NCBI RefSeq assembly: GCF_001424485.1 | Contig: NZ_LMQC01000001.1 | Location: forward strand, 253,755 to 317,754 | Length of the DNA: 64,000 nt | Direction of reading: 5' to 3' | Source: Modestobacter sp. Leaf380 | Lineage (GTDB): Bacteria > Actinomycetota > Actinomycetes > Mycobacteriales > Geodermatophilaceae | Shown here: positions 1 to 64,000 of the stretch, piece after piece | Layout of the letters: every line of letters begins with the position of its first letter | Numbering within the stretch: the first letter of the stretch is position 1 | Notes under the pieces: model-generated | The model's database searches: none | The model's input: only the letters and a program-made list of their open reading frames with translations | What the model was told of the DNA's origin: nothing | Made by a program: the position numbers and the translations under genes

Positions 1-161
1 CCGGCGAGCGGATGGGCCTGATGAAGTTCGGTTCCCGGATGGACGTCTTCGTGCCGGCCACCGCGACCCTCACCGTGGGCAAGGGCGACCGGGTCCGCGG
101 CGGGGAGACCGTCATCGCCCGCTGGGACCGCGCTGTCGGCGGGGACGGGCCGAGACCGTGA
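1..161 (+). CDS. psd: Phosphatidylserine decarboxylase, C-terminal fragment
   Basis: Only the last 52 codons are in the window; the frame begins at base 3. The peptide GERMGLMKFGSRMDVFVP is the conserved C-terminal block of short-form Psd enzymes, which holds the Gly-Ser self-cleavage site that generates the pyruvoyl cofactor. The enzyme decarboxylates phosphatidylserine to phosphatidylethanolamine at the membrane. Its stop codon overlaps the GTG of pssA (GTGA, 158-161), so the two consecutive steps of the pathway are translationally coupled. The 5' part lies outside the window. Confidence 0.9.
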   Translation, partial: GERMGLMKFGSRMDVFVPATATLTVGKGDRVRGGETVIARWDRAVGGDGPRP

Positions 162-973
162 CCACCGAGCGGCGCTCGCCCACCCGGCGGACGCAGACCG
201 TCGAGTTCGTCCGCGCCTCGGCGCGCGGCGGCCGCTCCCGGGCGCGCTCCTGGCTGCCCAGCCTGTTCACCCTGGGCAACATGCTCTGCGGCTTCGCCGC
301 GATCCTGGTCGCCTTCCGCGGCCAGTACGACCTGGCCTGCGTGCTGATCGGCGCCTCGGTGGTGCTCGACATCGCCGACGGCGCAGTCGCCCGGCTGGTG
401 GGCGCGGTGTCCCCGTTCGGCCTGCAGTTCGACTCCCTGGCCGACCTGGTCTCCTTCGGTCTGGCCCCGGCGCTGCTGGCCTTCGCGCTGTTCTCCGACG
501 GCCGGGACGGCTTCGACCCGCTGGGCTGGATCGCCTGCTTCCTGTGGGTGGCCTGCGCCGCCATCCGGCTGGCCCGGTTCAACACCACCGTCGACCCCAC
601 CGCGGACAAGCGCTTCTTCGTCGGCCTGGCCAGCCCGGGCGCCGCCGGGGTCGTGATGGCCAGCGTGTTCGCCTTCTCCGACGTGCTCCAGGGCCGGGAC
701 CGGCTGTGGGTGCTGCTGGTCGTCGTCGTCCCCGGCCTGCTGATGGTCTCCACGATCAAGTGGCGGTCCTTCCGCTCGCTGGTCAGCCCCAAGAGCGGCA
801 AGCCCTACGGCCTGATCACCGCCGGGGTGCTGATCGCGGTCGGCCTGGCGACGGTGCCGGTGTTCACCTTCTGCCTGGTCGCCTACACCTACCTGGCCTC
901 CCCGCTGCTGGTGCCGCTGGTCTCCCCGCTGGGCCGCCTGGTGCCCCCACGGGTCAAGGAGCTGCTGTCGTGA
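158..973 (+). CDS. pssA: CDP-diacylglycerol--serine O-phosphatidyltransferase
   Basis: Makes phosphatidylserine from CDP-diacylglycerol and serine, the substrate for Psd encoded just upstream. The 271-residue protein carries the CDP-alcohol phosphotransferase signature, with D74-G75, A78-R79, G88, D92 and D96 in the usual D-G-x2-A-R-x8-G-x3-D-x3-D spacing; D71 just before may also bind metal. Hydrophobic stretches before and after the signature indicate an integral membrane enzyme with several helices. The charged 30-residue N-terminus is cytoplasmic-looking. It overlaps psd by four bases at its start and the acetyltransferase gene by four bases at its end, so it sits in the middle of one operon. 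Confidence 0.95.
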   Translation: MTTERRSPTRRTQTVEFVRASARGGRSRARSWLPSLFTLGNMLCGFAAILVAFRGQYDLACVLIGASVVLDIADGAVARLVGAVSPFGLQFDSLADLVSFGLAPALLAFALFSDGRDGFDPLGWIACFLWVACAAIRLARFNTTVDPTADKRFFVGLASPGAAGVVMASVFAFSDVLQGRDRLWVLLVVVVPGLLMVSTIKWRSFRSLVSPKSGKPYGLITAGVLIAVGLATVPVFTFCLVAYTYLASPLLVPLVSPLGRLVPPRVKELLS

Positions 974-1470
974 CCGTCCGACCCGTCGCCCCCGCAGACG
1001 TCGAGGTCGTGGTCGGGCTGGTCCGCGAGCTGGCCGACTACGAGCAGAGCCTGGACGAGGCGCTGATGACCCCCGAGCAGCTGCACGCAGCGCTGTTCGG
1101 GGAGTCCCCGGCACTGTTCGGGCACGTGGCCACCACCGGGGACGGCGACGTCGTCGGGTTCGCGCTGTGGTTCCTGTCCTTCAGCACCTGGCGCGGCACC
1201 CACGGGGTGTACCTCGAGGACCTCTACGTCTCCCCCACCCAGCGTGGCACCGGCCTCGGGCGGGAGCTGCTGCGCACCCTGGCCGCGCTGTGCGTCGAAC
1301 GCGGCTACGCCCGACTCGAGTGGTCGGTGCTGGACTGGAACACCCCCTCCATCGACTTCTACCGCGCCGCCGGTGCCCGCCCGCAGGACGGCTGGTCGGT
1401 CTTCCGGCTCACCGACCGGCCCGACGACCCGGCGCTGACCACCTTCGCCCGCGAGAGGACGACGAGATGA
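970..1470 (+). CDS. GNAT family N-acetyltransferase (diamine/thialysine acetyltransferase-like)
   Basis: A 166-residue single-domain GNAT enzyme that would transfer acetyl from acetyl-CoA to an amine. The acetyl-CoA loop is visible as the RGTGLGRELL segment (about residues 90-100), preceded by the beta-strand motif YLEDLYVSP and followed by WNTPSIDFYRAAGA, an arrangement typical of the spermidine/thialysine acetyltransferase subgroup. Substrate is inferred only from subgroup resemblance. The GTG start overlaps the pssA stop and the last codon overlaps the ATG of the next gene (ATGA), so it is co-translated with phospholipid genes, although no link to lipid synthesis is evident. Confidence 0.85.
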   Translation: MTVRPVAPADVEVVVGLVRELADYEQSLDEALMTPEQLHAALFGESPALFGHVATTGDGDVVGFALWFLSFSTWRGTHGVYLEDLYVSPTQRGTGLGRELLRTLAALCVERGYARLEWSVLDWNTPSIDFYRAAGARPQDGWSVFRLTDRPDDPALTTFARERTTR

Positions 1471-2246
1471 CCGAGCGCAGGCCCTCCGAGTGCTGGCTGA
1501 CCGACATGGACGGGGTGCTGGTCCACGAGGGGCAGGCGCTGCCCGGCGCCGCGGACTTCCTCCGCCGCCTGGTCGACCGGGAGCGCCGCTTCCTGGTCCT
1601 GACCAACAACTCGATCTTCACCCCGCGGGACCTCGCGGCCCGGCTGCACCGGTCGGGGCTGGACGTGCCCGAGGAGGCCATCTGGACCTCCGCGCTGGCC
1701 ACCGCGGACTTCCTGGCCTCCCAGCTGCCCGGCGGCTCGGCCTACGTCGTCGGCGAGGCGGGGCTGACCACCGCGCTGCACGAGGCCGGCTACACGATCA
1801 CCGACACCGAGCCCGACTACGTGGTGCTCGGCGAGACCCGCACCTACAGCTTCGAGGCCATCACCCGGGCCATCCGGCTGGTGGAGGCCGGCGCCCGGTT
1901 CATCGCCACCAACCCCGACGTGACCGGCCCGTCGCCGGAGGGCTCGCTGCCCGCGACCGGCTCGGTGGCCGCGCTGATCACCAAGGCCACCGGCGCCGAG
2001 CCCTACTTCGTCGGCAAGCCCAACCCGATGATGTTCCGCTCCGCGCTCAACCGGATCGACGGGCACTCGGAGTCCACCACCATGGTCGGGGACCGGATGG
2101 ACACCGACATCGTGGCCGGGATCGAGGCCGGTCTGGAGACCGTGCTGGTGCTGACCGGCTCGACCCGGGCCTCCGACGTCGCTCGCTTCCCGTTCCGCCC
2201 CAGCCGGGTGCTGGACTCGATCGCCGACGTCATCGACCTGGTCTAG
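1467..2246 (+). CDS. HAD-IIA family hydrolase (NagD-like phosphatase)
   Basis: A 259-residue HAD phosphatase. Motif I is DMDGVL with catalytic D13 and D15, motif II is LTNNS near residue 48, and motif IV is GDRMDTD near residues 208-214; the cap between them has the IIA (NagD/AraL/PNPase) layout. Natural substrates of this subfamily include UMP, p-nitrophenyl phosphate and sugar phosphates; the true substrate here is unknown. It is the last gene of the psd-pssA operon. Its TAG stop overlaps the stop of the convergent membrane-protein gene on the other strand (2243-2246). Confidence 0.88.
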   Translation: MTERRPSECWLTDMDGVLVHEGQALPGAADFLRRLVDRERRFLVLTNNSIFTPRDLAARLHRSGLDVPEEAIWTSALATADFLASQLPGGSAYVVGEAGLTTALHEAGYTITDTEPDYVVLGETRTYSFEAITRAIRLVEAGARFIATNPDVTGPSPEGSLPATGSVAALITKATGAEPYFVGKPNPMMFRSALNRIDGHSESTTMVGDRMDTDIVAGIEAGLETVLVLTGSTRASDVARFPFRPSRVLDSIADVIDLV

Positions 2247-2728
2247 CGCTCGGAGTACGCCAGCCGCGCCTCGGGGGTGGCCAGGAACCACAGCACGCCG
2301 GCCACCAGGGCGAGCACCGGCAGGCCCAGCAGCGGCCGGCCGGCCTCGAACGCGGTGACGTAGCCCAGCAGCCCCAGCAGCAGCTGGAGCACGACCACCG
2401 GCCCCCGCGCCCACGGCGACACCCGCCACAGCCCGACCGCGGCGGCGCCCAGCGCCCCGGCGCCCAGCCCGACGTACACGACCTCGGCCAGGGCGCGGCC
2501 CACGCTGTCCGGGGTGCTGGTCAGGGTCAGCACCAGCACCACCGCGGCGACGACGGCCAGGGCGGCGGCCTCGACGCCCACCAGCAACGCCGCCAGCCGG
2601 ACGGCACCCGGCGCCTGCGACGCCGGCCGTCGCGGTCGGGGGGCGGACTCCTCCGCGGCACCACCGAGCAACCGCTCGGCCCGGCGCCGGGACCGGGGGT
2701 CGGGACCGCCGTCGGGGTGCGCTGCCAC
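2243..2728 (-). CDS. Small membrane protein of unknown function
   Basis: A 161-residue protein with a charged N-terminal 40 residues (RRRAERLLGG) followed by about four hydrophobic segments (roughly 45-70, 75-95, 105-125 and 130-150), so a four-helix inner-membrane protein is likely. No family was recognised. The GTG start at 2728 is preceded on the minus strand by TAGCCT (2741-2736) and a 7-base spacer, the signature of a leaderless transcript. It is divergent from the lipid kinase gene and convergent with the HAD gene. Confidence 0.7.
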   Translation of the reverse strand: MAAHPDGGPDPRSRRRAERLLGGAAEESAPRPRRPASQAPGAVRLAALLVGVEAAALAVVAAVVLVLTLTSTPDSVGRALAEVVYVGLGAGALGAAAVGLWRVSPWARGPVVVLQLLLGLLGYVTAFEAGRPLLGLPVLALVAGVLWFLATPEARLAYSER

Positions 2729-2756
2729 GACGGCGAGGCTACGCGGGGGGCCTGGA

Positions 2757-2762
2757 TAGGGT
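2757..2762 (+). promoter_or_regulatory. -10 element TAGGGT for a leaderless lipid kinase mRNA
   Basis: TAGGGT ends 7 bases before the GTG at 2770, so transcription would begin at or next to the start codon. This decides the start: an upstream in-frame GTG at 2761 lies inside the -10 element and would not be transcribed. No good -35 is evident. Confidence 0.55.
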
Positions 2763-2769
2763 GGGGCAC

Positions 2770-3735
2770 GTGCGTGCGCTGCTGGTGGCCAACCCGGCGG
2801 CGACCACCACCACCGCCAAGGTCCGCGACGTGCTCGTCCGGGCGCTGTCGACCGACCTGCGCCTGGAGGTCGTCGAGACCACCCACCGTGGGCACGCCCG
2901 CGAGCTCGGCGCGCAGGCGACCGCGGACGGGTACGACGTCGTCGTCACCCTGGGCGGGGACGGCACGGTGAACGAGACCGTCGACGGCATGCTGGCTGAC
3001 GGACCCGGCCCCCGCGTCCCCACGCTCGCCGTGGTCCCCGGCGGTTCGACCAACGTCTTCGCCCGTGCACTGGGGCGCTCCCGGGACCCGGTCGAGGCGA
3101 TCGCGGAGATCCTGGACTCGCTGCGGGCCGGGCGCACCCGCCGCATCTCGCTGGGCACGGCCAGCGCACAGCAGACCGACGCCGCCGGCACGGTGCGCTG
3201 GACGCCGCCGCGGTGGTTCGTCTTCGCGGCCGGCCTCGGCTTCGACGCCGACGTCATCCGGCGGGTCGAGGAGCAGCGGTCCCGCGGGCACCGCTCGACC
3301 GGGTCGCTCTACGTGCGGGCCGGCACCCGCTCGTTCCTGCTCGGCGCGGACCGGCGCCGCCCGCCGATGACGCTGCACGTGCCCGGGGAGCAGCCGACCA
3401 CGGGCCTGTTCCTGTGCCTGGTCTCCAACGTGAGCCCGTGGACCTACCTGGGCGACACCCCGCTGAACCCGAGTCCCCGGGCCTCCTTCGACACCCGGCT
3501 CGACGTCTTCGCGATGGGCCGTCTGGGGCCGCTGCGGATGCTGCACCACCTCCGCCAGACGATGGCCCGCGAACCCGACCCCCGGGGGCGCGGCGTGCAC
3601 CGCTGGCACGACCTGCCCGACCTCGCCCTGACCTGCGAGCGGCCCCAGGGCTGGCAGCTGGACGGCGACCACCTCGGCGTCGCGACGGGTCTGCGGGTCC
3701 GTTCGGTGGGGCGCGCGCTCTCCGTGGTGCTCTGA
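2770..3735 (+). CDS. Diacylglycerol kinase family lipid kinase (YegS/DgkB-like)
   Basis: A 321-residue cytosolic lipid kinase of the DAGK catalytic family, which phosphorylates diacylglycerol or a related lipid alcohol with ATP. The nucleotide-binding motif GGDGTVNE is at about residues 60-67 and VVPGGSTNVFAR, the second conserved glycine-rich block, follows about 30 residues later. The N-terminus MRALLVANPAA is the usual first strand of the family, which supports the GTG at 2770 rather than 2761. The gene stands alone, divergent from a small membrane protein, with whiB1 downstream after a 297-base gap. Confidence 0.88.
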   Translation: MRALLVANPAATTTTAKVRDVLVRALSTDLRLEVVETTHRGHARELGAQATADGYDVVVTLGGDGTVNETVDGMLADGPGPRVPTLAVVPGGSTNVFARALGRSRDPVEAIAEILDSLRAGRTRRISLGTASAQQTDAAGTVRWTPPRWFVFAAGLGFDADVIRRVEEQRSRGHRSTGSLYVRAGTRSFLLGADRRRPPMTLHVPGEQPTTGLFLCLVSNVSPWTYLGDTPLNPSPRASFDTRLDVFAMGRLGPLRMLHHLRQTMAREPDPRGRGVHRWHDLPDLALTCERPQGWQLDGDHLGVATGLRVRSVGRALSVVL

Positions 3736-3820
3736 GACGCCACCGCGTCCCGGCACCCGTCAGGGTGACCCCCGCTCGCCACCCCGTCGTCGATTGCGGT
3801 GGCGGACCTGGTAGGTGCGT

Positions 3821-3836
3821 GGTGAGGTTGCTCATA
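3821..3836 (+). promoter_or_regulatory. Possible CRP/Cmr-type operator upstream of whiB1
   Basis: GGTGA-N6-TCATA is an imperfect match to TGTGA-N6-TCACA. It lies about 28 bases upstream of the candidate whiB1 -35. In M. tuberculosis whiB1 is controlled by cAMP-responsive CRP and Cmr; applying this here is inference. Confidence 0.3.
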
Positions 3837-3863
3837 CGAGGGGTGGGTCCGGCGGCGAACCGC

Positions 3864-3891
3864 TTGACAGCCACTCAGCGCGTGAAAGCAT
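3864..3891 (+). promoter_or_regulatory. Candidate whiB1 promoter
   Basis: TTGACA (3864-3869), 16-base spacer, AAGCAT (3886-3891). The -35 is a perfect consensus, rare in DNA this GC-rich. Transcription from about 3898 would give a leader of about 135 bases before the whiB1 ATG. Confidence 0.5.
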
Positions 3892-3902
3892 CGTCCGTGA
3901 AC

Positions 3903-3934
3903 GCAACCTGCTGGTAACACCAGCGTGCGGTTGC
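3903..3934 (+). promoter_or_regulatory. Inverted repeat in the whiB1 leader
   Basis: Nested arms GCAACC/GGTTGC (3903-3908, 3929-3934) and CTGGT/ACCAG (3911-3915, 3919-3923) form a hairpin, or a dyad operator, just downstream of the predicted transcription start. The remaining leader to 4032 shows no reading frame or other feature I can support. Confidence 0.45.
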
Positions 3935-4032
3935 CTCCCGACGTCGACCAGACGCCGTCGGGTCACACACCCGGCCAAGCCGGGTCGTGCGGGTACGGGC
4001 ACACCGTAGACGACACCGAGGAGCACACCGAC

Positions 4033-4284
4033 ATGGACTGGCGCCACCGCGCCCTCTGCCGGGACGAAGACCCCGAGCTCTTCTTCCCCATCGGGACGAC
4101 GGGCCCTGCGGTCACGCAGATCGATCAGGCCAAGGCCGTGTGCCAGCGCTGCCCCGTCGTGCAGTCCTGCCTCGAGTGGGCTCTGAGCTCGGGCCAGGAC
4201 TCCGGCGTCTGGGGCGGTCTCTCCGAGGACGAGCGCCGTGCGCTCAAGCGGCGCACCGCCCGCACCCGGGTCCGCACCGCCTGA
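4033..4284 (+). CDS. whiB1: WhiB family transcriptional regulator, WhiB1 type
   Basis: An 83-residue iron-sulfur protein. Cysteines C9, C37, C40 and C46 are the 4Fe-4S ligands, GVWGG (58-62) is the family turn motif, and the basic tail KRRTARTRVR is the DNA-contacting segment. Start MDWRHRALCRDEDPELFFP and overall length match the essential mycobacterial WhiB1, which binds the principal sigma factor and responds to nitric oxide. ATG at 4033 is chosen because it gives exactly the family length. It is divergent in function but adjacent to pdtaS downstream (convergent), the same neighbour as in mycobacteria. A long leader carries a promoter and a hairpin. Confidence 0.95.
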   Translation: MDWRHRALCRDEDPELFFPIGTTGPAVTQIDQAKAVCQRCPVVQSCLEWALSSGQDSGVWGGLSEDERRALKRRTARTRVRTA

Positions 4285-4311
4285 CCGGCACCAGCACAGC
4301 ACCGACCTGAC

Positions 4312-4348
4312 GAGGCCGGCTCACCGGGACCCCCGGGGAGCCGGCCTC
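4312..4348 (+). terminator. Terminator-like hairpin after whiB1
   Basis: Ten-base arms GAGGCCGGCT (4312-4321) and AGCCGGCCTC (4339-4348) are perfectly complementary. There is no T run after it. It lies between the convergent whiB1 and pdtaS genes and could serve both directions. Confidence 0.6.
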
Positions 4349-4376
4349 GTGTCGTCGCCACCCGGCTCCCCCTCGT

Positions 4377-5867
4377 TCAGCGGCGGACCCGCCCGGCGCC
4401 GGGCAGGGTCAGCACCGCGACGGTCCCGTGCCCGGACTCCGGCGCGCTGATCGCCAGGGAGCCGTGCAGCTCGCTGGTCACCAGCGTCCGGACGATCTGC
4501 AGGCCCAGCCCCTTGCTCGCCGCGACGTCGAAGCCCGGCGGCAGCCCCTGGCCGTCGTCGGTGATCCGGACCAGCAGGTCGTGGCCGTCCCGCTCGGCCG
4601 CCAGCTCGATCGTGCCCGGACGCCCGTCGGGGAAGGCGTGCTCGACGGCGTTGTGCAGCAGCTCGGTGACCGCCATGACCAGCGGGGTCGCCGCGGCCGC
4701 CGGCAACTCGCCGAAGGCACCCACCCGCTGGATCCGCGCCGAGGGCCCCACCGACGCGACGTCGCCCAGCATCGGCAGCACCTGGCCCAGCACGTCGTCC
4801 ACGTCCACCACGTCGTCCCGGCTGCCGGCCAGGGTGTCGTGCACGACGGCGATGGAGGCCACCCGGCGGACCGACTCCAGCAGCGCCTCCCGCGCGGCCG
4901 GCTCGGACACCCGCCGGGCCTGCAGCCGCAGCAGCGCGGCCACCGTCTGCAGGTTGTTCTTCACCCGGTGGTGGATCTCCCGGATGGTGGCGTCCTTGGT
5001 CATCAGCGCCCGGTCCCGCCGCCGCACGTCGGTGACGTCGCGGACCAGCACCAGCGCCCCGTGCTCGCCACCGGGGGCCTGCAGCGGCAGCGCCCGCACG
5101 AGCATGGTGGCGGCCTCGCCCTCGACGTCCATCGGGTCGGGGAAGCGACCGGCGACCGCTGCGGTGATGCTGGCCGCCACGGCCTCCCCGGCCACCCGGT
5201 CGGTGGCCGCGTGCCGGGTGAGCTCGGCCAGCTGGACCCCGACGACGTCACCGGTGAGACCCATCCGCCGGTAGGCCGACAGGGCGTTCGGGCTGGCGTA
5301 GACCGCACGCCCGGCACCGTCCAGCCGAACCAGCCCGTCGCCGACCCGGGGGCTCATCTCGGCGTCCTCCAGCATCCGCGGGGGGAACGTGCCGGCCGAG
5401 ACCATCTGGCACAGCTCCGCGGCGATGTCGAGGTAGGTCAGCTCCAGCGGGGACGGCGAACGGGTCGCCGACAGCCGGGTGTCCCGGGCCAGCACGGCCA
5501 CCACCGCACCCTCGTGCCGCACCGGCAGCACCTCACGGCGGCGTGGGGCGGAGCCCGTGCCGTCGGGCTCCTCGGTGACCGTCTCGCCCCCGGCGTGCAC
5601 CCGGGCGAAGGACGCCGCGTCCGCACCCTCGACCTCGACGCCGATGAGGTCCTCGGGCTGCGAGGTGGGCGCGGTCAGCGGGCGGACCTGGGCCACGCAC
5701 CACCAGGGGCCGGTGGGCAGCGGGACCCACAGCGTGAGGTCGGCGAAGGACAGGTCGGCCAGCAGCTGCCAGTCGGCCACCAGCCGGCGGGCGTGGTCGA
5801 CCTGGGAGGGACTGACCGAGGAGCCGCGGGACAGGCGGTCGGAGAGGCTGCTGGGGGTGCTGGTCAT
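4377..5867 (-). CDS. pdtaS: Sensor histidine kinase PdtaS
   Basis: A 496-residue cytosolic histidine kinase of the HisKA_2/HWE-like class. An N-terminal GAF-type region (about 1-150) is followed by a PAS-type region (about 160-280), then REIHHRVKNNLQ with the phosphorylated histidine near residue 300, the N box ELLHNAVEHAF and the G boxes DDGQGLPPGFD and GLGLQIVRTL. No membrane segment is present. In mycobacteria PdtaS phosphorylates PdtaR, an ANTAR-domain regulator that acts on RNA by antitermination; PdtaR is not in this window, but an unrelated ANTAR protein is at 45717. It follows the biotinyl-domain gene after 55 bases and may be co-transcribed with it. Confidence 0.9.
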   Translation of the reverse strand: MTSTPSSLSDRLSRGSSVSPSQVDHARRLVADWQLLADLSFADLTLWVPLPTGPWWCVAQVRPLTAPTSQPEDLIGVEVEGADAASFARVHAGGETVTEEPDGTGSAPRRREVLPVRHEGAVVAVLARDTRLSATRSPSPLELTYLDIAAELCQMVSAGTFPPRMLEDAEMSPRVGDGLVRLDGAGRAVYASPNALSAYRRMGLTGDVVGVQLAELTRHAATDRVAGEAVAASITAAVAGRFPDPMDVEGEAATMLVRALPLQAPGGEHGALVLVRDVTDVRRRDRALMTKDATIREIHHRVKNNLQTVAALLRLQARRVSEPAAREALLESVRRVASIAVVHDTLAGSRDDVVDVDDVLGQVLPMLGDVASVGPSARIQRVGAFGELPAAAATPLVMAVTELLHNAVEHAFPDGRPGTIELAAERDGHDLLVRITDDGQGLPPGFDVAASKGLGLQIVRTLVTSELHGSLAISAPESGHGTVAVLTLPGAGRVRR

Positions 5868-5922
5868 GGTGGACCGAGCCTAGGACGGCGCCGTCCCGAC
5901 CTCCCCCGGCGACCCCGCGGCG

Positions 5923-6144
5923 TCAGGCCTGGACGGTGGCGATGAGGTCGCCCTCCTGGAGGACCTCGCCCTCGACGACGTGCAGCTCGGTGACGGTGCC
6001 GGCCTTCTCGGTCAGCACCGGGATCTCCATCTTCATCGACTCGAGGATGACCAGCGTGTCACCGGCGGCCACCTCGGCGCCCGGGGCCACCAGCACCTTC
6101 CAGACGCTGGAGACCATCTCGGCGTGGATCTCCTCGACCGCCAC
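5923..6144 (-). CDS. Stand-alone biotinyl/lipoyl-domain protein (TB7.3-like)
   Basis: A 73-residue protein that is only a biotin attachment domain. The motif ESMKME places the modified lysine at K38; the flanking pattern matches mycobacterial TB7.3 (Rv3221c from memory). Biotinylated single domains carry carboxyl groups between a biotin carboxylase and a carboxyltransferase, but no partner enzyme is assigned. The GTG start at 6144 is preceded by GAGGAG with about six bases spacing; the longer open frame upstream lacks a better site. Upstream on the same strand lies a degenerate biotin-carboxylase-like gene, downstream pdtaS. Confidence 0.88.
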   Translation of the reverse strand: MAVEEIHAEMVSSVWKVLVAPGAEVAAGDTLVILESMKMEIPVLTEKAGTVTELHVVEGEVLQEGDLIATVQA

Positions 6145-6252
6145 CGGTCCTCCTCGCTGCAGGGACTCCCACCCGTCGCTGCTGCGCCGGTGTGCGCACA
6201 TCCAACCACCCGGCGGGCCACCTCCCCGCCGTCCGCCGGGTGGACGTGCCGG

Positions 6253-7269
6253 TCAGCCGTCGGCGAGCCGGTGCAGCACCGAGCAGACCGCCGCCCCGTC
6301 GTGCGGCACACCGGTCTCGGGCAGACCGGTGAGCACCTCGGCGACCAGCCGCGCCGCGGTGCCGGTGTCCGGGCCCGCCGCGCTGACCGTGGCCAGCAGC
6401 GCGTCGTACCAGCCGTCCAGCCGGTCCCCCCGGTCGTACCCGGTGACGGCGACGACGTCGGAGCCCGGGCCGGCCGGGCGGTCCGGCAGCCGGCCGGTGA
6501 CCCGGCCCGCGGTGCCCGGGGGCAGCGTGGAGCGCAGCTGCGCCGCCACGGCCGGGCGCAGCGGGGCGTCGGGCACCGGGCGCAGCCGCCCTGCGGCGCT
6601 GCGCAGGGCGAGGTCCACCGCGTCCACCCCGTGCGCCCGCTCCAGCACCGCCACGTCCAGGCTGAACCCGGCGGCCACCTCCGCCAACGCCCCCTCCGGG
6701 TCGATGCCGACGGTCACCAGTCCGCGCCAGCCCAGCTCGGGCAGCCGCTGGGCCGCGGCGGGCAGCGCCATCGCCTCCCCCGTCGTCCAGGACACCCGGG
6801 CGGTGCCGGCCTCCCGGTCCCGGCGCACCGGGGTCACGTGCGCCAAGCCGTCGGCGGTGACCACCGCCAGGAAGCCCAGCTCGCTGGCCGGCTCGACGCC
6901 GTCACCACCGAGCCGCTCCAGCACCGCCGGGTCCGGGCCGACCCAGGTCAGCCCCACCGACCGCACCGCGGCGGCCAGCTCGACGTTGCCGGCCAGTGCC
7001 GGGGGCACCGGCAGGACCGCCGACACCCCGCTGCGCCGGGCGGCCTCGACCAGCCGGGGCACCGACAGGTAGGACTCCGCGGCCGGCGCCGGGCCCAGCC
7101 ACACCGCGTCGTCGGCCAGCCGCACGTGCCGGGCGTGCGGCTCGGTCGCCGAGTGCACCGCCACCGTCTTCACCCCGCGTGCGGCGCACGCCGCGATGAC
7201 CGCGCAGGCCATCGGGCCCCGTCCGGCCACCAGCACGCTGTCGATCCCCGTACCGCCGGTGTCGGCCAC
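6253..7269 (-). CDS. Degenerate biotin-carboxylase-like protein
   Basis: A 338-residue protein; true biotin carboxylases are about 450. Residues 10-105 match the biotin carboxylase N domain strongly (VLVAGRGPMACAVIAACAARG, then HVRLADDAVWLGPAPAAESYL, then LTWVGP). The ATP-grasp domain is cut down: the MGDK segment, glycine-rich loop and EK(Y) strand are absent. What remains aligns loosely to the end of ATP-grasp, but the catalytic EMNTR/QVEH block reads EVAAGFSLDVAVLE. The last 90 residues resemble the C domain (GDRLDGWYDALLATV corresponds to the YYDS(M/L)IAKL strand). It is therefore probably catalytically dead. It is followed after 108 bases by a lone biotinyl domain. Start GTG 7269 has only a weak ribosome site. 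Confidence 0.65.
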   Translation of the reverse strand: MADTGGTGIDSVLVAGRGPMACAVIAACAARGVKTVAVHSATEPHARHVRLADDAVWLGPAPAAESYLSVPRLVEAARRSGVSAVLPVPPALAGNVELAAAVRSVGLTWVGPDPAVLERLGGDGVEPASELGFLAVVTADGLAHVTPVRRDREAGTARVSWTTGEAMALPAAAQRLPELGWRGLVTVGIDPEGALAEVAAGFSLDVAVLERAHGVDAVDLALRSAAGRLRPVPDAPLRPAVAAQLRSTLPPGTAGRVTGRLPDRPAGPGSDVVAVTGYDRGDRLDGWYDALLATVSAAGPDTGTAARLVAEVLTGLPETGVPHDGAAVCSVLHRLADG

Positions 7270-7400
7270 TGTGCGTCGTCCCCCTGTCTGCGGTCACCCC
7301 CGTGACGTCGTCGTCACGGCCGGTGCCCGTGTCCTGCCCGCTGACAGCCTCGTCCACGCCTGCCGCGGGTGGGACGGTCGGCACGCGGGTGCCGGGGCGT

Positions 7401-7474
7401 GAGACCCTGGAACACCGGTCCGGTGGGTCTCCCACCGTGCCCGCAGCACCACGACACCGGCGACCACCCCGGTG
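7401..7474 (+). promoter_or_regulatory. Hairpins in the bL37 leader
   Basis: GAGACCC/GGGTCTC (7401-7407, 7425-7431) with an inner ACCGG/CCGGT, and CACCGG/CCGGTG (7455-7460, 7469-7474), both upstream of the ribosomal protein ORF. Whether they act in autoregulation is unknown. The rest of 7270-7499 shows no other feature. Confidence 0.3.
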
Positions 7475-7499
7475 ACACGACGAGGAGAGGAGGGCAGCG

Positions 7500-7574
7500 A
7501 TGTCCAAGCGTGGACGCAAGCGGCGCGCCCGCAAGAAGAGCGGCGCCAACCACGGCAAGCGCCCCAACGCCTGA
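7500..7574 (+). CDS. 50S ribosomal protein bL37
   Basis: A 24-codon gene. The product begins MSKRGRKRRARKK and ends ANHGKRPNA, matching the tiny actinobacterial large-subunit protein bL37 first seen in mycobacterial ribosome structures. More than a third of the residues are Lys or Arg, as expected for an rRNA-binding peptide. The ATG follows a strong ribosome site (AGGAGG, about 6 bases away). A perfect 16-base-pair hairpin lies 77 bases after the stop. It lies between the biotin-carboxylase-like gene (divergent) and rshA-sigH (convergent). Confidence 0.88.
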   Translation: MSKRGRKRRARKKSGANHGKRPNA

Positions 7575-7650
7575 GCGAGGAGCTCGTCCCTCCCCACGAC
7601 GTGCTCCGCACGCCGCGGGACCCCGGGACGAGGCCGACGGGCAGGACGCG

Positions 7651-7686
7651 AAGAGGCGGGGACGACATCGTCGTCCCCGCCTCTTC
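7651..7686 (+). terminator. Strong bidirectional hairpin between bL37 and rshA
   Basis: AAGAGGCGGGGACGAC and its exact complement form a 16-base-pair stem with a three-base centre. The convergent position means it can end both bL37 and sigH-rshA transcripts. The ends are A-rich/T-rich (AAGAG...CTCTT), as in an intrinsic terminator. Confidence 0.75.
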
Positions 7687-7724
7687 GTGTCTCCGGCCTG
7701 CTCGTCCGGCCCAGCGTGTGCGGC

Positions 7725-8054
7725 TCAGCGTTCGGTGGTGTGCTCCACCGTGACGCGCTCGACGGTGACCGACGTGCCGTCCTCCTCGAAGGAGACGTTG
7801 GTCAGCTGCATCTTGATCCGGTCCTTGAGGCCCAGCGGGGTGGGGTCTCCCCCGCAGCGCCGACGGACCAGGGCCTTGAACTCCTGCTCGATGCCGAACT
7901 CCCGCAGGCAGGGCGAGCAGTCCTCGAGGTGCTCGGCGATGACCGCGCGGCGCGCGTCCCCGGTCTCGTGGTCCAGGAACTCGAAGACGTGGGAGAGCAC
8001 GTCGTCGCAGCTGTTGATCTCCCCGTCGTGCTCGGGGTGGGCGGTCTCGCTCAT
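7725..8054 (-). CDS. rshA: Zinc-binding anti-sigma factor RshA/RsrA
   Basis: A 109-residue ZAS-family anti-sigma factor. H42, C46 and C49 (HLEDCSPC) plus C16 give the H-x3-C-x2-C zinc site whose cysteines form disulfides on thiol stress and release the sigma factor. Length and arrangement match RshA of mycobacteria and RsrA of Streptomyces. Its ATG overlaps the sigma factor stop (ATGA, 8051-8054), so the pair is made in balance. The acidic tail after residue 80 is more variable. A strong hairpin follows the gene. Confidence 0.93.
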
Positions 8055-8761
8055 CGCGCGCTCCCCTCCTCGGGGGCCCCGGCGCGGGCGAACCCGCGCT
8101 CCCGGGCGTAGTCGGCGAGCAGCTTCTGCAGCCCGCGGCGGCCGCGGTGCAGGCGGGACATCACCGTGCCGATGGGCGTGCCCATGATCTCGGCGATCTC
8201 CTTGTAGGCGAAGCCCTCGACGTCGGCGAGGTACACCGCCAGCCGGAAGTCCTCCGGCAGCTGCTGCAGGGCGTCCTTGATGTCGGAGTCGGGCAGGTGG
8301 TCCAGCGCCTCGATCTCGGCCGACCGCAGCCCGGTGGAGCTGTGCTGCTCGGCGGCGAACAGCTGCCAGTCCTGCACCTGGTCGGTGGGGTACTGCTGCG
8401 GCTGCCGCTGCTTCTTGCGGTAGTTGTTGATGTAGGTGTTCGTCAGGATCCGGTAGAGCCAGGCCTTGAGGTTCGTGCCCTCGGCGAACTGGTGGAACGC
8501 GGAGTAGGCCTTGACGAAGGTCTCCTGCACCAGGTCCTCGGCGTCGGCCGGGTTGCGGGTCATCCGCAGGGCCGCCGGGTACAGCTGGTCCAGGAAGGGC
8601 AGCGCGTCGCGCTCGAAGCGGGCGTCGCGCTGCGCACGGGTCTCGGCCTGCTCGCTGCGGCTGCCGTCGGCCCGGGCCTCGGGGGTCTCGGTCACGACAG
8701 CGGGGGCACCGGCAGCTGCCGTCCCCGGTCCCGTCGTCTCGTCCGTGGTCTCGTCGGGCAC
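8051..8761 (-). CDS. sigH: ECF sigma factor SigH/SigR (main isoform)
   Basis: The 236-residue redox sigma factor that reads thiol-stress promoters (GGAAT-N18-GTT class). Region 2 contains [20 protein letters not shown] and region 4 contains [18 protein letters not shown]; the central segment [24 protein letters not shown] is almost identical to mycobacterial SigH, so only parts are quoted here. The start GTG at 8761 has GAGAGGA about 7 bases upstream. The reading frame is open for a further 51 codons to a GTG at 8914, described separately as a long isoform. Released from RshA by oxidation, it should control thioredoxin, mycothiol and mycoredoxin genes. Confidence 0.92.
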
Positions 8762-8914
8762 CGACCGTCCTCTCTGCGGCGCCCGCAGACGGGACACCAC
8801 GTCGGTCGATCCTAGCCGGGCGGCCACCGGGCGGCCGGGCGGACGACGGGTCACGACGACGTCCGGGGACGTCGTCGACCGGCGGGCCCGGGTCGGTGCG
8901 GAGGAGCTGGTCAC
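8762..8914 (-). other. In-frame N-terminal extension giving a long SigH isoform
   Basis: Fifty-one extra codons from GTG 8914 run in frame into sigH. The extension is Arg/Ser/Thr/Pro-rich and unlike any sigma region. Streptomyces SigR has a stress-made, Clp-degraded long form (SigR') with a similar extension of about 55 residues. Here the upstream GTG falls where a transcript from the candidate SigH promoter (8921-8950) would begin, so the long form could be leaderless and made only in stress. Confidence 0.5.
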
Positions 8915-8920
8915 GCTCTC

Positions 8921-8950
8921 TACAAGGGTGCCGCCCGCCGGGTCATTCCC
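8921..8950 (-). promoter_or_regulatory. Candidate SigH-type autoregulatory promoter
   Basis: On the minus strand GGGAAT (8950-8945), 18 bases, CTTGTA (8926-8921). The thiol-sigma consensus is GGAAT-N18-GTT; the -35 and spacing match, the -10 has one mismatch (CTT). Predicted start near 8914. Confidence 0.45.
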
Positions 8951-8956
8951 CGTCCC

Positions 8957-8962
8957 TAGGGT
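8957..8962 (+). promoter_or_regulatory. -10 element TAGGGT for leaderless ybaK
   Basis: TAGGGT ends eight bases before the ybaK ATG at 8971, so transcription would start at the ATG. It overlaps the divergent sigH promoter region. Confidence 0.5.
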
Positions 8963-8970
8963 GTCCGGTC

Positions 8971-9447
8971 ATGGCGGCGACCCCCGCGGTGCGGGTGCTG
9001 GAGCGGGCCCGGGTGGCCCACGTCCTGCACACCTACGACCCCGACGACCACCCCGACGGCGTCGGCTTCGGCGAGGCCGCGGTGGCCGCGCTGGGCTCCG
9101 ACCCGGCCCGGGTCCTCAAGACCCTGGTGGCCCGGGTCGACGGCGCGCTGACCGTCGCGGTGGTCCCGGTCGCGGGCCAGCTGGACCTCAAGGCGCTCGC
9201 GGCTGCGGTCGGTGGGCGCAAGGCGGTGATGGCCGACCCGGCCGACGCCGAGCGCAGCAGCGGCTACGTGCGCGGGGGCATCAGCCCGCTGGGTCAGCGC
9301 AAGGCGCTGCCCACGGTCGTCGACGTCTCGGCGCTGGGGTTCGACACCGTGCTGGTCAGCGGCGGCCGGCGGGGCCTGCAGGTCGAGCTGGCCCCGGCCG
9401 ACCTGGTGGCGCTGACCCGGGCCCGGACGGCGGACGTCGGCCGCTGA
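8971..9447 (+). CDS. YbaK/EbsC family protein, Cys-tRNA(Pro)/aminoacyl-tRNA deacylase
   Basis: A 158-residue single-domain trans-editing factor of the YbaK family, which removes misacylated Cys from tRNA-Pro. The family features are VLKTLVARVDG near residue 50 with the conserved lysine, and GYVRGGISPLGQRKALPTVVD at about 93-113, where the GGISP(L/F)G loop contacts the tRNA end. ATG 8971 is preferred to any upstream start because the -10 element lies directly before it. It is divergent from sigH. Confidence 0.9.
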   Translation: MAATPAVRVLERARVAHVLHTYDPDDHPDGVGFGEAAVAALGSDPARVLKTLVARVDGALTVAVVPVAGQLDLKALAAAVGGRKAVMADPADAERSSGYVRGGISPLGQRKALPTVVDVSALGFDTVLVSGGRRGLQVELAPADLVALTRARTADVGR

Positions 9448-9457
9448 CCGGGGCCGG

Positions 9458-11005
9458 TCAGCCGTAGGGGGTGAGCAGCTGGTCCACCGGCGCGTGGTCG
9501 TCGGTCAGCACCGGGGCGTCCCCGACGAAGGCGTCGAGCTCGGCCCCCTGGGCGACCCGCCAGTCCAGCCCACGGTCGGCCAGCGCCTCGTCCAGGGCGA
9601 CGTCGTCCACCGGCTCCTGCGCCGCGACCACGACGACGTTGCCGCCCTCCGCACCGGCCAGCACGTCGGGCCGGGCGAGCAGCACGACGTCGGAGAAGAC
9701 GGTGCGCAGGGTGGCGAGCTCGGCGCGGACGAAGTCCAGCGGCGGGTTGTCGATGAGGTTCGCGGCGTAGACCCCGCCGGGGGCCAGCGCGTCCTCGACC
9801 AGCGCGACGGCCTCGGTGGTGGCCAGCTGCCAGGGCACCGACAGCCCGCCGAACGCGTCGCCCACGACCAGGTCCCGGCCGCCCGGGGCCTCCGCGCTGA
9901 GCCCGACGCGGGCGTCGCCCACGACGACCTCCAGGTCCGCCGAGGTCTGCAGACCCAGCCTGGCCCGGTCGACGTCGACCACCCCGGGGTCGACCTCCAG
10001 CACCCGGCTCTGCGTGCCGGGCCGGACCTCGGCGAGGTAGCGCGGCAGGGTCAGCCCGCCCCCGCCCAGGTGCAGCGCGGACAGCGGCTCCCCCTCCGGG
10101 GCGAGCACGTCGGTGACCGAGGCGATGGCCTGGACGTACTCGAACTGCAGGTACGTGGGGTCGGCGAGGTCGACGTAGGAGTGCCGCAGGGTGTCCAGCA
10201 CCAGGGTGCGGCCGCCGTCCCGCTCGGGGTCGGCGACCACCCGGGCGCAGTGGTACGTCGTCTCGTCCTGGCAGGGGTTCGGGGCCAGCACCGCGAGCCC
10301 GGTGCCGGCCAGCGCCGTCACCACCAGGGCGCCGGAGACCCGGGCCGGCACCCCGGCCCGGCGCTGCCAGACCAGCAGCGCCAGCCCGGTGGCGACGACG
10401 ACCAGCCCGGTGCCGACCATGATCACGCTGGTCGGCAGCACGGCGACCAGCAGGAACCCGGTGCCGAAGGTCGCCGCGATGCCGCCCAGGGTGCCGATCC
10501 CGGACAGCCGGCCGACGACGGACCCGGTCTCCGCGAGGCTGCCCAGCTGCAGGGCCACCACGATCGGGGGCACCGCCGACAGCAGCGCAGCGGGGACGAC
10601 GACGGCCACCGCGGCCAGCAGCAGCACGCTGCCGGCGTCGGCCCCGGACAGCGCGGCACCGGCGAAGCGCACCAGCGGCAGCACCGCGATGACCAGCGCC
10701 CCACCGGCGACGAGCAGCGGCACCAGCAGCCGCCGCGGGTCGCCCCGGTCGGCGGCCCGGCCCCCGGCCCAGGCGCCGACGGCGATCGCGGCCAGCGCGA
10801 ACCCGATGACCGCGGTGTTGGTCTGCAGCGTGATCCCCACGTAGGGCGCGATCAGCCGCAGGCCGGTGATCTCCAGGACCAGCACGGCACCGGAGGACAG
10901 GAAGGTGACCGCGGCGGCGATCCAGGACGGCAGCGCCCGGGACCCGGGTGCCACCGACCCCTCGGACGGTCCGGCGGCGGGCACGGCGGGGTCGGTCGTG
11001 CTCAG
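9458..11005 (-). CDS. Fused membrane/spermidine synthase-like protein
   Basis: A 515-residue protein. Residues about 28-270 hold some eight hydrophobic segments of an MFS-like or spermidine-synthase-associated membrane domain; residues about 280-510 form a Rossmann methyltransferase fold of the spermidine synthase family (LHLGGGGLTLPRYL, VLEVDPGVVDV, VVGDARV, DAFGGLSVP). Such fusions are common in actinobacteria; polyamine synthesis has not been shown for them. The likely start is CTG 11005, five bases after GAGGTGA; the next in-frame candidate is GTG 10984, without a clear ribosome site. The frame stays open far upstream, but only as the shadow of the SRAP gene. It follows SRAP after 19 bases. 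Confidence 0.8.
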   Translation of the reverse strand: MSTTDPAVPAAGPSEGSVAPGSRALPSWIAAAVTFLSSGAVLVLEITGLRLIAPYVGITLQTNTAVIGFALAAIAVGAWAGGRAADRGDPRRLLVPLLVAGGALVIAVLPLVRFAGAALSGADAGSVLLLAAVAVVVPAALLSAVPPIVVALQLGSLAETGSVVGRLSGIGTLGGIAATFGTGFLLVAVLPTSVIMVGTGLVVVATGLALLVWQRRAGVPARVSGALVVTALAGTGLAVLAPNPCQDETTYHCARVVADPERDGGRTLVLDTLRHSYVDLADPTYLQFEYVQAIASVTDVLAPEGEPLSALHLGGGGLTLPRYLAEVRPGTQSRVLEVDPGVVDVDRARLGLQTSADLEVVVGDARVGLSAEAPGGRDLVVGDAFGGLSVPWQLATTEAVALVEDALAPGGVYAANLIDNPPLDFVRAELATLRTVFSDVVLLARPDVLAGAEGGNVVVVAAQEPVDDVALDEALADRGLDWRVAQGAELDAFVGDAPVLTDDHAPVDQLLTPYG

Positions 11006-11024
11006 GGGGTCACCTCGGGGGTCG

Positions 11025-11771
11025 TCAGAACAGGGCGGGCTGGTCGGCGGGCTCGCTGACCGCCTCGGCCCGGGCGGTGAGCTGCCGACCGCTGTTGGCC
11101 ACGTTGCCCACCGCGGCACCGACGGGCCGGATCTCCAGGCCCTCGACGACCTCGGGCGGGGTCGGTGCGGCGAGGGTCTCGACGTCCTCGCGCCCGAGGT
11201 CCAGCCAGTCGGCCCAGCGGTCGCGGGGCAGCACGAGCGGCATCCGGTCGTGGATCTCGGCGAGCGCGCCCACGGCCGGGGCGGTGACCACGGTGCAGCT
11301 GTAGACCCGGTCCGCACCCCGACCCCAGACCTCCCACAGCCCGGCGAGGGCCAGGCCCGAGCCGTCCTGCGGGGTGACGTACCAGGGCTGCTTGCCCGGG
11401 GAGTGCGGCTTGGGCGCCCACTCGTACCAGCCGTCGGCGGGGACCAGGCACCGCCGGGCCCGGGCGGCCTTGCGGAACGCCGGCTTCGACGTCAGGGACT
11501 CCACCCGGGCGTTGAGCATCCGGTTGCCGACCGAGACGTCCTCGGCCCAGGACGGCACGAGGCCCCAGCGGACCACCCGCAGCTCGCGGTGCACCCCACC
11601 GGTGGGGGTGCCGTCCTCGGCGCGCTCCCGGGCCTGCCGGACGACGTACACGTCCTTGGTCGGCGCGACGTTGTAGTCCGCCGCCAACGGGGACTGCCCG
11701 GGGGCCGCGACGGCCTCGAACTCCACCGTCAGGTCCTCGGGACGGCGACTGGCTGCGTAACGCCCGCACAC
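11025..11771 (-). CDS. SRAP domain protein (YedK/HMCES family)
   Basis: A 248-residue SOS-response-associated peptidase-like protein that covalently caps abasic sites in single-stranded DNA. Cys2 of MCGRYA becomes the N-terminal nucleophile after Met removal; NARVESL, YEWAPK and [12 protein letters not shown] supply the conserved Asn, Glu and His. The start GTG at 11771 follows GGGGAGG with five bases spacing. The homologue in M. tuberculosis (Rv3226c from memory) has the same neighbour aroA. It is upstream of, and probably co-transcribed with, the spermidine-synthase-like gene. Confidence 0.93.
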
Positions 11772-11826
11772 GGCGGCCTCCCCGGGACTCGATCAGCGCG
11801 ACACGTCGACTGTAGGTCGCCCGGCC

Positions 11827-11901
11827 CGCCCCGTCCCCAGACCGCCGTCCCCAGCCCCGCCGTCCCCAGCCCCGCCGTCCCCAGGTCCGCCGTCCTCAGG
11901 T
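11827..11901. repeat. 15-bp tandem repeat between SRAP and SSADH genes
   Basis: Four copies of a CCGCCGTCCCCAGCC-like unit at 11842-11901, preceded by a less exact copy. It lies in the 214-base gap between divergent genes, which otherwise shows nothing I can name. Confidence 0.8.
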
Positions 11902-11985
11902 CCGAGGCGGCCGGGGAGCGTGCTGTCGGTCCGGGCGGGTAGGACTGCACCCGACCCACCAGCGAGCGAGAAGAGGCACGACGAC

Positions 11986-13449
11986 GTGACGAGCACGCAG
12001 ACCGACACCTCCACCGGCACCAGCGCGAAGACCGACAGCGGCACCGCCGACCGGGCCTACGCCACCGTCAACCCCTTCACCGGTGAGACCGAGCGGGAGT
12101 TCGACTCGCTGCCCAGCGACCAGGTGACCGCCGTCGTCGACCGGGCGCACGCCGCCTACCTGGACTGGCGCCGGCGCAGCGTGGCCGAGCGGGCCGCCGT
12201 CGTCGGGCGTGCCGCCGACCTGATGCTCGAGCGCTCCGACGCCCTGGCCGCGCTGATCACCACGGAGATGGGCAAGCGCATCCAGGAGGCGGCCGGTGAG
12301 GTCCAGCTGGCCGCCAGCATCCTGCGGTACTACGCGGACGAGGCCGAGCAGTTCCTCGCCCCGCGCACGATCGGGGTGATGAAGGGCGAGGCCGTGGTCG
12401 TCAACGAGCCGACCGGCGTGCTGTTCGCCATCGAGCCGTGGAACTACCCGCTGTACCAGGTGGTCCGGGTGGCCGGCCCGAACCTGACGCTGGGCAACAC
12501 GATCGTGCTCAAGCACGCCGAGCTGAACCCGCAGTGCGCCCTGGCCCTGGAGGAGCTCTTCCGCGACGCCGGTGCGCCCGAGGGCGTCTACACCAACGTC
12601 TTCCTGGCCATCTCGGACACCGAGCAGGTGATCAGCCACCCGGCCGTGCAGGGCGTGACCCTGACCGGCAGCGAGAAGGCCGGCTCCTCGGTGGCGTCGC
12701 TGGCCGGCAAGCACCTGAAGAAGTCGGTCCTCGAGCTCGGCGGCAGCGACCCGTTCGTCGTGCTGGACACCCCGGACCTGGGCCGGACGGTCAAGGCCGC
12801 CACCATGGGCCGGATGGCCAACACCGGCCAGGCCTGCATCGCCGCCAAGCGGATCATCGTGCTCGCCGACGTCTACGACGAGTTCGTCGCCGGCATGCAG
12901 CAGGCCTTCGGCACCTTCACCCCCGGCGACCCCGCTGACCCGGCGACCACGCTGGGCCCGCTGTCGACGGAGAAGGCCGCGCAGGACCTGCACGCCCAGA
13001 TCCAGGACGCCGTCGACAAGGGCGCCACCGTGCTGGCCGGCGGCGGCCGCCCCGAGCACGCCGGTGCCTTCGTCGAGGCCACCCTGCTCGCCGACGTCAC
13101 CCCCGACATGCGCGCCTACTCCGAGGAGCTCTTCGGTCCCGCCGCCGTCCTCTACAAGGTCGCCGACGAGGACGAGGCGGTGCGCCTGGCCAACGACAGC
13201 ACCTACGGGCTGTCCGCCGTCGTCTACAGCGGGGACGCCGACCGGGCCCGCGGGGTCGCCGACCGGCTCGAGTCCGGGATGGTCTGGATCAACCAGCCCT
13301 CGGGTTCCTCCCCCGAACTGCCCTTCGGCGGGGTGAAGCGCTCGGGCTACGGCCGCGAGCTCTCCGAGCTGGGCATGTTCGAGTTCGCCAACCGCCGGCT
13401 GGTGCGCACCCTGCCGGCCGCGAAGCCCGCGGCCCCGGCCGCCGGGTGA
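11986..13449 (+). CDS. gabD: NAD(P)-dependent succinate-semialdehyde dehydrogenase
   Basis: A 487-residue aldehyde dehydrogenase. The general base lies in [11 protein letters not shown] (about residues 245-256) and the nucleophile cysteine in [11 protein letters not shown] (about 284). The N-terminal [10 protein letters not shown] and the [14 protein letters not shown] segment match the succinate-semialdehyde branch, which oxidises the aldehyde to succinate at the end of GABA breakdown. No aminotransferase is adjacent, so the route is inferred. GTG 11986 is chosen with AGAGG about ten bases upstream; the upstream in-frame ATG at 11920 would start within the repeat-flanked gap. Confidence 0.88.
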
Positions 13450-13508
13450 CCTCCGGGCGGGGGACGACGACGCGGACCGTGGACCGCGGGCAGGGCAGGA
13501 TGACCGGC

Positions 13509-14786
13509 ATGGACAGCTGGTCGACCCCCTCCGCCCCGCAGCCGGTCGACGCCGTCGTCACCCTGCCCGGCTCCAAGTCGATCACCGCCCGGGCCCTGGT
13601 GCTCGCGGCGATCAGCGACGGCCCGTCCCGGCTGGTCCGCCCGCTGCGCGCCCGGGACACCGACCTGATGGCCGAGGGCCTGCGGGCCCTGGGGGTCGGC
13701 GTCGTCGAGGACGGCGCGGACTGGCTGGTCACCCCGGCCCCGCTGCGCGGCCCGGCCACCGTGGACGCCGGTCTGGCCGGCACCGTGCTGCGGTTCCTGC
13801 CGCCGGTGGCCGCGCTGGCCGACGGCCCGGTCACCCTGGACGGCGACGAGCGGCTGCGCGAGCGGCCCAACGCCGGGCTGATCGAGGGCCTGCGCGGGTG
13901 CGGCGTCACCGTCGACGACGGCGGCCGCGGCCGGGCGCCGTTCACCGTGCACGGCACCGGCGCGGTCCGCGGTGGCACGGTGACCGTGGACGCCAGCGAG
14001 TCCAGCCAGGTGGTGTCCGGGCTGCTGCTGGCCGCCGCCCGGTTCACCGAGGGCCTGGACCTGCGGCTCACCGGCGGCGTCCCCTCGATGCCGCACGTGC
14101 AGATGACCGTGGAGACCCTCACCGAGCACGGCGTGCTGGTGCAGCGCACCGACACCGGCTGGACGGTGCACCCGGGCCCGGTGGCCGCGCTGGACCGGGT
14201 CGTCGAGCCCGACCTGTCCAACGCCGCCCCCTTCCTCGCCGCTGCGCTGGTCACCGGCGGCCGGGTCACCGTCCGCGACTGGCCGCTGCGCACCACCCAG
14301 CCCGGCGCACAGCTGGAGCAGCTGCTGGTCGTGATGGGCGCCGACGTGCAGCGCACCGCCGAGGGCCTGCAGGTCACCGGCGGCCAGACCGTCCGGCCGC
14401 TGGTCGCCGACCTCGGTGAGGTCGGCGAGCTGACCCCGGTGCTGGCGGCGCTGTGCGCGCTGGCCGACGGCCCGTCCCGGCTCACCGGCATCGCGCACCT
14501 GCGCGGCCACGAGACCGACCGGCTGCAGGCCCTCGACGAGGTGCTCACCGCGGTCGGTGCCACGGTGACCCAGCTGCCCGACGGCCTGGAGATCACCCCG
14601 GGCCCGCGGCGGGCGGCGCAGCTGGACTCCTACGCCGACCACCGGATGGTCATGGTGGCCGCGGTGCTCGGGCTGGTGGTGCCCGGCGTCGTCGTCCGCG
14701 ACCCCGGGGCGGTCACCAAGACGCTGCCGGACTTCACCGACCGCTGGGCCGGGTTGCTGGGCAGCGGCGTCGGAGCGGTCGGCTGA
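13509..14786 (+). CDS. aroA: 3-phosphoshikimate 1-carboxyvinyltransferase (EPSP synthase)
   Basis: A 425-residue shikimate-pathway enzyme that joins phosphoenolpyruvate to shikimate 3-phosphate. LPGSKSITARALVLAA near residues 18-33 is the substrate-binding lysine-serine motif; LAGTVLRFLPP and DGDERLRERP follow, and DYADHRMVM-like DSYADHRMVMVAAV is near the C-terminus. ATG 13509 is seven bases after CAGGAT, a near -10, giving a possible leaderless start; another ATG at 13500 is in frame. It is followed by rsgA, the same pair as in mycobacteria. Confidence 0.95.
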   Translation: MDSWSTPSAPQPVDAVVTLPGSKSITARALVLAAISDGPSRLVRPLRARDTDLMAEGLRALGVGVVEDGADWLVTPAPLRGPATVDAGLAGTVLRFLPPVAALADGPVTLDGDERLRERPNAGLIEGLRGCGVTVDDGGRGRAPFTVHGTGAVRGGTVTVDASESSQVVSGLLLAAARFTEGLDLRLTGGVPSMPHVQMTVETLTEHGVLVQRTDTGWTVHPGPVAALDRVVEPDLSNAAPFLAAALVTGGRVTVRDWPLRTTQPGAQLEQLLVVMGADVQRTAEGLQVTGGQTVRPLVADLGEVGELTPVLAALCALADGPSRLTGIAHLRGHETDRLQALDEVLTAVGATVTQLPDGLEITPGPRRAAQLDSYADHRMVMVAAVLGLVVPGVVVRDPGAVTKTLPDFTDRWAGLLGSGVGAVG

Positions 14787-14849
14787 GCGGGCCGTGCCGG
14801 TGACCAGCGTGCAGCCCTCCCCCCGCCCGTCCCGGACGGGCGGCCGCTG

Positions 14850-15869
14850 ATGTCGGGCCGCACGTTCGACAGCCGCTCCGACGAGGACGACGTCCGGGTC
14901 CGTCCCGGCCGGCGTGGGTCCCGGCCACGCACCCGGACCCGGCCCAGCCACGACGACGCCGTCCCCGGGCTGGTCGTCGGGGTCGACCGCGGCCGGATGA
15001 CCGTGCGGGTGCAGGACCCCGACGACGGCGGCCAGGTCGAGGTGACCGCCATGCGGGCCCGCGAGCTGGGCAAGCACGGCGTGGTCACCGGCGACCGGGT
15101 CCGCCTCGTCGGGGACACCAGCGGGCGCACCGACACCCTGGCCCGCATCGTGGTCATCGAGCCCCGGGCCACCACGCTGCGCCGCACCGCCGACGACACC
15201 GACCCCACCGAGCGGGTGGTGGTCGCCAACGCCGAGCAGCTCGTCGTCGTCACCGCGATCACCGACCCCGAACCGCACGTGGGGTTCCTGGACCGCTGCC
15301 TGGTGGCGGCGTTCTCCGGCGGACTGACCCCGCTGCTGTGCCTGACCAAGGCCGACCTGGGCAGCCCCGACGAGCTGCTGGCCCGCTACGCCGGGCTGGA
15401 GGTCGAGGCGATCGCGGTCTCCCGGGACACCGACCTGCACGAGCTGGAGCCGCGCCTGGACGGCCGGATCTCGGTCTTCGTCGGCCAGTCCGGGGTGGGC
15501 AAGTCCACCCTGGTGAACCGGCTGGTCCCCGACGCGTACCGGGCGATCGGCGGGGTGAGCAAGGTGGGCAAGGGCCGGCACACGTCGTCCTCGGCGGTGC
15601 TGCTGGACCTGCCCCACGGCGGGATGGTCATCGACACCCCGGGCATCCGCAGCTTCGGGCTGGCCGACACCGACCCGGCCGACGTGCTGGCCTCCTTCGA
15701 CGACCTGGCCGAGGTCGCCCGGGACTGCCCGCCGCTGTGCGGGCACACCGCCGAGGACCCCGACTGCGCCCTGGACGACTGGGCCGCCGAGGGTCCACCG
15801 GCCCGGGCCGAGCGGCTGGGCAGCTTCCGTCGCCTGGTCGCCGCGGTGACCCAGACGCCGAACTGGTGA
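14850..15869 (+). CDS. rsgA: Ribosome small-subunit-dependent GTPase A
   Basis: A 339-residue circularly permuted GTPase that aids late 30S maturation. Order is OB fold (about 30-110), G4 TKAD (about 166), G1 GQSGVGKST (about 211-219), G3 DTPG (about 261), then a zinc knuckle C-x3-C-x-H-x6-C in DCPPLCGHTAEDPDC. The knuckle spacing differs slightly from the textbook C-x4/5-C form. The very basic N-terminal tail (RPGRRGSRPRTRTRP) probably contacts rRNA. It lies 63 bases after aroA. Confidence 0.93.
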   Translation: MSGRTFDSRSDEDDVRVRPGRRGSRPRTRTRPSHDDAVPGLVVGVDRGRMTVRVQDPDDGGQVEVTAMRARELGKHGVVTGDRVRLVGDTSGRTDTLARIVVIEPRATTLRRTADDTDPTERVVVANAEQLVVVTAITDPEPHVGFLDRCLVAAFSGGLTPLLCLTKADLGSPDELLARYAGLEVEAIAVSRDTDLHELEPRLDGRISVFVGQSGVGKSTLVNRLVPDAYRAIGGVSKVGKGRHTSSSAVLLDLPHGGMVIDTPGIRSFGLADTDPADVLASFDDLAEVARDCPPLCGHTAEDPDCALDDWAAEGPPARAERLGSFRRLVAAVTQTPNW

Positions 15870-15963
15870 GCCGGCGGCCCTGCCGCTCACCCCCGGGGGG
15901 AAGGTCCCGCCCGGATCCGACCCGTCCACTCAAGCGGAACAGAATCGTGCCGATCTCTTCCCC

Positions 15964-17748
15964 GTGCGCCGACTGCTGCCCCGACCACCCGAGGTCGCCA
16001 CCCCCCGGGTGATGGCCGCGGTGACCGGCTCCCTGTACTGCGCCGGTGGTGCAACGGTGACCGTCGCGGCGGTGGACCACCTGGACCGCTCCCCCACCGG
16101 CCTGGCCCTGCTCGCGATCGGGCTGGTCGGCCTCGCCACCGGCGTGGGCTGCCTGCGGTGGGGCCGCCTGCTGGGCCGGGGCGTCTACCACCTGCTGGTG
16201 GCCGCCGGCACCGTGTTGATCGCCGCCGCCTCACTGCTGGCACCCGACCCGGCCACGGCCACGGCGCTGGCCGGGCTGATGGTCTTCGTCACCCTGGACT
16301 CCTTCTTCTACTTCGCCGGCGTGGGCGCGGTGCTGCAGCTGCTGGGTGCGCTCACCGCCGGCGCCGGTGTGCTGCTGGTGCGCCCGGACGTCCCGGTGTC
16401 GGTGGCCCTGGCGCTCGTCCTGGTCTGCGTCGCGGTGGCGGTGGTCGTCGGTGACCTGGTGCGCCGGGCCTCCAGCGCCGGCCGGGACCCGTTGACCGGG
16501 CTGGCCAACCGCCGCCGGTTCGACGAGGCGGTCGAGGCCCTACTGCTGGCCACCGCGCGCAGTGGAGACCCGTTGTCGGCCGCGCTGCTGGACATCGACC
16601 ACTTCAAGGCGGTCAACGACGCCCACGGCCACGGTGCCGGTGACGACCTGCTCCGGCTGGTCGCCACCCGGTGGGGCCCGGCGCTGCCGGCCGGCGCGGT
16701 GCTGGCCCGGCACGGCGGGGACGAGTTCTCGCTGCTGCTGCCGGACTCCACCGGCCCCGTCGCCCTGGCCCTCGTGGAGCAGCTCCGTCACGCCTGCCCC
16801 GAGGTGGGCCTGTCCTGCGGGGTGACCCAGCTGCAGCCCGGGGAGACCGCCTCCCAGCTCATGCGCCGGGCCGACCGGGCGCTCTACCAGGCCAAGGCCG
16901 CCGGCCGTGGCCGCAGCGTGCTCGACGACTCCGGCCCCGACCCGCTGGCCGCCGAGCTCGCCACCGCCCTGGCCGGCGACCCGGTCGCGTCCGGTCTGGC
17001 GGTGCACTACCAGGGCATCGTCACCGTGGCCGACGGCGCCGTGGTGGGTGTGGAGGCACTCGTGCGCTGGTCGCACCCGAGACTCGGGGCGGTGTCCCCC
17101 GGCCGGTTCGTGCCGATGGCCGAGGACAGCGGCCTCATCGGCGCACTGGGTGCCCACGTGCTGCGCACCGCCTGCCGGGACCTCGCCGCACTGCACGCCC
17201 GCGCGGGACGGCGGCTGCTGCTCACCGTCAACGTCTCGGGCCACCAGCTGTGCGACCCCGCCTTCCCCGACCTGGTCACGGCCGCCCTGACCGACGCGGG
17301 GTGGCCCGCCGGGTCCACCGTGCTGGAGGTGACCGAGAACCTGCTCGAGGCCGAGTCGCCGGTCGCCGTCGCCACCCTGGAGCGGATGCGCGCCCAGGGC
17401 CTCTCGGTGGCCATCGACGACTTCGGCACCGGCTACTCGTCCCTGGCCCGGCTGGACACCCTGCCGGCGGACTTCCTCAAGCTGGACGACTCGTTCGTCT
17501 CCGCGCTCACCACCTCGACCCGCCGGGCCCGGCTGATGCGCAGCATCATGGCGCTGTCGGACGCCCTGGGGCTCCAGCTGGTCGCCGAGGGCGTGGAGAC
17601 CCAGGAGCAGGCCGACCTGTTGCGCACGCTGGGTTGCCTCTACGCACAGGGCTTCCACTTCCACCGCCCGGCCCCGATCGGCGACGTCGAGGCGCTGCTG
17701 TGCGGTGCGTCGGCTCAGACCTCGACCGGGCCGCCGCTGCGCCAGTAG
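15964..17748 (+). CDS. Membrane GGDEF-EAL cyclic-di-GMP protein
   Basis: A 594-residue protein with about six hydrophobic segments in residues 15-165, then a GGDEF domain whose active site is intact (HGGDEFSLL, about residues 248-256) and an EAL domain that also keeps its motif (GVEALVRW, about 362-369) and the metal and catalytic segments EVTEN, DDFGTGYSSL and VAEGVET. Both synthesis and hydrolysis of c-di-GMP are therefore possible. No RxxD product-inhibition site was obvious just before GGDEF. No sensory domain other than the membrane region. Its last 34 bases overlap the convergent DUF2087 gene. Confidence 0.9.
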   Translation: MRRLLPRPPEVATPRVMAAVTGSLYCAGGATVTVAAVDHLDRSPTGLALLAIGLVGLATGVGCLRWGRLLGRGVYHLLVAAGTVLIAAASLLAPDPATATALAGLMVFVTLDSFFYFAGVGAVLQLLGALTAGAGVLLVRPDVPVSVALALVLVCVAVAVVVGDLVRRASSAGRDPLTGLANRRRFDEAVEALLLATARSGDPLSAALLDIDHFKAVNDAHGHGAGDDLLRLVATRWGPALPAGAVLARHGGDEFSLLLPDSTGPVALALVEQLRHACPEVGLSCGVTQLQPGETASQLMRRADRALYQAKAAGRGRSVLDDSGPDPLAAELATALAGDPVASGLAVHYQGIVTVADGAVVGVEALVRWSHPRLGAVSPGRFVPMAEDSGLIGALGAHVLRTACRDLAALHARAGRRLLLTVNVSGHQLCDPAFPDLVTAALTDAGWPAGSTVLEVTENLLEAESPVAVATLERMRAQGLSVAIDDFGTGYSSLARLDTLPADFLKLDDSFVSALTTSTRRARLMRSIMALSDALGLQLVAEGVETQEQADLLRTLGCLYAQGFHFHRPAPIGDVEALLCGASAQTSTGPPLRQ

Positions 17749-18263
17749 ACACCGGCATCCCGGCTGAGCAGACCCTCGTCGACCAGGTACCGGCGAAGGG
17801 CCGCGGTGTCCGGGTGCCACACGGCCAGCAGCGCGTTGACCTCCCGCTCGGGGTAGCGCAGGCCCGGCTCGAACACCGCGACGAGGTGCTCGAGCACCAC
17901 CCGTCGCTTGGTCCGGTGCGACGGGATCGAGGTCAGCCGGCCGTCCCGCACGAACGCCTGCAGCACGGCGTCCTGGACCGGGTCCGCCGACAGCGGCACC
18001 GGCGGTGGGGCCGACTCCCCCGCGGCCCGGGCCGCCGCCCCGAACACCTCCCGGCGCAGGGTCAGCGCCGCGCCGTCCCGCTCCACCAGGCCGGCCCGGC
18101 CCAACCGCCGGGCGGCCAGCGCGACCTCCGTCTGCGAGAGACCCGTCGCCGTCGCCAGCGCTGCGTGGTCACCCGCGCCCAGGGCGAGTGCGGCGACCAC
18201 CGCCAACCGGGCGTCGTCGGCGAGCAGGCCGACCAGCTTGGCGGCGTCGGGACCCTTCTGCAC
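17715..18263 (-). CDS. DUF2087 domain protein with N-terminal winged helix
   Basis: A 182-residue protein. Residues about 5-75 look like an ArsR/MarR-type winged helix (LATATGLSQTEVALAARRLGRAGL as the recognition region) and the C-terminal 70 residues are DUF2087 (RYPEREVNALLAVWHPDTAALRRYLV then LLSRDAGVYWR in sequence), a family found with DNA-binding domains. A regulator is likely; its target is unknown. GTG 18263 is fixed by TACCGT (18276-18271) seven bases upstream on the minus strand, a leaderless start. It overlaps the c-di-GMP gene tail to tail. Confidence 0.72.
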   Translation of the reverse strand: MQKGPDAAKLVGLLADDARLAVVAALALGAGDHAALATATGLSQTEVALAARRLGRAGLVERDGAALTLRREVFGAAARAAGESAPPPVPLSADPVQDAVLQAFVRDGRLTSIPSHRTKRRVVLEHLVAVFEPGLRYPEREVNALLAVWHPDTAALRRYLVDEGLLSRDAGVYWRSGGPVEV

Positions 18264-18315
18264 GCTGCCGACGGTAGCCGGGCATCGACCCGGGGGCGTC
18301 GGGTAGCGGGCGCTC

Positions 18316-18498
18316 ATGGTGAGTCCCATCGACATCCAGAAGGCCCTGCAGGGGATCGAGTACCCGGCGTCCAAGGACGACCTGGTCGGCCACGCCGAGT
18401 CCCAGGGAGGAGGTGACGAGGTCCTGGAGGCCCTGCGCGGTCTGGACGACCAGCAGTACGACGGCCCGACCGACGTGGAGGCCGCGGTCTTCCACTGA
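18316..18498 (+). CDS. DUF2795 small protein
   Basis: A 60-residue acidic protein (pattern PIDIQKALQGIEYPASKDDL then GDEVLEALRGL) of the DUF2795 family, small helical proteins of unknown function in actinobacteria. It lies divergent from the DUF2087 gene with 52 bases between the two starts, and 86 bases before hisN. Confidence 0.75.
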   Translation: MVSPIDIQKALQGIEYPASKDDLVGHAESQGGGDEVLEALRGLDDQQYDGPTDVEAAVFH

Positions 18499-18572
18499 GC
18501 CCACCGACCGACCGCACCGCCGTGACGACCGAGCCCAGGTCCACGGCGGACCACCCCGACGCACCAGCCCGC

Positions 18573-18578
18573 TACCGT
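18573..18578 (+). promoter_or_regulatory. -10 element TACCGT for leaderless hisN
   Basis: TACCGT is followed by six bases and the ATG at 18585. It excludes the longer in-frame start at 18522. Confidence 0.5.
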
Positions 18579-18584
18579 CGCCCC

Positions 18585-19379
18585 ATGACGGGGACGCGGG
18601 GCTTCACCGAGGACATGCAGCTGGCGCACGTGCTGGCCGACCAGGCCGACGCGATCTCCCTGGACCGCTTCAAGGCCCAGGACCTGGTGGTCGACACCAA
18701 GCCCGACCTGACCCCGGTCACCGACGCCGACCGTGCGGTGGAGCAGCAGCTGCGCAGCTCGCTGGCCCGCACCCGCACCCGGGACGCCGTCCAGGGCGAG
18801 GAGTTCGGCACCACCGGCCACGGTGCTCGCCGGTGGGTGGTCGACCCGATCGACGGCACCAAGAACTTCGTCCGCGGCGTGCCTGTGTGGGCCACGCTCA
18901 TCGCCCTGCTCGACGGCGACGTGCCGGTCGTGGGCATGGTCAGCGCCCCGGCACTGGGCCGCCGCTGGTGGGCCGCCGCCGGGGTGGGGGCCTACACCGG
19001 CCGCCGGCTGGAGTCCGCCACCCGCTGCCACGTCTCGGGCGTGGACACCCTGGCCGACGCCTCGCTGTCCTACTCGAGCCTGTCCGGCTGGGAGGAGCGC
19101 GACCGGCTCGACGGGTTCCTGGACCTGACCCGCTCGGTCTGGCGCACCCGTGCCTACGGGGACTTCTGGAGCTATACGATGCTGGCCGAGGGCGCCGTGG
19201 ACATCGCCTGCGAGCCCGAGGTGTCGCTGTGGGACATCGCCGCCCTCGACGTCATCGTCCGCGAGGCCGGGGGCACGTTCACCGACCTGTCCGGGACTCC
19301 GGGACCGGCCGGGGGCAACGCGGTGGCCACCAACGGCCACCTGCACGCCGACGTGCTGGCAGCGCTCGCCCCCCGCTGA
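18585..19379 (+). CDS. hisN: Histidinol-phosphatase, inositol monophosphatase family
   Basis: A 264-residue magnesium-dependent phosphatase that makes histidinol from histidinol phosphate in actinobacteria. GEEFG carries the metal-binding glutamate, DPIDGTKNFVRG (about residues 86-97) is motif A and LWDIAALDVIVREAGG is motif B. Among IMPase paralogues the short length, KNFVRG and YGDFWSY signatures favour HisN over inositol monophosphatase, from memory of the family. No other his gene is near. Confidence 0.85.
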   Translation: MTGTRGFTEDMQLAHVLADQADAISLDRFKAQDLVVDTKPDLTPVTDADRAVEQQLRSSLARTRTRDAVQGEEFGTTGHGARRWVVDPIDGTKNFVRGVPVWATLIALLDGDVPVVGMVSAPALGRRWWAAAGVGAYTGRRLESATRCHVSGVDTLADASLSYSSLSGWEERDRLDGFLDLTRSVWRTRAYGDFWSYTMLAEGAVDIACEPEVSLWDIAALDVIVREAGGTFTDLSGTPGPAGGNAVATNGHLHADVLAALAPR

Positions 19380-19418
19380 GGGGACGAGCGCCGCCGGGTG
19401 CTCAGAGGGACCGGGTGC

Positions 19419-19610
19419 TCAGAGGGACCGGCCGCCGGTCCCCCGGCCGCCACTGCCCCCGCCGCCCTGCAGACGACGACGCACGTCGTCGATCTTGGCG
19501 CGGTTCTTCGGGTCCTTGGCGAACTGCTGGGCCTTGTCCGTGGCCTGCCGGATCGCCCGCTGCCCCTGGGGGCTCTTGGCGAACTTCATGATCTTGTCGA
19601 CGAGCGCCAT
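19419..19610 (-). CDS. Small basic protein of unknown function
   Basis: A 63-residue protein: a helical, lysine/arginine-rich first 48 residues (KFAKSPQGQRAIRQATDKAQ) and a Gly/Ser-rich tail. ATG 19610 follows GGAGG with about nine bases spacing, which argues it is translated. No family recognised; the amphipathic repeats recall small antitoxin-like actinobacterial proteins, but this is not supported by any motif. Confidence 0.6.
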   Translation of the reverse strand: MALVDKIMKFAKSPQGQRAIRQATDKAQQFAKDPKNRAKIDDVRRRLQGGGGSGGRGTGGRSL

Positions 19611-19663
19611 GTCGCGCGTCCCTCCTCCGTGCTGGGACCACCGGTCGGGTCCGATCGAGGATG

Positions 19664-21037
19664 TCAACGCTGGCACGTCCCCGGGCGTTCCGCCCGGTGA
19701 CCGCGGGGGTCCACGACCGGCCCGGTGGACCGTCGCGGGACGACGTCGAGACCGACCCCGCGGGCGGCGAGCAGGGCCGCCCCGGTGGCCGAGGAGCTGC
19801 GCACGCCGACGTGCCGGACCGGCCGGCCCAGCGCGTCGGCGACCAGCTGCTGCACCGCGGGGGTGCGGGCACCCCCGCCGGTGAGCGCCACCGGGGTGTC
19901 GTCCGCGGGCGGGTCCAGCAGGTCGGCAGCCGCGGCGATCGCCCCGGCCACGCCCTCCAACGCCGCCCGGCCCAGGTCGGCGCGGGTGGTGCCCGGGTGC
20001 AGCCCGGTCCAGGCGCCGCGGTCGGCCGGGCCGGCCACGCCGCCGCGCTCACCGGTCAGCCAGGGCGCGAAGGCGACCCCGCCGGCACCGGGCGGCGAGG
20101 TGTCCAGGGTGGCGAGCAGCTCGGGCCAGTCCATGCCGAGCACCCCCCGCACCCAGTCCCAGGCGAGGCCGCCGTTCTGCAGCGCCGCCATGGCGTACCA
20201 GCCGTCTGCAGCGTCGGCGTAGGTGTGGACGACGGGGTCGGCGACCGGCCGGGGCGTGGACACCGGGCGCAGCAGCTGGACACCGGTGCCCAGGTTGACC
20301 TGGACGGTCGCGCTCCCGGTGGCCAGCCAGGCCAGCGGGGTGTCCGCCCCGCCGACCACGACGGGCACCCCGGCGAGGGCGCCGGGCAGTGCGGCGGTGC
20401 CCACCACCTCGTGCGCGGGGCTGACCCTCGGGCACAGGTCGAGACCCACCCCGGCCGCGGCGACCGCCGGGGCCGACCAGCAGTCCCCCGGCACGTCCCA
20501 GAGCAGGGTGGCCGAGGCGTCGCTGCGGTCGGTGACCACCGGGCCCGGCACGAGGGTCGCCCGCAGCGCGTCCTTGGGCAGCACCGCCGCCGCGGCCCGG
20601 GCCACCAGCCCGGGTCGGTGGTCGACCAGCCAGGCCAGCAGGGGCCCGGTCATCCCGGCCACCAGCGGGTTGGCCAGCGCAGCCCGGTCGTCGGCGGGCA
20701 GCGCCCGCCAGCGGTCCAGCTGCCCCCCGGCGCGCTGGTCGGGCCACAGCAGCGCCGGGGCGAGCGCGGTGCCCGCGTCGTCGACGAGCACCAGGCCGTG
20801 CATCTGCCCGGCCAGCCCCAGCCCGCGGACGGCGTGCCCGGCCAGGAGCGGGACCAGCTCGGCCAACGCACCGTCGAGGGCGCCCCGCCAGACGGCGACG
20901 TCGGTCTCCGCCCAGCCGGGGCGCGGCGCGTCGGAGGAGTACCCGCGCTCGGCCTGCGCCAGCACCGCACCGTCCACACCGAGCGCGACGGCCTTGAGCC
21001 CACTGGTGCCCAGGTCCACCCCGAGCACGACGTCCAC
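19664..21037 (-). CDS. xylB: Xylulokinase-like FGGY carbohydrate kinase
   Basis: A 457-residue FGGY kinase. DLGTSGLKAV near the N-terminus is the phosphate-1 motif, GQMHGLVLVD (about residue 77) is typical of xylulokinase, GADTPLAW and NLGTGVQLL follow, and ALTGGGARTPAVQQLVADAL is the adenosine motif. It should phosphorylate D-xylulose or a close ketose with ATP. GTG 21037 begins nine bases after the XdhC-like stop. It ends a four-gene operon with two aldo/keto reductases; no xylose isomerase or sugar transporter is present. Confidence 0.88.
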   Translation of the reverse strand: MDVVLGVDLGTSGLKAVALGVDGAVLAQAERGYSSDAPRPGWAETDVAVWRGALDGALAELVPLLAGHAVRGLGLAGQMHGLVLVDDAGTALAPALLWPDQRAGGQLDRWRALPADDRAALANPLVAGMTGPLLAWLVDHRPGLVARAAAAVLPKDALRATLVPGPVVTDRSDASATLLWDVPGDCWSAPAVAAAGVGLDLCPRVSPAHEVVGTAALPGALAGVPVVVGGADTPLAWLATGSATVQVNLGTGVQLLRPVSTPRPVADPVVHTYADAADGWYAMAALQNGGLAWDWVRGVLGMDWPELLATLDTSPPGAGGVAFAPWLTGERGGVAGPADRGAWTGLHPGTTRADLGRAALEGVAGAIAAAADLLDPPADDTPVALTGGGARTPAVQQLVADALGRPVRHVGVRSSSATGAALLAARGVGLDVVPRRSTGPVVDPRGHRAERPGTCQR

Positions 21038-21045
21038 GGCGGCGG

Positions 21046-21615
21046 TCAGAAGTCGAAGCCGCCGGGTCGGCCGTTCCGGTCGGCGAGCAGCCCGGCCAGC
21101 GTGGAGACGGCGATCTCCACCGGGGCACGGCTGCCGATGTTCAGCCCGATCGGCCGGTGCACCCGGGCGACCTCGTCGTCCCCGACGCCGAGCGCGGCCA
21201 GCGCTGCGACGTGCGGGCCCTCGTGGTGCGGGTTGCCCATGACGCCGACCCAACGGACCGGGCGGGTCAGCGCGTCCCGCAGCACGACGCCGAGCTCCTC
21301 GCGGTGGTGGTCGCAGACCACGACGTCGGCACCGGCGGCGGCGAGCTCGTCGGGCACCGCGGGCACGGAGTCCACCCGCACCGTGCCGTCGGGCAGACCG
21401 GTGACCTCGCGGCCGGCGTCGGGTTCCACCAGCACCGGCCGGTAGCCGCACTCGGCGGCCAGCCGGAGCAGCGCCGCCGCGACCGGGGACCCGAAGACGG
21501 CCACCAGCACCCGGTCGGGGGCGGGGTCGGCGGGGCTGTGCCCGTGCGCGACCCCGCAGCCGGGGTCCACCTCCTCGGAACGCAGCGGGTCCGAGCCCAT
21601 CGGGACGGTGCTCAC
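21046..21615 (-). CDS. XdhC Rossmann-domain protein
   Basis: A 189-residue protein corresponding to the C-terminal Rossmann domain of XdhC ([62 protein letters not shown] quoted in parts). XdhC proteins help insert the sulfurated molybdenum cofactor into xanthine dehydrogenase-type enzymes, but no such enzyme is in the window and the N-terminal XdhC domain is absent, so the role may differ. GTG 21615 overlaps the reductase stop (GTGA); ATG 21600 is the alternative. Confidence 0.75.
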
Positions 21616-22613
21616 CGGGCGGGGCTGTCGCCGTAGGCGTACCCGGCGTTGGCGTAACGGCCGCCCTCGGCGGCGCCCGGCGGCGCGATCTCCTCGAGCC
21701 GGGCCAGGTCGGCGTCGGTGAGCTCGACGGCGTCGGCCCCGGCGTTCTCCTCCAGGTAGGTCCGGCGCTTGGTGCCCGGGATGGGCACGACGTCGGCGCC
21801 CTGGGCGGCGACCCAGGCCAGCGCGAGCTGCCCGGCGGTGACCCCCTTGCCGGCCGCCAGCTCCCGGACGGCGTCGACCAGGAGCAGGTTGGCCGCGAAC
21901 GCCGCACCCTGGAAGCGCGGCATGTCCTTGCGGAAGTCGTCGTCGCCGAAGTCGGCGGGGCTGGTGATCGCCCCGGTGAGGAAGCCCCGGCCCAGCGGGG
22001 AGAAGGGCACGATGCCGATGCCGTGCTCGCGGGCCACCGCGAGCACGCCGCTGCTCTCCAGGTCCCGGGTCCACAGCGACCACTCGCTCTGCAGGGCGGT
22101 GATCGGGTGCACCGACGCCGCCCGGCGGACCGACTCCGCCGAGGCCTCCGACAGCCCCAGGTACCGGACCTTGCCCTGCGCGACGAGCTCGGCCATCGCC
22201 CCCACGGTGTCCTCGATCGGCACCTGCGGGTCGACCCGGTGCTGGTAGTACAGGTCGATCGTGTCCACGCCGAGCCGGCGCAGGCTGGCCTCGCAGCGGG
22301 CGTGCACGTTCTCCGGTCGGCCGTCGGTGCTCATCGCGCCGGCCGCGTCTCGGGAGAGGGAGAACTTGGTGGCCAGCTGGACGTCGTCGCGGCGGGTGCG
22401 CAGACGCTGGGCGAGCAGCTCCTCGTTGTGCCCGTCCCCGTAGACGTCGGAGGTGTCCCAGAAGGTGACCCCGAGCTCCAGTGCCCGGTCCAGCACGGCG
22501 AGGGACTCGTCCCGGTCGGCGGTGCCGTAGGACTGGCTCATCCCCATGCAGCCCAGGCCCTGCGCGGACACGTCCAGGTCGCCGAGCCGGCGCCGGCTGA
22601 TCGGTGTGGTCAT
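21612..22613 (-). CDS. Aldo/keto reductase (AKR13-like)
   Basis: A 333-residue TIM-barrel NADPH-dependent reductase. The catalytic tetrad can be placed as D in WDTSDVYG, Y in the same segment, K in LATKFS and H in [20 protein letters not shown] at the N-terminus is typical of the broad-specificity AKR13 group. The substrate is unknown. It is the second gene of the operon, after another reductase (13-base gap) and overlapping the XdhC-like gene. Confidence 0.88.
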
Positions 22614-22626
22614 GCCCCGATCCTGC

Positions 22627-23409
22627 TCACCGGTCGGCCAGCCCGTCCACCCGGTCGCGCTCGCCGGCGGTCAGCGCGAAGCCCAGCACGTCGGCGTTGG
22701 CCTCGATCCGCTCCGGGGTGACCGACTTGGGGATGACGACGACGCCGTGGTCCAGGTGCCAGCGCAGCACCACCTGCGCGGTCGTGACGCCGTGCGCGCC
22801 GGCGATCTGGACCAGCACCGGGTCGTCCAGGTCGGTGGACGTGAAGGGGCTGTAGCCCTCCAGCACCACCCCGCGCCGCCGGTGGCCCTCGAGCACGTCG
22901 GCGTCGAAGAGCGAGGGCGCCCAGCGCACCTGGTTCACCGCCGGGGTGACCCCGGTGGCGTCGGTGAGCTCGTCGAGCTGGGCCGGCGAGAAATGGCTGA
23001 CGCCGATGTCGCGGGCCAGCCCGGCCTCCCGCGCGGCGACGAACTCCCGCCACAGCGCGACGTCGTCGCCCCCGGTGGACCAGTGCACCAGCCACAGGTC
23101 GACCTGCTCCAGGCCGAGTGCGGCCAGCGACGCCTCCAGCGTCGACCGGGCGGCCGAGGCCCGCTCCGGGGGCAGCTTCGTGGTCACGAAGACCTCCTCG
23201 CGGGGGACGCCGGAGTCGGCCAGCGCCCTGCCCACCTCGGCCTCGTTGCGGTACATCGTGGCGGTGTCCAGGTGCCGGTAGCCCGACGCCAGCGCGACCC
23301 GGACGGCGTCCACGCACTCCTCGCCCGTGATCTGCCAGGTGCCGAACCCCAGCAGCGGCATGGCGCCGCCGCCGGGCAGTGCTGCGGTGGGCTGCTGGAC
23401 CGAGGTCAT
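22627..23409 (-). CDS. Aldo/keto reductase (AKR5, 2,5-diketogluconate reductase-like)
   Basis: A 260-residue reductase of the AKR5 type. The tetrad is D and Y in [12 protein letters not shown] in VTTKLPP and H in [20 protein letters not shown] near the C-terminus is the NADPH-binding signature. Members reduce diketogluconate, methylglyoxal or small aldehydes. ATG 23409 is the first gene of the operon reductase-reductase-XdhC-xylulokinase. It is divergent from cbs, with 123 bases between starts. Confidence 0.88.
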
Positions 23410-23532
23410 GACCGTCCCCTGCCCGGGGACGCCGGGGCCGACACCTGTCCCCGACACCTGCTCCCGGCCCGTGGGATCGTCGGTGGTGGACCGGAGACCC
23501 CGGCCGCCCCACCACCGCCTGGAGGACCTCCC

Positions 23533-24948
23533 GTGCAGTACGCCGAGTCCGTCGTCGACCTGATCGGGAACACCCCGCTCGTGCGTCTGACCAAGGTCAC
23601 CGAGCACCTGGGCCCGGACGCCCCGCTGGTGCTGGCCAAGGTCGAGTACGTCAACCCGGGCGGGTCGGTGAAGGACCGGATCGCCGTCCGGATGATCGAC
23701 GCCGCCGAGGCCTCGGGCGCCCTGCAGCCCGGCGGCACCATCGTGGAGCCGACCAGCGGCAACACCGGGGTCGGGCTGGCCATCGTGGCCCAGCAGCGCG
23801 GGTACAAGTGCATCTTCATCTGCCCGGACAAGGTCTCGGCCGACAAGGTCAACACGCTGCGGGCCTACGGCGCGCAGGTCGTGGTCTGCCCGACCGCCGT
23901 GGACCCCTCGGACCCGCGGTCCTACTACTCGGTCTCCGACCGGCTGGCCCGGGAGACCCCCGGCGGCTGGAAGCCCGACCAGTACTCCAACCCGGCGAAC
24001 CCGCAGAGCCACTACGAGACCACCGGCCCGGAGATCTGGTCCCAGACCGACGGCCGGGTCACCCACTTCGTCACCGGTGCCGGCACCGGCGGCACCATCT
24101 CCGGCGTCGGCCGGTACCTCAAGGAGGCCTCCGGCGGGGCCGTGAAGGTCATCGGCGCCGACCCCGAGGGCTCGGTCTACTCCGGTGGCACCGGCCGGCC
24201 CTACCTGGTCGAGGGGGTCGGCGAGGACTTCTGGCCCACCACCTACGACCAGACCGTGGCCGACGAGATCGTCGCCGTCTCCGACGGCGACTCCTTCGCG
24301 ATGACCCGCCGGCTGGCCCGCGAGGAGGGCCTGCTCGTGGGCGGCTCCTGCGGCATGGCCGTGGTCGCGGCACTGCGGGTGGCCGAGCGGCTGACCAAGG
24401 ACGACGTGCTGGTGGTGCTGCTGCCCGACGGCGGCCGCGGCTACCTGAAGAAGATCTTCGACGACGAGTGGATGGCCGACTACGGCTTCGTCGAGGCCGC
24501 CGACGGCGAGACCGTCGGCGAGCTGTTGCGCGCCAAGTCCGGCGACGGCGACGCGCTGCCCGCCCTGGTGCACACCCACCCCACCGAGACCGTCCGCGAG
24601 GCCATCGACATCCTGCGCGAGTACGGCGTCTCCCAGATGCCGGTCGTGCGGGCCGAGCCGCCGGTCACCGCCGGCGAGGTGGTCGGGTCCGTGGAGGAGA
24701 AGGCGCTGCTGGACGCGCTGTTCTCCGGTGCGGCCGCCCTGTCGGACACCCTGGAGAAGCACATGAGCGCACCGCTGCCGATCATCGGCTCGGGCGAGCC
24801 GGTGTCGGCCGCGGTCGCCGCGCTCGGCGGCGCCGACGCGCTGCTGGTGCACGAGGACGGCAAGCCCGCCGGCGTCGTCACCCGGCAGGACGTGCTCGGT
24901 CACCTCGCCGGCATCCCGGCCGCCGTGGCTCCTACGGTGACGGCATGA
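23533..24948 (+). CDS. cbs: Cystathionine beta-synthase
   Basis: A 471-residue PLP enzyme that condenses serine (or O-acetylserine) with homocysteine. The Schiff-base lysine is K47 in NPGGSVKDR; EPTSGNTGVGLA and GTGTGGTISGVGRYLKE bind phosphate. Residues about 335-465 hold two CBS domains with a poor linker, the regulatory module. The GTG at 23533 follows GGAGG (23521-23525) at seven bases. The gene overlaps metB by four bases (ATGA), giving a reverse-transsulfuration pair as in mycobacteria. Confidence 0.94.
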   Translation: MQYAESVVDLIGNTPLVRLTKVTEHLGPDAPLVLAKVEYVNPGGSVKDRIAVRMIDAAEASGALQPGGTIVEPTSGNTGVGLAIVAQQRGYKCIFICPDKVSADKVNTLRAYGAQVVVCPTAVDPSDPRSYYSVSDRLARETPGGWKPDQYSNPANPQSHYETTGPEIWSQTDGRVTHFVTGAGTGGTISGVGRYLKEASGGAVKVIGADPEGSVYSGGTGRPYLVEGVGEDFWPTTYDQTVADEIVAVSDGDSFAMTRRLAREEGLLVGGSCGMAVVAALRVAERLTKDDVLVVLLPDGGRGYLKKIFDDEWMADYGFVEAADGETVGELLRAKSGDGDALPALVHTHPTETVREAIDILREYGVSQMPVVRAEPPVTAGEVVGSVEEKALLDALFSGAAALSDTLEKHMSAPLPIIGSGEPVSAAVAALGGADALLVHEDGKPAGVVTRQDVLGHLAGIPAAVAPTVTA

Positions 24949-26108
24949 CCGACCCGCACTCCCCCGCCTCGACGCACGGCTTCTCCACCCGGGCGATCCA
25001 CGCCGGACAGGAGCCCGACCCGACCACCGGCGCCGTCGTCGTCCCGCTGCACCTGACCAGCACCTACAAGCAGGACGGTGTCGGTGGGCTGCGCCAGGGC
25101 TACGAGTACAGCCGCAGCGCCAACCCGACCCGCACCGCCCTGCAGGACGCGCTGGCGTCGCTGGAGCAGGGCGCCACCGGTCTGGCGTTCGCCTCCGGGC
25201 TGGCCGCCGAGGACGCCCTGCTGCGCACGGTGCTGGACCCCGGCGACCACCTGGTCATCCCGATCGACGCCTACGGCGGCACCTTCCGGCTCATCTCCAA
25301 GGTGCTGCAGCGCTGGGGCGTCGACCACACCCCGGTCGACCTCGGTGACCTGGACGCCGTCCGGGCCGCGTTCCGGCCGACCACGAAGCTGGTCTGGTGC
25401 GAGACGCCGACCAACCCGCTGCTGGGCATCGCCGACATCGCCGCGCTGGCCCAGCTGGCCCACGAGCACGGCGCACTGCTCGCGGTGGACAACACCTTCG
25501 CCTCGCCCTACCTGCAGCAGCCGCTCACCCTGGGCGCCGACGTGGTCGTGCACTCCACGACGAAGTACCTGGGCGGGCACTCCGACGTCGTCGGCGGGGC
25601 ACTGGTCGCCGGCACCGCCGAGCTCGGTGAGCAGCTGGCCTTCCACCAGAACGCGATGGGCGCGGTCGCCGGCCCGTTCGACGCCTGGCTGGTCATGCGC
25701 GGCATCAAGACACTCGGCGTGCGGATGGACCGGCACCAGGCGAACGCGGGCCAGGTCGCGGAGTTCCTGACCTCCCACGCGGCGGTCTCCTCGGTGCTCT
25801 ACCCCGGGCTGCCGGACCACCCCGGCCACGAGATCGCGGCGAAGCAGATGTCGGGCTTCGGCGGGATGCTGTCGTTCCGGCTGCGCGGCGGCGAGGAGGC
25901 GGCGCTGGCCGTCTGCGAGCGCGCGCAGGTGTTCACCCTCGCCGAGTCCCTGGGCGGCGTGGAGTCCCTCGTCGAGCACCCGCACCGGATGACGCACGCC
26001 TCGGTCGCCGGCTCCGCCCTCGAGGTGCCCGCCGACCTGGTCCGGCTCTCGGTGGGCATCGAGGACGTCCAGGACCTCCTGGCCGACCTGGAGCAGATGC
26101 TCGCCTGA
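24945..26108 (+). CDS. metB: Cystathionine gamma-synthase/lyase
   Basis: A 387-residue Cys/Met-metabolism PLP enzyme. The lysine is in VVHSTTKYLGGHSD at about residue 207, YEYSRSANPTR is the substrate tyrosine motif and SLGGVESL is near the C-terminus. Beside cbs, it could run as a gamma-lyase (cysteine from cystathionine) or gamma-synthase. TACGGT lies six bases before the ATG inside cbs, so the gene may also have its own leaderless transcript besides coupling to cbs. Confidence 0.92.
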   Translation: MTDPHSPASTHGFSTRAIHAGQEPDPTTGAVVVPLHLTSTYKQDGVGGLRQGYEYSRSANPTRTALQDALASLEQGATGLAFASGLAAEDALLRTVLDPGDHLVIPIDAYGGTFRLISKVLQRWGVDHTPVDLGDLDAVRAAFRPTTKLVWCETPTNPLLGIADIAALAQLAHEHGALLAVDNTFASPYLQQPLTLGADVVVHSTTKYLGGHSDVVGGALVAGTAELGEQLAFHQNAMGAVAGPFDAWLVMRGIKTLGVRMDRHQANAGQVAEFLTSHAAVSSVLYPGLPDHPGHEIAAKQMSGFGGMLSFRLRGGEEAALAVCERAQVFTLAESLGGVESLVEHPHRMTHASVAGSALEVPADLVRLSVGIEDVQDLLADLEQMLA

Positions 26109-26145
26109 CAGGCGTGCCGGCGGCGACGTCGGGCACCGGTCGCGG

Positions 26146-27117
26146 GTGACCTCCACCGCGCTCCCCGACCGGGTGTCCGTCGTCGTCGCCACCCGGGACC
26201 GGCGGGACTCGCTGCTGCGCACGCTGGCGGCACTCCCGCCGGGCCCGGAGGTCCTCGTGGTCGACAACGGCTCGCGGGACGGCAGCGCCGACGCCGCCAG
26301 CGCGGCCGGTGCCACCGTCCTGGGGCTGCCGGCCAACACCGGCGCCCCGGCCCGCACCGAGGGCGTGCGCCGCGCGCGGACGCCGTACGTGGCCTTCGCC
26401 GACGACGACTCCTGGTGGGACCCCGGCGCACTGGACCGGGCCGTGCAGCTGCTGGACGCACACCCCCGCCTGGGTCTGGTCGCGGCCCGGGTGCTGCTGC
26501 CCGGGGGCCGGGAGGACGCCGTGAGCCGCAAGCTCGCCCGGGCCCCCGTCGGCCGCTCCCCCGGGTCCCCCGGACCGGACGCGCTGAGCTTCCCGGCCTT
26601 CGCCGCCGTCGTCCGGCGCGAGGCCTACCTGGCCACCGGCGGGTTCTCCCGGTTGCTGTTCTTCGGCGGCGAGGAGCACCTGCTGGCCCTGGACCTCACC
26701 GCCGCCGGCTGGCAGCTGGCGTACTGCGCCGACGTGGTCGCCCGGCACGCGCCCGGTCCCTCGAACGTGACACCGCTGCGCTGGGCCCGGCAGACCCGCA
26801 ACGACCTGCTCGTGGTCTGGTTGCGTCTGCCGCTGCGGGCGGCCGTCGTCGGGACGCTGGGGCTGGCCCGCCGATCGCTGCGGGACCGCAGCGCGGCCCG
26901 GGCCCTGGCCGGCACCGTCCACCGGCTGCCGGGCGCACTGGCCCGACGCCGTGCTGTGCCCACGTCCCTCGCCGCCCGGTTCACCACCGCGCAACGACCC
27001 CTGGGCCCACCACTGGACCCGCCACTGGACCGCGGCCCGACCCGGGACGAGAGCGCCGTCACACGTCCGACACCGGGACACCAGCCGTGGCACGGAGTGC
27101 CCCACCCGATGGGGTGA
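26146..27117 (+). CDS. Family 2 glycosyltransferase
   Basis: A 323-residue GT-A glycosyltransferase. VSVVVATRDRRDSL starts the fold, VVDNGSRDGS is the nucleotide-binding segment, and FADDDSWWDPGAL contains the DxD-type metal motif; GGEEHLLALDLTAAGW is the acceptor-side acidic motif. The last 60 residues are Pro/Thr/Arg-rich and look unstructured. No other sugar genes are nearby, so donor and acceptor are unknown. The GTG at 26146 has no clear ribosome site; the start is moderately sure. Confidence 0.85.
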   Translation: MTSTALPDRVSVVVATRDRRDSLLRTLAALPPGPEVLVVDNGSRDGSADAASAAGATVLGLPANTGAPARTEGVRRARTPYVAFADDDSWWDPGALDRAVQLLDAHPRLGLVAARVLLPGGREDAVSRKLARAPVGRSPGSPGPDALSFPAFAAVVRREAYLATGGFSRLLFFGGEEHLLALDLTAAGWQLAYCADVVARHAPGPSNVTPLRWARQTRNDLLVVWLRLPLRAAVVGTLGLARRSLRDRSAARALAGTVHRLPGALARRRAVPTSLAARFTTAQRPLGPPLDPPLDRGPTRDESAVTRPTPGHQPWHGVPHPMG

Positions 27118-27205
27118 GCGGCCCGTCCCGCCGGCGTGGGGGGACCGAACGCGGGGCAGACAGACCCCGGCCGCACCGGCCGGACCAGCTCGAGACCGGA
27201 GTCCC

Positions 27206-27649
27206 GTGTCCCACCCCCGCACGCTCGCCCCCCTGCTCCGCGCCGCCGCCTGCGTCCTGGCCCTCACCGCCGTCGGCGGGGGGATCGCCGCCGCCTCCGA
27301 CGGCGCCGCCCCGACCGCCGCCGCCGCCGTCACGGTCGACGCCCAGCTCGCCGGCGACCTGTGGCCCGGCGCGCCGGCCGCGGACGCGACGGTGACCCTG
27401 GGCAACCCGGGTGGCGTCCCGCTCCTGGTGGTCGCGGTTCGCGTCGGCATCGGCAGCGGCACCGCGGCGGGCTGCGTGGACCAGCTGGTCCTGCCGGCCG
27501 GGGACCTGCTGCCGGCGCCGGTGACCGTGCCCGCCGGTGGCTCGGTGACGGTGACGGTGGCCGGGCCCACCCTCGCCGCGGAGGCCGGGGACGACTGCAG
27601 CGGACTGCCGTTCAGCGTCGACTACACCGCGGACGCCGTCGAGGCCTGA
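27206..27649 (+). CDS. Secreted protein of unknown function
   Basis: A 147-residue protein with a clear Sec signal (charged HPRTLAPLLR then the hydrophobic ACVLALTAVGGGIAAASDGA; cleavage near AAA-SD). The mature part is Ala/Val/Thr-rich beta-type sequence with two cysteines (GCVDQL, DDCSGL) that could form a disulfide, like small immunoglobulin-fold DUF families. GTG 27206 is preceded by GGAG. No family recognised. Confidence 0.7.
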   Translation: MSHPRTLAPLLRAAACVLALTAVGGGIAAASDGAAPTAAAAVTVDAQLAGDLWPGAPAADATVTLGNPGGVPLLVVAVRVGIGSGTAAGCVDQLVLPAGDLLPAPVTVPAGGSVTVTVAGPTLAAEAGDDCSGLPFSVDYTADAVEA

Positions 27650-27655
27650 CCCGCC

Positions 27656-28132
27656 TCAGTCGGGGAGCCGGGCCAGCACCGCGTCGGTCAGCCCGGTCAG
27701 CACGCGGACCTGGTCGGGGCCGAGCCCGGCGAAGAACAGCTCGCGCACGGTCTCCACGTGGCCCGGCGCGGCGGCCTCGATCGCGGACCGCCCGTCGTCG
27801 GTCAGCACGACCACCGAGCCACGGGCGTCGTCGGCGGCCCCGGTGCGGCGGACCAGCCCGCGGGTGCCCATCCGGGTGAGGTGGTGGGACAACCGGCTCT
27901 TCTCCCAGCCCAGGGCCGCCCCCAGGTCGCGGGTGCGCACCCGCCCGCCCGGGGTCTCCGAGAGCTGCACCAGCACCTCGAAGTCGGCCAGCGACAGGTC
28001 GCTGTCGGCCTGCAGCTGGCGGTTCAGCGCCGCCGGGAGCCGGGTGCTCAGCAGCAGCCAGTGCCGCCAGAGCCGCTGCTGCTCCTCGTCCAACCAGGTC
28101 ACCGGTGCAGCCTCACCACCTGTTGTTGACAC
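27656..28132 (-). CDS. MarR family transcriptional regulator
   Basis: A 158-residue winged-helix repressor. LSLADFEVLVQLSE, RVRTRDLGAALGWEKSRLSHHLTRM (recognition helix; listed in parts) and GLVRRTGAADDARGSVVVLTDDGR (wing) are typical. The divergent VOC gene 30 bases away is the likely target. A TGAC-N2-GTCA dyad at 28127-28136 overlaps the GTG start codon and could be the operator; MarR proteins usually bind such dyads in the shared promoter. Confidence 0.9.
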   Translation of the reverse strand: MSTTGGEAAPVTWLDEEQQRLWRHWLLLSTRLPAALNRQLQADSDLSLADFEVLVQLSETPGGRVRTRDLGAALGWEKSRLSHHLTRMGTRGLVRRTGAADDARGSVVVLTDDGRSAIEAAAPGHVETVRELFFAGLGPDQVRVLTGLTDAVLARLPD

Positions 28133-28136
28133 GTCA
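28127..28136. promoter_or_regulatory. Possible MarR operator
   Basis: TGACACGTCA, a perfect 4-base dyad with a 2-base centre within TTGACACGTCA, covering the marR start codon in the 30-base divergent gap. Confidence 0.35.
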
Positions 28137-28162
28137 CCATCCTACGGCGCAGGCTGGCGCCC

Positions 28163-28657
28163 ATGACCGTCGACCTCACCGCCATCGAGGCCACCCGCGC
28201 CCGGATCCGCGACCAGCACCTGCGTCCCGCCGGCGAGCGTCCCGCCTCGACCGCCCGCGGCCTGCACCACACCGCCCTGATCAGCAGCGACGTCGAGGCG
28301 ACCATCGCCTTCTACCAGGGCGTGCTCGGCTTCCCGCTGACCGAGCTCATCGACAACCGGGACTACCCCGGCAGCTCGCACTTCTTCTTCGACATCGGCA
28401 ACAGCAACCTGCTGGCCTTCTTCGACTTCCCGGGCCTGGACGTCGGCCCGTACGCCGAGGTCCTGGGCGGGCTGCACCACGTCGCGATCAGCGTCGAGCC
28501 CAGCCGCTGGGAGGCCCTCGTCGGGGAGCTCACCGCAGCCGGGGTCGAGCACGTCGTGCACAGCGGCGTCTCCGTCTACTTCCGCGACCCCGACGGCGCC
28601 CGGATCGAGCTCATCGCCGACCCGCTCGGTGAGATGTACGGGGAACACGTGCTCTGA
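28163..28657 (+). CDS. VOC family (glyoxalase/dioxygenase-like) protein
   Basis: A 164-residue protein with paired beta-alpha-beta-beta-beta units of the vicinal oxygen chelate fold. Likely metal ligands are H35/H36 of LHHTALIS, H in GLHHVAISV and E in GARIELIADPL. Ring-cleaving dioxygenase, glyoxalase and resistance proteins share the fold; the substrate is unknown. The divergent MarR gene suggests induction by a small aromatic or toxic compound. Confidence 0.85.
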   Translation: MTVDLTAIEATRARIRDQHLRPAGERPASTARGLHHTALISSDVEATIAFYQGVLGFPLTELIDNRDYPGSSHFFFDIGNSNLLAFFDFPGLDVGPYAEVLGGLHHVAISVEPSRWEALVGELTAAGVEHVVHSGVSVYFRDPDGARIELIADPLGEMYGEHVL

Positions 28658-28709
28658 TCCCCGGGTTGGCTCCCTGAACCGCCGTCCAACCGCGCCGGGA
28701 GGCACCCGC

Positions 28710-30089
28710 ATGACCCAGGCCCCCCGCCCCGGACCCGCCCTGCGCGTCTCGGTCCCCACGCTGTCGCCGTCGTCCCGGCTGTACATGGGCACCGAGGCCG
28801 GCGGGTCGGCCCTGCTGCTCGTGGGCACGCTGCTCGCGCTGGCCTGGGCGAACTCGCCCTGGGCCGCGGGCTACGACTCGTTCTGGTCGACGACGGCCTC
28901 CCTGGGCATCGGCGACGTCGAGCTGTCCATGGACCTGCGGCACTGGGTCAACGACGGCGCGATGGCGCTGTTCTTCCTCGTCGTCGGCCTGGAGATCACC
29001 CGCGAGGTCGCGACCGGCGAGCTGCGCGACCGGCGCTCGGTCGCCGCCCCGGCCCTCGGCGCCCTCGGCGGGCTGGCCGTCCCGGCGCTGGTGTACCTGG
29101 CCTTCAACCCCAGCGGGGAGGCCGCCGGCGGCTGGGGCATCGTGATGAGCACCGACACCGCGTTCGTGCTGGGCGTGCTGGCGCTGTTCGGCCCCCGGTG
29201 CCCGGACCGGCTGCGGCTGTTCCTGCTGACCCTGGCCATCGTCGACGACATCGGCGCGATCGGCGTGATGGCGCTGTTCTACTCCGACGAGATCTCGTTC
29301 CCCGCCCTCGCCGTGGCCGGGGCGCTCGTCGTGGCGCTGCTCGTGCTGCGGTGGATCGGCGTGTGGAAGCTGACGCCCTACGTGCTCACCGGCACCGCCC
29401 TGTGGCTGGCCGTGCACGAGTCCGGGGTGCACGCCACGCTGGCCGGCGTCGTGCTGGGTCTGCTGCTGCCGGCCCGGCCACCCTCGCGCAAGGAGATCGA
29501 GCGGACGGCGGCGTTCGGCCGCGCCCTCCGGGAGGACCCGGACGCCTCCAAGGCACGGTCCACCAAGCTCGCCGTCGCCTCCACCGTGCCGGCCAACGCG
29601 CGGCTGCAGGAGTCCCTGCACCGCTACACGGCCTACCTGGTGGTGCCGGTCTTCGGCCTGGCCAACGCCGGCGTCGTGCTGGACGCCGAGACGCTGCGCG
29701 CCGCCGCCACCTCGACCGTCACCCTGGGCATCGCGGTCGCCCTGGTGGTGGGCAACGCCGTCGGGATCACCGCCGGCGCGCTGCTCGCGCTGCGGACCGG
29801 CTGGGGCGTGCTGCCCGGCGGGGTCCGCTGGTCGCACCTCATGGCCGGCGCCACCCTGGCCGGGATCGGCTTCACCATCTCGCTGTTCATCACCGACCTG
29901 GCCTTCGACGACGAGGTGCTGCGTGAGCAGGCCAAGATCGGGATCCTGGTCGGCTCACTGACCGCAGCGGTGATCGGCACCCTCGTGCTGCGCACCCTGG
30001 GCGAGCGGTTCCCGCTGTGCTCGCCGGCGACCGACGAGCCACCGGCGCTTCCCCCGCGCCCCTGGCTGGAGCCCGGCGTCCGGGTCTGA
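28710..30089 (+). CDS. nhaA: Na+/H+ antiporter NhaA
   Basis: A 459-residue membrane antiporter with about 12 helices. STDTAFVLGVLALFGPR and LAIVDDIGAIGVMALFY carry the conserved ion-binding aspartate pair (DD), and FFLVVGLEITREVATGELR is the conserved helix 2 segment. It exports Na+ in exchange for protons at alkaline pH. ATG 28710 follows GGGAGG with seven bases spacing. The last 135 bases overlap the convergent dsbA-like gene. Confidence 0.94.
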   Translation: MTQAPRPGPALRVSVPTLSPSSRLYMGTEAGGSALLLVGTLLALAWANSPWAAGYDSFWSTTASLGIGDVELSMDLRHWVNDGAMALFFLVVGLEITREVATGELRDRRSVAAPALGALGGLAVPALVYLAFNPSGEAAGGWGIVMSTDTAFVLGVLALFGPRCPDRLRLFLLTLAIVDDIGAIGVMALFYSDEISFPALAVAGALVVALLVLRWIGVWKLTPYVLTGTALWLAVHESGVHATLAGVVLGLLLPARPPSRKEIERTAAFGRALREDPDASKARSTKLAVASTVPANARLQESLHRYTAYLVVPVFGLANAGVVLDAETLRAAATSTVTLGIAVALVVGNAVGITAGALLALRTGWGVLPGGVRWSHLMAGATLAGIGFTISLFITDLAFDDEVLREQAKIGILVGSLTAAVIGTLVLRTLGERFPLCSPATDEPPALPPRPWLEPGVRV

Positions 30090-30635
30090 CGGCGCACCCG
30101 CCGCCCCACGGGCGCCCTGGCCGGCGGCGCCCACCGCCCGGCGCAGCGAGGCCAGGTCGGGGCGGCCGGAGAACAGCTGACCGTCGATGAAGACCGTCGG
30201 GGTGCCGGGCACCTCCAGCGCTACGCCGGTCGCGAAGTCCGCCTCCACCTTGTCCCCGTGGGGCTGCGCGGCCTCCCCGACCACCCGGTTCGGGTCCAGG
30301 CCCAGCTCCTCGGCGTACCCGGCCAGGTCGGCGTCGGTGAGCCGGTCCTGGCGGGCGAAGAGCAGGTGGTGCATCTCCCAGTAGGCACCCTGGTCGGCCG
30401 CGGCCTCGGCGGCCAGCGCGGCGGTCAGCGCGTAGGGGTGCGTGTCGTACAGCGGCCAGTGGCGGAAGACCAGCCGGACGCCGCCGCCGGAGCCGTCGAC
30501 CAAGGCGCGCAGCACCGGCGCCGTCGCGGCGCAGTACGGGCACTCGAAGTCGCCGTACTCCAGCACGGTCACCGGTGCCTGCGGATCCCCGTAGACGTGG
30601 TCCTGCGCGGTCACGGCGAGGGGGTTGCTGGTCAT
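29955..30635 (-). CDS. DsbA-family thioredoxin-fold protein
   Basis: A 226-residue thiol oxidoreductase of the DsbA/FrnE-like type. ECPYC gives the CxxC centre at C32/C35, and VPGTPTVFIDG supplies the cis-proline loop. There is no signal peptide, so it acts in the cytoplasm unless the start is further upstream. The normal fold ends near residue 175; the last 44 residues are Arg-rich, low-complexity and antisense to the end of nhaA. The gene follows the small acetyltransferase by ten bases. Confidence 0.82.
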   Translation of the reverse strand: MTSNPLAVTAQDHVYGDPQAPVTVLEYGDFECPYCAATAPVLRALVDGSGGGVRLVFRHWPLYDTHPYALTAALAAEAAADQGAYWEMHHLLFARQDRLTDADLAGYAEELGLDPNRVVGEAAQPHGDKVEADFATGVALEVPGTPTVFIDGQLFSGRPDLASLRRAVGAAGQGARGAAGAPSDPDAGLQPGARGKRRWLVGRRRAQREPLAQGAQHEGADHRCGQ

Positions 30636-30645
30636 CGACGGGTCC

Positions 30646-30945
30646 TCAGGCGCCCGTGGCGACCAGGTCGCGGTACCCGGGGTGCCGCTCGATCCACCCG
30701 GCCACGAACGGGCACTGCGGGACGACGGTGCCCCCCGCCGCCCGGACGTCGTCCAGCGCGGCCCGGACCAGCCGGCCGCCGAGGCCGTGGTGCTCGTCGC
30801 CGGTCTCGACCTCGGTGTGGGTGAAGGTCCAGCGGTCTCCGGCCCGGGTGTAGGCGGCGATGCCGACCCGCTGGTCCCCCTCCAGGATCTCGAAGCGGCT
30901 GTGCTCCGGGTCGTCCCGGACGGTGGGCTCCGACGGTGTCGTCAT
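30646..30945 (-). CDS. GNAT family small acetyltransferase (YjdJ-like)
   Basis: A 99-residue single-domain protein of the compact GNAT group (Gtn/YjdJ). GDEHHGLGGRLVRAALDD (about residues 48-65) is the acetyl-CoA loop and CPFVAGWIERHPGYRDLV is the terminal motif containing the conserved Cys and Tyr/His of the group. ATG at 30945. First gene of an apparent operon with the DsbA-like gene. Confidence 0.85.
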   Translation of the reverse strand: MTTPSEPTVRDDPEHSRFEILEGDQRVGIAAYTRAGDRWTFTHTEVETGDEHHGLGGRLVRAALDDVRAAGGTVVPQCPFVAGWIERHPGYRDLVATGA

Positions 30946-31033
30946 GTCCGCGCCAACGCACCGCGCGACCGACGCCTTCCCGGCACCCCTCGCCTGCGCC
31001 GCCCAGCACGCGACAAGGCGTCGGACACGACAG

Positions 31034-31069
31034 GGCCTCGGACGCGACGAAGGCCTCGGACGCGACGAA
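31034..31069. repeat. 18-bp tandem duplication after the first tRNA gene
   Basis: Two exact copies of an 18-base unit starting GGCCTCGGACGC, with a partial third copy running into the terminator hairpin at 31066. Looks like slippage of the terminator flank. The rest of 30946-31065 shows no gene. Confidence 0.8.
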
Positions 31070-31099
31070 GGCCCGGACTCCGAGGAGTCCGGGCCTTCG
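31066..31099 (-). terminator. Terminator of the first initiator tRNA gene
   Basis: A perfect 16-base-pair stem (CGAAGGCCCGGACTCC and its complement) with a two-base centre, starting four bases beyond the tRNA 3' end. Confidence 0.8.
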
Positions 31100-31102
31100 T
31101 GG

Positions 31103-31179
31103 TGGTAGCGGGGACAGGATTTGAACCTGTGACCTCTGGGTTATGAGCCCAGCGAGCTACCGAGCTGCTCCACCCCGCG
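31103..31179 (-). tRNA. Initiator tRNA-fMet (CAT), copy 1
   Basis: A 77-base tRNA with encoded CCA. The anticodon loop is CTCATAA on a stem with three consecutive G-C pairs (GGG/CCC), and the first acceptor pair is a C-T mismatch; both are marks of the initiator tRNA. D loop and T loop (GTTCAAAT) are normal. The T stem ends with an A-T pair where copy 2 has G-C. It has its own promoter (31191-31220) and terminator. Confidence 0.95.
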
Positions 31180-31190
31180 TCGCAAGGAAA

Positions 31191-31220
31191 ACGTTACCCC
31201 CGGACACCTGCGGCGTCCAA
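31191..31220 (-). promoter_or_regulatory. Promoter of the first initiator tRNA gene
   Basis: Minus strand TTGGAC (31220-31215), 18 bases, TAACGT (31196-31191), 11 bases before the tRNA 5' end. Confidence 0.6.
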
Positions 31221-31365
31221 CCGGGTGGGCGTGACGGTGACCACCCCGCGCCGACCACCCGGCGCCCCGGTCGCCCGCCCGGCTCCCCTCGGCGACGATG
31301 GAGCCGTCGCAGCCCGTCGACCTCCTCCCCGGGGCACCGCCCGCGGGACAGCACCGGAGGCCGCC

Positions 31366-31899
31366 GTGACCCTCCCTGCCCACCCGACTCCCCCGCCCCC
31401 CACCACTGCACCGACCCGCCTCGCCACCCTGGGCCGTGCCGCCGCCCGAGGCGCCGCGGCCGGGCTGCTCGGCGTCACGGTGATGACCGTGGCCGAGGAG
31501 GTCGAGCAGTCCCGCACCGGCCGGCCCGACTCCTCCGTCCCCGGCCGCACGTTGCGCACCCTGCTGCGACGACCGACCACGGAGGCCGACCGACCGCTGG
31601 GCTGGGACCACGCCATGCACTGGGGCACCGGCGCAGTGCTCGGAGCCCTGCGTGGGGTGTGGGCCGCCGTCGGACTGCGCGGGCCGCGGGCCCACCTCGC
31701 CCACACCGTCGTGCGGCTGGCCTTCGACCAGACCGTCGAGAACGCCACCGGTCGCGGAGCACCGCCGCGGACCTGGCCGGTGCGCGAGCAGGTCTGGGAC
31801 ACCGCGCACAAGGCCGTCTACGCCCTGGCGACCGGCCTGGCGGCCGAGCGGTGGATCGCCCCGGCGCTGGAGTCGGCCAGCGGGCGGCGCTCGCACTGA
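31366..31899 (+). CDS. Protein of unknown function between tRNA genes
   Basis: A 177-residue protein. Residues 20-40 form a small-residue hydrophobic helix (ARGAAAGLLGVTVMTVAEEV); a central WDHAMHWGTGAVLGALRGVW segment with GxxxG-like spacing and a C-terminal AVYALATGLAAERW helix suggest three membrane helices, similar in style to YagU/DUF1440-type proteins, but I cannot assign it. GTG 31366 follows GGAGG at five bases, better than the GTG at 31225. It is isolated and antisense to both flanking tRNA genes. Confidence 0.6.
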   Translation: MTLPAHPTPPPPTTAPTRLATLGRAAARGAAAGLLGVTVMTVAEEVEQSRTGRPDSSVPGRTLRTLLRRPTTEADRPLGWDHAMHWGTGAVLGALRGVWAAVGLRGPRAHLAHTVVRLAFDQTVENATGRGAPPRTWPVREQVWDTAHKAVYALATGLAAERWIAPALESASGRRSH

Positions 31900-31943
31900 C
31901 CACCACGCCCCCGGGCGGTCGAGCGCTCCTGCGGCACGCACGC

Positions 31944-31978
31944 GAGAGGCCCCCGGACCAGTGGTCCGGGGGCCTCTC
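31944..31978 (-). terminator. Terminator of the second initiator tRNA gene
   Basis: GAGAGGCCCCCGGACCA pairs perfectly with its complement around a single G. It lies four bases beyond the tRNA 3' end on the minus strand and could also stop the convergent 31366 gene. Confidence 0.8.
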
Positions 31979-31982
31979 GTGG

Positions 31983-32059
31983 TGGTAGCGGGGGCAGGAT
32001 TTGAACCTGCGACCTCTGGGTTATGAGCCCAGCGAGCTACCGAGCTGCTCCACCCCGCG
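31983..32059 (-). tRNA. Initiator tRNA-fMet (CAT), copy 2
   Basis: A 77-base initiator tRNA identical to copy 1 except for one compensated T-stem pair (G-C here, A-T in copy 1). It has the same mismatched first pair, GGG/CCC anticodon stem and encoded CCA. TAGGCT at 32076-32071 is a plausible -10 eleven bases upstream, but no -35 is recognisable because that position falls in the UPF0182 terminator palindrome. Confidence 0.95.
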
Positions 32060-32085
32060 TCGCTGGGAAGAGCCTAACCCATCCC

Positions 32086-32115
32086 GTGGTGGGGCCCCCG
32101 CGGGGGCCCCACCAC
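32086..32115 (-). terminator. Perfect 30-bp palindrome after the UPF0182 gene
   Basis: GTGGTGGGGCCCCCG followed directly by its reverse complement. It begins seven bases after the UPF0182 stop and is its likely terminator; it also shields the tRNA gene 27 bases further on. Confidence 0.7.
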
Positions 32116-32121
32116 CGCCGG

Positions 32122-35112
32122 TCACCCGGTCGGGCTCGCCGCCGCCCCGGACTGCGCGGCCTGGTAGGCGGTCACCGCGTCGGCCAGGTCCTGCTGGGCC
32201 TGCCCGATCGCGGCGAAGTTGCCCGTCTGCTGCGCCGAGGCCAGGGCCTCCAGCGCCGCGTTGATGGCCGCCACCGCGGACTCCGTGGTCCCGGCGTCCG
32301 CCCCACCGCCGGCGGGTGCCTCCGTCGTCGGCGCGGCACCGGTGGACGGCGCTGCCGTGGTCGGGGCCGCGGTGCCCTCGGTCCCGGTGTCGGACTCGGT
32401 CCCCGGGTCGTCGGAGTCGGTGGCCACGTCCCCGGCGCCGGCGCCGAACACCTGGTCCAGCGCCTCGGACAGGGTGTCGCCGTAGCCGATCCGGTCGCCG
32501 TAGTTGACCAGCACCTTCTGCAGCAACGGGAAGGCGTTCTCCCCCGAGCCCTCGACGTACAGCGGCTCGATGTAGAGCAGACCCGCCTCACCGATCGGCA
32601 GCGTCAGCAGGTTGCCGAAGACCGCCGTGGACGTGTCGCTGTTGAACAGCGTGAGGTCCGGCCTGACCTGGTTGTTGGTCAGGAACGAGTTCTGCACCTG
32701 CTGGGGACCTCGGAACGGGGTGTTGCCCGGCAGCCTCAGCACCTGGATCTCGCCGTAGGTGGCGGGGTCCGAGCTCGCCGAGATGAACGCCGACAGGTTC
32801 TCCCGCTCGAAGGCGTTCAGCGCACTCGTGAGCTGGAAGCTCGCGCCCTCCTCACCCGGGCGGGCCGCCAGGATGTAGTACGGCGGCTGTGCCTCGCTGG
32901 TGTCCTGCGTCGGGTCGCTCGGGATCTGCCACCGGTCGTTCTGGTTGTAGAAGTCCGTCGGGTCCGTGACGTGGTAACGGGTCAGCACGTCGCGCTGGAG
33001 CTTGAAGAGGTCCTCGGGGTACCGGATGTGGCTGGTCAGCGCGTCGGGCATGTCCGACTTGGGCTTCACCACGCCCGGGAAGGCCTTCATGTAGGTCTCC
33101 AGGAGGGGGTCCTCCTCGTCCCAGGCGTACAGCGTCACCGTGCCGTCGTAGGCGTCGACCGTGGCCTTGACCGAGTTCCGGATGTAGTTGAACTGGTCGT
33201 CGGGCAGGGCCGTGGTCCCGGTGCCGGTCAGGGCGTCGGCCGCGGCCGTGCCCAGCTCCATCTGCTCGGCGTAGGGGAAGGCGTCCGAGGTGGTGTAGCC
33301 GTCGAGGATCCACTGCACCCGGCCGTCGACGACGGCGGGGTACGGGTCGCCGTCCACGGTCAGGAACGGCGCCGCCTTCTCCACCCGGTCCAGCGGGTCG
33401 CGGACGTAGAGCACCCGCGACTGGTCGTTGACCGCACCGGAGAGGATGAAGTTCCGCTCCCGGTAGTAGATGGCGAAGGTCAGCTGACGGAAGAAGCTGC
33501 CGATCGAGACGCCGCCCTCGCCGTCGTAGGTCGAGTTGATCTGCCCCTCGTCCGAACCGCCCTCGGGCTGGTCGAACTCGCGCGGGTTGGACCCGTCGGC
33601 GGCACCGACGACGGAGTAGACGTCCGTGCCGTTGTCGTTGAGCAGCTCGCCGTAGTAGATCCGCGGCTGGTCGACCTCGATGGTGCCGGTGGTCGGCAGG
33701 TCGCGGGCGCCGCTGAAGTTGGGCTCGCCACCCTCCTGGCCGGCGACGACCTCGTTGGCCGGCGCGGCCACGAAGCCGTTGCCGTGGGTGTAGACGGTGT
33801 GCCGGTTGATCCAGCTGCTCTGGTTGTCGCTCAGCCCGGAGCTGTTGAGCTCGCGGACGGCGACCACGTAGTCGCGGGTCTCCCCGTCGATCGTGTACCG
33901 GTCGATGTCCAGCTTGTCCGGGAAGCCGTAGACGTTGCGGATCTGCTGGCGGGCGGTGAACGTCTCGCTGAGCACGTTGGGGTCCAGCAGCCGGGCGTTG
34001 GGGATGGTCGCCTGGTCGTTGCGCAGGGCCGCGAGCGCGGCGTCGGGGTCGACGTCGGTGCCGTCGGAGTCCTGGGCGTAGTTCACGTAGTCGACGTCGG
34101 TGAGGCCGTAGGCCTCCAGCGTCGACCCGATGGCCCGCTCGATGTACTCGGCCTCGCGCTGGTCGGCGGAGGGCCGGACGACGAACTGCTGCACGATCGC
34201 CGGGTAGGCCACGCCGATCACCAGCGAGGACAGCAGCAGCAGCACGAGGGCCGCGGCCGGCAGGGCGAAGTTGCGCACCACGATGTTGGCGAAGAACGCG
34301 ACCGCGCAGATGACGGCGACGAAGACCAGGATCGTCTTGGCCGGCAGCAGCGCGTTGACGTCGGTGTAGCTGGCGCCGCTGAACACGTCACCGCGGTTGG
34401 AGTAGACGAGCCCGTAGCGGTCCAGCCAGTAGGCGACCGCCTTGAGGGCCACGAAGACGCCCAGCAGGACCGAGAGCTGCACGCGGGCCGCCGGGGTCAG
34501 CTTCTGTCCGGGGGTCTGCAGCCGCATGCCACCGAACACGTAGTGGGTCAGCAGCGAGCCGATCAGCGCCAGGATGACGATCGCGAACCCGAAGCCCAGG
34601 GCCAGCCGGTAGAACGGGTAGTGGAAGACGAAGAAGCTGTTGTCCAGCCCGAACTGCGGGTCGACGGTGCCGAAGTCGGTGGAGTTGCGGAAGGTCAGCC
34701 AGGTCTCCCAGCTGCCCTGCGCGGTGAACCCGGCGAACAGGCCCAGCACGACCGCGATCGCGATGAGCACCAGCTTGCGGCGGGGCTCGACGGACTGGCG
34801 GTAGCGCTCGAGGTTCTGCTGCTCCAGGCTCATCGGCCGGAAGGTGGGCCGGAACCGGTAGGCCAGGTAGACCGCCAGCGCGACCAGTCCGCCGGTGGCG
34901 ACACCGGCGACGGCGAAGAGCAGGGCGCGGGTCTGGACCTCGGTCCAGAACACCTCGGTGAAGTTGGTCTCGTCGAACCAGAGGTAGTCGACGTAGACGT
35001 TGGTGAGCGTCCCGATCACGGTGAACAGCACCAGCAGGACGGCGATGACGCCGATGACCAGCTTGGCTCGCCGGGACAGGGTCGGCACCGGCACGGGGGG
35101 CCGCATGGCCAC
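32122..35112 (-). CDS. UPF0182 family large membrane protein
   Basis: A 996-residue integral membrane protein of the UPF0182 family (Rv3193c-like from memory), function unknown. Seven or so hydrophobic helices occupy residues 15-310; residues 320-880 are a large extracellular-type domain (WINRHTVYTHGNGFVAAPANEV quoted in part, YYGELLNDN); the tail from about 890 is low-complexity Thr/Ala/Gly followed by a helical Ala/Gln segment. GTG 35112 (or ATG two codons later) has GGAG about eight bases upstream. It lies downstream of the PDZ protease gene, an arrangement kept across actinobacteria. Confidence 0.93.
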   Translation of the reverse strand: MAMRPPVPVPTLSRRAKLVIGVIAVLLVLFTVIGTLTNVYVDYLWFDETNFTEVFWTEVQTRALLFAVAGVATGGLVALAVYLAYRFRPTFRPMSLEQQNLERYRQSVEPRRKLVLIAIAVVLGLFAGFTAQGSWETWLTFRNSTDFGTVDPQFGLDNSFFVFHYPFYRLALGFGFAIVILALIGSLLTHYVFGGMRLQTPGQKLTPAARVQLSVLLGVFVALKAVAYWLDRYGLVYSNRGDVFSGASYTDVNALLPAKTILVFVAVICAVAFFANIVVRNFALPAAALVLLLLSSLVIGVAYPAIVQQFVVRPSADQREAEYIERAIGSTLEAYGLTDVDYVNYAQDSDGTDVDPDAALAALRNDQATIPNARLLDPNVLSETFTARQQIRNVYGFPDKLDIDRYTIDGETRDYVVAVRELNSSGLSDNQSSWINRHTVYTHGNGFVAAPANEVVAGQEGGEPNFSGARDLPTTGTIEVDQPRIYYGELLNDNGTDVYSVVGAADGSNPREFDQPEGGSDEGQINSTYDGEGGVSIGSFFRQLTFAIYYRERNFILSGAVNDQSRVLYVRDPLDRVEKAAPFLTVDGDPYPAVVDGRVQWILDGYTTSDAFPYAEQMELGTAAADALTGTGTTALPDDQFNYIRNSVKATVDAYDGTVTLYAWDEEDPLLETYMKAFPGVVKPKSDMPDALTSHIRYPEDLFKLQRDVLTRYHVTDPTDFYNQNDRWQIPSDPTQDTSEAQPPYYILAARPGEEGASFQLTSALNAFERENLSAFISASSDPATYGEIQVLRLPGNTPFRGPQQVQNSFLTNNQVRPDLTLFNSDTSTAVFGNLLTLPIGEAGLLYIEPLYVEGSGENAFPLLQKVLVNYGDRIGYGDTLSEALDQVFGAGAGDVATDSDDPGTESDTGTEGTAAPTTAAPSTGAAPTTEAPAGGGADAGTTESAVAAINAALEALASAQQTGNFAAIGQAQQDLADAVTAYQAAQSGAAASPTG

Positions 35113-35168
35113 GGGCGGGCTCCTTCAGTTGCTGTGGGACTCGACAGTGCTCAGGGGGTGCGGGTGCT

Positions 35169-35209
35169 CGGTGGTGCTGGAGCCGGGTGGTGCTGGAGCC
35201 CGGTGGTGC
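35169..35209. repeat. 16-bp tandem repeat upstream of the UPF0182 gene
   Basis: Two 16-base copies (CGGTGGTGCTGGAGCC and one variant) plus a 9-base partial copy. The 250-base gap 35113-35362 otherwise shows no gene. Confidence 0.75.
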
Positions 35210-35362
35210 ACAGGTCCTCGACCGGGGGCGGACAGCTGCCCGACAGTCGCTGCGGGCACGCTGACCGCGGGAGGGTCCGTCTGCTCAACTGTCGCGGGCG
35301 GCCCCGGGTTCCCCGGTGTCCTCCCCAGCATCCACGGGTCTCCCCGCCCGGGTGGCGGGCGG

Positions 35363-36397
35363 TCAGCCGCCGGTGGTGCAGGGGGCGGGCGTGCCGCCGT
35401 CCCGGAAGACCTCCAGGGCGGTCAGCGCGTCGTCCAGCGTGGCCACCCGGGCCATGGTGAGGCCGGGCTGCGCGGCGCCCAGTGCCTCGGCGCAGTTGTC
35501 GGCCGGGACGAGGAAGAGCGTGGCGCCGATGTCCCGGGCCGCGACCAGCTTGAGCGGGATGCCGCCGATCGGGCCCACCGCGCCCGTCGCGTCGATGGTC
35601 CCGGTGCCGGCGATGACCGCGCCCTCGGTCAGGTCGGTGTCCCCGACCAGGTCGATGATCCCCAGGGTGAGCATCAGCCCGGCCGAGGGGCCGCCGACGT
35701 CGTCGACCCGGATGTCGACGTCGAAGGGCGCCGACGGCGTCTGCAGCACCGACACGCCCAGCAGGGCGCCCTCGCGCTGGTCCGACGAGGTCGAGGTGAT
35801 CGTGGCGGTGCCCGGCTCGCCGAGGCGCGTGTAGGACACGGTGACGTCGTCCCCCGCGGGGATCGCGGTCAGCGCGGCGTCCAGTGCGGCCTGGTCGGGG
35901 GTCGCCGTCCCGTCGACGGCCTCGATCGCGTCGCCCTCCTCCAGCTGCCCCTCCGAGGGCGAGTCCTCCGGGACGTCGGCGACGACGACCTTCTCGGGGT
36001 AGCCGAGCTGGGTGAGTGCCGCGGCGTTGGCCGACTGCTCCGAGGTGAGGAAGGCCTGCCGGTTCTCCGCCTGGGTCTCCTCGACCGACTGGTCGGGGGG
36101 GTAGACGGTGTCGCGCGGGACCACCGACACCTCGCTGTCGAACCAGCCCTGCACCGCCCCGACCAGGGTCAGCGGCCGCTGCGGGACCCCCACCGTGGTC
36201 AGGTTCAGGTTGCCGCTGACCTCGTTGCGGTCCCGGCCCTCCACGGTGATGATCGGCGTCCCGTCGAGGTCGCCGAGGGTGTTGTAGGTCGGGCCGGGCA
36301 CCTGGGCCACGTAGGGCACCGGCAACAGGGTGCCGACCAGACCGAAGCCCAGCAGCAGGACCACACCGGCCACGAGGACGGTCACGCGACGGCTCAC
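35363..36397 (-). CDS. Lon-like PDZ/S16 membrane protease (YlbL type)
   Basis: A 344-residue protein: one N-terminal membrane helix (VTVLVAGVVLLLGFGLVGTLL in outline), a PDZ domain (about residues 130-205, EDSPSEGQLEEGDAIEAV) and a Lon-type S16 domain with the Ser of GGPSAGLM (about 237) and the Lys of GGIPLKLVAAR (about 281) as the dyad. It should degrade or process secreted or membrane proteins outside the membrane. GTG 36397 is eight bases after TACTGT on the minus strand, a leaderless start. UPF0182 lies downstream and the DUF2342 gene is divergent. Confidence 0.9.
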   Translation of the reverse strand: MSRRVTVLVAGVVLLLGFGLVGTLLPVPYVAQVPGPTYNTLGDLDGTPIITVEGRDRNEVSGNLNLTTVGVPQRPLTLVGAVQGWFDSEVSVVPRDTVYPPDQSVEETQAENRQAFLTSEQSANAAALTQLGYPEKVVVADVPEDSPSEGQLEEGDAIEAVDGTATPDQAALDAALTAIPAGDDVTVSYTRLGEPGTATITSTSSDQREGALLGVSVLQTPSAPFDVDIRVDDVGGPSAGLMLTLGIIDLVGDTDLTEGAVIAGTGTIDATGAVGPIGGIPLKLVAARDIGATLFLVPADNCAEALGAAQPGLTMARVATLDDALTALEVFRDGGTPAPCTTGG

Positions 36398-36514
36398 GGA
36401 CGACGACAGTAGGTGACCCGGACCGCCGGGGCCCGCTGCTGTGCGGCGCCCCTGACCTGCCCGGGTGTCCGCCCAGGGCGTAGCGGCGGCCCGCCGGGGC
36501 ACCCCGGACGCGGT

Positions 36515-36520
36515 TACCGT
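36515..36520 (+). promoter_or_regulatory. -10 element TACCGT for a leaderless DUF2342 mRNA
   Basis: TACCGT is seven bases before the ATG at 36528, fixing that start over in-frame ATG/GTG codons upstream. Confidence 0.5.
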
Positions 36521-36527
36521 GGGGTGC

Positions 36528-37979
36528 ATGAGCGACGTGCCCTTCGGATTCGGCCTCCCCGACCGCGACCCGGAGCGCCGTGGCGACTCCGACCCGAACG
36601 ACCCGTTCGGCTTCGGAGCCCTCTTCGGCGCCGGCGGCCTGGGCGGCGCCGGCGGCGGGTCCCCCGAGGACCTGCTGGGCAAGATGCCGCTGTTCGCCGA
36701 GCTGCAGAAGCTGATGACCTGGAAGGGCGGCCCGGTCAACTGGGACCTGGCCCGCCAGGGCGCGATCAGCCAGCTCGCCGCCGGTCACCAGCCCACCTCC
36801 GCCGCCGAGCGCAGCGAGGTCACCGAGGCCCTCCGGCTGGCCGACCTCTGGCTGGACCAGGCCACCGAGCTGCCCTCGGGCGTCGAGCGCACGCTGGCCT
36901 GGTCCCGGGTGGACTGGCTGGAGCAGACGCTGCCGGCCTGGGGCGCCCTGATCGACCCCCTCGCCGAGCGCGTGGTCGCGGCGATGACCTCCGCGCTGCC
37001 CGCCGAGGCGCAGGCGATGGCCGGTCCACTGGCCGGGGTGATGGGCCAGATGGGCGGCGTCATGTTCGGCGCCCAGGTGGGCCAGGCGCTGGGCCGGCTG
37101 GCCGACGAGGTCGTCACCAGCACCGACGTCGGCCTGCCGCTGGCCCCCGCGGGCACCGCCGCGCTGGTCCCGCAGAACGTCGACGCGTTCCGGGAGGGCC
37201 TGGACCGTCCCGAGGAGGAGGTCCGCCTCTTCCTCGCCCTGCGCGAGGCCGCCCATCACCGGCTCTACGCGCACGTGCCGTGGCTGCGCCAGCAGCTGAC
37301 CGACGCGGTGCACGCCTACGCACGCGGCATCCACGTCGACGCCGACGCCCTCCAGCGCGGCCTCGAGGACGCGATGGGCGGCATGGAGGGCGGTTTCGAC
37401 CCGCAGGACCCGGAGAAGCTTCAGCAGCTGCTGGGCTCGGGTGTGCTGGAGCCCGCGGAGACCCCCGAGCAGCAGATGGCGTTGCGTCGGCTGGAGACCC
37501 TGCTGGCCCTGGTCGAGGGCTGGGTCGACGTCGTCGTCGCCGAGGCCGCCGGCAAGCGGCTGCCCGGGCACGGCGCGCTGGCCGAGACCATGCGCCGCCG
37601 GCGCGCCTCGGGCGGTCCGGCCGAGCAGACCTTCGCCACCCTGGTGGGGCTGCAGCTGCGGCCCCGCCGGCTCCGGGACGCCGCGACCGTGTGGGCCGCC
37701 ATGGGCGCCCAGCACGGCAGCGACGCCCGCGACGCGCTGTGGTCGCACCCGGACCTGCTGCCCACCTCCGAGGACCTCGACGAGCCGATGGACTTCGTCG
37801 GCCGGCAGGGCCGTGGCGGCGAGCGGGACGCCGAGGGCCGCGACGAGTTCGACCGGCTGACCGCCGGACTGACCTTCGACGACCCGGACGGGACCGACGC
37901 CGGGGACCAGACCCCCGGTGCTGACGGTCCCGGGGACGACGCCGGGTCCGACGGCCCGGACCCCCGCCCGGGCGCCTGA
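36528..37979 (+). CDS. DUF2342 zincin-like putative metalloprotease
   Basis: A 483-residue member of the actinobacterial DUF2342/zincin-like hydrolase family (Rv3195-like from memory). The N-terminal 45 residues are Gly/Asp/Phe-rich. The helix ALREAAHHRLYAHVPWL (about residues 234-250) is the place of the zinc motif in this family; the exact HExxH pattern is not present (EAAHH), so activity is not certain. The last 60 residues are acidic and disordered-looking. It is divergent from the Lon-like protease. Confidence 0.85.
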   Translation: MSDVPFGFGLPDRDPERRGDSDPNDPFGFGALFGAGGLGGAGGGSPEDLLGKMPLFAELQKLMTWKGGPVNWDLARQGAISQLAAGHQPTSAAERSEVTEALRLADLWLDQATELPSGVERTLAWSRVDWLEQTLPAWGALIDPLAERVVAAMTSALPAEAQAMAGPLAGVMGQMGGVMFGAQVGQALGRLADEVVTSTDVGLPLAPAGTAALVPQNVDAFREGLDRPEEEVRLFLALREAAHHRLYAHVPWLRQQLTDAVHAYARGIHVDADALQRGLEDAMGGMEGGFDPQDPEKLQQLLGSGVLEPAETPEQQMALRRLETLLALVEGWVDVVVAEAAGKRLPGHGALAETMRRRRASGGPAEQTFATLVGLQLRPRRLRDAATVWAAMGAQHGSDARDALWSHPDLLPTSEDLDEPMDFVGRQGRGGERDAEGRDEFDRLTAGLTFDDPDGTDAGDQTPGADGPGDDAGSDGPDPRPGA

Positions 37980-37981
37980 GC

Positions 37982-38662
37982 TCAGTCGGTGTCGTCCCCG
38001 TCCGCGGGGGCGGCACCGAGCCGGGACTCCACGCCCTCGAGGAAGCCCAGCGCCCGCTCCGCACGCGGGTAGCGGCCCACCAGCGCCCAGAAGGCGTCGT
38101 CGTGGGCGGGCTCGAGCAGGTGCGCGAGTTCGTGGACGAGCACGTAGTCCACGACGTACTCGGGCATCCCGCGCAGCCGGCTGGACAGCCGGATGGTGCG
38201 GTCGGCGGGGGTGCAGGAGCCCCATCGGCGGTTCTGGTTGTCCACCCACCGCACGCTGGCCGGCAGCACGCCGCCCAGGTGGGCCTGCGACAACACCCGG
38301 GCGCGGGCCATCAGGTCCTCGTCGCTGCCCAGCGTCCGGCGCCGGCGGTCCTCCCGGGTCTCCAGCTTGGCGACCATCTGGGCCACCCAGCGCCGCTCCT
38401 CGGCCGCGCTGAACGAGGCCGGGATGAGCACGATGGTCCGGCCCTCCTGGCGGTAGGCGGTGACCGTGCGGCGCCTGCGGTGGCTGCGGCGCACCTCCAC
38501 GGCCGCGTGCCCCGGGTCCCCGGGGTGTGCCGGGCTGCCGTGCGCGCCCGCGCCGGCCCCCCGGGTGCCGCGCCGGCCGCTGGTGACCCCCGCGTCTGCA
38601 CCGCGCAGGGCGGCGGGAGCCGTCGGCGGGACGGCGGAGGGCGAGGCGGGACCGGGGTGCAC
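37982..38662 (-). CDS. YgjP/M48-like metallopeptidase (DUF45)
   Basis: A 226-residue protein. The zinc helix is LVHELAHLLEPAHDDAFW (HELAH at about residues 176-180, with the third His eight residues on), preceded by RWGSCTPADRTIRLSSRL, both typical of the YgjP-like M48 group. The first 65 residues are Ala/Gly/Pro-rich. GTG 38662 is fixed by TACCGT (38674-38669) six bases upstream on the minus strand. Its 3' end is two bases from the convergent DUF2342 stop. Confidence 0.85.
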   Translation of the reverse strand: MHPGPASPSAVPPTAPAALRGADAGVTSGRRGTRGAGAGAHGSPAHPGDPGHAAVEVRRSHRRRRTVTAYRQEGRTIVLIPASFSAAEERRWVAQMVAKLETREDRRRRTLGSDEDLMARARVLSQAHLGGVLPASVRWVDNQNRRWGSCTPADRTIRLSSRLRGMPEYVVDYVLVHELAHLLEPAHDDAFWALVGRYPRAERALGFLEGVESRLGAAPADGDDTD

Positions 38663-39069
38663 GCACGCACGGTAACCGCGGTCGGGCCGTGCGCCCACAC
38701 GCTGGACACCCGGTCGTGTGCAGGTGCACACCGTCGGTGGACATCCGGCACCGGACCGGTCCGCTCATGGGTCGTCCACAGGCCCGGACGGGCGTCTGCC
38801 CCTGCCCAGCAGGGGTACGGCCCCGGGCGGGGCCGGCGGGCGGGCCGTCGTCCCCGGGCCGTGCACAGCGCCACGCCGAGCACTCCCCACCGTGTCCACA
38901 GGCCCGTCCACAGGCTGTGGGTTTCCGGGGGCCCGGGAGACCCCGGTGCCGCGACCGCTCGCCGGAGCGTCGACGACGATCCGCTCGGACGATGTCACGC
39001 ACCGTGGTCGTGCTGGCCGCCTGTGGACGACGGACCGGCCGATGCGCCCCCAGGTGCCACCCTCGCGGC
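38663..39069. other. Intergenic region with a cluster of DnaA-box-like sites
   Basis: A 407-base gap between divergent genes with no coding signal. It holds TCGTCCACA (38772-38780), GTGTCCACA (38892-38900), CCGTCCACA (38904-38912) and, reversed, TGTGGACGA (39022-39030). The actinobacterial DnaA box is TTGTCCACA, so each differs by one or two bases. The M48 leaderless promoter occupies the left end. Confidence 0.5.
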
Positions 39070-40152
39070 GTGACCGACAGCGCCCACCCGCTCCTGCCGC
39101 CGACCACCCCGCTGCTGCGGCTGGACGGCGACTGCCTGCAGGTGGGCGGCGCGGACGGCGGGCCGGGCCTGCGGGTCGGCCCGGTCGACCCCGGCACGAG
39201 CGCCGGGCTGTCCCGGCTGCTGCGCTCCCTGGACGGGTCGCGGACGGTCCGCGCGGTGCACGCCGGGGCGCTGGCCGAGGGGCTGCCCGCCGACCTGGTG
39301 CACGACGTCCTGCACGAGCTGCGGTCCGCGGGACTCACCACCGAGGTGTCCCCCGCCGACCTCCTCGCCGCCGCACCCGGTCCCGCCGACCGGGCCCGTG
39401 TCCTGCTCGAGCTGCCGACGGCACTGGCGTCCCGGGGTGGCGGCCGGTGGCGTGACCGCGCGGGCGCCGTCGTGGTCGTCGAGGGCGCGACCCGGGTCGG
39501 CGTCCCGCTGGCCGGCCTGCTCGCCGCGGCCGGAGTCGGCCGCGTGCACGTGCGCGACCGGGGCACCGTGCGTGCCGAGGACACGGGGGTCGGCGGGCTG
39601 GGCGCCGCAGACGAGGGCCGCCCGCGGGCCCTGGCGGCCGCCGACGCCGTCCGGCGGGTGGCACCGCACGCCGACCTGCGCCCCCCGCCCGCCGGCCGGG
39701 TGCCGGACCTGGTGGTGCTGTGCCACCCGTGGGCCGCCCTGGACCCGCTGCACGGGGTGCTGCAGCGCGACGGGGTGGCCCACCTGGTCGCGACGGTGCG
39801 CGGGGAGACCGGCGTGGTGGGCCCGCTCGTCGTGCCCGGCCTGACCGGCTGCCTGCGGTGCGCGGAGGCCACCCGGCGGGACGAGGACCCGGCCTGGTCC
39901 CGGGTGTCCGCCCAGCTCCGCGAGGGGCCCGCCGCCGGCCCGGACCGGTCACCGTCCCCGGGCAGCGGGTCCAGCGCGGCCTGCCTGGCGACGGCGCTGA
40001 CCGCGGCGGGTCAGGTCCTCGCCCACCTGGACGGCGAGCCCGGCCCGGTCGTGGTGGACGCCGTCCTGGAGCTGCACGCCCCCGACCTGCTCCCCCACCG
40101 CCGTGCCTGGCCCCCGCACCCGGACTGCCCGTGCCGGCCCGCGCGGCGGTGA
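39070..40152 (+). CDS. ThiF/E1-like protein with zinc cysteines (cyclodehydratase-domain type)
   Basis: A 360-residue protein. Residues 1-110 form an N-terminal domain with a winged-helix look; residues about 130-330 resemble the E1/ThiF fold (VVVVEGATRVGVPLAGLLAAAGVGRVHVRD in outline, where the glycine-rich ATP loop is degenerate). Two cysteine pairs, GCLRCAE and the terminal CPCR, match the structural zinc site. This is the domain type called bacteriocin biosynthesis cyclodehydratase in TOMM clusters, yet no precursor peptide, dehydrogenase or YcaO gene is nearby; Rv3196 (from memory) holds the same position in mycobacteria. Function unknown. GTG 39070. Confidence 0.65.
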   Translation: MTDSAHPLLPPTTPLLRLDGDCLQVGGADGGPGLRVGPVDPGTSAGLSRLLRSLDGSRTVRAVHAGALAEGLPADLVHDVLHELRSAGLTTEVSPADLLAAAPGPADRARVLLELPTALASRGGGRWRDRAGAVVVVEGATRVGVPLAGLLAAAGVGRVHVRDRGTVRAEDTGVGGLGAADEGRPRALAAADAVRRVAPHADLRPPPAGRVPDLVVLCHPWAALDPLHGVLQRDGVAHLVATVRGETGVVGPLVVPGLTGCLRCAEATRRDEDPAWSRVSAQLREGPAAGPDRSPSPGSGSSAACLATALTAAGQVLAHLDGEPGPVVVDAVLELHAPDLLPHRRAWPPHPDCPCRPARR

Positions 40153-40223
40153 CCGGGCGCCCCCCGGCACCGCCGGACCGCACGCACCCGACACCGGACG
40201 TGCAGAACAGGGACACTGGGGGC

Positions 40224-41546
40224 GTGACGGACACCGGACGGGGAATCCCACGCGGCTCGGTGTCGCGGACCGCTCGACTGGCCTCGCTGCCCCTGGGTGC
40301 GGCGGGACGGGCGACGCTGGGCATCGGCAAGCGGCTCTCGGGCCAGTCGGCCGAGGAGGTCTCGGCCGAGCTGCAGCAGCGCACCGCCGAGCAGCTCTTC
40401 GCCGTGCTCGGCCAGCTCAAGGGCGGGGCGATGAAGCTGGGCCAGACGCTGTCGGTCTTCGAGGCCGCAGTGCCCGAGGAGATGGCCGCCCCCTACCGGG
40501 AGGCGCTGGTCAAGCTCCAGGAGGAGGCCCCGCCGATGCCGGTGCGGACCGTGCACGCGGTCCTCGCCCAGCAGCTGGGCGGCAGCTGGCGCAGCCGGTT
40601 CGCCCACTTCGACGACACCCCGGCCGCCGCGGCGAGCATCGGTCAGGTCCACCGGGCCACCTGGCGCGACGGCCGCGACGTCGCGGTGAAGATCCAGTAC
40701 CCGGGTGCGGCCACCGCGCTGATGGCCGACCTGAACCAGCTCTCCCGCTTCGCCCGGATGTTCGGCGTGCTGTTCCCGGGGATGGACGTCAAGCCGCTCA
40801 TCACCGAGCTCAAGGCCCGGGTGGTCGAGGAACTGGACTACGGCATGGAGGCCGACGCGCAGCGCGCCTTCGCCGCCGCCTACGCCGGTGACGAGCAGAT
40901 CGCCGTCCCGCGGATCGTGGCCAGCGCCCCCAAGGTGATCGTCTCCGAGTGGATGGACGGCACCCCGCTGTCCAAGATCATCAACGGTGGCACCCGTGAG
41001 CAGCGCGACCGCGCGGGCTTGCTGATGTCCACGCTGCACTTCTCCGGGCCCCCGCGCGCCGGGCTGTTGCACGCCGACCCGCACCCGGGCAACTACCGGC
41101 TGCTGGACGACGGCCGGCTCGGTGTCATCGACTTCGGCGCCGTGGCCCGGTTGCCCGAGGGCTACCCCGAGCCGATCGGTCGACTGGTCCGCTGGGCGCT
41201 GGAGGGCAAGGCCGACGAGGTGCTGGCCGACCTGCGGGCCGAGGGGTTCGTCCGGCCCGGGGTCGACGTCGACGCGCAGAGCGTCCTGGACTACCTGCTG
41301 CCCCTGCTCGAGCCGGTCGGGAGCCACCGCTTCCGGTTCACCCGGGCGTGGATGCAGGAGCAGGCCACCAGGGTCGGCGACCCGCGCAGCGAGGTCAGCC
41401 GGCTGGGCCGCCAGCTCAACCTGCCGCCGTCCTACCTGCTCATCCACCGCGTGACGATCGGCTCCATCGGGGTGCTGTGCCAGCTCGACGCCGAGGGCGA
41501 CTTCCGCAGCGTCATCGAGGAGTGGCTGCCCGGCTTCCGGGAGTGA
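40224..41546 (+). CDS. AarF/ABC1/UbiB family atypical kinase
   Basis: A 440-residue ABC1 kinase-like ATPase. The family marks are KxGQ (AMKLGQTLS, near residue 72), the Ala-rich nucleotide loop AAAASIGQVHRA (about 135), VAVKIQYPG with the ATP lysine, EELDYGMEA, HADPHPGNY as the catalytic loop and VIDFGAV as the DFG equivalent. UbiB members support quinone or lipid metabolism; the actinobacterial role is not settled. GTG 40224. It lies 71 bases after the ThiF-like gene, likely the same transcript, as with Rv3196-Rv3197. Confidence 0.92.
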   Translation: MTDTGRGIPRGSVSRTARLASLPLGAAGRATLGIGKRLSGQSAEEVSAELQQRTAEQLFAVLGQLKGGAMKLGQTLSVFEAAVPEEMAAPYREALVKLQEEAPPMPVRTVHAVLAQQLGGSWRSRFAHFDDTPAAAASIGQVHRATWRDGRDVAVKIQYPGAATALMADLNQLSRFARMFGVLFPGMDVKPLITELKARVVEELDYGMEADAQRAFAAAYAGDEQIAVPRIVASAPKVIVSEWMDGTPLSKIINGGTREQRDRAGLLMSTLHFSGPPRAGLLHADPHPGNYRLLDDGRLGVIDFGAVARLPEGYPEPIGRLVRWALEGKADEVLADLRAEGFVRPGVDVDAQSVLDYLLPLLEPVGSHRFRFTRAWMQEQATRVGDPRSEVSRLGRQLNLPPSYLLIHRVTIGSIGVLCQLDAEGDFRSVIEEWLPGFRE

Positions 41547-41576
41547 GCACCCCGGCTCCTCGGTGACCGGTCCTGC

Positions 41577-41744
41577 TCACGGGTCGAGCCGGCACTCGAT
41601 CTCGCGGACGTGCCGCCGGGCGCAGGCCGCGCACAGTGCCGTGACCACGCCGTCCCGGTCGGTCTCCCGTGACCAGCCCAGGGCCACCTCGGCCCGGGTG
41701 CCGTGTGCACCGCAGAGTCGACACGTCGACTCCTCGACCGCCAT
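41577..41744 (-). CDS. Small zinc-ribbon protein
   Basis: A 55-residue protein with CRLC near residue 8 and CAAC near residue 38, spaced like a zinc ribbon, and a basic CARRHVREIECRLDP tail. Function unknown. ATG 41744 is six bases after CACACT, a weak -10, so it may be leaderless. It is convergent with the AarF gene. The 215 bases from 41745 to 41959 show no gene. Confidence 0.68.
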   Translation of the reverse strand: MAVEESTCRLCGAHGTRAEVALGWSRETDRDGVVTALCAACARRHVREIECRLDP

Positions 41745-41959
41745 CCCGGCAGTGTGCCCGACCGGTGCGCCGCGGACACGGCACACGCGGCCCCACCGTC
41801 GTGGCCGACGGGTGGAGCCGCGTGTGGTGGTGCCGCGTCTGGTCGTCCCGGGTGCCGGTCGTGCTGCGTTCCCGGGCCGGGCGCGGTCTCGCCGGGTCCG
41901 GTCGTGCCGGGAGTCCTCCGGCGCGCCGGTGTCGCCGGGGCCGGCGGGTCACCACGGGC

Positions 41960-42145
41960 TCACCGGACGGCCGCGCTGGCGCGCGCGGCGCGACGGGTCG
42001 CGCGCTCGGCCCGGCGGGCCCAGCGCCGGGCGGCGACGACGCGGCGGGCGCGTGCCGCCGCGTCGTCATCGGCCCACAGCGCGGCCTGGTGACGGCGCGC
42101 CAGGTACAGCGTGCCGTCCCAGGGGTCGGTGCGGTCGATCTCCAC
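41960..42145 (-). CDS. Arg-rich small protein downstream of whiB7
   Basis: A 61-residue protein: MEIDRTDPWDGTLYLARRHQ then an Ala/Arg helix to the end (ARRVVAARRWARRAERATRR). GTG 42145 has a very strong ribosome site, GAGGAGGAG, at five bases. The frame is also open to GTG 42214, which overlaps the whiB7 stop (GTGA) and would give 84 residues. Both routes imply co-expression with whiB7. No family recognised; the basic helix could bind nucleic acid. Confidence 0.65.
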   Translation of the reverse strand: MEIDRTDPWDGTLYLARRHQAALWADDDAAARARRVVAARRWARRAERATRRAARASAAVR

Positions 42146-42210
42146 GGCTCCTCCTCTCGGTCCTACGTCCTCGGTGGTGCCGGTCCCCGGGCGGGTGCTG
42201 GCGGCGTCGG

Positions 42211-42549
42211 TCACGCGGCCACCTTGCGGGGACGACCCCGCGGGCGCTTGCGGGCGATGACGACCCCGTGGTCGAAGATCTCCCCGCCCCAGACGCCCCA
42301 GGGCTCGCCCCGGTCCAGGGCCCCCGCCAGGCAGGCCACCCGGAGCGGGCAGTCCGCGCACAGCGCCTTGGCCTCCTCCAGCCGGGCCGGTGCCTCGGCG
42401 AACCACAGCTCGGGGTCGGTGACCCGGCAGGGCAGTGCCGTCCGATCGGCCCGGTGAGCAGGACCCGGGGTCCTGCCGTCGGCTGGTGCGTGCGGTCCGT
42501 CGAGCCCGGGGCGCAGCCTGGGCGCCGGTCGCTCGATCGTGTGCTGCAC
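42211..42549 (-). CDS. whiB7: WhiB7, antibiotic-response transcription factor
   Basis: A 112-residue WhiB protein. C41, C64, C67 and C73 are the iron-sulfur ligands, EPWGVWGG (82-89) binds the sigma factor, and RGRPRK (104-109) is the AT hook that distinguishes WhiB7/WblC. The family activates resistance genes, including itself, in response to ribosome-targeting drugs. GTG 42549 follows GAGGAGGAA at about seven bases. Position next to uvrD2 is as in mycobacteria. The 634 bases upstream contain a long regulated leader. Confidence 0.95.
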   Translation of the reverse strand: MQHTIERPAPRLRPGLDGPHAPADGRTPGPAHRADRTALPCRVTDPELWFAEAPARLEEAKALCADCPLRVACLAGALDRGEPWGVWGGEIFDHGVVIARKRPRGRPRKVAA

Positions 42550-42596
42550 GGCCGTTCCTCCTCGTCTCCGTCGTGCCGTGTCCGGTCGACGGAGGT

Positions 42597-42620
42597 CCCG
42601 CCGACCGGGAGGTCGGTGGG
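42597..42620 (-). promoter_or_regulatory. Hairpin near the whiB7 ribosome site
   Basis: CCCACCGACC/GGTCGGCGGG on the minus strand, ten pairs with one G-T, four-base loop; about 30 bases before the ribosome site. Confidence 0.4.
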
Positions 42621-42643
42621 ATCGGCGGCTCTGGCGCAACGAC

Positions 42644-42687
42644 AGAGGCCGCGGATCCCGGGTGGTGCTCCGGGTTCCGCGGCCTCT
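42644..42687 (-). terminator. Attenuator/terminator hairpin in the whiB7 leader
   Basis: Arms AGAGGCCGCGGATCCCGG and CCGGGTTCCGCGGCCTCT form 18 pairs with one mismatch and an eight-base loop. On the minus strand it starts 17 bases after the upstream frame stop and ends 95 bases before whiB7, followed by GTCGTTG rather than a T run. Confidence 0.7.
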
Positions 42688-42703
42688 GGGAGGGCCGTCC
42701 GAG

Positions 42704-43009
42704 CTAGTCGCTCGGCGGTCCTCCCGGGGGCAGGTCACCCGGGGTGGTGTTGGTGGTGGCGTTGCTGGTGGCGTCGTAGGCAGCGGCTTCGCCGGCGGTC
42801 TCGACGCCGATCGGCAGGCCGGTCATCGGGACACCCAGGGGGCGCAGCCGGAGGGCAGCGGGCAGACCGGTCCCGACGTGGGGGACTGCGGGGCATGCCG
42901 TACCGGGCAGGAACCAGCTGACGACACCGCGGGCAGCGCGGGCGCCACGCACGACGAGGACCCCGGCCTGGAACGGGGTCTGCGACGTCATCACGGTCGA
43001 CGTGTTCAT
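42704..43009 (-). CDS. 101-codon upstream frame in the whiB7 leader
   Basis: A 101-residue product starting MNTSTVMTSQTPFQAG and ending in an Asn/Thr/Pro-rich tail. The ATG follows GAGAGGAGGGG with about six bases spacing, and third codon positions are mostly G/C, so it is likely translated. No family recognised. It lies wholly between the whiB7-type promoter (43119-43157) and the terminator hairpin, which is where whiB7/wblC leaders have an upstream ORF whose translation senses antibiotics. The TAG stop is in the loop of a small CCGAGC/GCTCGG hairpin. It could equally be an independent gene. Confidence 0.6.
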   Translation of the reverse strand: MNTSTVMTSQTPFQAGVLVVRGARAARGVVSWFLPGTACPAVPHVGTGLPAALRLRPLGVPMTGLPIGVETAGEAAAYDATSNATTNTTPGDLPPGGPPSD

Positions 43010-43118
43010 CAGGGACCCCTCCTCTCGGGGCTCGGGGACCAGCCGGTGGGCCGGTCCCGGGTGCGGGTGCTGCTCGGACGGTGGTGCGTGCTCTCCGTCA
43101 CCGGAGGGCGTGGACAGG

Positions 43119-43157
43119 AGGTTAGGGGGCGCCCCGCAGGGGGGTCAACGCAATTAA
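43119..43157 (-). promoter_or_regulatory. WhiB7-type promoter
   Basis: On the minus strand: AT-rich TTAATT (43157-43152), three bases, -35 TTGACC (43148-43143), 18 bases, -10 TAACCT (43124-43119). An AT block three bases upstream of the -35 is the reported signature of WhiB7-activated promoters, bound by the AT hook. It stands out in otherwise extremely GC-rich DNA. Confidence 0.65.
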
Positions 43158-43183
43158 CGCGGTGTTCTCCGGAGGCTCCGACC

Positions 43184-45211
43184 TCAGTCGTCGGAGCCGA
43201 CCGCCGCGAGCACGTCCGGGCCGTACATCTCCAGCTTCCGGCTGCCGATCCCGGGCAGCGCGGCCAGCTCGGTGAGGGAGGAGGGCCGGGTCTCGGCGAT
43301 GGCCTGCAGGGTGGCGTCGTTGAAGACCACGTAGGCCGGCACGGAGGCCGCCGCCGCGGTCTCCCCGCGCCAGGCCCTCAGCCGCTCCAGCAGCTCGCCC
43401 GCGGCGCCCTCCAGCGCGACGACGGCCCGCTGGACCGGCTTGTCCCGGCGTGCCGACACCTGCTCCGGGGCGATGCCGGTGAGGAAGCGGCTGCGCGGGC
43501 GGGACCGCCGTCCCCCCGGGTTGCGGGCCAGGGACCAGGACAGCGTCAGCTGCTCGCGAGCCCGGGTGATCGCGACGTAGAGCAGCCGGCGCTCCTCCTC
43601 CACGGCCTCCGGGCGGGCCAGCGACTGGGCGATCGGCAGCACCCCGTCGACCAGGCCGACGACGAAGACGGCATCCCACTCCAGGCCCTTGGCCGCGTGC
43701 ATCGAGGCCAGCGTCACGCCCTGGACGGTGGGTGCGTGCTGGGCGTTGGCTCGTTCGGCCAGGTGCGTGACGAAGCCGGCCAGGTCCAGGGTGGGCTGCT
43801 CGGAGACCAGGTCCACGGCCAGGTCGACCAGCGCCGACAGCGACTGCCACCGGTCCCGGGCGGCCCCGCCGGGCGGCGGGCGGTGCTCCACCCAGCCGGT
43901 GGAGGCCAGCACGTCGCGCACGGTGGGGACCAGTGGGCCGTCGTCCCGGCCGGCGGCGGCACCGCGCAGCAGCAGGACCGCCTCGCGCACCTCGGGCCGC
44001 TCGAAGAACCGCTCGCCGCCCTTGAGCACGTAGGGCACGCCGGCATCGGCCAGCGCGGACTCGTACACCTGGGACTGGGCGTTGATCCGGAAGAGCACCG
44101 CGATCTCCGCGGCCGGCAGTCCCCCGTCGACCAGCTCGCGGCAGGCGGCGGCGACCGCGGCGGCCTCGGTGGGCTCGTCGGGGTGCTCCAGGAAGCGCGG
44201 CTCCGGGCCGGCGGCACGCTGGCCCAGCAGCCGGAGCCCGGGCAGGCCACGCCGCTTCGGCGCCATGCCGATGACCCGGTTGGCCAGCCCGACCACCTCC
44301 GGGGTGGAGCGGTAGTCGCGCTCCAGCTTCACCACCTCGGCGTCGGGGTAGCGGTCGGCGAAGCCGAGCAGGTGGTCGGGGTCGGCACCGGTGAAGGAGT
44401 AGATGGTCTGGTGCGGGTCGCCGACGACGCACAGCTCGGCGCGGCCCCCCAGCCAGGCGTCCAGCAGGCGCTGCTGCAGCGGGTTGACGTCCTGGTACTC
44501 GTCGACGACGAAGTGCCGGTACTGGCCGCGCACCTCCCGGGCGACGTCCCGGTGCTCCTCCAGGGCGTAGGCGGTCACCAGGAGCAGGTCCTCGAAGTCC
44601 AGCGCACCGTCCCGGCTCTTGGCCGACTCGTAGCTGGCGTAGACCGCGGCCACCGCGGCCGGCTCGAACGGCGCCTCGCGGCCGGCCGCCTTCGCCCGCG
44701 CCGGGTAGTCGTCCGGGGTGGCCAGCGTGGTCTTGGCCCACTCGATCTCACTCGCCAGGTCACGCAGCACCGTGCGGTCGGTGGACAGCTTGTGCCGGGT
44801 GGCTGCCGTGGCGACCAGCCGCAGCTTGTTCTCCACCAGCTCGGGCATCGGGCCACCGAGCACGCGGGGGGCGAAGTAGCGCAGCTGGCGCATCGCCGCG
44901 GCGTGGAAGGTCCGCGCCTGCACACCGCCCACGCCCAGGGCCGACAGCCGCCCACGCAGCTCGCCGGCGGCCCGGGCGGTGAACGTCACGGCCAGCACCT
45001 GCTCGGGCACGTAGACCCCGGCGTGCACGCCGTAGGCGATGCGGTGGGTGATCGTGCGGGTCTTGCCCGTCCCGGCGCCGGCCAGGATGCACACCGGCCC
45101 GGTCACCGCGGCCGCCGCAGCCCGCTGCTGCTCGTCCAGGCCCGCGAGGACCGCCTCCGCGCCCGTGGGCCCCTGCCGCTCGTCGGTCCCGACCACTCCT
45201 GCGCCACCCAC
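43184..45211 (-). CDS. uvrD2: ATP-dependent DNA helicase UvrD2
   Basis: A 675-residue superfamily 1A helicase with C-terminal HRDC domain, the UvrD2 layout of actinobacteria. Walker A is ILAGAGTGKTRT, motif II is VDEYQDVNPLQQ, motif III GDPHQTIYSF, motif V near TLASMHAAKGLEWD, motif VI VAITRAREQL. The last 80 residues (AIAETRPSSLTELAALPGIG) are HRDC. It unwinds DNA 3' to 5' in repair and is essential in mycobacteria. GTG 45211 is preferred: GACACT lies six bases upstream. The whiB7 promoter begins 27 bases after its stop. Confidence 0.92.
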   Translation of the reverse strand: MGGAGVVGTDERQGPTGAEAVLAGLDEQQRAAAAAVTGPVCILAGAGTGKTRTITHRIAYGVHAGVYVPEQVLAVTFTARAAGELRGRLSALGVGGVQARTFHAAAMRQLRYFAPRVLGGPMPELVENKLRLVATAATRHKLSTDRTVLRDLASEIEWAKTTLATPDDYPARAKAAGREAPFEPAAVAAVYASYESAKSRDGALDFEDLLLVTAYALEEHRDVAREVRGQYRHFVVDEYQDVNPLQQRLLDAWLGGRAELCVVGDPHQTIYSFTGADPDHLLGFADRYPDAEVVKLERDYRSTPEVVGLANRVIGMAPKRRGLPGLRLLGQRAAGPEPRFLEHPDEPTEAAAVAAACRELVDGGLPAAEIAVLFRINAQSQVYESALADAGVPYVLKGGERFFERPEVREAVLLLRGAAAGRDDGPLVPTVRDVLASTGWVEHRPPPGGAARDRWQSLSALVDLAVDLVSEQPTLDLAGFVTHLAERANAQHAPTVQGVTLASMHAAKGLEWDAVFVVGLVDGVLPIAQSLARPEAVEEERRLLYVAITRAREQLTLSWSLARNPGGRRSRPRSRFLTGIAPEQVSARRDKPVQRAVVALEGAAGELLERLRAWRGETAAAASVPAYVVFNDATLQAIAETRPSSLTELAALPGIGSRKLEMYGPDVLAAVGSDD

Positions 45212-45244
45212 GTGCGCAGTGTCCCAGTCGGGTCCGACGGGACG

Positions 45245-45271
45245 GGGAAGCATCCCCCGGGGGTGCACGTT
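45245..45271 (+). promoter_or_regulatory. Candidate SigH-type promoter of mycoredoxin
   Basis: GGGAAG (45245-45250), 18 bases, GTT (45269-45271). It matches GGAA(T/C)-N18-GTT apart from one base. A leader of about 70 bases results. Confidence 0.5.
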
Positions 45272-45348
45272 GGTGCATGGGTGCGTCACCACGCACCCGC
45301 GAGGGCCCCGAGTGGCCGTCGTCCGCACCGACGTTGGAGGATCCCCCA

Positions 45349-45612
45349 GTGAGCGCAGCGACCGCAGCCGTGACGATGTACACCACCACCTGGTGTGGCT
45401 ACTGCGTGCGGCTCAAGAAGCTCATGCAGCGCGAGGGCATCGAGTTCGCCGAGGTCAACATCGAGACCGACGAGGACGCCGCCGTGCTGGTCATGAAGGC
45501 CAACGGGGGCAACCAGACCGTGCCCACGCTGGTCTTCCGCGACGGCAGCGCCCTGACCAACCCGAGCATCGACCAGGTCAAGACCCAGTTGTCGGGGCTG
45601 TCCGGCGCGTGA
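45349..45612 (+). CDS. mrx1: Mycoredoxin 1
   Basis: An 87-residue glutaredoxin-fold protein with CGYC at C16-C19 and TVPTLVF as the cis-proline loop, the form that reduces mycothiol mixed disulfides. GTG 45349 follows GGAGG at eight bases. Divergent from uvrD2, as Rv3198A is. A SigH-like promoter upstream fits its known place in the thiol-stress regulon of mycobacteria. Confidence 0.93.
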   Translation: MSAATAAVTMYTTTWCGYCVRLKKLMQREGIEFAEVNIETDEDAAVLVMKANGGNQTVPTLVFRDGSALTNPSIDQVKTQLSGLSGA

Positions 45613-45619
45613 TCCCGCA

Positions 45620-45685
45620 CCCACGGCCCTCCGCGGGCGATGATCGTCCCCGTGCGGGCCGTGGGGGACCCGTGCCCCCACGGCC
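45620..45685 (+). promoter_or_regulatory. Alternative hairpins between mycoredoxin and the ANTAR gene
   Basis: GGCCGTGGGGG (45657-45667) pairs perfectly with CCCCCACGGCC (45675-45685), seven-base loop. The same left arm can instead pair over nine bases with CCCACGGCC at 45620-45628. The two structures exclude each other. The first could be the mrx1 terminator or an attenuator for the ANTAR gene, whose start is 32 bases on. Confidence 0.5.
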
Positions 45686-45716
45686 ACCCGGGTCGCGGAG
45701 ACCCCAGGAGGACGTG

Positions 45717-46364
45717 GTGGCGAGCAGTCCGGTCGACCCCCAGCTGACCGGCGCCGCACCACCCGCGACGTCCGGCACCACACGAGGCGGCCGGCACCCG
45801 GCACCCGGCGACGACGTCGTCCGGACGGCGGCCGGTGAGCCTGCCTTCGTGGTGACCCGGACGACCCGCGGCTGGGCGGTGCTGACCCCGGCCGGCGCCG
45901 AGGACACCGCGGACCTGGTCGAGGCGATGAGCCTGGCCGACCTGATCGCCGAGGACCTCGGCGCCTCCCCCGAGCCCGGCCGGGACGCCCGCCGCGCCGC
46001 TCGCGGGAGCACCGACGGCGAGGCCGCCGACCCGCGTGACGCCCAGATCGCCGCGTTGCAGCGGACGGTCGGCCAGCTGGAGCACGCCCTGGCCACCCGG
46101 GTCTCCACCGAACGGGCCATCGGGGTGTTGGCCGCCCGCAGCGGCAGCACACCGCGGGAGGCCTTCGAGGAGATGCGCCGGCAGGCCCGCTCCGAGGGCC
46201 GCGCCGTGCACGACCTGGCCCGCGAGGTCCTCGACAGCCTCACCGCGGCTCCCGCCGTGCCCGCCCCACCAGTGCCCGGTGACGCCGTCGTGGCCCCGTC
46301 CGGGCGGTCCCGTCGGGTGGAGCGCAACCGCGGCCGGCACGTGGGCGCCGAGGGTGAGCGCTGA
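45717..46364 (+). CDS. ANTAR domain protein
   Basis: A 215-residue protein. Residues about 112-165 form the ANTAR three-helix bundle (LATRVSTERAIGVLAARSG, then PREAFEEMRRQARSEGRAV, then HDLAREVLDSL). ANTAR domains bind paired RNA hairpins and prevent transcription termination. There is no GAF or receiver domain; residues 20-85 are a small beta-rich region of unknown type. GTG 45717 is five bases after AGGAGG; GTG 45714 is adjacent. Its leader carries competing hairpins. Confidence 0.8.
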   Translation: MASSPVDPQLTGAAPPATSGTTRGGRHPAPGDDVVRTAAGEPAFVVTRTTRGWAVLTPAGAEDTADLVEAMSLADLIAEDLGASPEPGRDARRAARGSTDGEAADPRDAQIAALQRTVGQLEHALATRVSTERAIGVLAARSGSTPREAFEEMRRQARSEGRAVHDLAREVLDSLTAAPAVPAPPVPGDAVVAPSGRSRRVERNRGRHVGAEGER

Positions 46365-47008
46365 CCAACCCGCTCCCGCTCACCCCCGACGCGCTGGCCG
46401 ACCGGCTCGCCGTCCTGCTCGCCGACACCCCGGCCGAGGACGGCGCGGTGGCCCTGCGGGTGGCCCTGGACGGTCCCGACGTGGCCAGACCCCGTGACCT
46501 CGCCGAGGCCGTCGCCGGACGGCTGCCCGCGCTGGGCAGACCGTGCACCGTGGTCCCGGCCGAGGGCTTCCTGCGGCCGGCCTCGACCCGGCTGGAGCAC
46601 GGGCGGACCGACCCCGACGCACGCTACACCGACTGGCTGGACACCCGGGCGCTGGCCCGTGAGGTGCTGGACCGGGTGGGTCCCGGCGGTCCCGGTGACG
46701 TCCTCCCCCGCCTGTGGGACGCCGAGCGCGACCGGGCCACCCGGGCCGCCCGGGTGCCCGCGCCCGGGGTGGTGCTCGTGCCCGGGTCGCTGCTGCAGGG
46801 CGTGGGGCTGGCCTTCGACGTCGTGGTGCACCTGCGGGTGAGCGCGGCCGCGCGCCGGCGGCGGACCCCGCCCGAGCAGGCCTGGGAGCTGCCCGCCTTC
46901 GACCGCTACGACGACGAGGTGGACCCCACGGCGTGGGCCGACGCCGTCGTGCTGGCCGACCACGCCGACCGCCCGGCCCTGGTGCTCCAGGGCCGGTTCA
47001 GCGCCTGA
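46361..47008 (+). CDS. Uridine kinase-like protein with degenerate P-loop
   Basis: A 215-residue protein resembling actinobacterial uridine/phosphoribulokinase-family proteins: VPAEGFLRPASTRLEHGRTD, DARYTDWLDTRALAREVLD, and a terminal VVHLRVSAAARRRR. The Walker A position reads ALDGPDVARPRDLAE, with no GK(S/T), so ATP binding is doubtful. The homologous N-terminus begins before the first GTG (46448); a CTG at 46361, overlapping the ANTAR stop (CTGA) and preceded by GAGGGTGA, is taken as start. Confidence 0.62.
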   Translation: MTNPLPLTPDALADRLAVLLADTPAEDGAVALRVALDGPDVARPRDLAEAVAGRLPALGRPCTVVPAEGFLRPASTRLEHGRTDPDARYTDWLDTRALAREVLDRVGPGGPGDVLPRLWDAERDRATRAARVPAPGVVLVPGSLLQGVGLAFDVVVHLRVSAAARRRRTPPEQAWELPAFDRYDDEVDPTAWADAVVLADHADRPALVLQGRFSA

Positions 47009-47041
47009 GCGACCCCTCCGGGCGCCCCGGGACAGGCCGGC

Positions 47042-48037
47042 TCAGGAGAACTCGCCGGCCACCCAGCGGTCGACGATGTGGCGGGCGATCGAGACCGGCG
47101 GCGGCAGTGCCGCGGGGCCGGCACCCGAGCGCAGCTCGTCCCGGGTGAACCAGCGCGCCTCCTCGATCTCGTCGTGGTCGACCTGCAGGTCGGTGGTGAC
47201 CGCGCGCGCGACGTAGCCCAGCATCAGCGACTGCGGGAAGGGCCAGGGCTGGCTGGAGACGTAGCGGACGTCGGTGACCTCCAGCCCCACCTCCTCGGCG
47301 ACCTCCCGGGCGACCGCCGCCTCGGCGGACTCCCCAGGCTCCACGAACCCGGCCAGGATGGAGAACCGACCGGCCGGCCACACGGCCTGGCGGCCCAGCA
47401 CGCACCGGTCACCGCCGTCGTGGACCAGCATGATCACCGCGGGGTCGGTGCGCGGGAAGACCTCCTGGCCGGTGGTGGGGTCGCGCTGGGTCCAGCCGGA
47501 CTTCTCGATGGTGGTGGCGGCGCCGGTGTAGGGGCTGAACCGGTTGCGCTCGTGCCACTCGACGATGCCGACGGCCTGGGCCAGCAGGCCCGCGTCACGG
47601 TCGCCGAGGTCGGAGCCGACCTCGCGCAGCCCGGACCAGCTGTCCACCGGGGTGCCGCTGATGGTCAGCGAACGCGGCCCGCGGACCACGGCGTAGGGCA
47701 CGTCGTCGGCGACCCCGAGGTAGATGCCGCCGGTGGGGAACTCCGGCTGGGTGTCCCAGAGCAGCTCGGGACCCCCGTCGCCCTCCCGGACCGGGACCTG
47801 GCGCTTCTCGTCGATGGTCAGCACCCGCACCGGGCGGCCCTTGGCCGGGTCGTCCAGCAGCCGGTCCAGGTGCCCGCGGTCGTGCGCCACCCGGGACAGC
47901 ACCGGGACCTCGGCGCCGGAGGAACCGGTCGAGGTCAGCCACACGGCGTCGTCGGCCGGGGTCTCGGTCGGCGGGTGCTCACCCAGGGCGGGAGTCGGGT
48001 TGTCGGCGGCGTCGCTGCCGCCGGGGGGCACGGTCAC
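47042..48037 (-). CDS. nudC: NADH pyrophosphatase NudC
   Basis: A 331-residue Nudix hydrolase. The Nudix box GFVEPGESAEAAVAREVAEEVGLEV (given in outline) and the SQPWPFPQSLM motif define NudC, which cleaves NADH and removes NAD caps from RNA. The zinc ribbon cysteines of E. coli NudC are missing (NRFSPYTGA and RDPTTGQ stand in their place), as in mycobacteria. GTG 48037 overlaps the M16 stop (GTGA). Third gene of the M16-M16-nudC operon. Confidence 0.92.
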   Translation of the reverse strand: MTVPPGGSDAADNPTPALGEHPPTETPADDAVWLTSTGSSGAEVPVLSRVAHDRGHLDRLLDDPAKGRPVRVLTIDEKRQVPVREGDGGPELLWDTQPEFPTGGIYLGVADDVPYAVVRGPRSLTISGTPVDSWSGLREVGSDLGDRDAGLLAQAVGIVEWHERNRFSPYTGAATTIEKSGWTQRDPTTGQEVFPRTDPAVIMLVHDGGDRCVLGRQAVWPAGRFSILAGFVEPGESAEAAVAREVAEEVGLEVTDVRYVSSQPWPFPQSLMLGYVARAVTTDLQVDHDEIEEARWFTRDELRSGAGPAALPPPVSIARHIVDRWVAGEFS

Positions 48038-49446
48038 GAGGGCTCCGTCGACTCGGTGGTGGTGGCGCGCGTGGTGGTGGTCGGGCGCACGGCGGAGGCG
48101 GTGACCTCCACCGGGCCCAGCGCGCGCAGCTGCTCGGCGACCTGCTCGGCGTCGCCGACCACCACGGCGGTCAGCCCGGCCGGGTGCATGTGGCGGCGGG
48201 CCGCGGCTGCGACCTCCTCGAGGGTGACCGTGGCCAGCGCGGCCTGGTGCTCGGCCAGCCACTCCGCGGGCAGCCCGGCACCGATCAGCGCCGACAGCGT
48301 GCTGGCCAGCCCCGCGTGGGTCGCGGTGGCCAGGGCCATCGTGCCCAGCACGTAGCGGCGGGCCCCCTCGAGCTCGGCCTCGGTGACCGGCACCAGTGCG
48401 ATCCGGCCCAGCTCGTAGGTGGTCTCCAGCAGCGCCGGCCCGGTGACGCCGGTGGCGACGTCGGCCTCCACGACGAAGGAGGACCCCGCCGCCAGGTGGT
48501 CGACCGAGCTGCGGGGGCTGTAGGTGTACCCGCGGCGCTCGCGGATGTTCTCCACCAGCCGGGAGGAGAAGTACCCGCCGTAGACCATGTTGGCCAGCCG
48601 CAGCGCGGGCAGCTCGGGGTCGGTGCGGCCGGGTGCCGGACCGCCGAGGCGGATGTTGGACTGCACGGCGCCGGGTCGGTCCACCAGCTGCAGCGGGCCC
48701 ACCCGCAGCTCGGTGAGCGGCGGGACCCCGGTCTGCCCGGCAGTACCGGTCCACTCACCGAGGGCGTGTGCGACCGCCTCGACGGCACTCGCCGGGTCGA
48801 CGTCGCCGACCAGGGTCAGCGTGCTGCCCGCGGGCAGCAGCCGCTCGCGGTGCAGCTTGCGCAGCGCGGCCGGGGTGACGGCGGAGACCAGCGCCGGGTC
48901 GGGCAGCTGCACCGCGTAGGGGTGCACGCCGTGCCGGCGGGTGGCCAGGGCCGTGCGGGCGACGACGCCGGGCTGGGACTTCGCGATGCCGATCCGCTCG
49001 ACCACCCGGGCGCGCTCAGCAGCGACCTGGGCCTCGGGGTACGTGGCCCGGGTCAGCAGCTCGGCCAGGACGCCGAGCACAGCCGGCAGGCCGGCCGGGA
49101 GCATCGTCGTCCCCAGCAGGAGGCGGTCGGGGTCGGAGGAGACCGACAGCTCGGCGCCCTCGGCCTGCAGCAGCTGGGCGATCTGCACCTGGTCGTGGGC
49201 GGCGGTGCCCAGCAGCACCGCGCCGGACAGCACCGAGGTGCGGGCCACGTGGGTGCCGGCGGCCCGCGCGGTGGTGGCCGCGAACGGGATGCGCAGCCGC
49301 AGCTCGACCAGCGGGACGCCAGCGCGGGGCACGACGGCGACGCGGAGCCCGTTGGGCAGCGTCGTCTCGTGCACCTGCGGGACCGGCTGCGGGCGGGGCT
49401 CGCCCAGCGGCGGGACGAGGGAGAGGTCGAGCACGGGCGCGCTCAC
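48034..49446 (-). CDS. M16 family protein, inactive-type subunit
   Basis: A 470-residue M16 (pitrilysin/processing-peptidase-like) protein without the HxxEH zinc motif; the corresponding helix reads TARAAGTHVARTSVL. The fold is recognised from TTLPNGLRVAVVPR, GVHPYAVQLPDP and RRGYTYSPRSSVDHLAAGS. It likely pairs with the active M16 protein encoded 28 bases upstream, as alpha subunits do. GTG 49446. The C-terminus is Thr-rich. Confidence 0.9.
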   Translation of the reverse strand: MSAPVLDLSLVPPLGEPRPQPVPQVHETTLPNGLRVAVVPRAGVPLVELRLRIPFAATTARAAGTHVARTSVLSGAVLLGTAAHDQVQIAQLLQAEGAELSVSSDPDRLLLGTTMLPAGLPAVLGVLAELLTRATYPEAQVAAERARVVERIGIAKSQPGVVARTALATRRHGVHPYAVQLPDPALVSAVTPAALRKLHRERLLPAGSTLTLVGDVDPASAVEAVAHALGEWTGTAGQTGVPPLTELRVGPLQLVDRPGAVQSNIRLGGPAPGRTDPELPALRLANMVYGGYFSSRLVENIRERRGYTYSPRSSVDHLAAGSSFVVEADVATGVTGPALLETTYELGRIALVPVTEAELEGARRYVLGTMALATATHAGLASTLSALIGAGLPAEWLAEHQAALATVTLEEVAAAARRHMHPAGLTAVVVGDAEQVAEQLRALGPVEVTASAVRPTTTTRATTTESTEPS

Positions 49447-49474
49447 AGGTGTCCTCCGGTGGGGTGGGTGCGGG

Positions 49475-50785
49475 TCACGCGGCGCCGTCCCCGGTCCGCA
49501 GCTCGAGCACGGCGGCGGTGTCCGGGCGCAGCCCGCGGGCGGCGAGCTGGACGGCCTCGGGGGTGACGGCGGCCAGCCGGGCGGCCAGCTCGCCGGCGAG
49601 CTCGGCCCGGCCGTGCACCAGCTCGGCGGAGGCGAAGCCCAGGGTGCGGCCGAGCACGGAGTCGGCCTGCCGGAGCAGCTGGGCGCTGGTGCGGGCCTGG
49701 ACCCGGGTCAGCTCCTCGCGCCCGACGCCGTCGACGGCGATCTTCTCGACCTCCTCGTGCACCGCGGCCAGTACCCGCTCGGGGGTGACGTCGGCCGGGT
49801 GGTGCACCTGGGTGGTGAGCGTGGTGGCGTCCCGGACGTCGAAGGGGTCCCCGAACAGGCCCACGTAGGAGGACTGGGCGACGGCCAGGTGGTCGCGGTG
49901 CACCAACCGCAGCTCCAGCCGGGAGGCGTCGCCCTCGCTGAGCAGCTCGGACAGCAGCACCGTGCCCAGGTAGGTGTCCAGGTCCCCGACCGGGTCGGGC
50001 ACCCGCCAGGCGACGGCGACCGCGGGGGCCGGGGCGAGCCGGTCGACGACCACGCCGTGCCGCGGCCCGGTGGGCGAGGGCTCCCCGGTGTAGGGCGTGG
50101 GCGGGGCCGGGCGGGCGGCCACCGGGTCGAACCAGCGGCGCACCAGCCGCTCGGTCTCGGCGACGTCGAGGTCACCGCCCAGGCACAGCACCGCGTTGGC
50201 CGGGGCGTAGTAGCGGTGGAAGAAGTCCTGCGCGTCCTCGACGGTGGAGGACTCCAGGTCGACGAAGGAGCCGTACCCGTCGTGGGTGTTGGCGAAGGAC
50301 TCGAAGGCGATCTGCGGCAGCTGCAGCCACGGGAAGGCGCCGTAGGGCCGGTTGAGCACGTTGACCCGGATCTCCTCCTTCACCACGTCGATCTGGTTGC
50401 GGAGGTTCTCCTCGGTGATCGCCGGGGCGGCCATCCGGTCGGCCTCGAGGAACAGCGCGCGCTCGAGGGCCTCGGCGGGCAGTGCCTCGTAGTAGTTCGT
50501 GTAGTCCTGGTGGGTGGACCCGTTGAAGGAGCCGCCGGCCGCCTGCACCAGGCGGGCGTGCTCCATCTTCGGCACGTTCGCCGACCCCTGGAACATGACG
50601 TGCTCGAACAGGTGCGCGAAGCCGGTGCGGCCCTCGGGCTCCGAGCGCATCCCGACGTCGTAGAAGACGCTGACCGCGACGACCGGCACGCTCCGGTCGG
50701 GGGCGAGGACGACGCGCAGCCCGTTGTCGAGCGTGAACCGCTCCACCGGGTGCCGCAGGGTCAGATCGGCACCGGCTGAGGTCAC
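49475..50785 (-). CDS. M16 family zinc metallopeptidase, active subunit
   Basis: A 436-residue peptidase. H58-x2-E61-H62 (AHLFEHVMFQG) is the inverted zinc motif; the distal glutamate is in NLRNQIDVVKEEI. GTG 50785 is fixed by TAGGGT (50797-50792) six bases upstream on the minus strand. With the inactive-type partner downstream it should form a heterodimeric oligopeptidase in the cytoplasm, as no signal peptide is present. Confidence 0.93.
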   Translation of the reverse strand: MTSAGADLTLRHPVERFTLDNGLRVVLAPDRSVPVVAVSVFYDVGMRSEPEGRTGFAHLFEHVMFQGSANVPKMEHARLVQAAGGSFNGSTHQDYTNYYEALPAEALERALFLEADRMAAPAITEENLRNQIDVVKEEIRVNVLNRPYGAFPWLQLPQIAFESFANTHDGYGSFVDLESSTVEDAQDFFHRYYAPANAVLCLGGDLDVAETERLVRRWFDPVAARPAPPTPYTGEPSPTGPRHGVVVDRLAPAPAVAVAWRVPDPVGDLDTYLGTVLLSELLSEGDASRLELRLVHRDHLAVAQSSYVGLFGDPFDVRDATTLTTQVHHPADVTPERVLAAVHEEVEKIAVDGVGREELTRVQARTSAQLLRQADSVLGRTLGFASAELVHGRAELAGELAARLAAVTPEAVQLAARGLRPDTAAVLELRTGDGAA

Positions 50786-50841
50786 GTCCCGACCCTAGTC
50801 GCGGGGTACGACAGCTGCTGCCCGCCCGTCGGACACCGGTG

Positions 50842-51723
50842 TCAGAGGACGTCGACCGCGCCGACGACCCGGTCGATGACGCCGTAGAGCTCGGCGTGGG
50901 TGTTGGGGATGGACAGGTACAGCAGCGCGGGCGCGGGGCGGCCGGTGTCCACGACCAGCATCGCGGCGCGCTCGCCGCTGGCCTCGTAGCCCTCGACGTC
51001 CCAGCTGAGCACGAACTCGTACAGGTGGGCGGGGGCGCCGTCGACGGTGAGGTCCTCGTCGCGGAGCACCTCGATCTCGTTGGGCGCCGGGTAGTAGTTG
51101 CCGCGGGCGCTGTCGGCCACCGCCTGGGTGGTCGCGGCCAGCGAGCCGGGACCGGCCCAGCCGTACCCGGCGGCGACCGGTCCCGAGGTGATCTGGGCGA
51201 TGAACTGGTCACCGCTGGGGACGCTGTCCTGGGTGACGAAGTACTGCCCGCGCACCGCCGTGGTCTCCAGCGGCACGCCCATCACGTACTCGTACCAGCC
51301 CTCGCCGAGGAAGGGGTAGGCGATGCCGGCGTCGGGGTCGACGATCTGCACGGTGCCCGGGGCGAAGGTCGGACCGGTCGCGGTGGGGCCACCGCCCAGA
51401 CCGGCGGTGGGCTGGGCGACCCCTCCCCCGCCGGCGCCCCGCCCGACCAGCACGACCACGACGACCAGCAGGACGACGGTGGCCACCGCGCCCAGCACGA
51501 TCGCGAGCGTCCGCCCCGTGGAGGACCGTGGCGCCGGCGTCCAGACCGGAGCCGGGGCGGCCCGCTGCGGCCCGGGGCCGAACGCGGTGCCCACCGCCAC
51601 ACCCGGCCCGGCCGGGGTGGTGACGTCGGACCAGGTGGCGCCGTCCCACCAGCGGACCAGGCCGGGACCGCCGTCGGGGTCGGGGTACCAGCCCGGTGCG
51701 ACGCCGGACCCGCCGGACGTCAC
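50842..51723 (-). CDS. DUF2510 membrane-anchored protein
   Basis: A 293-residue protein: DUF2510 at the N-terminus (APGWYPDPDGG then VRWWDGATWSDVT, residues 9-35), a Pro-rich linker, one membrane helix (LAIVLGAVATVVLLVVVVVL, about 72-91) and an extracellular domain of about 180 residues that I cannot name. The GTG at 51723 overlaps the kinase stop (GTGA), so it is translated with the Ser/Thr kinase and may be its partner. Confidence 0.8.
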   Translation of the reverse strand: MTSGGSGVAPGWYPDPDGGPGLVRWWDGATWSDVTTPAGPGVAVGTAFGPGPQRAAPAPVWTPAPRSSTGRTLAIVLGAVATVVLLVVVVVLVGRGAGGGGVAQPTAGLGGGPTATGPTFAPGTVQIVDPDAGIAYPFLGEGWYEYVMGVPLETTAVRGQYFVTQDSVPSGDQFIAQITSGPVAAGYGWAGPGSLAATTQAVADSARGNYYPAPNEIEVLRDEDLTVDGAPAHLYEFVLSWDVEGYEASGERAAMLVVDTGRPAPALLYLSIPNTHAELYGVIDRVVGAVDVL

Positions 51724-53432
51724 AGCTCGGCCCGGTCGGCGTTGTCGCGGTACCAGGACATCAGCCGCGTCACCCCGTCGGTGTCCCCGCCGCGCAGGCT
51801 CACCGTGGAGAAGCCGGGTCGGTCGTCCCAGGTCCAGCTGACGACGGTGTCCCGGTCCTCCTCCACCGAGCAGGACAACCGACCGATGGGCTGGTCGTCG
51901 TAGTCGAGCAGCCGCACCCAGCCCTGGTCGCCGTCGGAGCTGCTGCAGGCGAAGTCGTCGTCGCCGTCCAGCTGGGGCAGCTCGCGCCGGGCGACGTCGG
52001 CCTCGAACTCCGCTGCGGCCGCCGCGGGCGAGGCGAGCAGCTGGTAGGTCTGCGAGGTGGGCCCGTCCTCGGTGTCGCTGCTGCCGCAGTCCAGGGCCAG
52101 CAGCGCCCCGTCGGTGCCGCCGGTGGCCGGGCAGTCCCCCGCGTCGACGTCGGCCGGCAGCCCGACCTCCAGCAGCTGCAGCTGCGCGCGGTCGGCTGCC
52201 GAGCGGGCCTCGTCGGCGCGGCGGTCGGTGACCACCAGCAGCACGGCCAGGGCGACCGCGGCCAGCAGGGCGACGACGGCCACCGCGACCCACGCCCAGG
52301 GCGTCCGGCGGGCCGGCCGGGGTGCGGCCCCCGGCCCTCCCCCGCCGGCCCACGGTGGTGCACCCGGGAAGGGCGGCGGACCGGCGGGCGGTTGCGGCGC
52401 GCTCTGCCCACCCGGCGGCGGTCCGACGGCGGTCGCCCCGGGCAGCGGCCGGACCCGGGTGTCGGGACGGTCGCCGGGACCGCCGGTGAGCCCGATCGTC
52501 GTGGGAGCGGTGCCCTCGATCGGCCCGCCGGGGGGTGCCTCGGCGGGGCGGGGCACCTCGACGCCGCTCACGCTCAGCGCGGCCCGGGCGGCGGCGGCCA
52601 TCCCGCCGGCCGACGTCCAGCGTTCGCCGGGGTCCTTGGCCAGCCCGCGGGCGACGATGCCGTCGAGCAGGTCGGGGACACCCGGGCGCAGCGAGCTCAC
52701 CAGCGGTGGCGGGGTGTTGACGTGGGCGTACATCTGGCTGGCCGCGTCGGCGGCGGGGAAGGGCCGCTCGCCGGTGAGCGCCTCGAAGAGCACGCAGGCC
52801 AGGGAGTAGACGTCGGCCCCGGCACCGAGCTGGCTGCCCAGGAAGCGCTCGGGGGCCATGTACTCGGTGCTGCCGACGGTGAGCCCGGTGGCGGTCAGCG
52901 AGGGCCCGGTGGAGCTGTCGACGGTGCGGGCGATGCCGAAGTCGACGAGGTAGACGAAGTCGTCCCCGGGGGCGGAGCCGGCCAGGTCCCGGCCGTCCGG
53001 GCGGGCCACGAGCAGGATGTTGGAGGGCTTGACGTCCCGGTGCACCAGGCCGTCGGCGTGCGCGGCGTCCAGCGCCCGGGCCACCTGACCGACGACGTCG
53101 ACGGCGCGGGCGGGCTCCAGCGGCCCGGTGCGGCGCAGCAGCGAGGCGAGGTCCTCGCCCTCGACCAGCCGCATGTCCAGGAACAGCCGCCCGTCGATCT
53201 CCCCGTAGCGGTGGATCGGGACGACGTGCGGCTCGCGCAGCCGGGCGGCGACCCGGGCCTCGCGCCGGAAGCGCTCGCGGTAGGACTCGTCGCTGGCCCA
53301 CTGCGGGTGCAGCACCTTGAGCGCGACGTCCCGTTCGTGCTCGGCGTCGTGCGCCCGGAGCACCTCCCCCATGCCGCCCCGCCCGAGCACCCCGAGCACC
53401 CGGTAGGGACCGAACTGCGCACCCTGCTCCAC
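51720..53432 (-). CDS. PknB-type serine/threonine protein kinase
   Basis: A 570-residue membrane kinase. GRGGMGEV loop, K39 (DVALKVL), HRD D133 (HRDVKPSN), DFG 164-166 and APE (MAPERF) are intact. A Pro/Gly-rich linker (about 285-370) leads to one membrane helix (about 372-395) and an extracellular domain of about 175 residues with four cysteines (DCPATG, LDCGSS, FACSS, LSCSV), a possible sensor fixed by disulfides, not PASTA. GTG 53432 is six bases after the M20 stop; an alternative GTG 53477 overlaps it. Confidence 0.9.
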   Translation of the reverse strand: MEQGAQFGPYRVLGVLGRGGMGEVLRAHDAEHERDVALKVLHPQWASDESYRERFRREARVAARLREPHVVPIHRYGEIDGRLFLDMRLVEGEDLASLLRRTGPLEPARAVDVVGQVARALDAAHADGLVHRDVKPSNILLVARPDGRDLAGSAPGDDFVYLVDFGIARTVDSSTGPSLTATGLTVGSTEYMAPERFLGSQLGAGADVYSLACVLFEALTGERPFPAADAASQMYAHVNTPPPLVSSLRPGVPDLLDGIVARGLAKDPGERWTSAGGMAAAARAALSVSGVEVPRPAEAPPGGPIEGTAPTTIGLTGGPGDRPDTRVRPLPGATAVGPPPGGQSAPQPPAGPPPFPGAPPWAGGGGPGAAPRPARRTPWAWVAVAVVALLAAVALAVLLVVTDRRADEARSAADRAQLQLLEVGLPADVDAGDCPATGGTDGALLALDCGSSDTEDGPTSQTYQLLASPAAAAAEFEADVARRELPQLDGDDDFACSSSDGDQGWVRLLDYDDQPIGRLSCSVEEDRDTVVSWTWDDRPGFSTVSLRGGDTDGVTRLMSWYRDNADRAEL

Positions 53433-53437
53433 GGTCG

Positions 53438-54859
53438 TCAGCGGGCCGGCAGCGGGATGGTGGCCAGCTCGCGCCACAGGTGCGCGGTCGCCTCGGCCCC
53501 GCGGTACAGCATGGGCAGCAGGACCCGCTCGTTCGGGGAGTGGATGCGGTCGGTGGGGAGGCCGACGCCCAGGAAGAGCAGCGGGGCGCCCAGCGCGGCC
53601 ACCAGGTCGGCCTCGGGTCCGCTGCCGCCCTCACGGGTGAAGAGGACGTCGTCCGCGGGGACGTCGAAGGCCTGGCCGATGGAGCGCAGCAGGGCGTCCA
53701 TGGCCGGGTGGTCCAGGTCGCTGGCGCAGGGGCTGACGCCGCCGGCCGGGACGTGCACGTCGGCCTCGATGCCCTCGGGGGTGTTGGCCTGCACCCAGGC
53801 CCGGACCTGCTCGGCGAGGTCGGCGGGCACCTGGTCGGCGACGAGGCGGAAGGTGACCTTGGCGTGTGCCTCCGCGGGGACGATCGTCTTGTGGCCGGGG
53901 CCGGTGTAGCCGCCCCACACGCCGTTCACCTCGGCCGTGGGCCTGGCCCCGACCCGCTCCAGCGTGGAGAACCCGGCCTCGCCGGTGGCCGCGCGGGATG
54001 CTGCGGGACCGGCCAGCCAGGCGGCCTCGTCGAAGGGCACCCGGCCCATCAGCTCGCGCTCCCGGTCGGTCAGCGGGCGCACCCTGTCGTAGAACCCGGG
54101 CAGGGTGACCCGGCCGGTGTCGTCGTGCAGGCTGGCCAGCAGCGTGGCCATCGCGTGCAGCGGGTTGGGGACGGCGCCGCCGAACGAGCCCGAGTGCAGG
54201 TCGACGCCGGGGCCGCGCAGGGTGATCTCGGCGTCGGCCAGCCCGCGCATCGCGGTGACGGCGCTGGGCACGTCGGGGGCGGCCATACCGGTGTCGCTGA
54301 CCACGACGACGTCGCAGTCCAGCCGGTCCCGGCGCTCGCGCAGCAGCTCGACGAAGTGCGGCGAACCGGACTCCTCCTCGCCCTCCACCAGCAGCTTCAC
54401 GGTGACGGCGGGGGTGTCCCGGCCGGTGGCGGCCAGGTGGGCGCGGATGCCCAGCAGGTGGAAGGCGACGTTGCCCTTGTCGTCGATCGCGCCGCGGGCG
54501 TGCAGCTCGGGGCCGGCCGGGGTCTCCACCCGGGTGGGCTCGAAGGGCGGGTGCGTCCAGGCCTCCTCCGGGTCGACGGGCTGCACGTCGTGGTGGCCGT
54601 AGACCAGCGCGACGGGCGCACCGGCGTCCGCGGAGGGCCACTCGGCGTAGACGGCGGGGGCCCCGGCGGTCTCCCACACCTCGACGGTGGGGAAGCCGGT
54701 GCGCCGCAGGGCCTCGGCCAGCCAGCGGGCACTGGCGTCCACGTCGGCGGCCCGTGCCGGGTCGGCCGAGATCGAGGGGATCCGCAACCAGGCGTCGAGG
54801 TCGGCGTGCAGGTCCTCGAGGTGGGCGGTGACGAAGTCGCGTTCGGCGTTGCTGCTCAC
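53438..54859 (-). CDS. M20 family metallopeptidase (dipeptidase)
   Basis: A 473-residue di-zinc peptidase. H89 and D91 in YGHHDVQP and D in GAIDDKGN bind zinc, EGEEESGS holds the catalytic base, and the lid domain is about 190-345. The group comprises carnosinase/CNDP-like dipeptidases. GTG 54859 is fixed by TACGGT (54871-54866) six bases upstream on the minus strand. First gene of the M20-kinase-DUF2510 run. Confidence 0.92.
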   Translation of the reverse strand: MSSNAERDFVTAHLEDLHADLDAWLRIPSISADPARAADVDASARWLAEALRRTGFPTVEVWETAGAPAVYAEWPSADAGAPVALVYGHHDVQPVDPEEAWTHPPFEPTRVETPAGPELHARGAIDDKGNVAFHLLGIRAHLAATGRDTPAVTVKLLVEGEEESGSPHFVELLRERRDRLDCDVVVVSDTGMAAPDVPSAVTAMRGLADAEITLRGPGVDLHSGSFGGAVPNPLHAMATLLASLHDDTGRVTLPGFYDRVRPLTDRERELMGRVPFDEAAWLAGPAASRAATGEAGFSTLERVGARPTAEVNGVWGGYTGPGHKTIVPAEAHAKVTFRLVADQVPADLAEQVRAWVQANTPEGIEADVHVPAGGVSPCASDLDHPAMDALLRSIGQAFDVPADDVLFTREGGSGPEADLVAALGAPLLFLGVGLPTDRIHSPNERVLLPMLYRGAEATAHLWRELATIPLPAR

Positions 54860-54896
54860 GCCGCGACCGTAACGCGCCGGTGCGACACGGCCGGGC

Positions 54897-54902
54897 TACG
54901 TT
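54897..54902 (+). promoter_or_regulatory. -10 element TACGTT for a leaderless hydrolase mRNA
   Basis: TACGTT is seven bases before ATG 54910 and faces the divergent leaderless promoter of the M20 gene, all within 50 bases. Confidence 0.5.
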
Positions 54903-54909
54903 CGGCGCC

Positions 54910-55749
54910 ATGCCCCCCGGACAGCTGCAGGTGGACGTCGGCGACCTGACCTTCGACGTGCGGACCGACGGTCCCCCGGACGGTCGGCCGGTGCTCCTGC
55001 TGCACGGCTTCCCGCAGACCTCGCTGAGCTGGGCGGCCGTCACCCCGCTGCTGGCCCGGGCCGGGTTGCGGACCTACGCCCCCGACCAGCTGGGCTACTC
55101 CCCCGGCGCACGCCCCCAGGAGTCCGAGGCCTACGCCCTCACCTCCCTGGCGCAGGTCACCGCCGACCTGATGACGGCGCTGGACGTGCCGGTCGCCGAC
55201 GTCGTCGGGCACGACTGGGGCGCCAACGTCGCCTGGGCGCTGGCCGGCTGGCACCCCGACCGGGTGCGCACGCTCACCGCGGTCTCGGTGCCGCACCCCA
55301 CGGCCTACACGCTGGCCTACCGCGCCGACCCGGAGCAGAAGGAACGGTCGGCCTACATCAAGCTCTTCTGGCAGGAGGGCAAGGCCGAGCGGGTGCTGCT
55401 CGAGGACGACGCACGCCGCCTGCGCCGGCTGCTGGAGGGCGTGGACCCCGAGGCGGTCGAGGCCTACGTGGCCCACCTGTCCGCACCGGGGGCGCTCACC
55501 GCGGCGCTGGACTGGTACCGGCAGATGAGCTCGGGCACCCCGGTGGACCCGGTCGGCGTGCCCACCACCTACGTGTGGAGCGACGCCGACGTCGCCATCG
55601 GCCGCACCGCGGCCGAGGCCTGCGCCGACCAGGTCACCGGCGACTACCGGTTCCTGGAGCTCCCCGGGGTGTCGCACTGGGTGCCCGAGCACGCCCCGGA
55701 GGACCTGGCCCGGGCCGTGCTGGAGCGGGTGGCGGGCACGCCGGCCTGA
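54910..55749 (+). CDS. Alpha/beta hydrolase, epoxide/haloalkane hydrolase-like
   Basis: A 279-residue alpha/beta hydrolase. HGFP (32-35) is the oxyanion-hole segment, the nucleophile elbow is GHDWGA with D102, and the histidine is in VSHWVPEHAPE. An aspartate nucleophile next to tryptophan (DWG) is typical of epoxide hydrolases and dehalogenases. Substrate unknown. Isolated on its strand. Confidence 0.9.
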   Translation: MPPGQLQVDVGDLTFDVRTDGPPDGRPVLLLHGFPQTSLSWAAVTPLLARAGLRTYAPDQLGYSPGARPQESEAYALTSLAQVTADLMTALDVPVADVVGHDWGANVAWALAGWHPDRVRTLTAVSVPHPTAYTLAYRADPEQKERSAYIKLFWQEGKAERVLLEDDARRLRRLLEGVDPEAVEAYVAHLSAPGALTAALDWYRQMSSGTPVDPVGVPTTYVWSDADVAIGRTAAEACADQVTGDYRFLELPGVSHWVPEHAPEDLARAVLERVAGTPA

Positions 55750-55782
55750 GTGCCCCGGCCTGAGTCCCCCGGCCTGAGTCGC
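55741..55782. repeat. 14-bp triplication at the end of the hydrolase gene
   Basis: Three copies of CCGGCCTGAGTNCC; the first includes the TGA stop codon of the hydrolase. The three copies lie between the convergent hydrolase and adnB ends. Confidence 0.75.
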
Positions 55783-55792
55783 CCGCCTGCGC

Positions 55793-58700
55793 TCACCGCG
55801 CCGGCTCCGCCGGTCCGTCGTCGGCACCCTCGACCAGGGCCAGCAGGCCGGCCTCGTCGAGCAGGTCGACCGGACGCAGCGTGACCCCGGCCGGCACGTG
55901 GTGGAACCCGGCGCTGACCCGGTCCACCGGCAGGCCGACCAGCCGCGACCAGCCCAGCCGGTAGGCTGCCAGCTGCACGCTCGCCGCGGCCAGCTCGGTG
56001 GGACCGGGGACCGGTCCGGTCTTCCAGTCGACCACCTCGTAGCCGCCGTGGCCGTCGGCGAAGACGGCGTCGATGCGGCCGCGCAGGGTCAGTGGGCCCA
56101 GCGGGGTCTCGAAGGGGGCCTCGACGTCGACCGGCTGCCGGTCGGCCCAGGGGCTGGCCAGGAACGCCTCCTGCAGCGCGGTGAGCGTCTCGTCGGGGGC
56201 GGCCGCGGCGTCCCCGGAGCCGGGGAGCTCGTCGAGGTCGATCAGCCGGGACGCACCGAACCGTTGCTCCAGCCACAGGTGGAACGCGGTGCCCCGGCGG
56301 GCCAGCGGTGCCGGGGCCGCCGGCATCGGACGGCGCAGCCGGCGGGCGAGCTCGGCGGGGTCCCGGCGCAGGGACACCAGCGCCGACACCGACAGGTGCG
56401 CCGGCAGCGCCACCTCGGTGGCGCCGCGGCCGGACTCGGCCCGCTCCCGCAGCAGCAGCTCGGCGTCGCGGACCCAGTCGGTGACCACCGGGTCCTCGAC
56501 CGCGCCCAGGCCCGGCTCGCCCAGCGGGTGCGCCCGGGTGGCGGTCACCAGCTCGGCCGCCGCGGTCAGCGCCCGTCGGCGGTTGGCCGACAGCGGGTCG
56601 GCGGGCCACACCCCGACCGGCCACTCGGCCAGGGCCGGGTTGGCGGCGTCCTCCGGCGGCGCGGGCTCCCACACGTCGACGACGCCCCGGCCGCTGTCGG
56701 CCAGCACCTCGACGGCCTCCCGCACGGCCTGCAGCAGGGTGGAGGGGCCGTTGGGCTTGACCCCGTCCCGCCACCAGCTGCCCGAGCACAGCAGCAGGCG
56801 CTTGGCCCGGGTGACCGCCACGTAGCCCAGCCGGACCTCCTCGGAGAGCCCGAACTCCTTCCACTGCGCCACGTACTCGCCCAGGGCGTCGCGGACGACG
56901 GACTGGTCCCCGGAGCCGGGCACCGGCAGGTGCAGCCGGGGCAGGTCCTCCCGGTCGGTGAGCCGCAGGTCGACGGGCACGGCGCCCGGGTCGTTGATCC
57001 AGGAGTCCGACGTGTCGGACTTGCTGGGGAACTGCCCGACGGTCATCCCGGGCACCGCGACGACGTCCCACTCCAGGCCCTTGGCCGAGTGCCCGGTGAG
57101 CAGCTGGACCGCCTCGGGGTTGACCGCCACCTCGCCGGGCTCCAGACCGCGCTCGCGGACCTCGGCGTCGGAGAGGTAGCCGAGGAAGGCCGGCAGGGAG
57201 GGCAGCTCGGCCAGGTCGGCGAACTGGGCGGCCACGGTGTGCAGCGCGTCCAGGTGGGTGCGGGCGCCGCCGGGACTGGCGTCGGGGTGGCTGGCCAGCT
57301 CGGTCTCCAGACCCAGCGTGCGGACCACCTCGTCCACCAGGTCCGGGAGCGGCTCACCCAGCCGGGTGCGCAACTGACCCAGCTCTGCGCCGAGACGGCG
57401 GAGCCTACGGTGGCCGTCGGCCGAGTAGGTGTCGGGGCGGCCGAGGTCGTCGAGGGCCTCGACGATGCTGCCCCGCTCGGGGGCGAGCTCCACCACCGGA
57501 CCCTCGAGGACCGGCCCGTCGGCTCCCCCGGCCAGGGGCTCCGGCCGGCGTTCGCGGACCAGCTGCCGGGCGCGGGCCTCGAGGGCGGCGAGGTCCCGGG
57601 GCCCGATCCGCCACCGGGCACCGGTCAGCAGCCGGCCCAGGGAGTCCCCGGCGGTGGGGTCGACGAGCACGGTCAGGGTGGCGACGACGTCGGAGACCTC
57701 GGGGACGTCGAGCAGCCCACCGAGCCCCACCACCTCGACCGGCAGCCCCCGCTCGCGGAGCGCGGCGGCGATGCCGGGCAGCTGGGCCCGGCGGCGGGCC
57801 AGCACGGCGATGGTCGGACGGCGGTGCGCCGTCGCCTGTACCCCCTCCGGGCGGTCACCGGCCGCGGCCGGACCGTGCCACTCGGCGGCCAGCCGGTCGG
57901 CGAGCGCCGCGGTCTCCGCCGCGATCGTCTCGTAGAGGCCCACGTGCACCCGGCCCGGTCCGGCCGTCGGCGCGGCGGTCAGGTCGGGCAGCGGGTCGGC
58001 GTGCTCGGGCTGGGGCAGGTCGGCGGCGACCCGGTTGGCGATCGCCAGCACGGCCTCGTCGTTGCGCCAGCTGGTGGACAGGGTGAGCCGCTCGGCGCGC
58101 CGGTCGGGGGCGCCGGGGAAGGTGCGCGGGAACCGCTCGATGGTCCCCGAGGAGGCCCCCCGCCAGCCGTAGATGGACTGCCGGGGGTCACCGACGGCCA
58201 GCACCGGGTGGTGGGCGTCCCCGCCGAAGAGGGCCTCGAGCATCCGGAGCTGGCCCACCGAGGTGTCCTGGTACTCGTCGAGCAGCACCACCCGCCAGCG
58301 GGCCCGTTCCCGGCGGCCGACCTCCGGCGAGCTGGTCGCCGCGCGGGCCGCGTGGGCGACCTGGTCGGCGTAGTCGATGGCCCCGGCGGCCCGCTTGCGC
58401 GCCTCGTAGGCCTCGACCACGGGCAGCAGTGCGACCCGGGCACGCTGCCGGCCCAGCACCTTGAGCACGTCGGCGTAGGCGCCTTTCTTCCGCGGCGCGT
58501 CCGGGTAGGACCGGACCTGGTGCTCCAGCTGCGCCGTCCAGGCACGCAGCCGGTCGGGGCTCACGTCGTGCTCCCCCAGCTCGGCGGCCAGCTGCAGGAC
58601 GTCCTCGGTGGTGGTGACCAGACCCAGTGCCACGTCGCTCATGTCCCCGGTGTGGGCGGCCACCGCCGTCGCGGCCTGCCCCCAGCACATGGCCGGGCCG

Positions 58701-59197
58701 AGCACCCCGGCACCGGGCTCGACGCCGATCCGCAGGCCGTGCTCGGCGACGATCCCGGCGGCGTACCCGTGGTAGGTAGCGACCGTGGGCGTGGCCACGC
58801 CCAGCCGCTCGCGCAGCCCCGGGTCGGTGTCGGGGTGCTCGGCCAGCGCGGTCAGCCGCAGCCGGATGCGGGCGCCGAGCTCGCTGGCGGCCTTGCGGGT
58901 GAAGGTGAGCCCCAGGACCGCCTCGGGGGCGACGAGCTGGTTGGCCACCAGCCAGGCGACCCGGGCGGCCATCGTCTCGGTCTTGCCCGACCCGGCGCCG
59001 GCCACCACGACCATCGGCCGGTCCACCGGGGCCTGGACGACGGCGGCCTGCTCGGGCGAGGGCGCGTAGGACAGCCCGCACCGCCGGGCCACCTCGGCCG
59101 GGTCGAGCAGCTCGGGCACCTCGGCGACCCGGGCGGGCACCGCCCCGGGCAGGTCGAAGGACAGCTGCCCGTCGACAGTGCCGTTGCGGGGGGTCAC
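55793..59197 (-). CDS. adnB: AdnB helicase-nuclease subunit
   Basis: An 1134-residue UvrD-like helicase fused to a RecB-type nuclease, one half of the AdnAB double-strand-break resection motor. Walker A GAGSGKTET is at 66-74, motif II is LDEYQDTSVGQ, motif III VGDPRQSIYGW, motif VI YVAVTRAKRLL. The nuclease is near residues 960-1100 with GRIDAVFADG and EVVDWKTG. GTG 59197 overlaps the adnA stop (GTGA), so the subunits are made in equal amounts. Order adnA-adnB is as in mycobacteria. Confidence 0.93.
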   Translation of the reverse strand: MTPRNGTVDGQLSFDLPGAVPARVAEVPELLDPAEVARRCGLSYAPSPEQAAVVQAPVDRPMVVVAGAGSGKTETMAARVAWLVANQLVAPEAVLGLTFTRKAASELGARIRLRLTALAEHPDTDPGLRERLGVATPTVATYHGYAAGIVAEHGLRIGVEPGAGVLGPAMCWGQAATAVAAHTGDMSDVALGLVTTTEDVLQLAAELGEHDVSPDRLRAWTAQLEHQVRSYPDAPRKKGAYADVLKVLGRQRARVALLPVVEAYEARKRAAGAIDYADQVAHAARAATSSPEVGRRERARWRVVLLDEYQDTSVGQLRMLEALFGGDAHHPVLAVGDPRQSIYGWRGASSGTIERFPRTFPGAPDRRAERLTLSTSWRNDEAVLAIANRVAADLPQPEHADPLPDLTAAPTAGPGRVHVGLYETIAAETAALADRLAAEWHGPAAAGDRPEGVQATAHRRPTIAVLARRRAQLPGIAAALRERGLPVEVVGLGGLLDVPEVSDVVATLTVLVDPTAGDSLGRLLTGARWRIGPRDLAALEARARQLVRERRPEPLAGGADGPVLEGPVVELAPERGSIVEALDDLGRPDTYSADGHRRLRRLGAELGQLRTRLGEPLPDLVDEVVRTLGLETELASHPDASPGGARTHLDALHTVAAQFADLAELPSLPAFLGYLSDAEVRERGLEPGEVAVNPEAVQLLTGHSAKGLEWDVVAVPGMTVGQFPSKSDTSDSWINDPGAVPVDLRLTDREDLPRLHLPVPGSGDQSVVRDALGEYVAQWKEFGLSEEVRLGYVAVTRAKRLLLCSGSWWRDGVKPNGPSTLLQAVREAVEVLADSGRGVVDVWEPAPPEDAANPALAEWPVGVWPADPLSANRRRALTAAAELVTATRAHPLGEPGLGAVEDPVVTDWVRDAELLLRERAESGRGATEVALPAHLSVSALVSLRRDPAELARRLRRPMPAAPAPLARRGTAFHLWLEQRFGASRLIDLDELPGSGDAAAAPDETLTALQEAFLASPWADRQPVDVEAPFETPLGPLTLRGRIDAVFADGHGGYEVVDWKTGPVPGPTELAAASVQLAAYRLGWSRLVGLPVDRVSAGFHHVPAGVTLRPVDLLDEAGLLALVEGADDGPAEPAR

Positions 59198-62100
59198 CGG
59201 GTCACCTGCCGGCCGGACTCCTGGACCGGGCAGCTGCGCCGGAAGGAGCAGCGCTCGCAGTCGGTGTCGGTGCGGGCCTCGAAGGTGCTCGCCCCCATGC
59301 CGTCGCCGACCCCGGCGACCAGCTCCCCCGCCCAGGTCGTGCGCGGGTCGACGTCCTCGGGCAGCGGGGACTGCACGTGCTCCTTGGCCGCCTTCTGGGA
59401 CCCGCCGACCTGCAGCAGGGAGGCTCCACCGGGCACCGTGCCGTGCTGGGCGAACGCGCCCTCGGCGACGGCGACCTGGTAGGCGGCCAGCTGCCCGTGC
59501 TCCTCCACGGTGCGCGGCGCGGTCTTGCCGGTCTTGAGGTCCACGACGACCAGGCGCCCGGCCCCGTCCCGCTCCAGCCGGTCGACCTGGCCGCGCAGCC
59601 GGGCCCGGCCCACGGTCACGTCGAAGTCCTCCTCGGCGGCGACCAGCTCGCGGTCGCCGCGGGCGTGCCAGGCCAGGAACTTGGCCAGCATCTCCTGGGC
59701 CCGGTCCCGCTGGCGCTGGTCGAACCAGCCCGGGCCCAGGTCCAGCCGGTCCAGCTCCCCGGCGAGGACGTCGGACGCCTGCGCGGCCGGCAGCCCGTCG
59801 GCGACCTGCTGGGCGACGTCGTGGACCGCGGACCCCACCGTGCGGGTGGTCTCCGGGGACGCCTCGGCACCGACCGCGCCGAGCACCCAGCGCAACGGGC
59901 AGCGCTGGAAGGTGTCGATGGCCGAGGGCCGCACCCGGACGACCTCACCGGGGTCGACCAGCGGCGCGTCGTCGGACAGGGGGGCCAGGCCCCACCAGGA
60001 CGCCGGGTCCGCCCCGGGCACCCGCTCCTCGGCCAGCCGGCGCAGCAGCGCGGCCGCACTGGACCGGCGCGACGCCGGGGTCAGCGGGTCGGTCAGGGCC
60101 CGCCGCAGCTCGGCGACCAGGGCCGGCAGCGTCAGCGCGCGCGGCAGGGGGGTGTGCGGTCGGCTGCCGTCGGCCACGCCGCCCTCCCCGACCGGCGGCG
60201 GGACGACGAGGTCGAGGAAGCGCGAGGCGTTCGCGCCGGCGTCGGCCCCCTCCAGGCCACCGTCGACGGCCGTCACCACCAGGCGCCGGCGGGCCCGGGT
60301 GACGGCGACGTAGAACAGCCGCCGCTCCTCGGCCAGGGCCAGCGTGCGCCGGTCCAGGCTGGCGGCGTCGGTGCCGGCGACGACCTCGACCAGGTCCTCG
60401 GCGCCCAGCAGGCTGGCGCGGGTGCGCAGGTCGGGCCACACGCCCTCCTGCACCCCGGCCACGCACACCAGGTCCCACTCCAGCCCCTTCGAGGCGTGCG
60501 CGGTGAGCAGCCGGACGGTCTCCCCCGCCGGTGCGCGGGCGGCACCGCCGTCCCCGGGGAGCTCCTGGGCACCGAAGTGGTCGACGAAGTCGGCGACGGT
60601 GGCGCCGGGCAGCCGGTCCACGAACGCCGCCACCGCGTCGAAGAGCGCCACGGCGGCGTCCAGGTCCCGGTCGGCGACCGCACCGGGCGGACCGCCGGCG
60701 GCGCTCGCGGCGGCCCACCTCGGTCCCAGCCCGCTGGCTTGCCAGACCGCCCACAGCACGTCCTCTGCCGAGCCCTCCCGCAGCAGGGCGACCCGGCCGG
60801 CGGCCAGCACCCGGGCGACCCGCAGCGCCGGTCGGGCCACCGGCTCGGGCAGCGCGTCCAGCAGCGTGGCATCGGCCAGCAGGTCGGCCAGCGGGGCACC
60901 CCGCTCGGCGGGGTCGACCCCCCGGGCGACCAGCTCGCGGCGGGCGGCCCGGCGCAACCGGCGCAGGTCCAGCACGGTGGCCCCGCCCAGCGGGGAGGCC
61001 AGCAGTGCCTCGGCCCCGGTCTCGGTCAGCCCGGTCTCGGTCGGCCCGGTCTCCCTCACGACAGGGCCACCGGCGTCGGGGGCCGCGTCGGGGACCTCGG
61101 TGCCGTCGGGCGCGGCCGCGACCGGCCGGGCCTGGTCCCGGCCGGCCGGGAGCAGTGCCCGCAGCACGGCGAGCAGCGGCTCCACGGCCGGCTGCTGGGC
61201 CAGCGCCAGGTCGTCCGCGGAGACCGCGACCGGGACCCCGGACTGGGTCAGCGCGCGCCGGAGGGGACCGAGGGCCACCGAGCTGCGGACCACCACGGCC
61301 ATCCCCGACCACGGCACCCCGTCCAACAGGTGGGCCCGGCGCAGGGTGTCCGCGACGTGGGCTGCCTCCACGGCGGGGGTGTCGAAGACGTGCACCTCGG
61401 CGGCGCCGGGGGCGGTCGCGTCCCCCGCGGCGAGCCGGCGGTGCTCCCAGGGCCCGGGCAGCCCCTCGGCGACCCGCCGGCTGACGGCGAGCAGCTCGGC
61501 ACCGGACCGGCGGCAGACCCCCAGGGAGAGCCGCTGGGCCGGCCGGCCGTCGGCGTGCCGGAACCGGTCGGTGAACTCGGCGATCCCGCGCGGCTCGGAC
61601 CCGCGGAAGGCGTAGATGGCCTGGTCCGGGTCGCCGACGACGACCAGGTCCCGGCCGCCGCCGGACAACAGCCGCAGCAGCTCGACCTGCGCCGGGTCGG
61701 TGTCCTGGTACTCGTCGACGAAGAGCCAGCTCGCCCGCTCCTGCTCGGCCCGCAGCAGCGCGTCGTCCGAGCGCAGCTCCTCGATGGCCTCACGCACGAG
61801 CTCCGCGGGGTCGTAGCCGCTGCCCGACCCGCCGAAGGCCGTCTCCAGGAACGTGACGTCGTCGTACTGGCGGGCGAAGCGGGCCGCGGCCACCCAGTGC
61901 GGGCGGTCGCCCTCCCGACCCAGCTGGGCCAGCCGCTCGGGACCCACCCCCCGCTCGGTCGCCCGCAGCACGAGCTCACGCAGCTCACGGCGGAACCCCG
62001 CGGTGCCCAGGGCCGGAGCCAGGTCCTCGGGCCAGCGGACCCCGTCGTCCTCGGCGTCCCCGGCCAGCAGGCGACGCACGGTGAGGTCCTGCTCGGCGGA

Positions 62101-62547
62101 GGTCAGCAACCGCGGCGGCGGGTCCCCGCGCAGCGCCGCCGCCCGGTGCAGCACGCCGAAGGCGTAGGAGTGGAAGGTGCGGGCCACGGGCTCGCGGATG
62201 GTGCGTCCCACCCTGGCGGTGATCCGGGTGCGCAGCTCGGCGGCAGCCTTGCGGCTGAAGGTCAGGACCAGCACGCGTTCGGGGTCCAGCCCGGCCTCGA
62301 TCCGGGCGGCGACGGCCTCTACCACCGTCGTCGTCTTGCCGGTGCCCGGGCCGGCCAGCACCAGCAGCGGCCCCCCGGCGTGGTCGACCACCGCCTGCTG
62401 GGTGGGGTCCAGCACCGGGCGGGCTGCAGCGGGCGCCGGCGCACGCACCAACCGGTAGGTCGGTGCCGCCGTCGTCGTCGTGCCCCCTGCTGCCACGTCG
62501 TCGATCAGACCACGCGCCACCGACAGTCCGGTGTCACCGCAGGTCAT
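59194..62547 (-). CDS. adnA: AdnA helicase-nuclease subunit
   Basis: A 1117-residue partner of AdnB. Walker A is GPGTGKTTT (66-74), motif II is FVDEYQDTDPAQ, motif III VGDPDQAIYAFRG, motif VI VAVTRARRRL. The C-terminal nuclease has GRARLRGQVDRLE and LVVVDLKTGK, and four cysteines (one in RCPLRWVLG, three in CERCSFRRSC) for an iron-sulfur cluster. ATG 62547 overlaps the stop of the alkyltransferase-like gene (ATGA). About 60 residues precede the helicase core. Confidence 0.93.
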   Translation of the reverse strand: MTCGDTGLSVARGLIDDVAAGGTTTTAAPTYRLVRAPAPAAARPVLDPTQQAVVDHAGGPLLVLAGPGTGKTTTVVEAVAARIEAGLDPERVLVLTFSRKAAAELRTRITARVGRTIREPVARTFHSYAFGVLHRAAALRGDPPPRLLTSAEQDLTVRRLLAGDAEDDGVRWPEDLAPALGTAGFRRELRELVLRATERGVGPERLAQLGREGDRPHWVAAARFARQYDDVTFLETAFGGSGSGYDPAELVREAIEELRSDDALLRAEQERASWLFVDEYQDTDPAQVELLRLLSGGGRDLVVVGDPDQAIYAFRGSEPRGIAEFTDRFRHADGRPAQRLSLGVCRRSGAELLAVSRRVAEGLPGPWEHRRLAAGDATAPGAAEVHVFDTPAVEAAHVADTLRRAHLLDGVPWSGMAVVVRSSVALGPLRRALTQSGVPVAVSADDLALAQQPAVEPLLAVLRALLPAGRDQARPVAAAPDGTEVPDAAPDAGGPVVRETGPTETGLTETGAEALLASPLGGATVLDLRRLRRAARRELVARGVDPAERGAPLADLLADATLLDALPEPVARPALRVARVLAAGRVALLREGSAEDVLWAVWQASGLGPRWAAASAAGGPPGAVADRDLDAAVALFDAVAAFVDRLPGATVADFVDHFGAQELPGDGGAARAPAGETVRLLTAHASKGLEWDLVCVAGVQEGVWPDLRTRASLLGAEDLVEVVAGTDAASLDRRTLALAEERRLFYVAVTRARRRLVVTAVDGGLEGADAGANASRFLDLVVPPPVGEGGVADGSRPHTPLPRALTLPALVAELRRALTDPLTPASRRSSAAALLRRLAEERVPGADPASWWGLAPLSDDAPLVDPGEVVRVRPSAIDTFQRCPLRWVLGAVGAEASPETTRTVGSAVHDVAQQVADGLPAAQASDVLAGELDRLDLGPGWFDQRQRDRAQEMLAKFLAWHARGDRELVAAEEDFDVTVGRARLRGQVDRLERDGAGRLVVVDLKTGKTAPRTVEEHGQLAAYQVAVAEGAFAQHGTVPGGASLLQVGGSQKAAKEHVQSPLPEDVDPRTTWAGELVAGVGDGMGASTFEARTDTDCERCSFRRSCPVQESGRQVTR

Positions 62548-62846
62548 CGTCCCGGGTCGGGCCAGCCCACCGCAGCCAGGTCCACCCGGTTCCCGCGCAC
62601 CGGCACGCCCTCGGATGCCAGCAGCTCCAGCTGACGGACCCGGACCGGCTCCGCCGCGGTGCCGTCGGCCCGCACCACCCGGTACCAGGGCACGGCCGCA
62701 CCGCCCTGGGACAGCGCGCGGGCGACCCGCCGGGGACCCACCCCGACGAGCCGCCCGATGGCGCCGTACGTGCTGACCCGACCGGGCGGGATCGCCTCGA
62801 CCGCGTCGAAGACCGCCTCGTCGACGTCCGCCGACGGGCCGGTCAC
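62544..62846 (-). CDS. Alkyltransferase-like protein (ATL)
   Basis: A 100-residue MGMT-family DNA-binding domain in which the active PCHR is PWYR (53-56): Trp replaces the alkyl-accepting cysteine. Such ATL proteins flip and flag O6-alkylguanine for nucleotide excision repair. RPRRVARAL-like GPRRVARALS is the helix-turn-helix with the arginine finger. GTG 62846 starts four bases after the preceding stop; the stop overlaps adnA. Confidence 0.92.
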   Translation of the reverse strand: MTGPSADVDEAVFDAVEAIPPGRVSTYGAIGRLVGVGPRRVARALSQGGAAVPWYRVVRADGTAAEPVRVRQLELLASEGVPVRGNRVDLAAVGWPDPGR

Positions 62847-62850
62847 CGGG

Positions 62851-63909
62851 TCACCCGACGTAGTCGCTGTTCTCCAGCCACCAGTTGTAGAGGTCGGCGA
62901 CCTCGGTCTGCGAGGTGCCCGGGGTCTGGACCAGGCCCTCGACCAGGAACTCGTCGTCGGTCCAGATCAGGTAGACGCTGCCGTTGTCGGCGATGCCGCA
63001 GGCGATCTGCCCACCGGGGACGGTGCCGCGCACCCAGGTGCCGCTGCCGGTCGTGGTGGTGCAGTCCTGGCCGTCGGCGATCGGCTGCAGGCCCTGGCCG
63101 GAGGCGTCGGCCTGGAACACCGAGTCCAGGGTGCCCTGGTCCGGGTACAGGTAGAAGCTCGCCCCCGAGGGGCCGGGCTGGGTGTCGGCCGGGCCGCAGT
63201 CGGCGGCCGCGGTGGCACCGTCGGAGGGCAGGTCACCGGCGACGCAGTCGGAGAAGTCCGGAGGCAGCTGGGCGATCAGCTCGTCGTCGCCGTCCGACGT
63301 GGGCGCCGAGGAGCTCGAGGACGAGCTGCTCGACGACGACTCCGAGGACGGCGACGCGCTCGTCGTGCCGGCCGAGGACGTGGTCGGGTCGGCGACCGGG
63401 GTGGGGTCGTCGTCACCGCCGAGGGTGAAGAAGAGCAGCGCCGCGACCGCGATGACCACGACCAGCCCGGCCACGCCGGCGATGACCAGGTTCCGCTTGC
63501 CACCACCACCAGCGGGGCCCTGGGGGCCACCGCCGTAGGGACCACCAGGACCGCCGGGCCCGGCGGGTCCACCGGGGCCGCCGTAGCCGGGCGCCGCGAA
63601 CTGTCCAGGCTGGCCGGGCTGGCCCGGCATGCCGTAGCCGCCCACGGGCTGGCCGAACTGCTGGGTCGGGGGCTGACCGCCCGGGGCCGGCTGACCGGAC
63701 TGGCCGGGCTGCTGGCCGAACTGCTGGGTCGGCTGCTGACCCCACCCGCCCTGCGGGCCAGGTGCCTGCGGACCCGGGCCCTGCTGACCGGGGCCCTGCT
63801 GGCCGAAGACCTCGGTGGGCTGGTCGCCACCGGGAGCGGGCTGCCCGTAGGGCGGCTGACCACCGGCCGGGCGGCCGTGGGGGTTGTCGCCGAAGGGCGG
63901 CTGACTCAT
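62851..63909 (-). CDS. Gln/Pro/Gly-rich membrane-anchored protein
   Basis: A 352-residue protein of unknown function. Residues 1-140 are low-complexity Gln/Pro/Gly with repeats (PTQQFGQP, GPGQQGPG), then one membrane helix (NLVIAGVAGLVVVIAVAALLF, about 145-166), a Ser/Thr stretch with 11 consecutive serines, and an extracellular domain of about 135 residues with four cysteines. Layout resembles septum or cell-wall associated actinobacterial proteins with cytoplasmic Pro-rich tails. ATG 63909 follows GGAGG at about eight bases. It is four bases upstream of the ATL gene, so may lead that operon. Bases 63910-64000 show no gene. Confidence 0.8.
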   Translation of the reverse strand: MSQPPFGDNPHGRPAGGQPPYGQPAPGGDQPTEVFGQQGPGQQGPGPQAPGPQGGWGQQPTQQFGQQPGQSGQPAPGGQPPTQQFGQPVGGYGMPGQPGQPGQFAAPGYGGPGGPAGPGGPGGPYGGGPQGPAGGGGKRNLVIAGVAGLVVVIAVAALLFFTLGGDDDPTPVADPTTSSAGTTSASPSSESSSSSSSSSSSAPTSDGDDELIAQLPPDFSDCVAGDLPSDGATAAADCGPADTQPGPSGASFYLYPDQGTLDSVFQADASGQGLQPIADGQDCTTTTGSGTWVRGTVPGGQIACGIADNGSVYLIWTDDEFLVEGLVQTPGTSQTEVADLYNWWLENSDYVG

Positions 63910-64000
63910 GGGTGTGACCTCCAGCTGGGGACGTGTGCCGCCACGCAGCGTAGGGCCCACCTGCGGTCCCGTCGCGTCACGCAACCTCTCTCGCGCGCCG

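Follow-up and report, generated by a model that had tools for sequence, protein, structure and literature searches.

The closest described system is the biotin carboxylase (BC; AccC or the N-terminal part of AccA3, with the domains PF00289-PF02786-PF02785). The protein considered here, a gutted biotin carboxylase (pBC), shares with it the N domain, the predicted fold and, judging from alignments and a tree, its descent; its C domain has diverged. In contrast to BC, however, it lacks the ATP-binding half of the ATP-grasp domain, its catalytic block is overwritten, and it is about 110 residues shorter. The second related system is the TB7.3-type carrier. The biotinyl protein beside pBC belongs to the same family and possesses the motif ESMKME, but here the neighbouring BC appears to be dead, whereas at many loci viewed elsewhere there is none. 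We know of no settled role for TB7.3-type carriers. A further parallel is offered by the BADC proteins of plants, a catalytically incompetent, carrier-like copy of a carboxylase subunit that carries no biotin and has been retained. Like pBC, BADC is a kept, incompetent copy of a carboxylase subunit; unlike pBC, it resembles the carrier and not BC, and no homology between them is claimed. Rv3221c is termed a putative BCCP in one paper (PMC3048393). A dead BC beside TB7.3 was not found described in the literature searched, which for the most part did not extend to subscription papers.

A stretch of 64,000 nucleotides from Modestobacter sp. Leaf380 was analysed (the window), and all coordinates of the locus refer to it. 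The closest named relatives of the locus belong to Klenkia (78–81% identity). It comprises the following features:

4377..5867, minus strand: pdtaS sensor kinase (Pfam), next after the TB7.3-type carrier with a gap of 55 nt
5923..6144, minus strand: free-standing biotinyl carrier of the TB7.3 type, 73 aa from GTG 6144 (92 aa from ATG 6201)
6253..7269, minus strand: pBC, 338-aa open frame with GTG start (Pfam/NCBIfam, AlphaFold2, Foldseek)
6256..6564, minus strand: diverged BC C-terminal domain of pBC, residues ~236–338 (sub-threshold PF02785, alignment, Foldseek)
6565..6918, minus strand: residual, remodelled C-terminal part of the ATP-grasp domain of pBC, residues ~118–235, borders approximate (alignments, AlphaFold2 secondary structure)
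6919..7245, minus strand: BC N-terminal (pre-ATP-grasp) domain of pBC, residues 9–117 (Pfam PF00289, E 4.5e-25)
7500..7574, plus strand: bL37-like ORF of 24 aa, divergent from pBC, between pBC and rsrA
7725..8054, minus strand: rsrA-type anti-sigma factor (NCBIfam TIGR03988)
8051..8914, minus strand: sigH/sigR-type sigma factor (NCBIfam TIGR02947)

The minus strand thus reads sigH, rsrA, pBC, biotinyl protein and pdtaS, and pBC, TB7.3 and pdtaS are spaced tightly enough in the window that they may be co-transcribed; in many relatives, the gap between TB7.3 and pdtaS amounts to several hundred bases. The basic ORF on the plus strand (MSKRGRKRRARKKSGANHGKRPNA) is taken by us to encode a ribosomal protein like bL37. 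Of 59 named loci scanned, all but L077 have a match to its pattern on the strand opposite to pBC and ahead of it (58 of 59), and it sits behind rsrA wherever rsrA is in view. An earlier interpretation of the letters alone (the sequence-only reading) had placed the pair in a locus with pdtaS and sigH. Both genes were confirmed, pdtaS by Pfam and sigH by NCBIfam, but the link of sigH to pBC is weak, as the oppositely oriented bL37-like ORF stands between rsrA and pBC and no SigH-type promoter pattern was found near pBC. Control of pBC by SigH was rejected: the pattern GGAA[TC]-N16-20-GTT was not found between positions 5901 and 9200 of the window. Among seven other loci it was found in four, always before sigH, and not in the other three, which are named Klenkia loci.

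The coordinates given by the sequence-only reading proved correct. It had assigned to the 338-residue protein recognisable N and C domains of BC. For the N domain this was borne out by the PF00289 match, whereas the C domain has diverged: PF02785 matched residues 268–325 below threshold (E 0.083; 13.4 bits, cut-off 32.4), although the model of the whole protein matches BC chains in Foldseek. The ATP-grasp model was absent from pBC at E <= 1 in the Pfam scan, and a PF02786 search of the own genome (4.76 Mb in 25 contigs as searched) yielded eight matches at E <= 0.001, none of them at pBC. No Pfam or NCBIfam model names the whole protein at the thresholds used; the best NCBIfam match reached 92.4 bits (cut-off 626.5).

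A residue map of pBC was made against the intact BC of locus L188. Where the intact BC has the segments with its two ATP-site lysines, its GGGG loop and its EVQV strand, pBC shows gaps; ERDCSVQRRHQK is replaced, and FLEMNTRLQVEHPVTE stands opposite LAEVAAGFSLDVAVLE. The active-site block EMNTRLQVEH reads EVAAGFSLDV (EVAAG and SLDV), in the N domain HPGYGFLAE has become LPVPPALAG (HPGYG to LPVPP), and the C domain has WYDALLAT where the intact BC has YYDPLMAK. Arginine R246 of ELRVYAEDP and glutamate E197 of EMN are kept, the former being invariant and the latter nearly invariant among 56 aligned pBC sequences. The ATP-site lysines, EMNTR and QVEH are taken here as ATP-binding or catalytic residues of BC. 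The reported loss of most of the ATP-grasp domain therefore holds for the glycine loop and the lysines, which are deleted, but not for EMNTR/QVEH, which the block alignment shows to be overwritten rather than absent, with a degenerate C-terminal half of the domain remaining at about residues 130–235. As read from its residues, pBC is a dead BC whose active-site residues are gone, and its ancestry rather than its active site makes it a BC; this agrees with the earlier claim of a catalytically dead protein, given the absent ATP-site residues and the missing PF02786 match.

The 56 aligned sequences, of which the others are 39–82% identical to that of the window, share 54 invariant columns, so that the signal is far above chance; the N domain accounts for 32 of these columns, the rebuilt middle for 13 and the C domain for 9.

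The fold of pBC is predicted to be that of BC. The AlphaFold2 model (56 sequences; pLDDT 91, pTM 0.92) has as its top PDB match in Foldseek AccA3 of M. tuberculosis (5mlk_B, E 7.7e-24, TMq 0.81, 26% identity), and all 50 PDB matches listed are chains of biotin-dependent carboxylases. The structure prediction proposed earlier thus gave a BC fold. By sequence, a complete ATP-grasp site is not expected, since its residues are missing from pBC whatever the fold. For L221, a shorter relative in genus g8 (295 aa submitted), the model is likewise a BC scaffold (pLDDT 82.7, pTM 0.83) with 5mlk_B again as top match; two intact BCs were among the 15 rows of the underlying alignment and possibly aided the fold.

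The adjoining 73-residue protein proved to be a biotinyl domain as described, with intact ESMKME and a match to NCBIfam NF004547 above cut-off (111.4 vs 75 bits); NF004547/PRK05889 is presumed to represent the TB7.3 family. Its biotinyl match is the sole one in the own genome to fall in a short frame, of 109 aa between stops. The BC-type ATP-grasp ORFs of this genome (614, 681, 1239 and 1335 aa) each contain a biotinyl-domain match of their own (4/4), and thus no dedicated active BC was found for TB7.3 here. The other PF02786 matches comprise an 1113-aa ORF with two copies, which presumably is carB, and two weak ones. In four loci of other genomes (L151, L153, L154, L155), TB7.3 homologues have DSMKME in place of ESMKME, and the gap between rsrA and TB7.3 is 1.4–2.8 kb.

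Group f1 of the genome search was taken as the family of the window. The gutted BC is present in 36 of 36 family genomes, the own genome included. The main form is whole in 27 and split over two contigs in one (G007); four genomes of genus g5 have a form about 41% identical, and in four of g8/g10 the profile search gave N-domain matches only, yet a shorter gutted BC adjoins TB7.3. The pBC match of G012 holds one TGA, and its open frame in L233 spans profile positions 3–328. TB7.3 lies directly downstream of pBC on the same strand in all 63 named loci with enough flank (two of 65 excluded), with 24–147 nt between the matched segments. The same holds for 29 of 29 loci of a second set, which includes the window's own and appears to overlap with the first (one excluded). 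The biotinylation motif is retained in all of these 63 + 29 loci, and rsrA lies upstream of pBC in 56/56 named and 28/28 second-set loci with flank. Twenty further loci of the same order comprised 11 with a gutted BC, one with an intact BC (L222) and eight with none. Eight of the 11 belong to f1 and two to f12, where about 0.8 kb separates the gutted BC from TB7.3; the last, a weaker one from f10 (L235), has neither a sigH nor an rsrA match in the range viewed. After trimming, the gutted rows used for the tree described below were 274 to 383 aa long across lineages.

Selection was assessed by dN/dS from Nei-Gojobori counts. Among eight genus-mates (the window, six genomes of the same genus and one Klenkia MAG; 28 pairs), pBC showed ratios of 0.09–0.34. 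The values for rsrA (0.12–0.45) and pdtaS (0.07–0.40) in the same set overlap this range, so that pBC is constrained about like its neighbours. For the gutted BC, 0.20–0.25 was obtained in clade g5 (6 pairs) and 0.32–0.37 in clade g8 (3 pairs); two pairs of intact BCs beside TB7.3 gave 0.24 and 0.16. In a frame control with 10 Klenkia pairs, the sense frame gave 0.17–0.34, one antisense frame 0.24–0.43 and the other four frames 1.7–3.5. The low-ratio antisense frame contains 1–3 stop positions per pair, the sense frame none, and its low ratio is presumably due to a codon-position pattern shared with the sense frame. These observations show that pBC is under purifying selection. A lineage-specific, decaying pseudogene, which the sequence-only reading had named as a possible objection, is rejected on the basis of these ratios (0.09–0.37) together with the conservation in 36/36 family genomes.

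Of 148 genomes of the class, 90 gave TB7.3 relatives (E <= 1e-12). For 58 of these 90, the flanks were viewed to about 4 kb in either direction, or to the contig end where that was nearer; within this range, 21 loci show an intact BC and 37 show no BC. GGGG.GM and EMN.R occur in 21/21 of these intact BCs, while exact RRHQK was missed in four and exact QVEHP[VI]TE in one. Both sigH and rsrA are in view at four of the 21 loci (L137, L139, L161, L162) and pdtaS at five; the sigH/rsrA context is out of view for most, and a shared position is shown for some of these BCs only. In L188 and L189 (same order, genus g20), sigH, rsrA, intact BC and TB7.3 occur together, and their N domains were the top-scoring ones among the intact BCs compared. 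In L222 (4001–5680, minus strand), where sigH and rsrA are also in view, a BC with EMNAR and GGGGIGL is joined to TB7.3 in a single 560-aa open frame. Twenty more loci contained an intact BC in two cases (L269, and L270, which is cut by the contig edge), no BC in 17 and an altered one in L287. There (4823–6178, minus strand) the BC beside TB7.3 keeps EMNTR and has GRGPRGTK at the site of the glycine loop; this is possibly a separate start of decay. A very degenerate BC between rsrA and TB7.3 was searched for with a mixed profile (hmmsearch) in those BC-less loci where both genes are in view on one strand, and nothing convincing was obtained; the best new match (E 0.0026) falls in the frame of L158 that holds TB7.3 itself.

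A frame of the crotonase (enoyl-CoA hydratase) family lies between the intact BC and TB7.3 in L130, L131, L141, L146, L156 and L161. These frames were judged by eye from the conserved tail, and the copy of L146 was tested; in L235, L269 and L270, a crotonase beside the BC was detected by BLAST. Such a neighbour points to a CoA ester as the substrate of the ancestral BC/TB7.3 pair.

In a tree of 41 rows, the BCs near TB7.3, full and gutted, are split from three other BCs of the own genome (100/99), and the 15 gutted rows lie on one side of a branch (91/98). The latter grouping is less than secure, since long branches lead to the gutted rows, and no special affinity of these rows to L188/L189 emerges from the tree. 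By these comparisons pBC shares its descent with the BCs found beside TB7.3, and a single gutting event is likely. The likely origin from a complete BC beside TB7.3 is the new point here.

One genome of the family departs from the common order. In G323 (genus g4), pBC is stop-free over 339 codons and ends 754 nt before pdtaS; this stretch is 317 nt shorter than that of L039, at the expected site of TB7.3. The search for TB7.3 in this genome gave five weak matches only, the best (4.4e-10) in a 609-aa frame. The dN/dS of its pBC is 0.15–0.24 against four relatives. TB7.3 therefore does not seem strictly needed for the selected function, and G323 argues against a TB7.3-dependent function of pBC, except if the loss happened very recently or is an artefact of the assembly. 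In the region in question (L300, ~1610–2360), TB7.3 is cleanly missing between pBC, itself intact, and pdtaS; if the assembly is right, this is a natural deletion strain.

As a mechanism we propose that the ancestor of pBC was a complete BC working with the adjacent TB7.3-type carrier, and that its ATP- and bicarbonate-using part has since been lost by deletion or overwriting in this family and in some of its neighbours, while the scaffold of N and C domains would have been retained under selection. Since the ATP part is lost and the scaffold selected, pBC most likely acts without catalysis. The scaffold may hold or present biotinylated TB7.3; alternatively, pBC may pair with an active carboxylase and recruit or restrain it. 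That pBC is such a non-catalytic binding subunit, for TB7.3 or for an active carboxylase, and descends from a BC that served TB7.3, is the explanation we prefer, and we give it about an even chance. The constant gene neighbourhood and the single frame of L222 favour TB7.3 as the partner. The co-occurrence of the pair that the sequence-only reading had wished to see examined holds at 63/63 named pBC loci with flank, but not in G323, nor at the 37 of 58 TB7.3 loci elsewhere without a BC; G323 and these many BC-less loci speak against mutual dependence and a strict two-protein machine. The sequence-only reading is partly supported; its further proposals were that the pair could sense biotinylation or bring the free carrier domain to another carboxylase.

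The same loss of TB7.3 in G323 with pBC retained would fit a different function, in which pBC no longer serves TB7.3 and instead regulates the assembly or activity of a housekeeping AccA-type carboxylase, the gene order being merely inherited. The top fold match is an AccA3 chain, and the four BC-type genes with fused biotinyl domains are possible partners. The adjacency to TB7.3, however, is kept at every family locus with flank, and we consider this regulator a conceivable but rather unlikely explanation, with roughly one chance in four. Less probable still is that pBC has been re-purposed for a new ligand or reaction in a remodelled central groove. W161, GWRG (180–183), G201 and R246, invariant among the 56 sequences, and the nearly invariant E197 lie in or near the rebuilt middle, but much of this middle is missing from the shorter g8/g10 forms, and it contains no known motif. 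A slowly decaying remnant without function might account for the variable lengths of the gutted forms and for the many TB7.3 loci with no BC in view; it is already disfavoured and very improbable in view of the low dN/dS in all clades tested, the invariant columns and the confidently predicted fold. Finally, pBC might be a chance open frame of a GC-rich genome, as antisense frames of 378 and 441 aa overlap it and one antisense ratio is little above that of the sense frame; this is already refuted by the homology to BC, by the stop-free sense frame with the lowest ratio in 10 pairs, and by the stops or high ratios of the other frames.

An extension of the preferred binding function would be a biotin-dependent complex of pBC with biotinylated TB7.3 which has no enzymatic activity, is read by PdtaS and senses the state of biotin or acyl-CoA carboxylation, with the orphan TB7.3 elsewhere as the end point of the same change. 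We regard this as a long shot; if true, a former pair of metabolic enzymes would have turned into a sensor.

For a carrier as frequent in the class as TB7.3, these results propose an origin as the carrier of a two-gene BC system, with a crotonase gene in between in several loci. The TB7.3 loci form a natural series in which the carboxylase is full, gutted or absent. It is probable that pBC now works by binding and not by catalysis, and that it once served TB7.3. The results suggest that the TB7.3 carrier and, in this family, the hollow BC have a task for which catalysis by this BC is dispensable.
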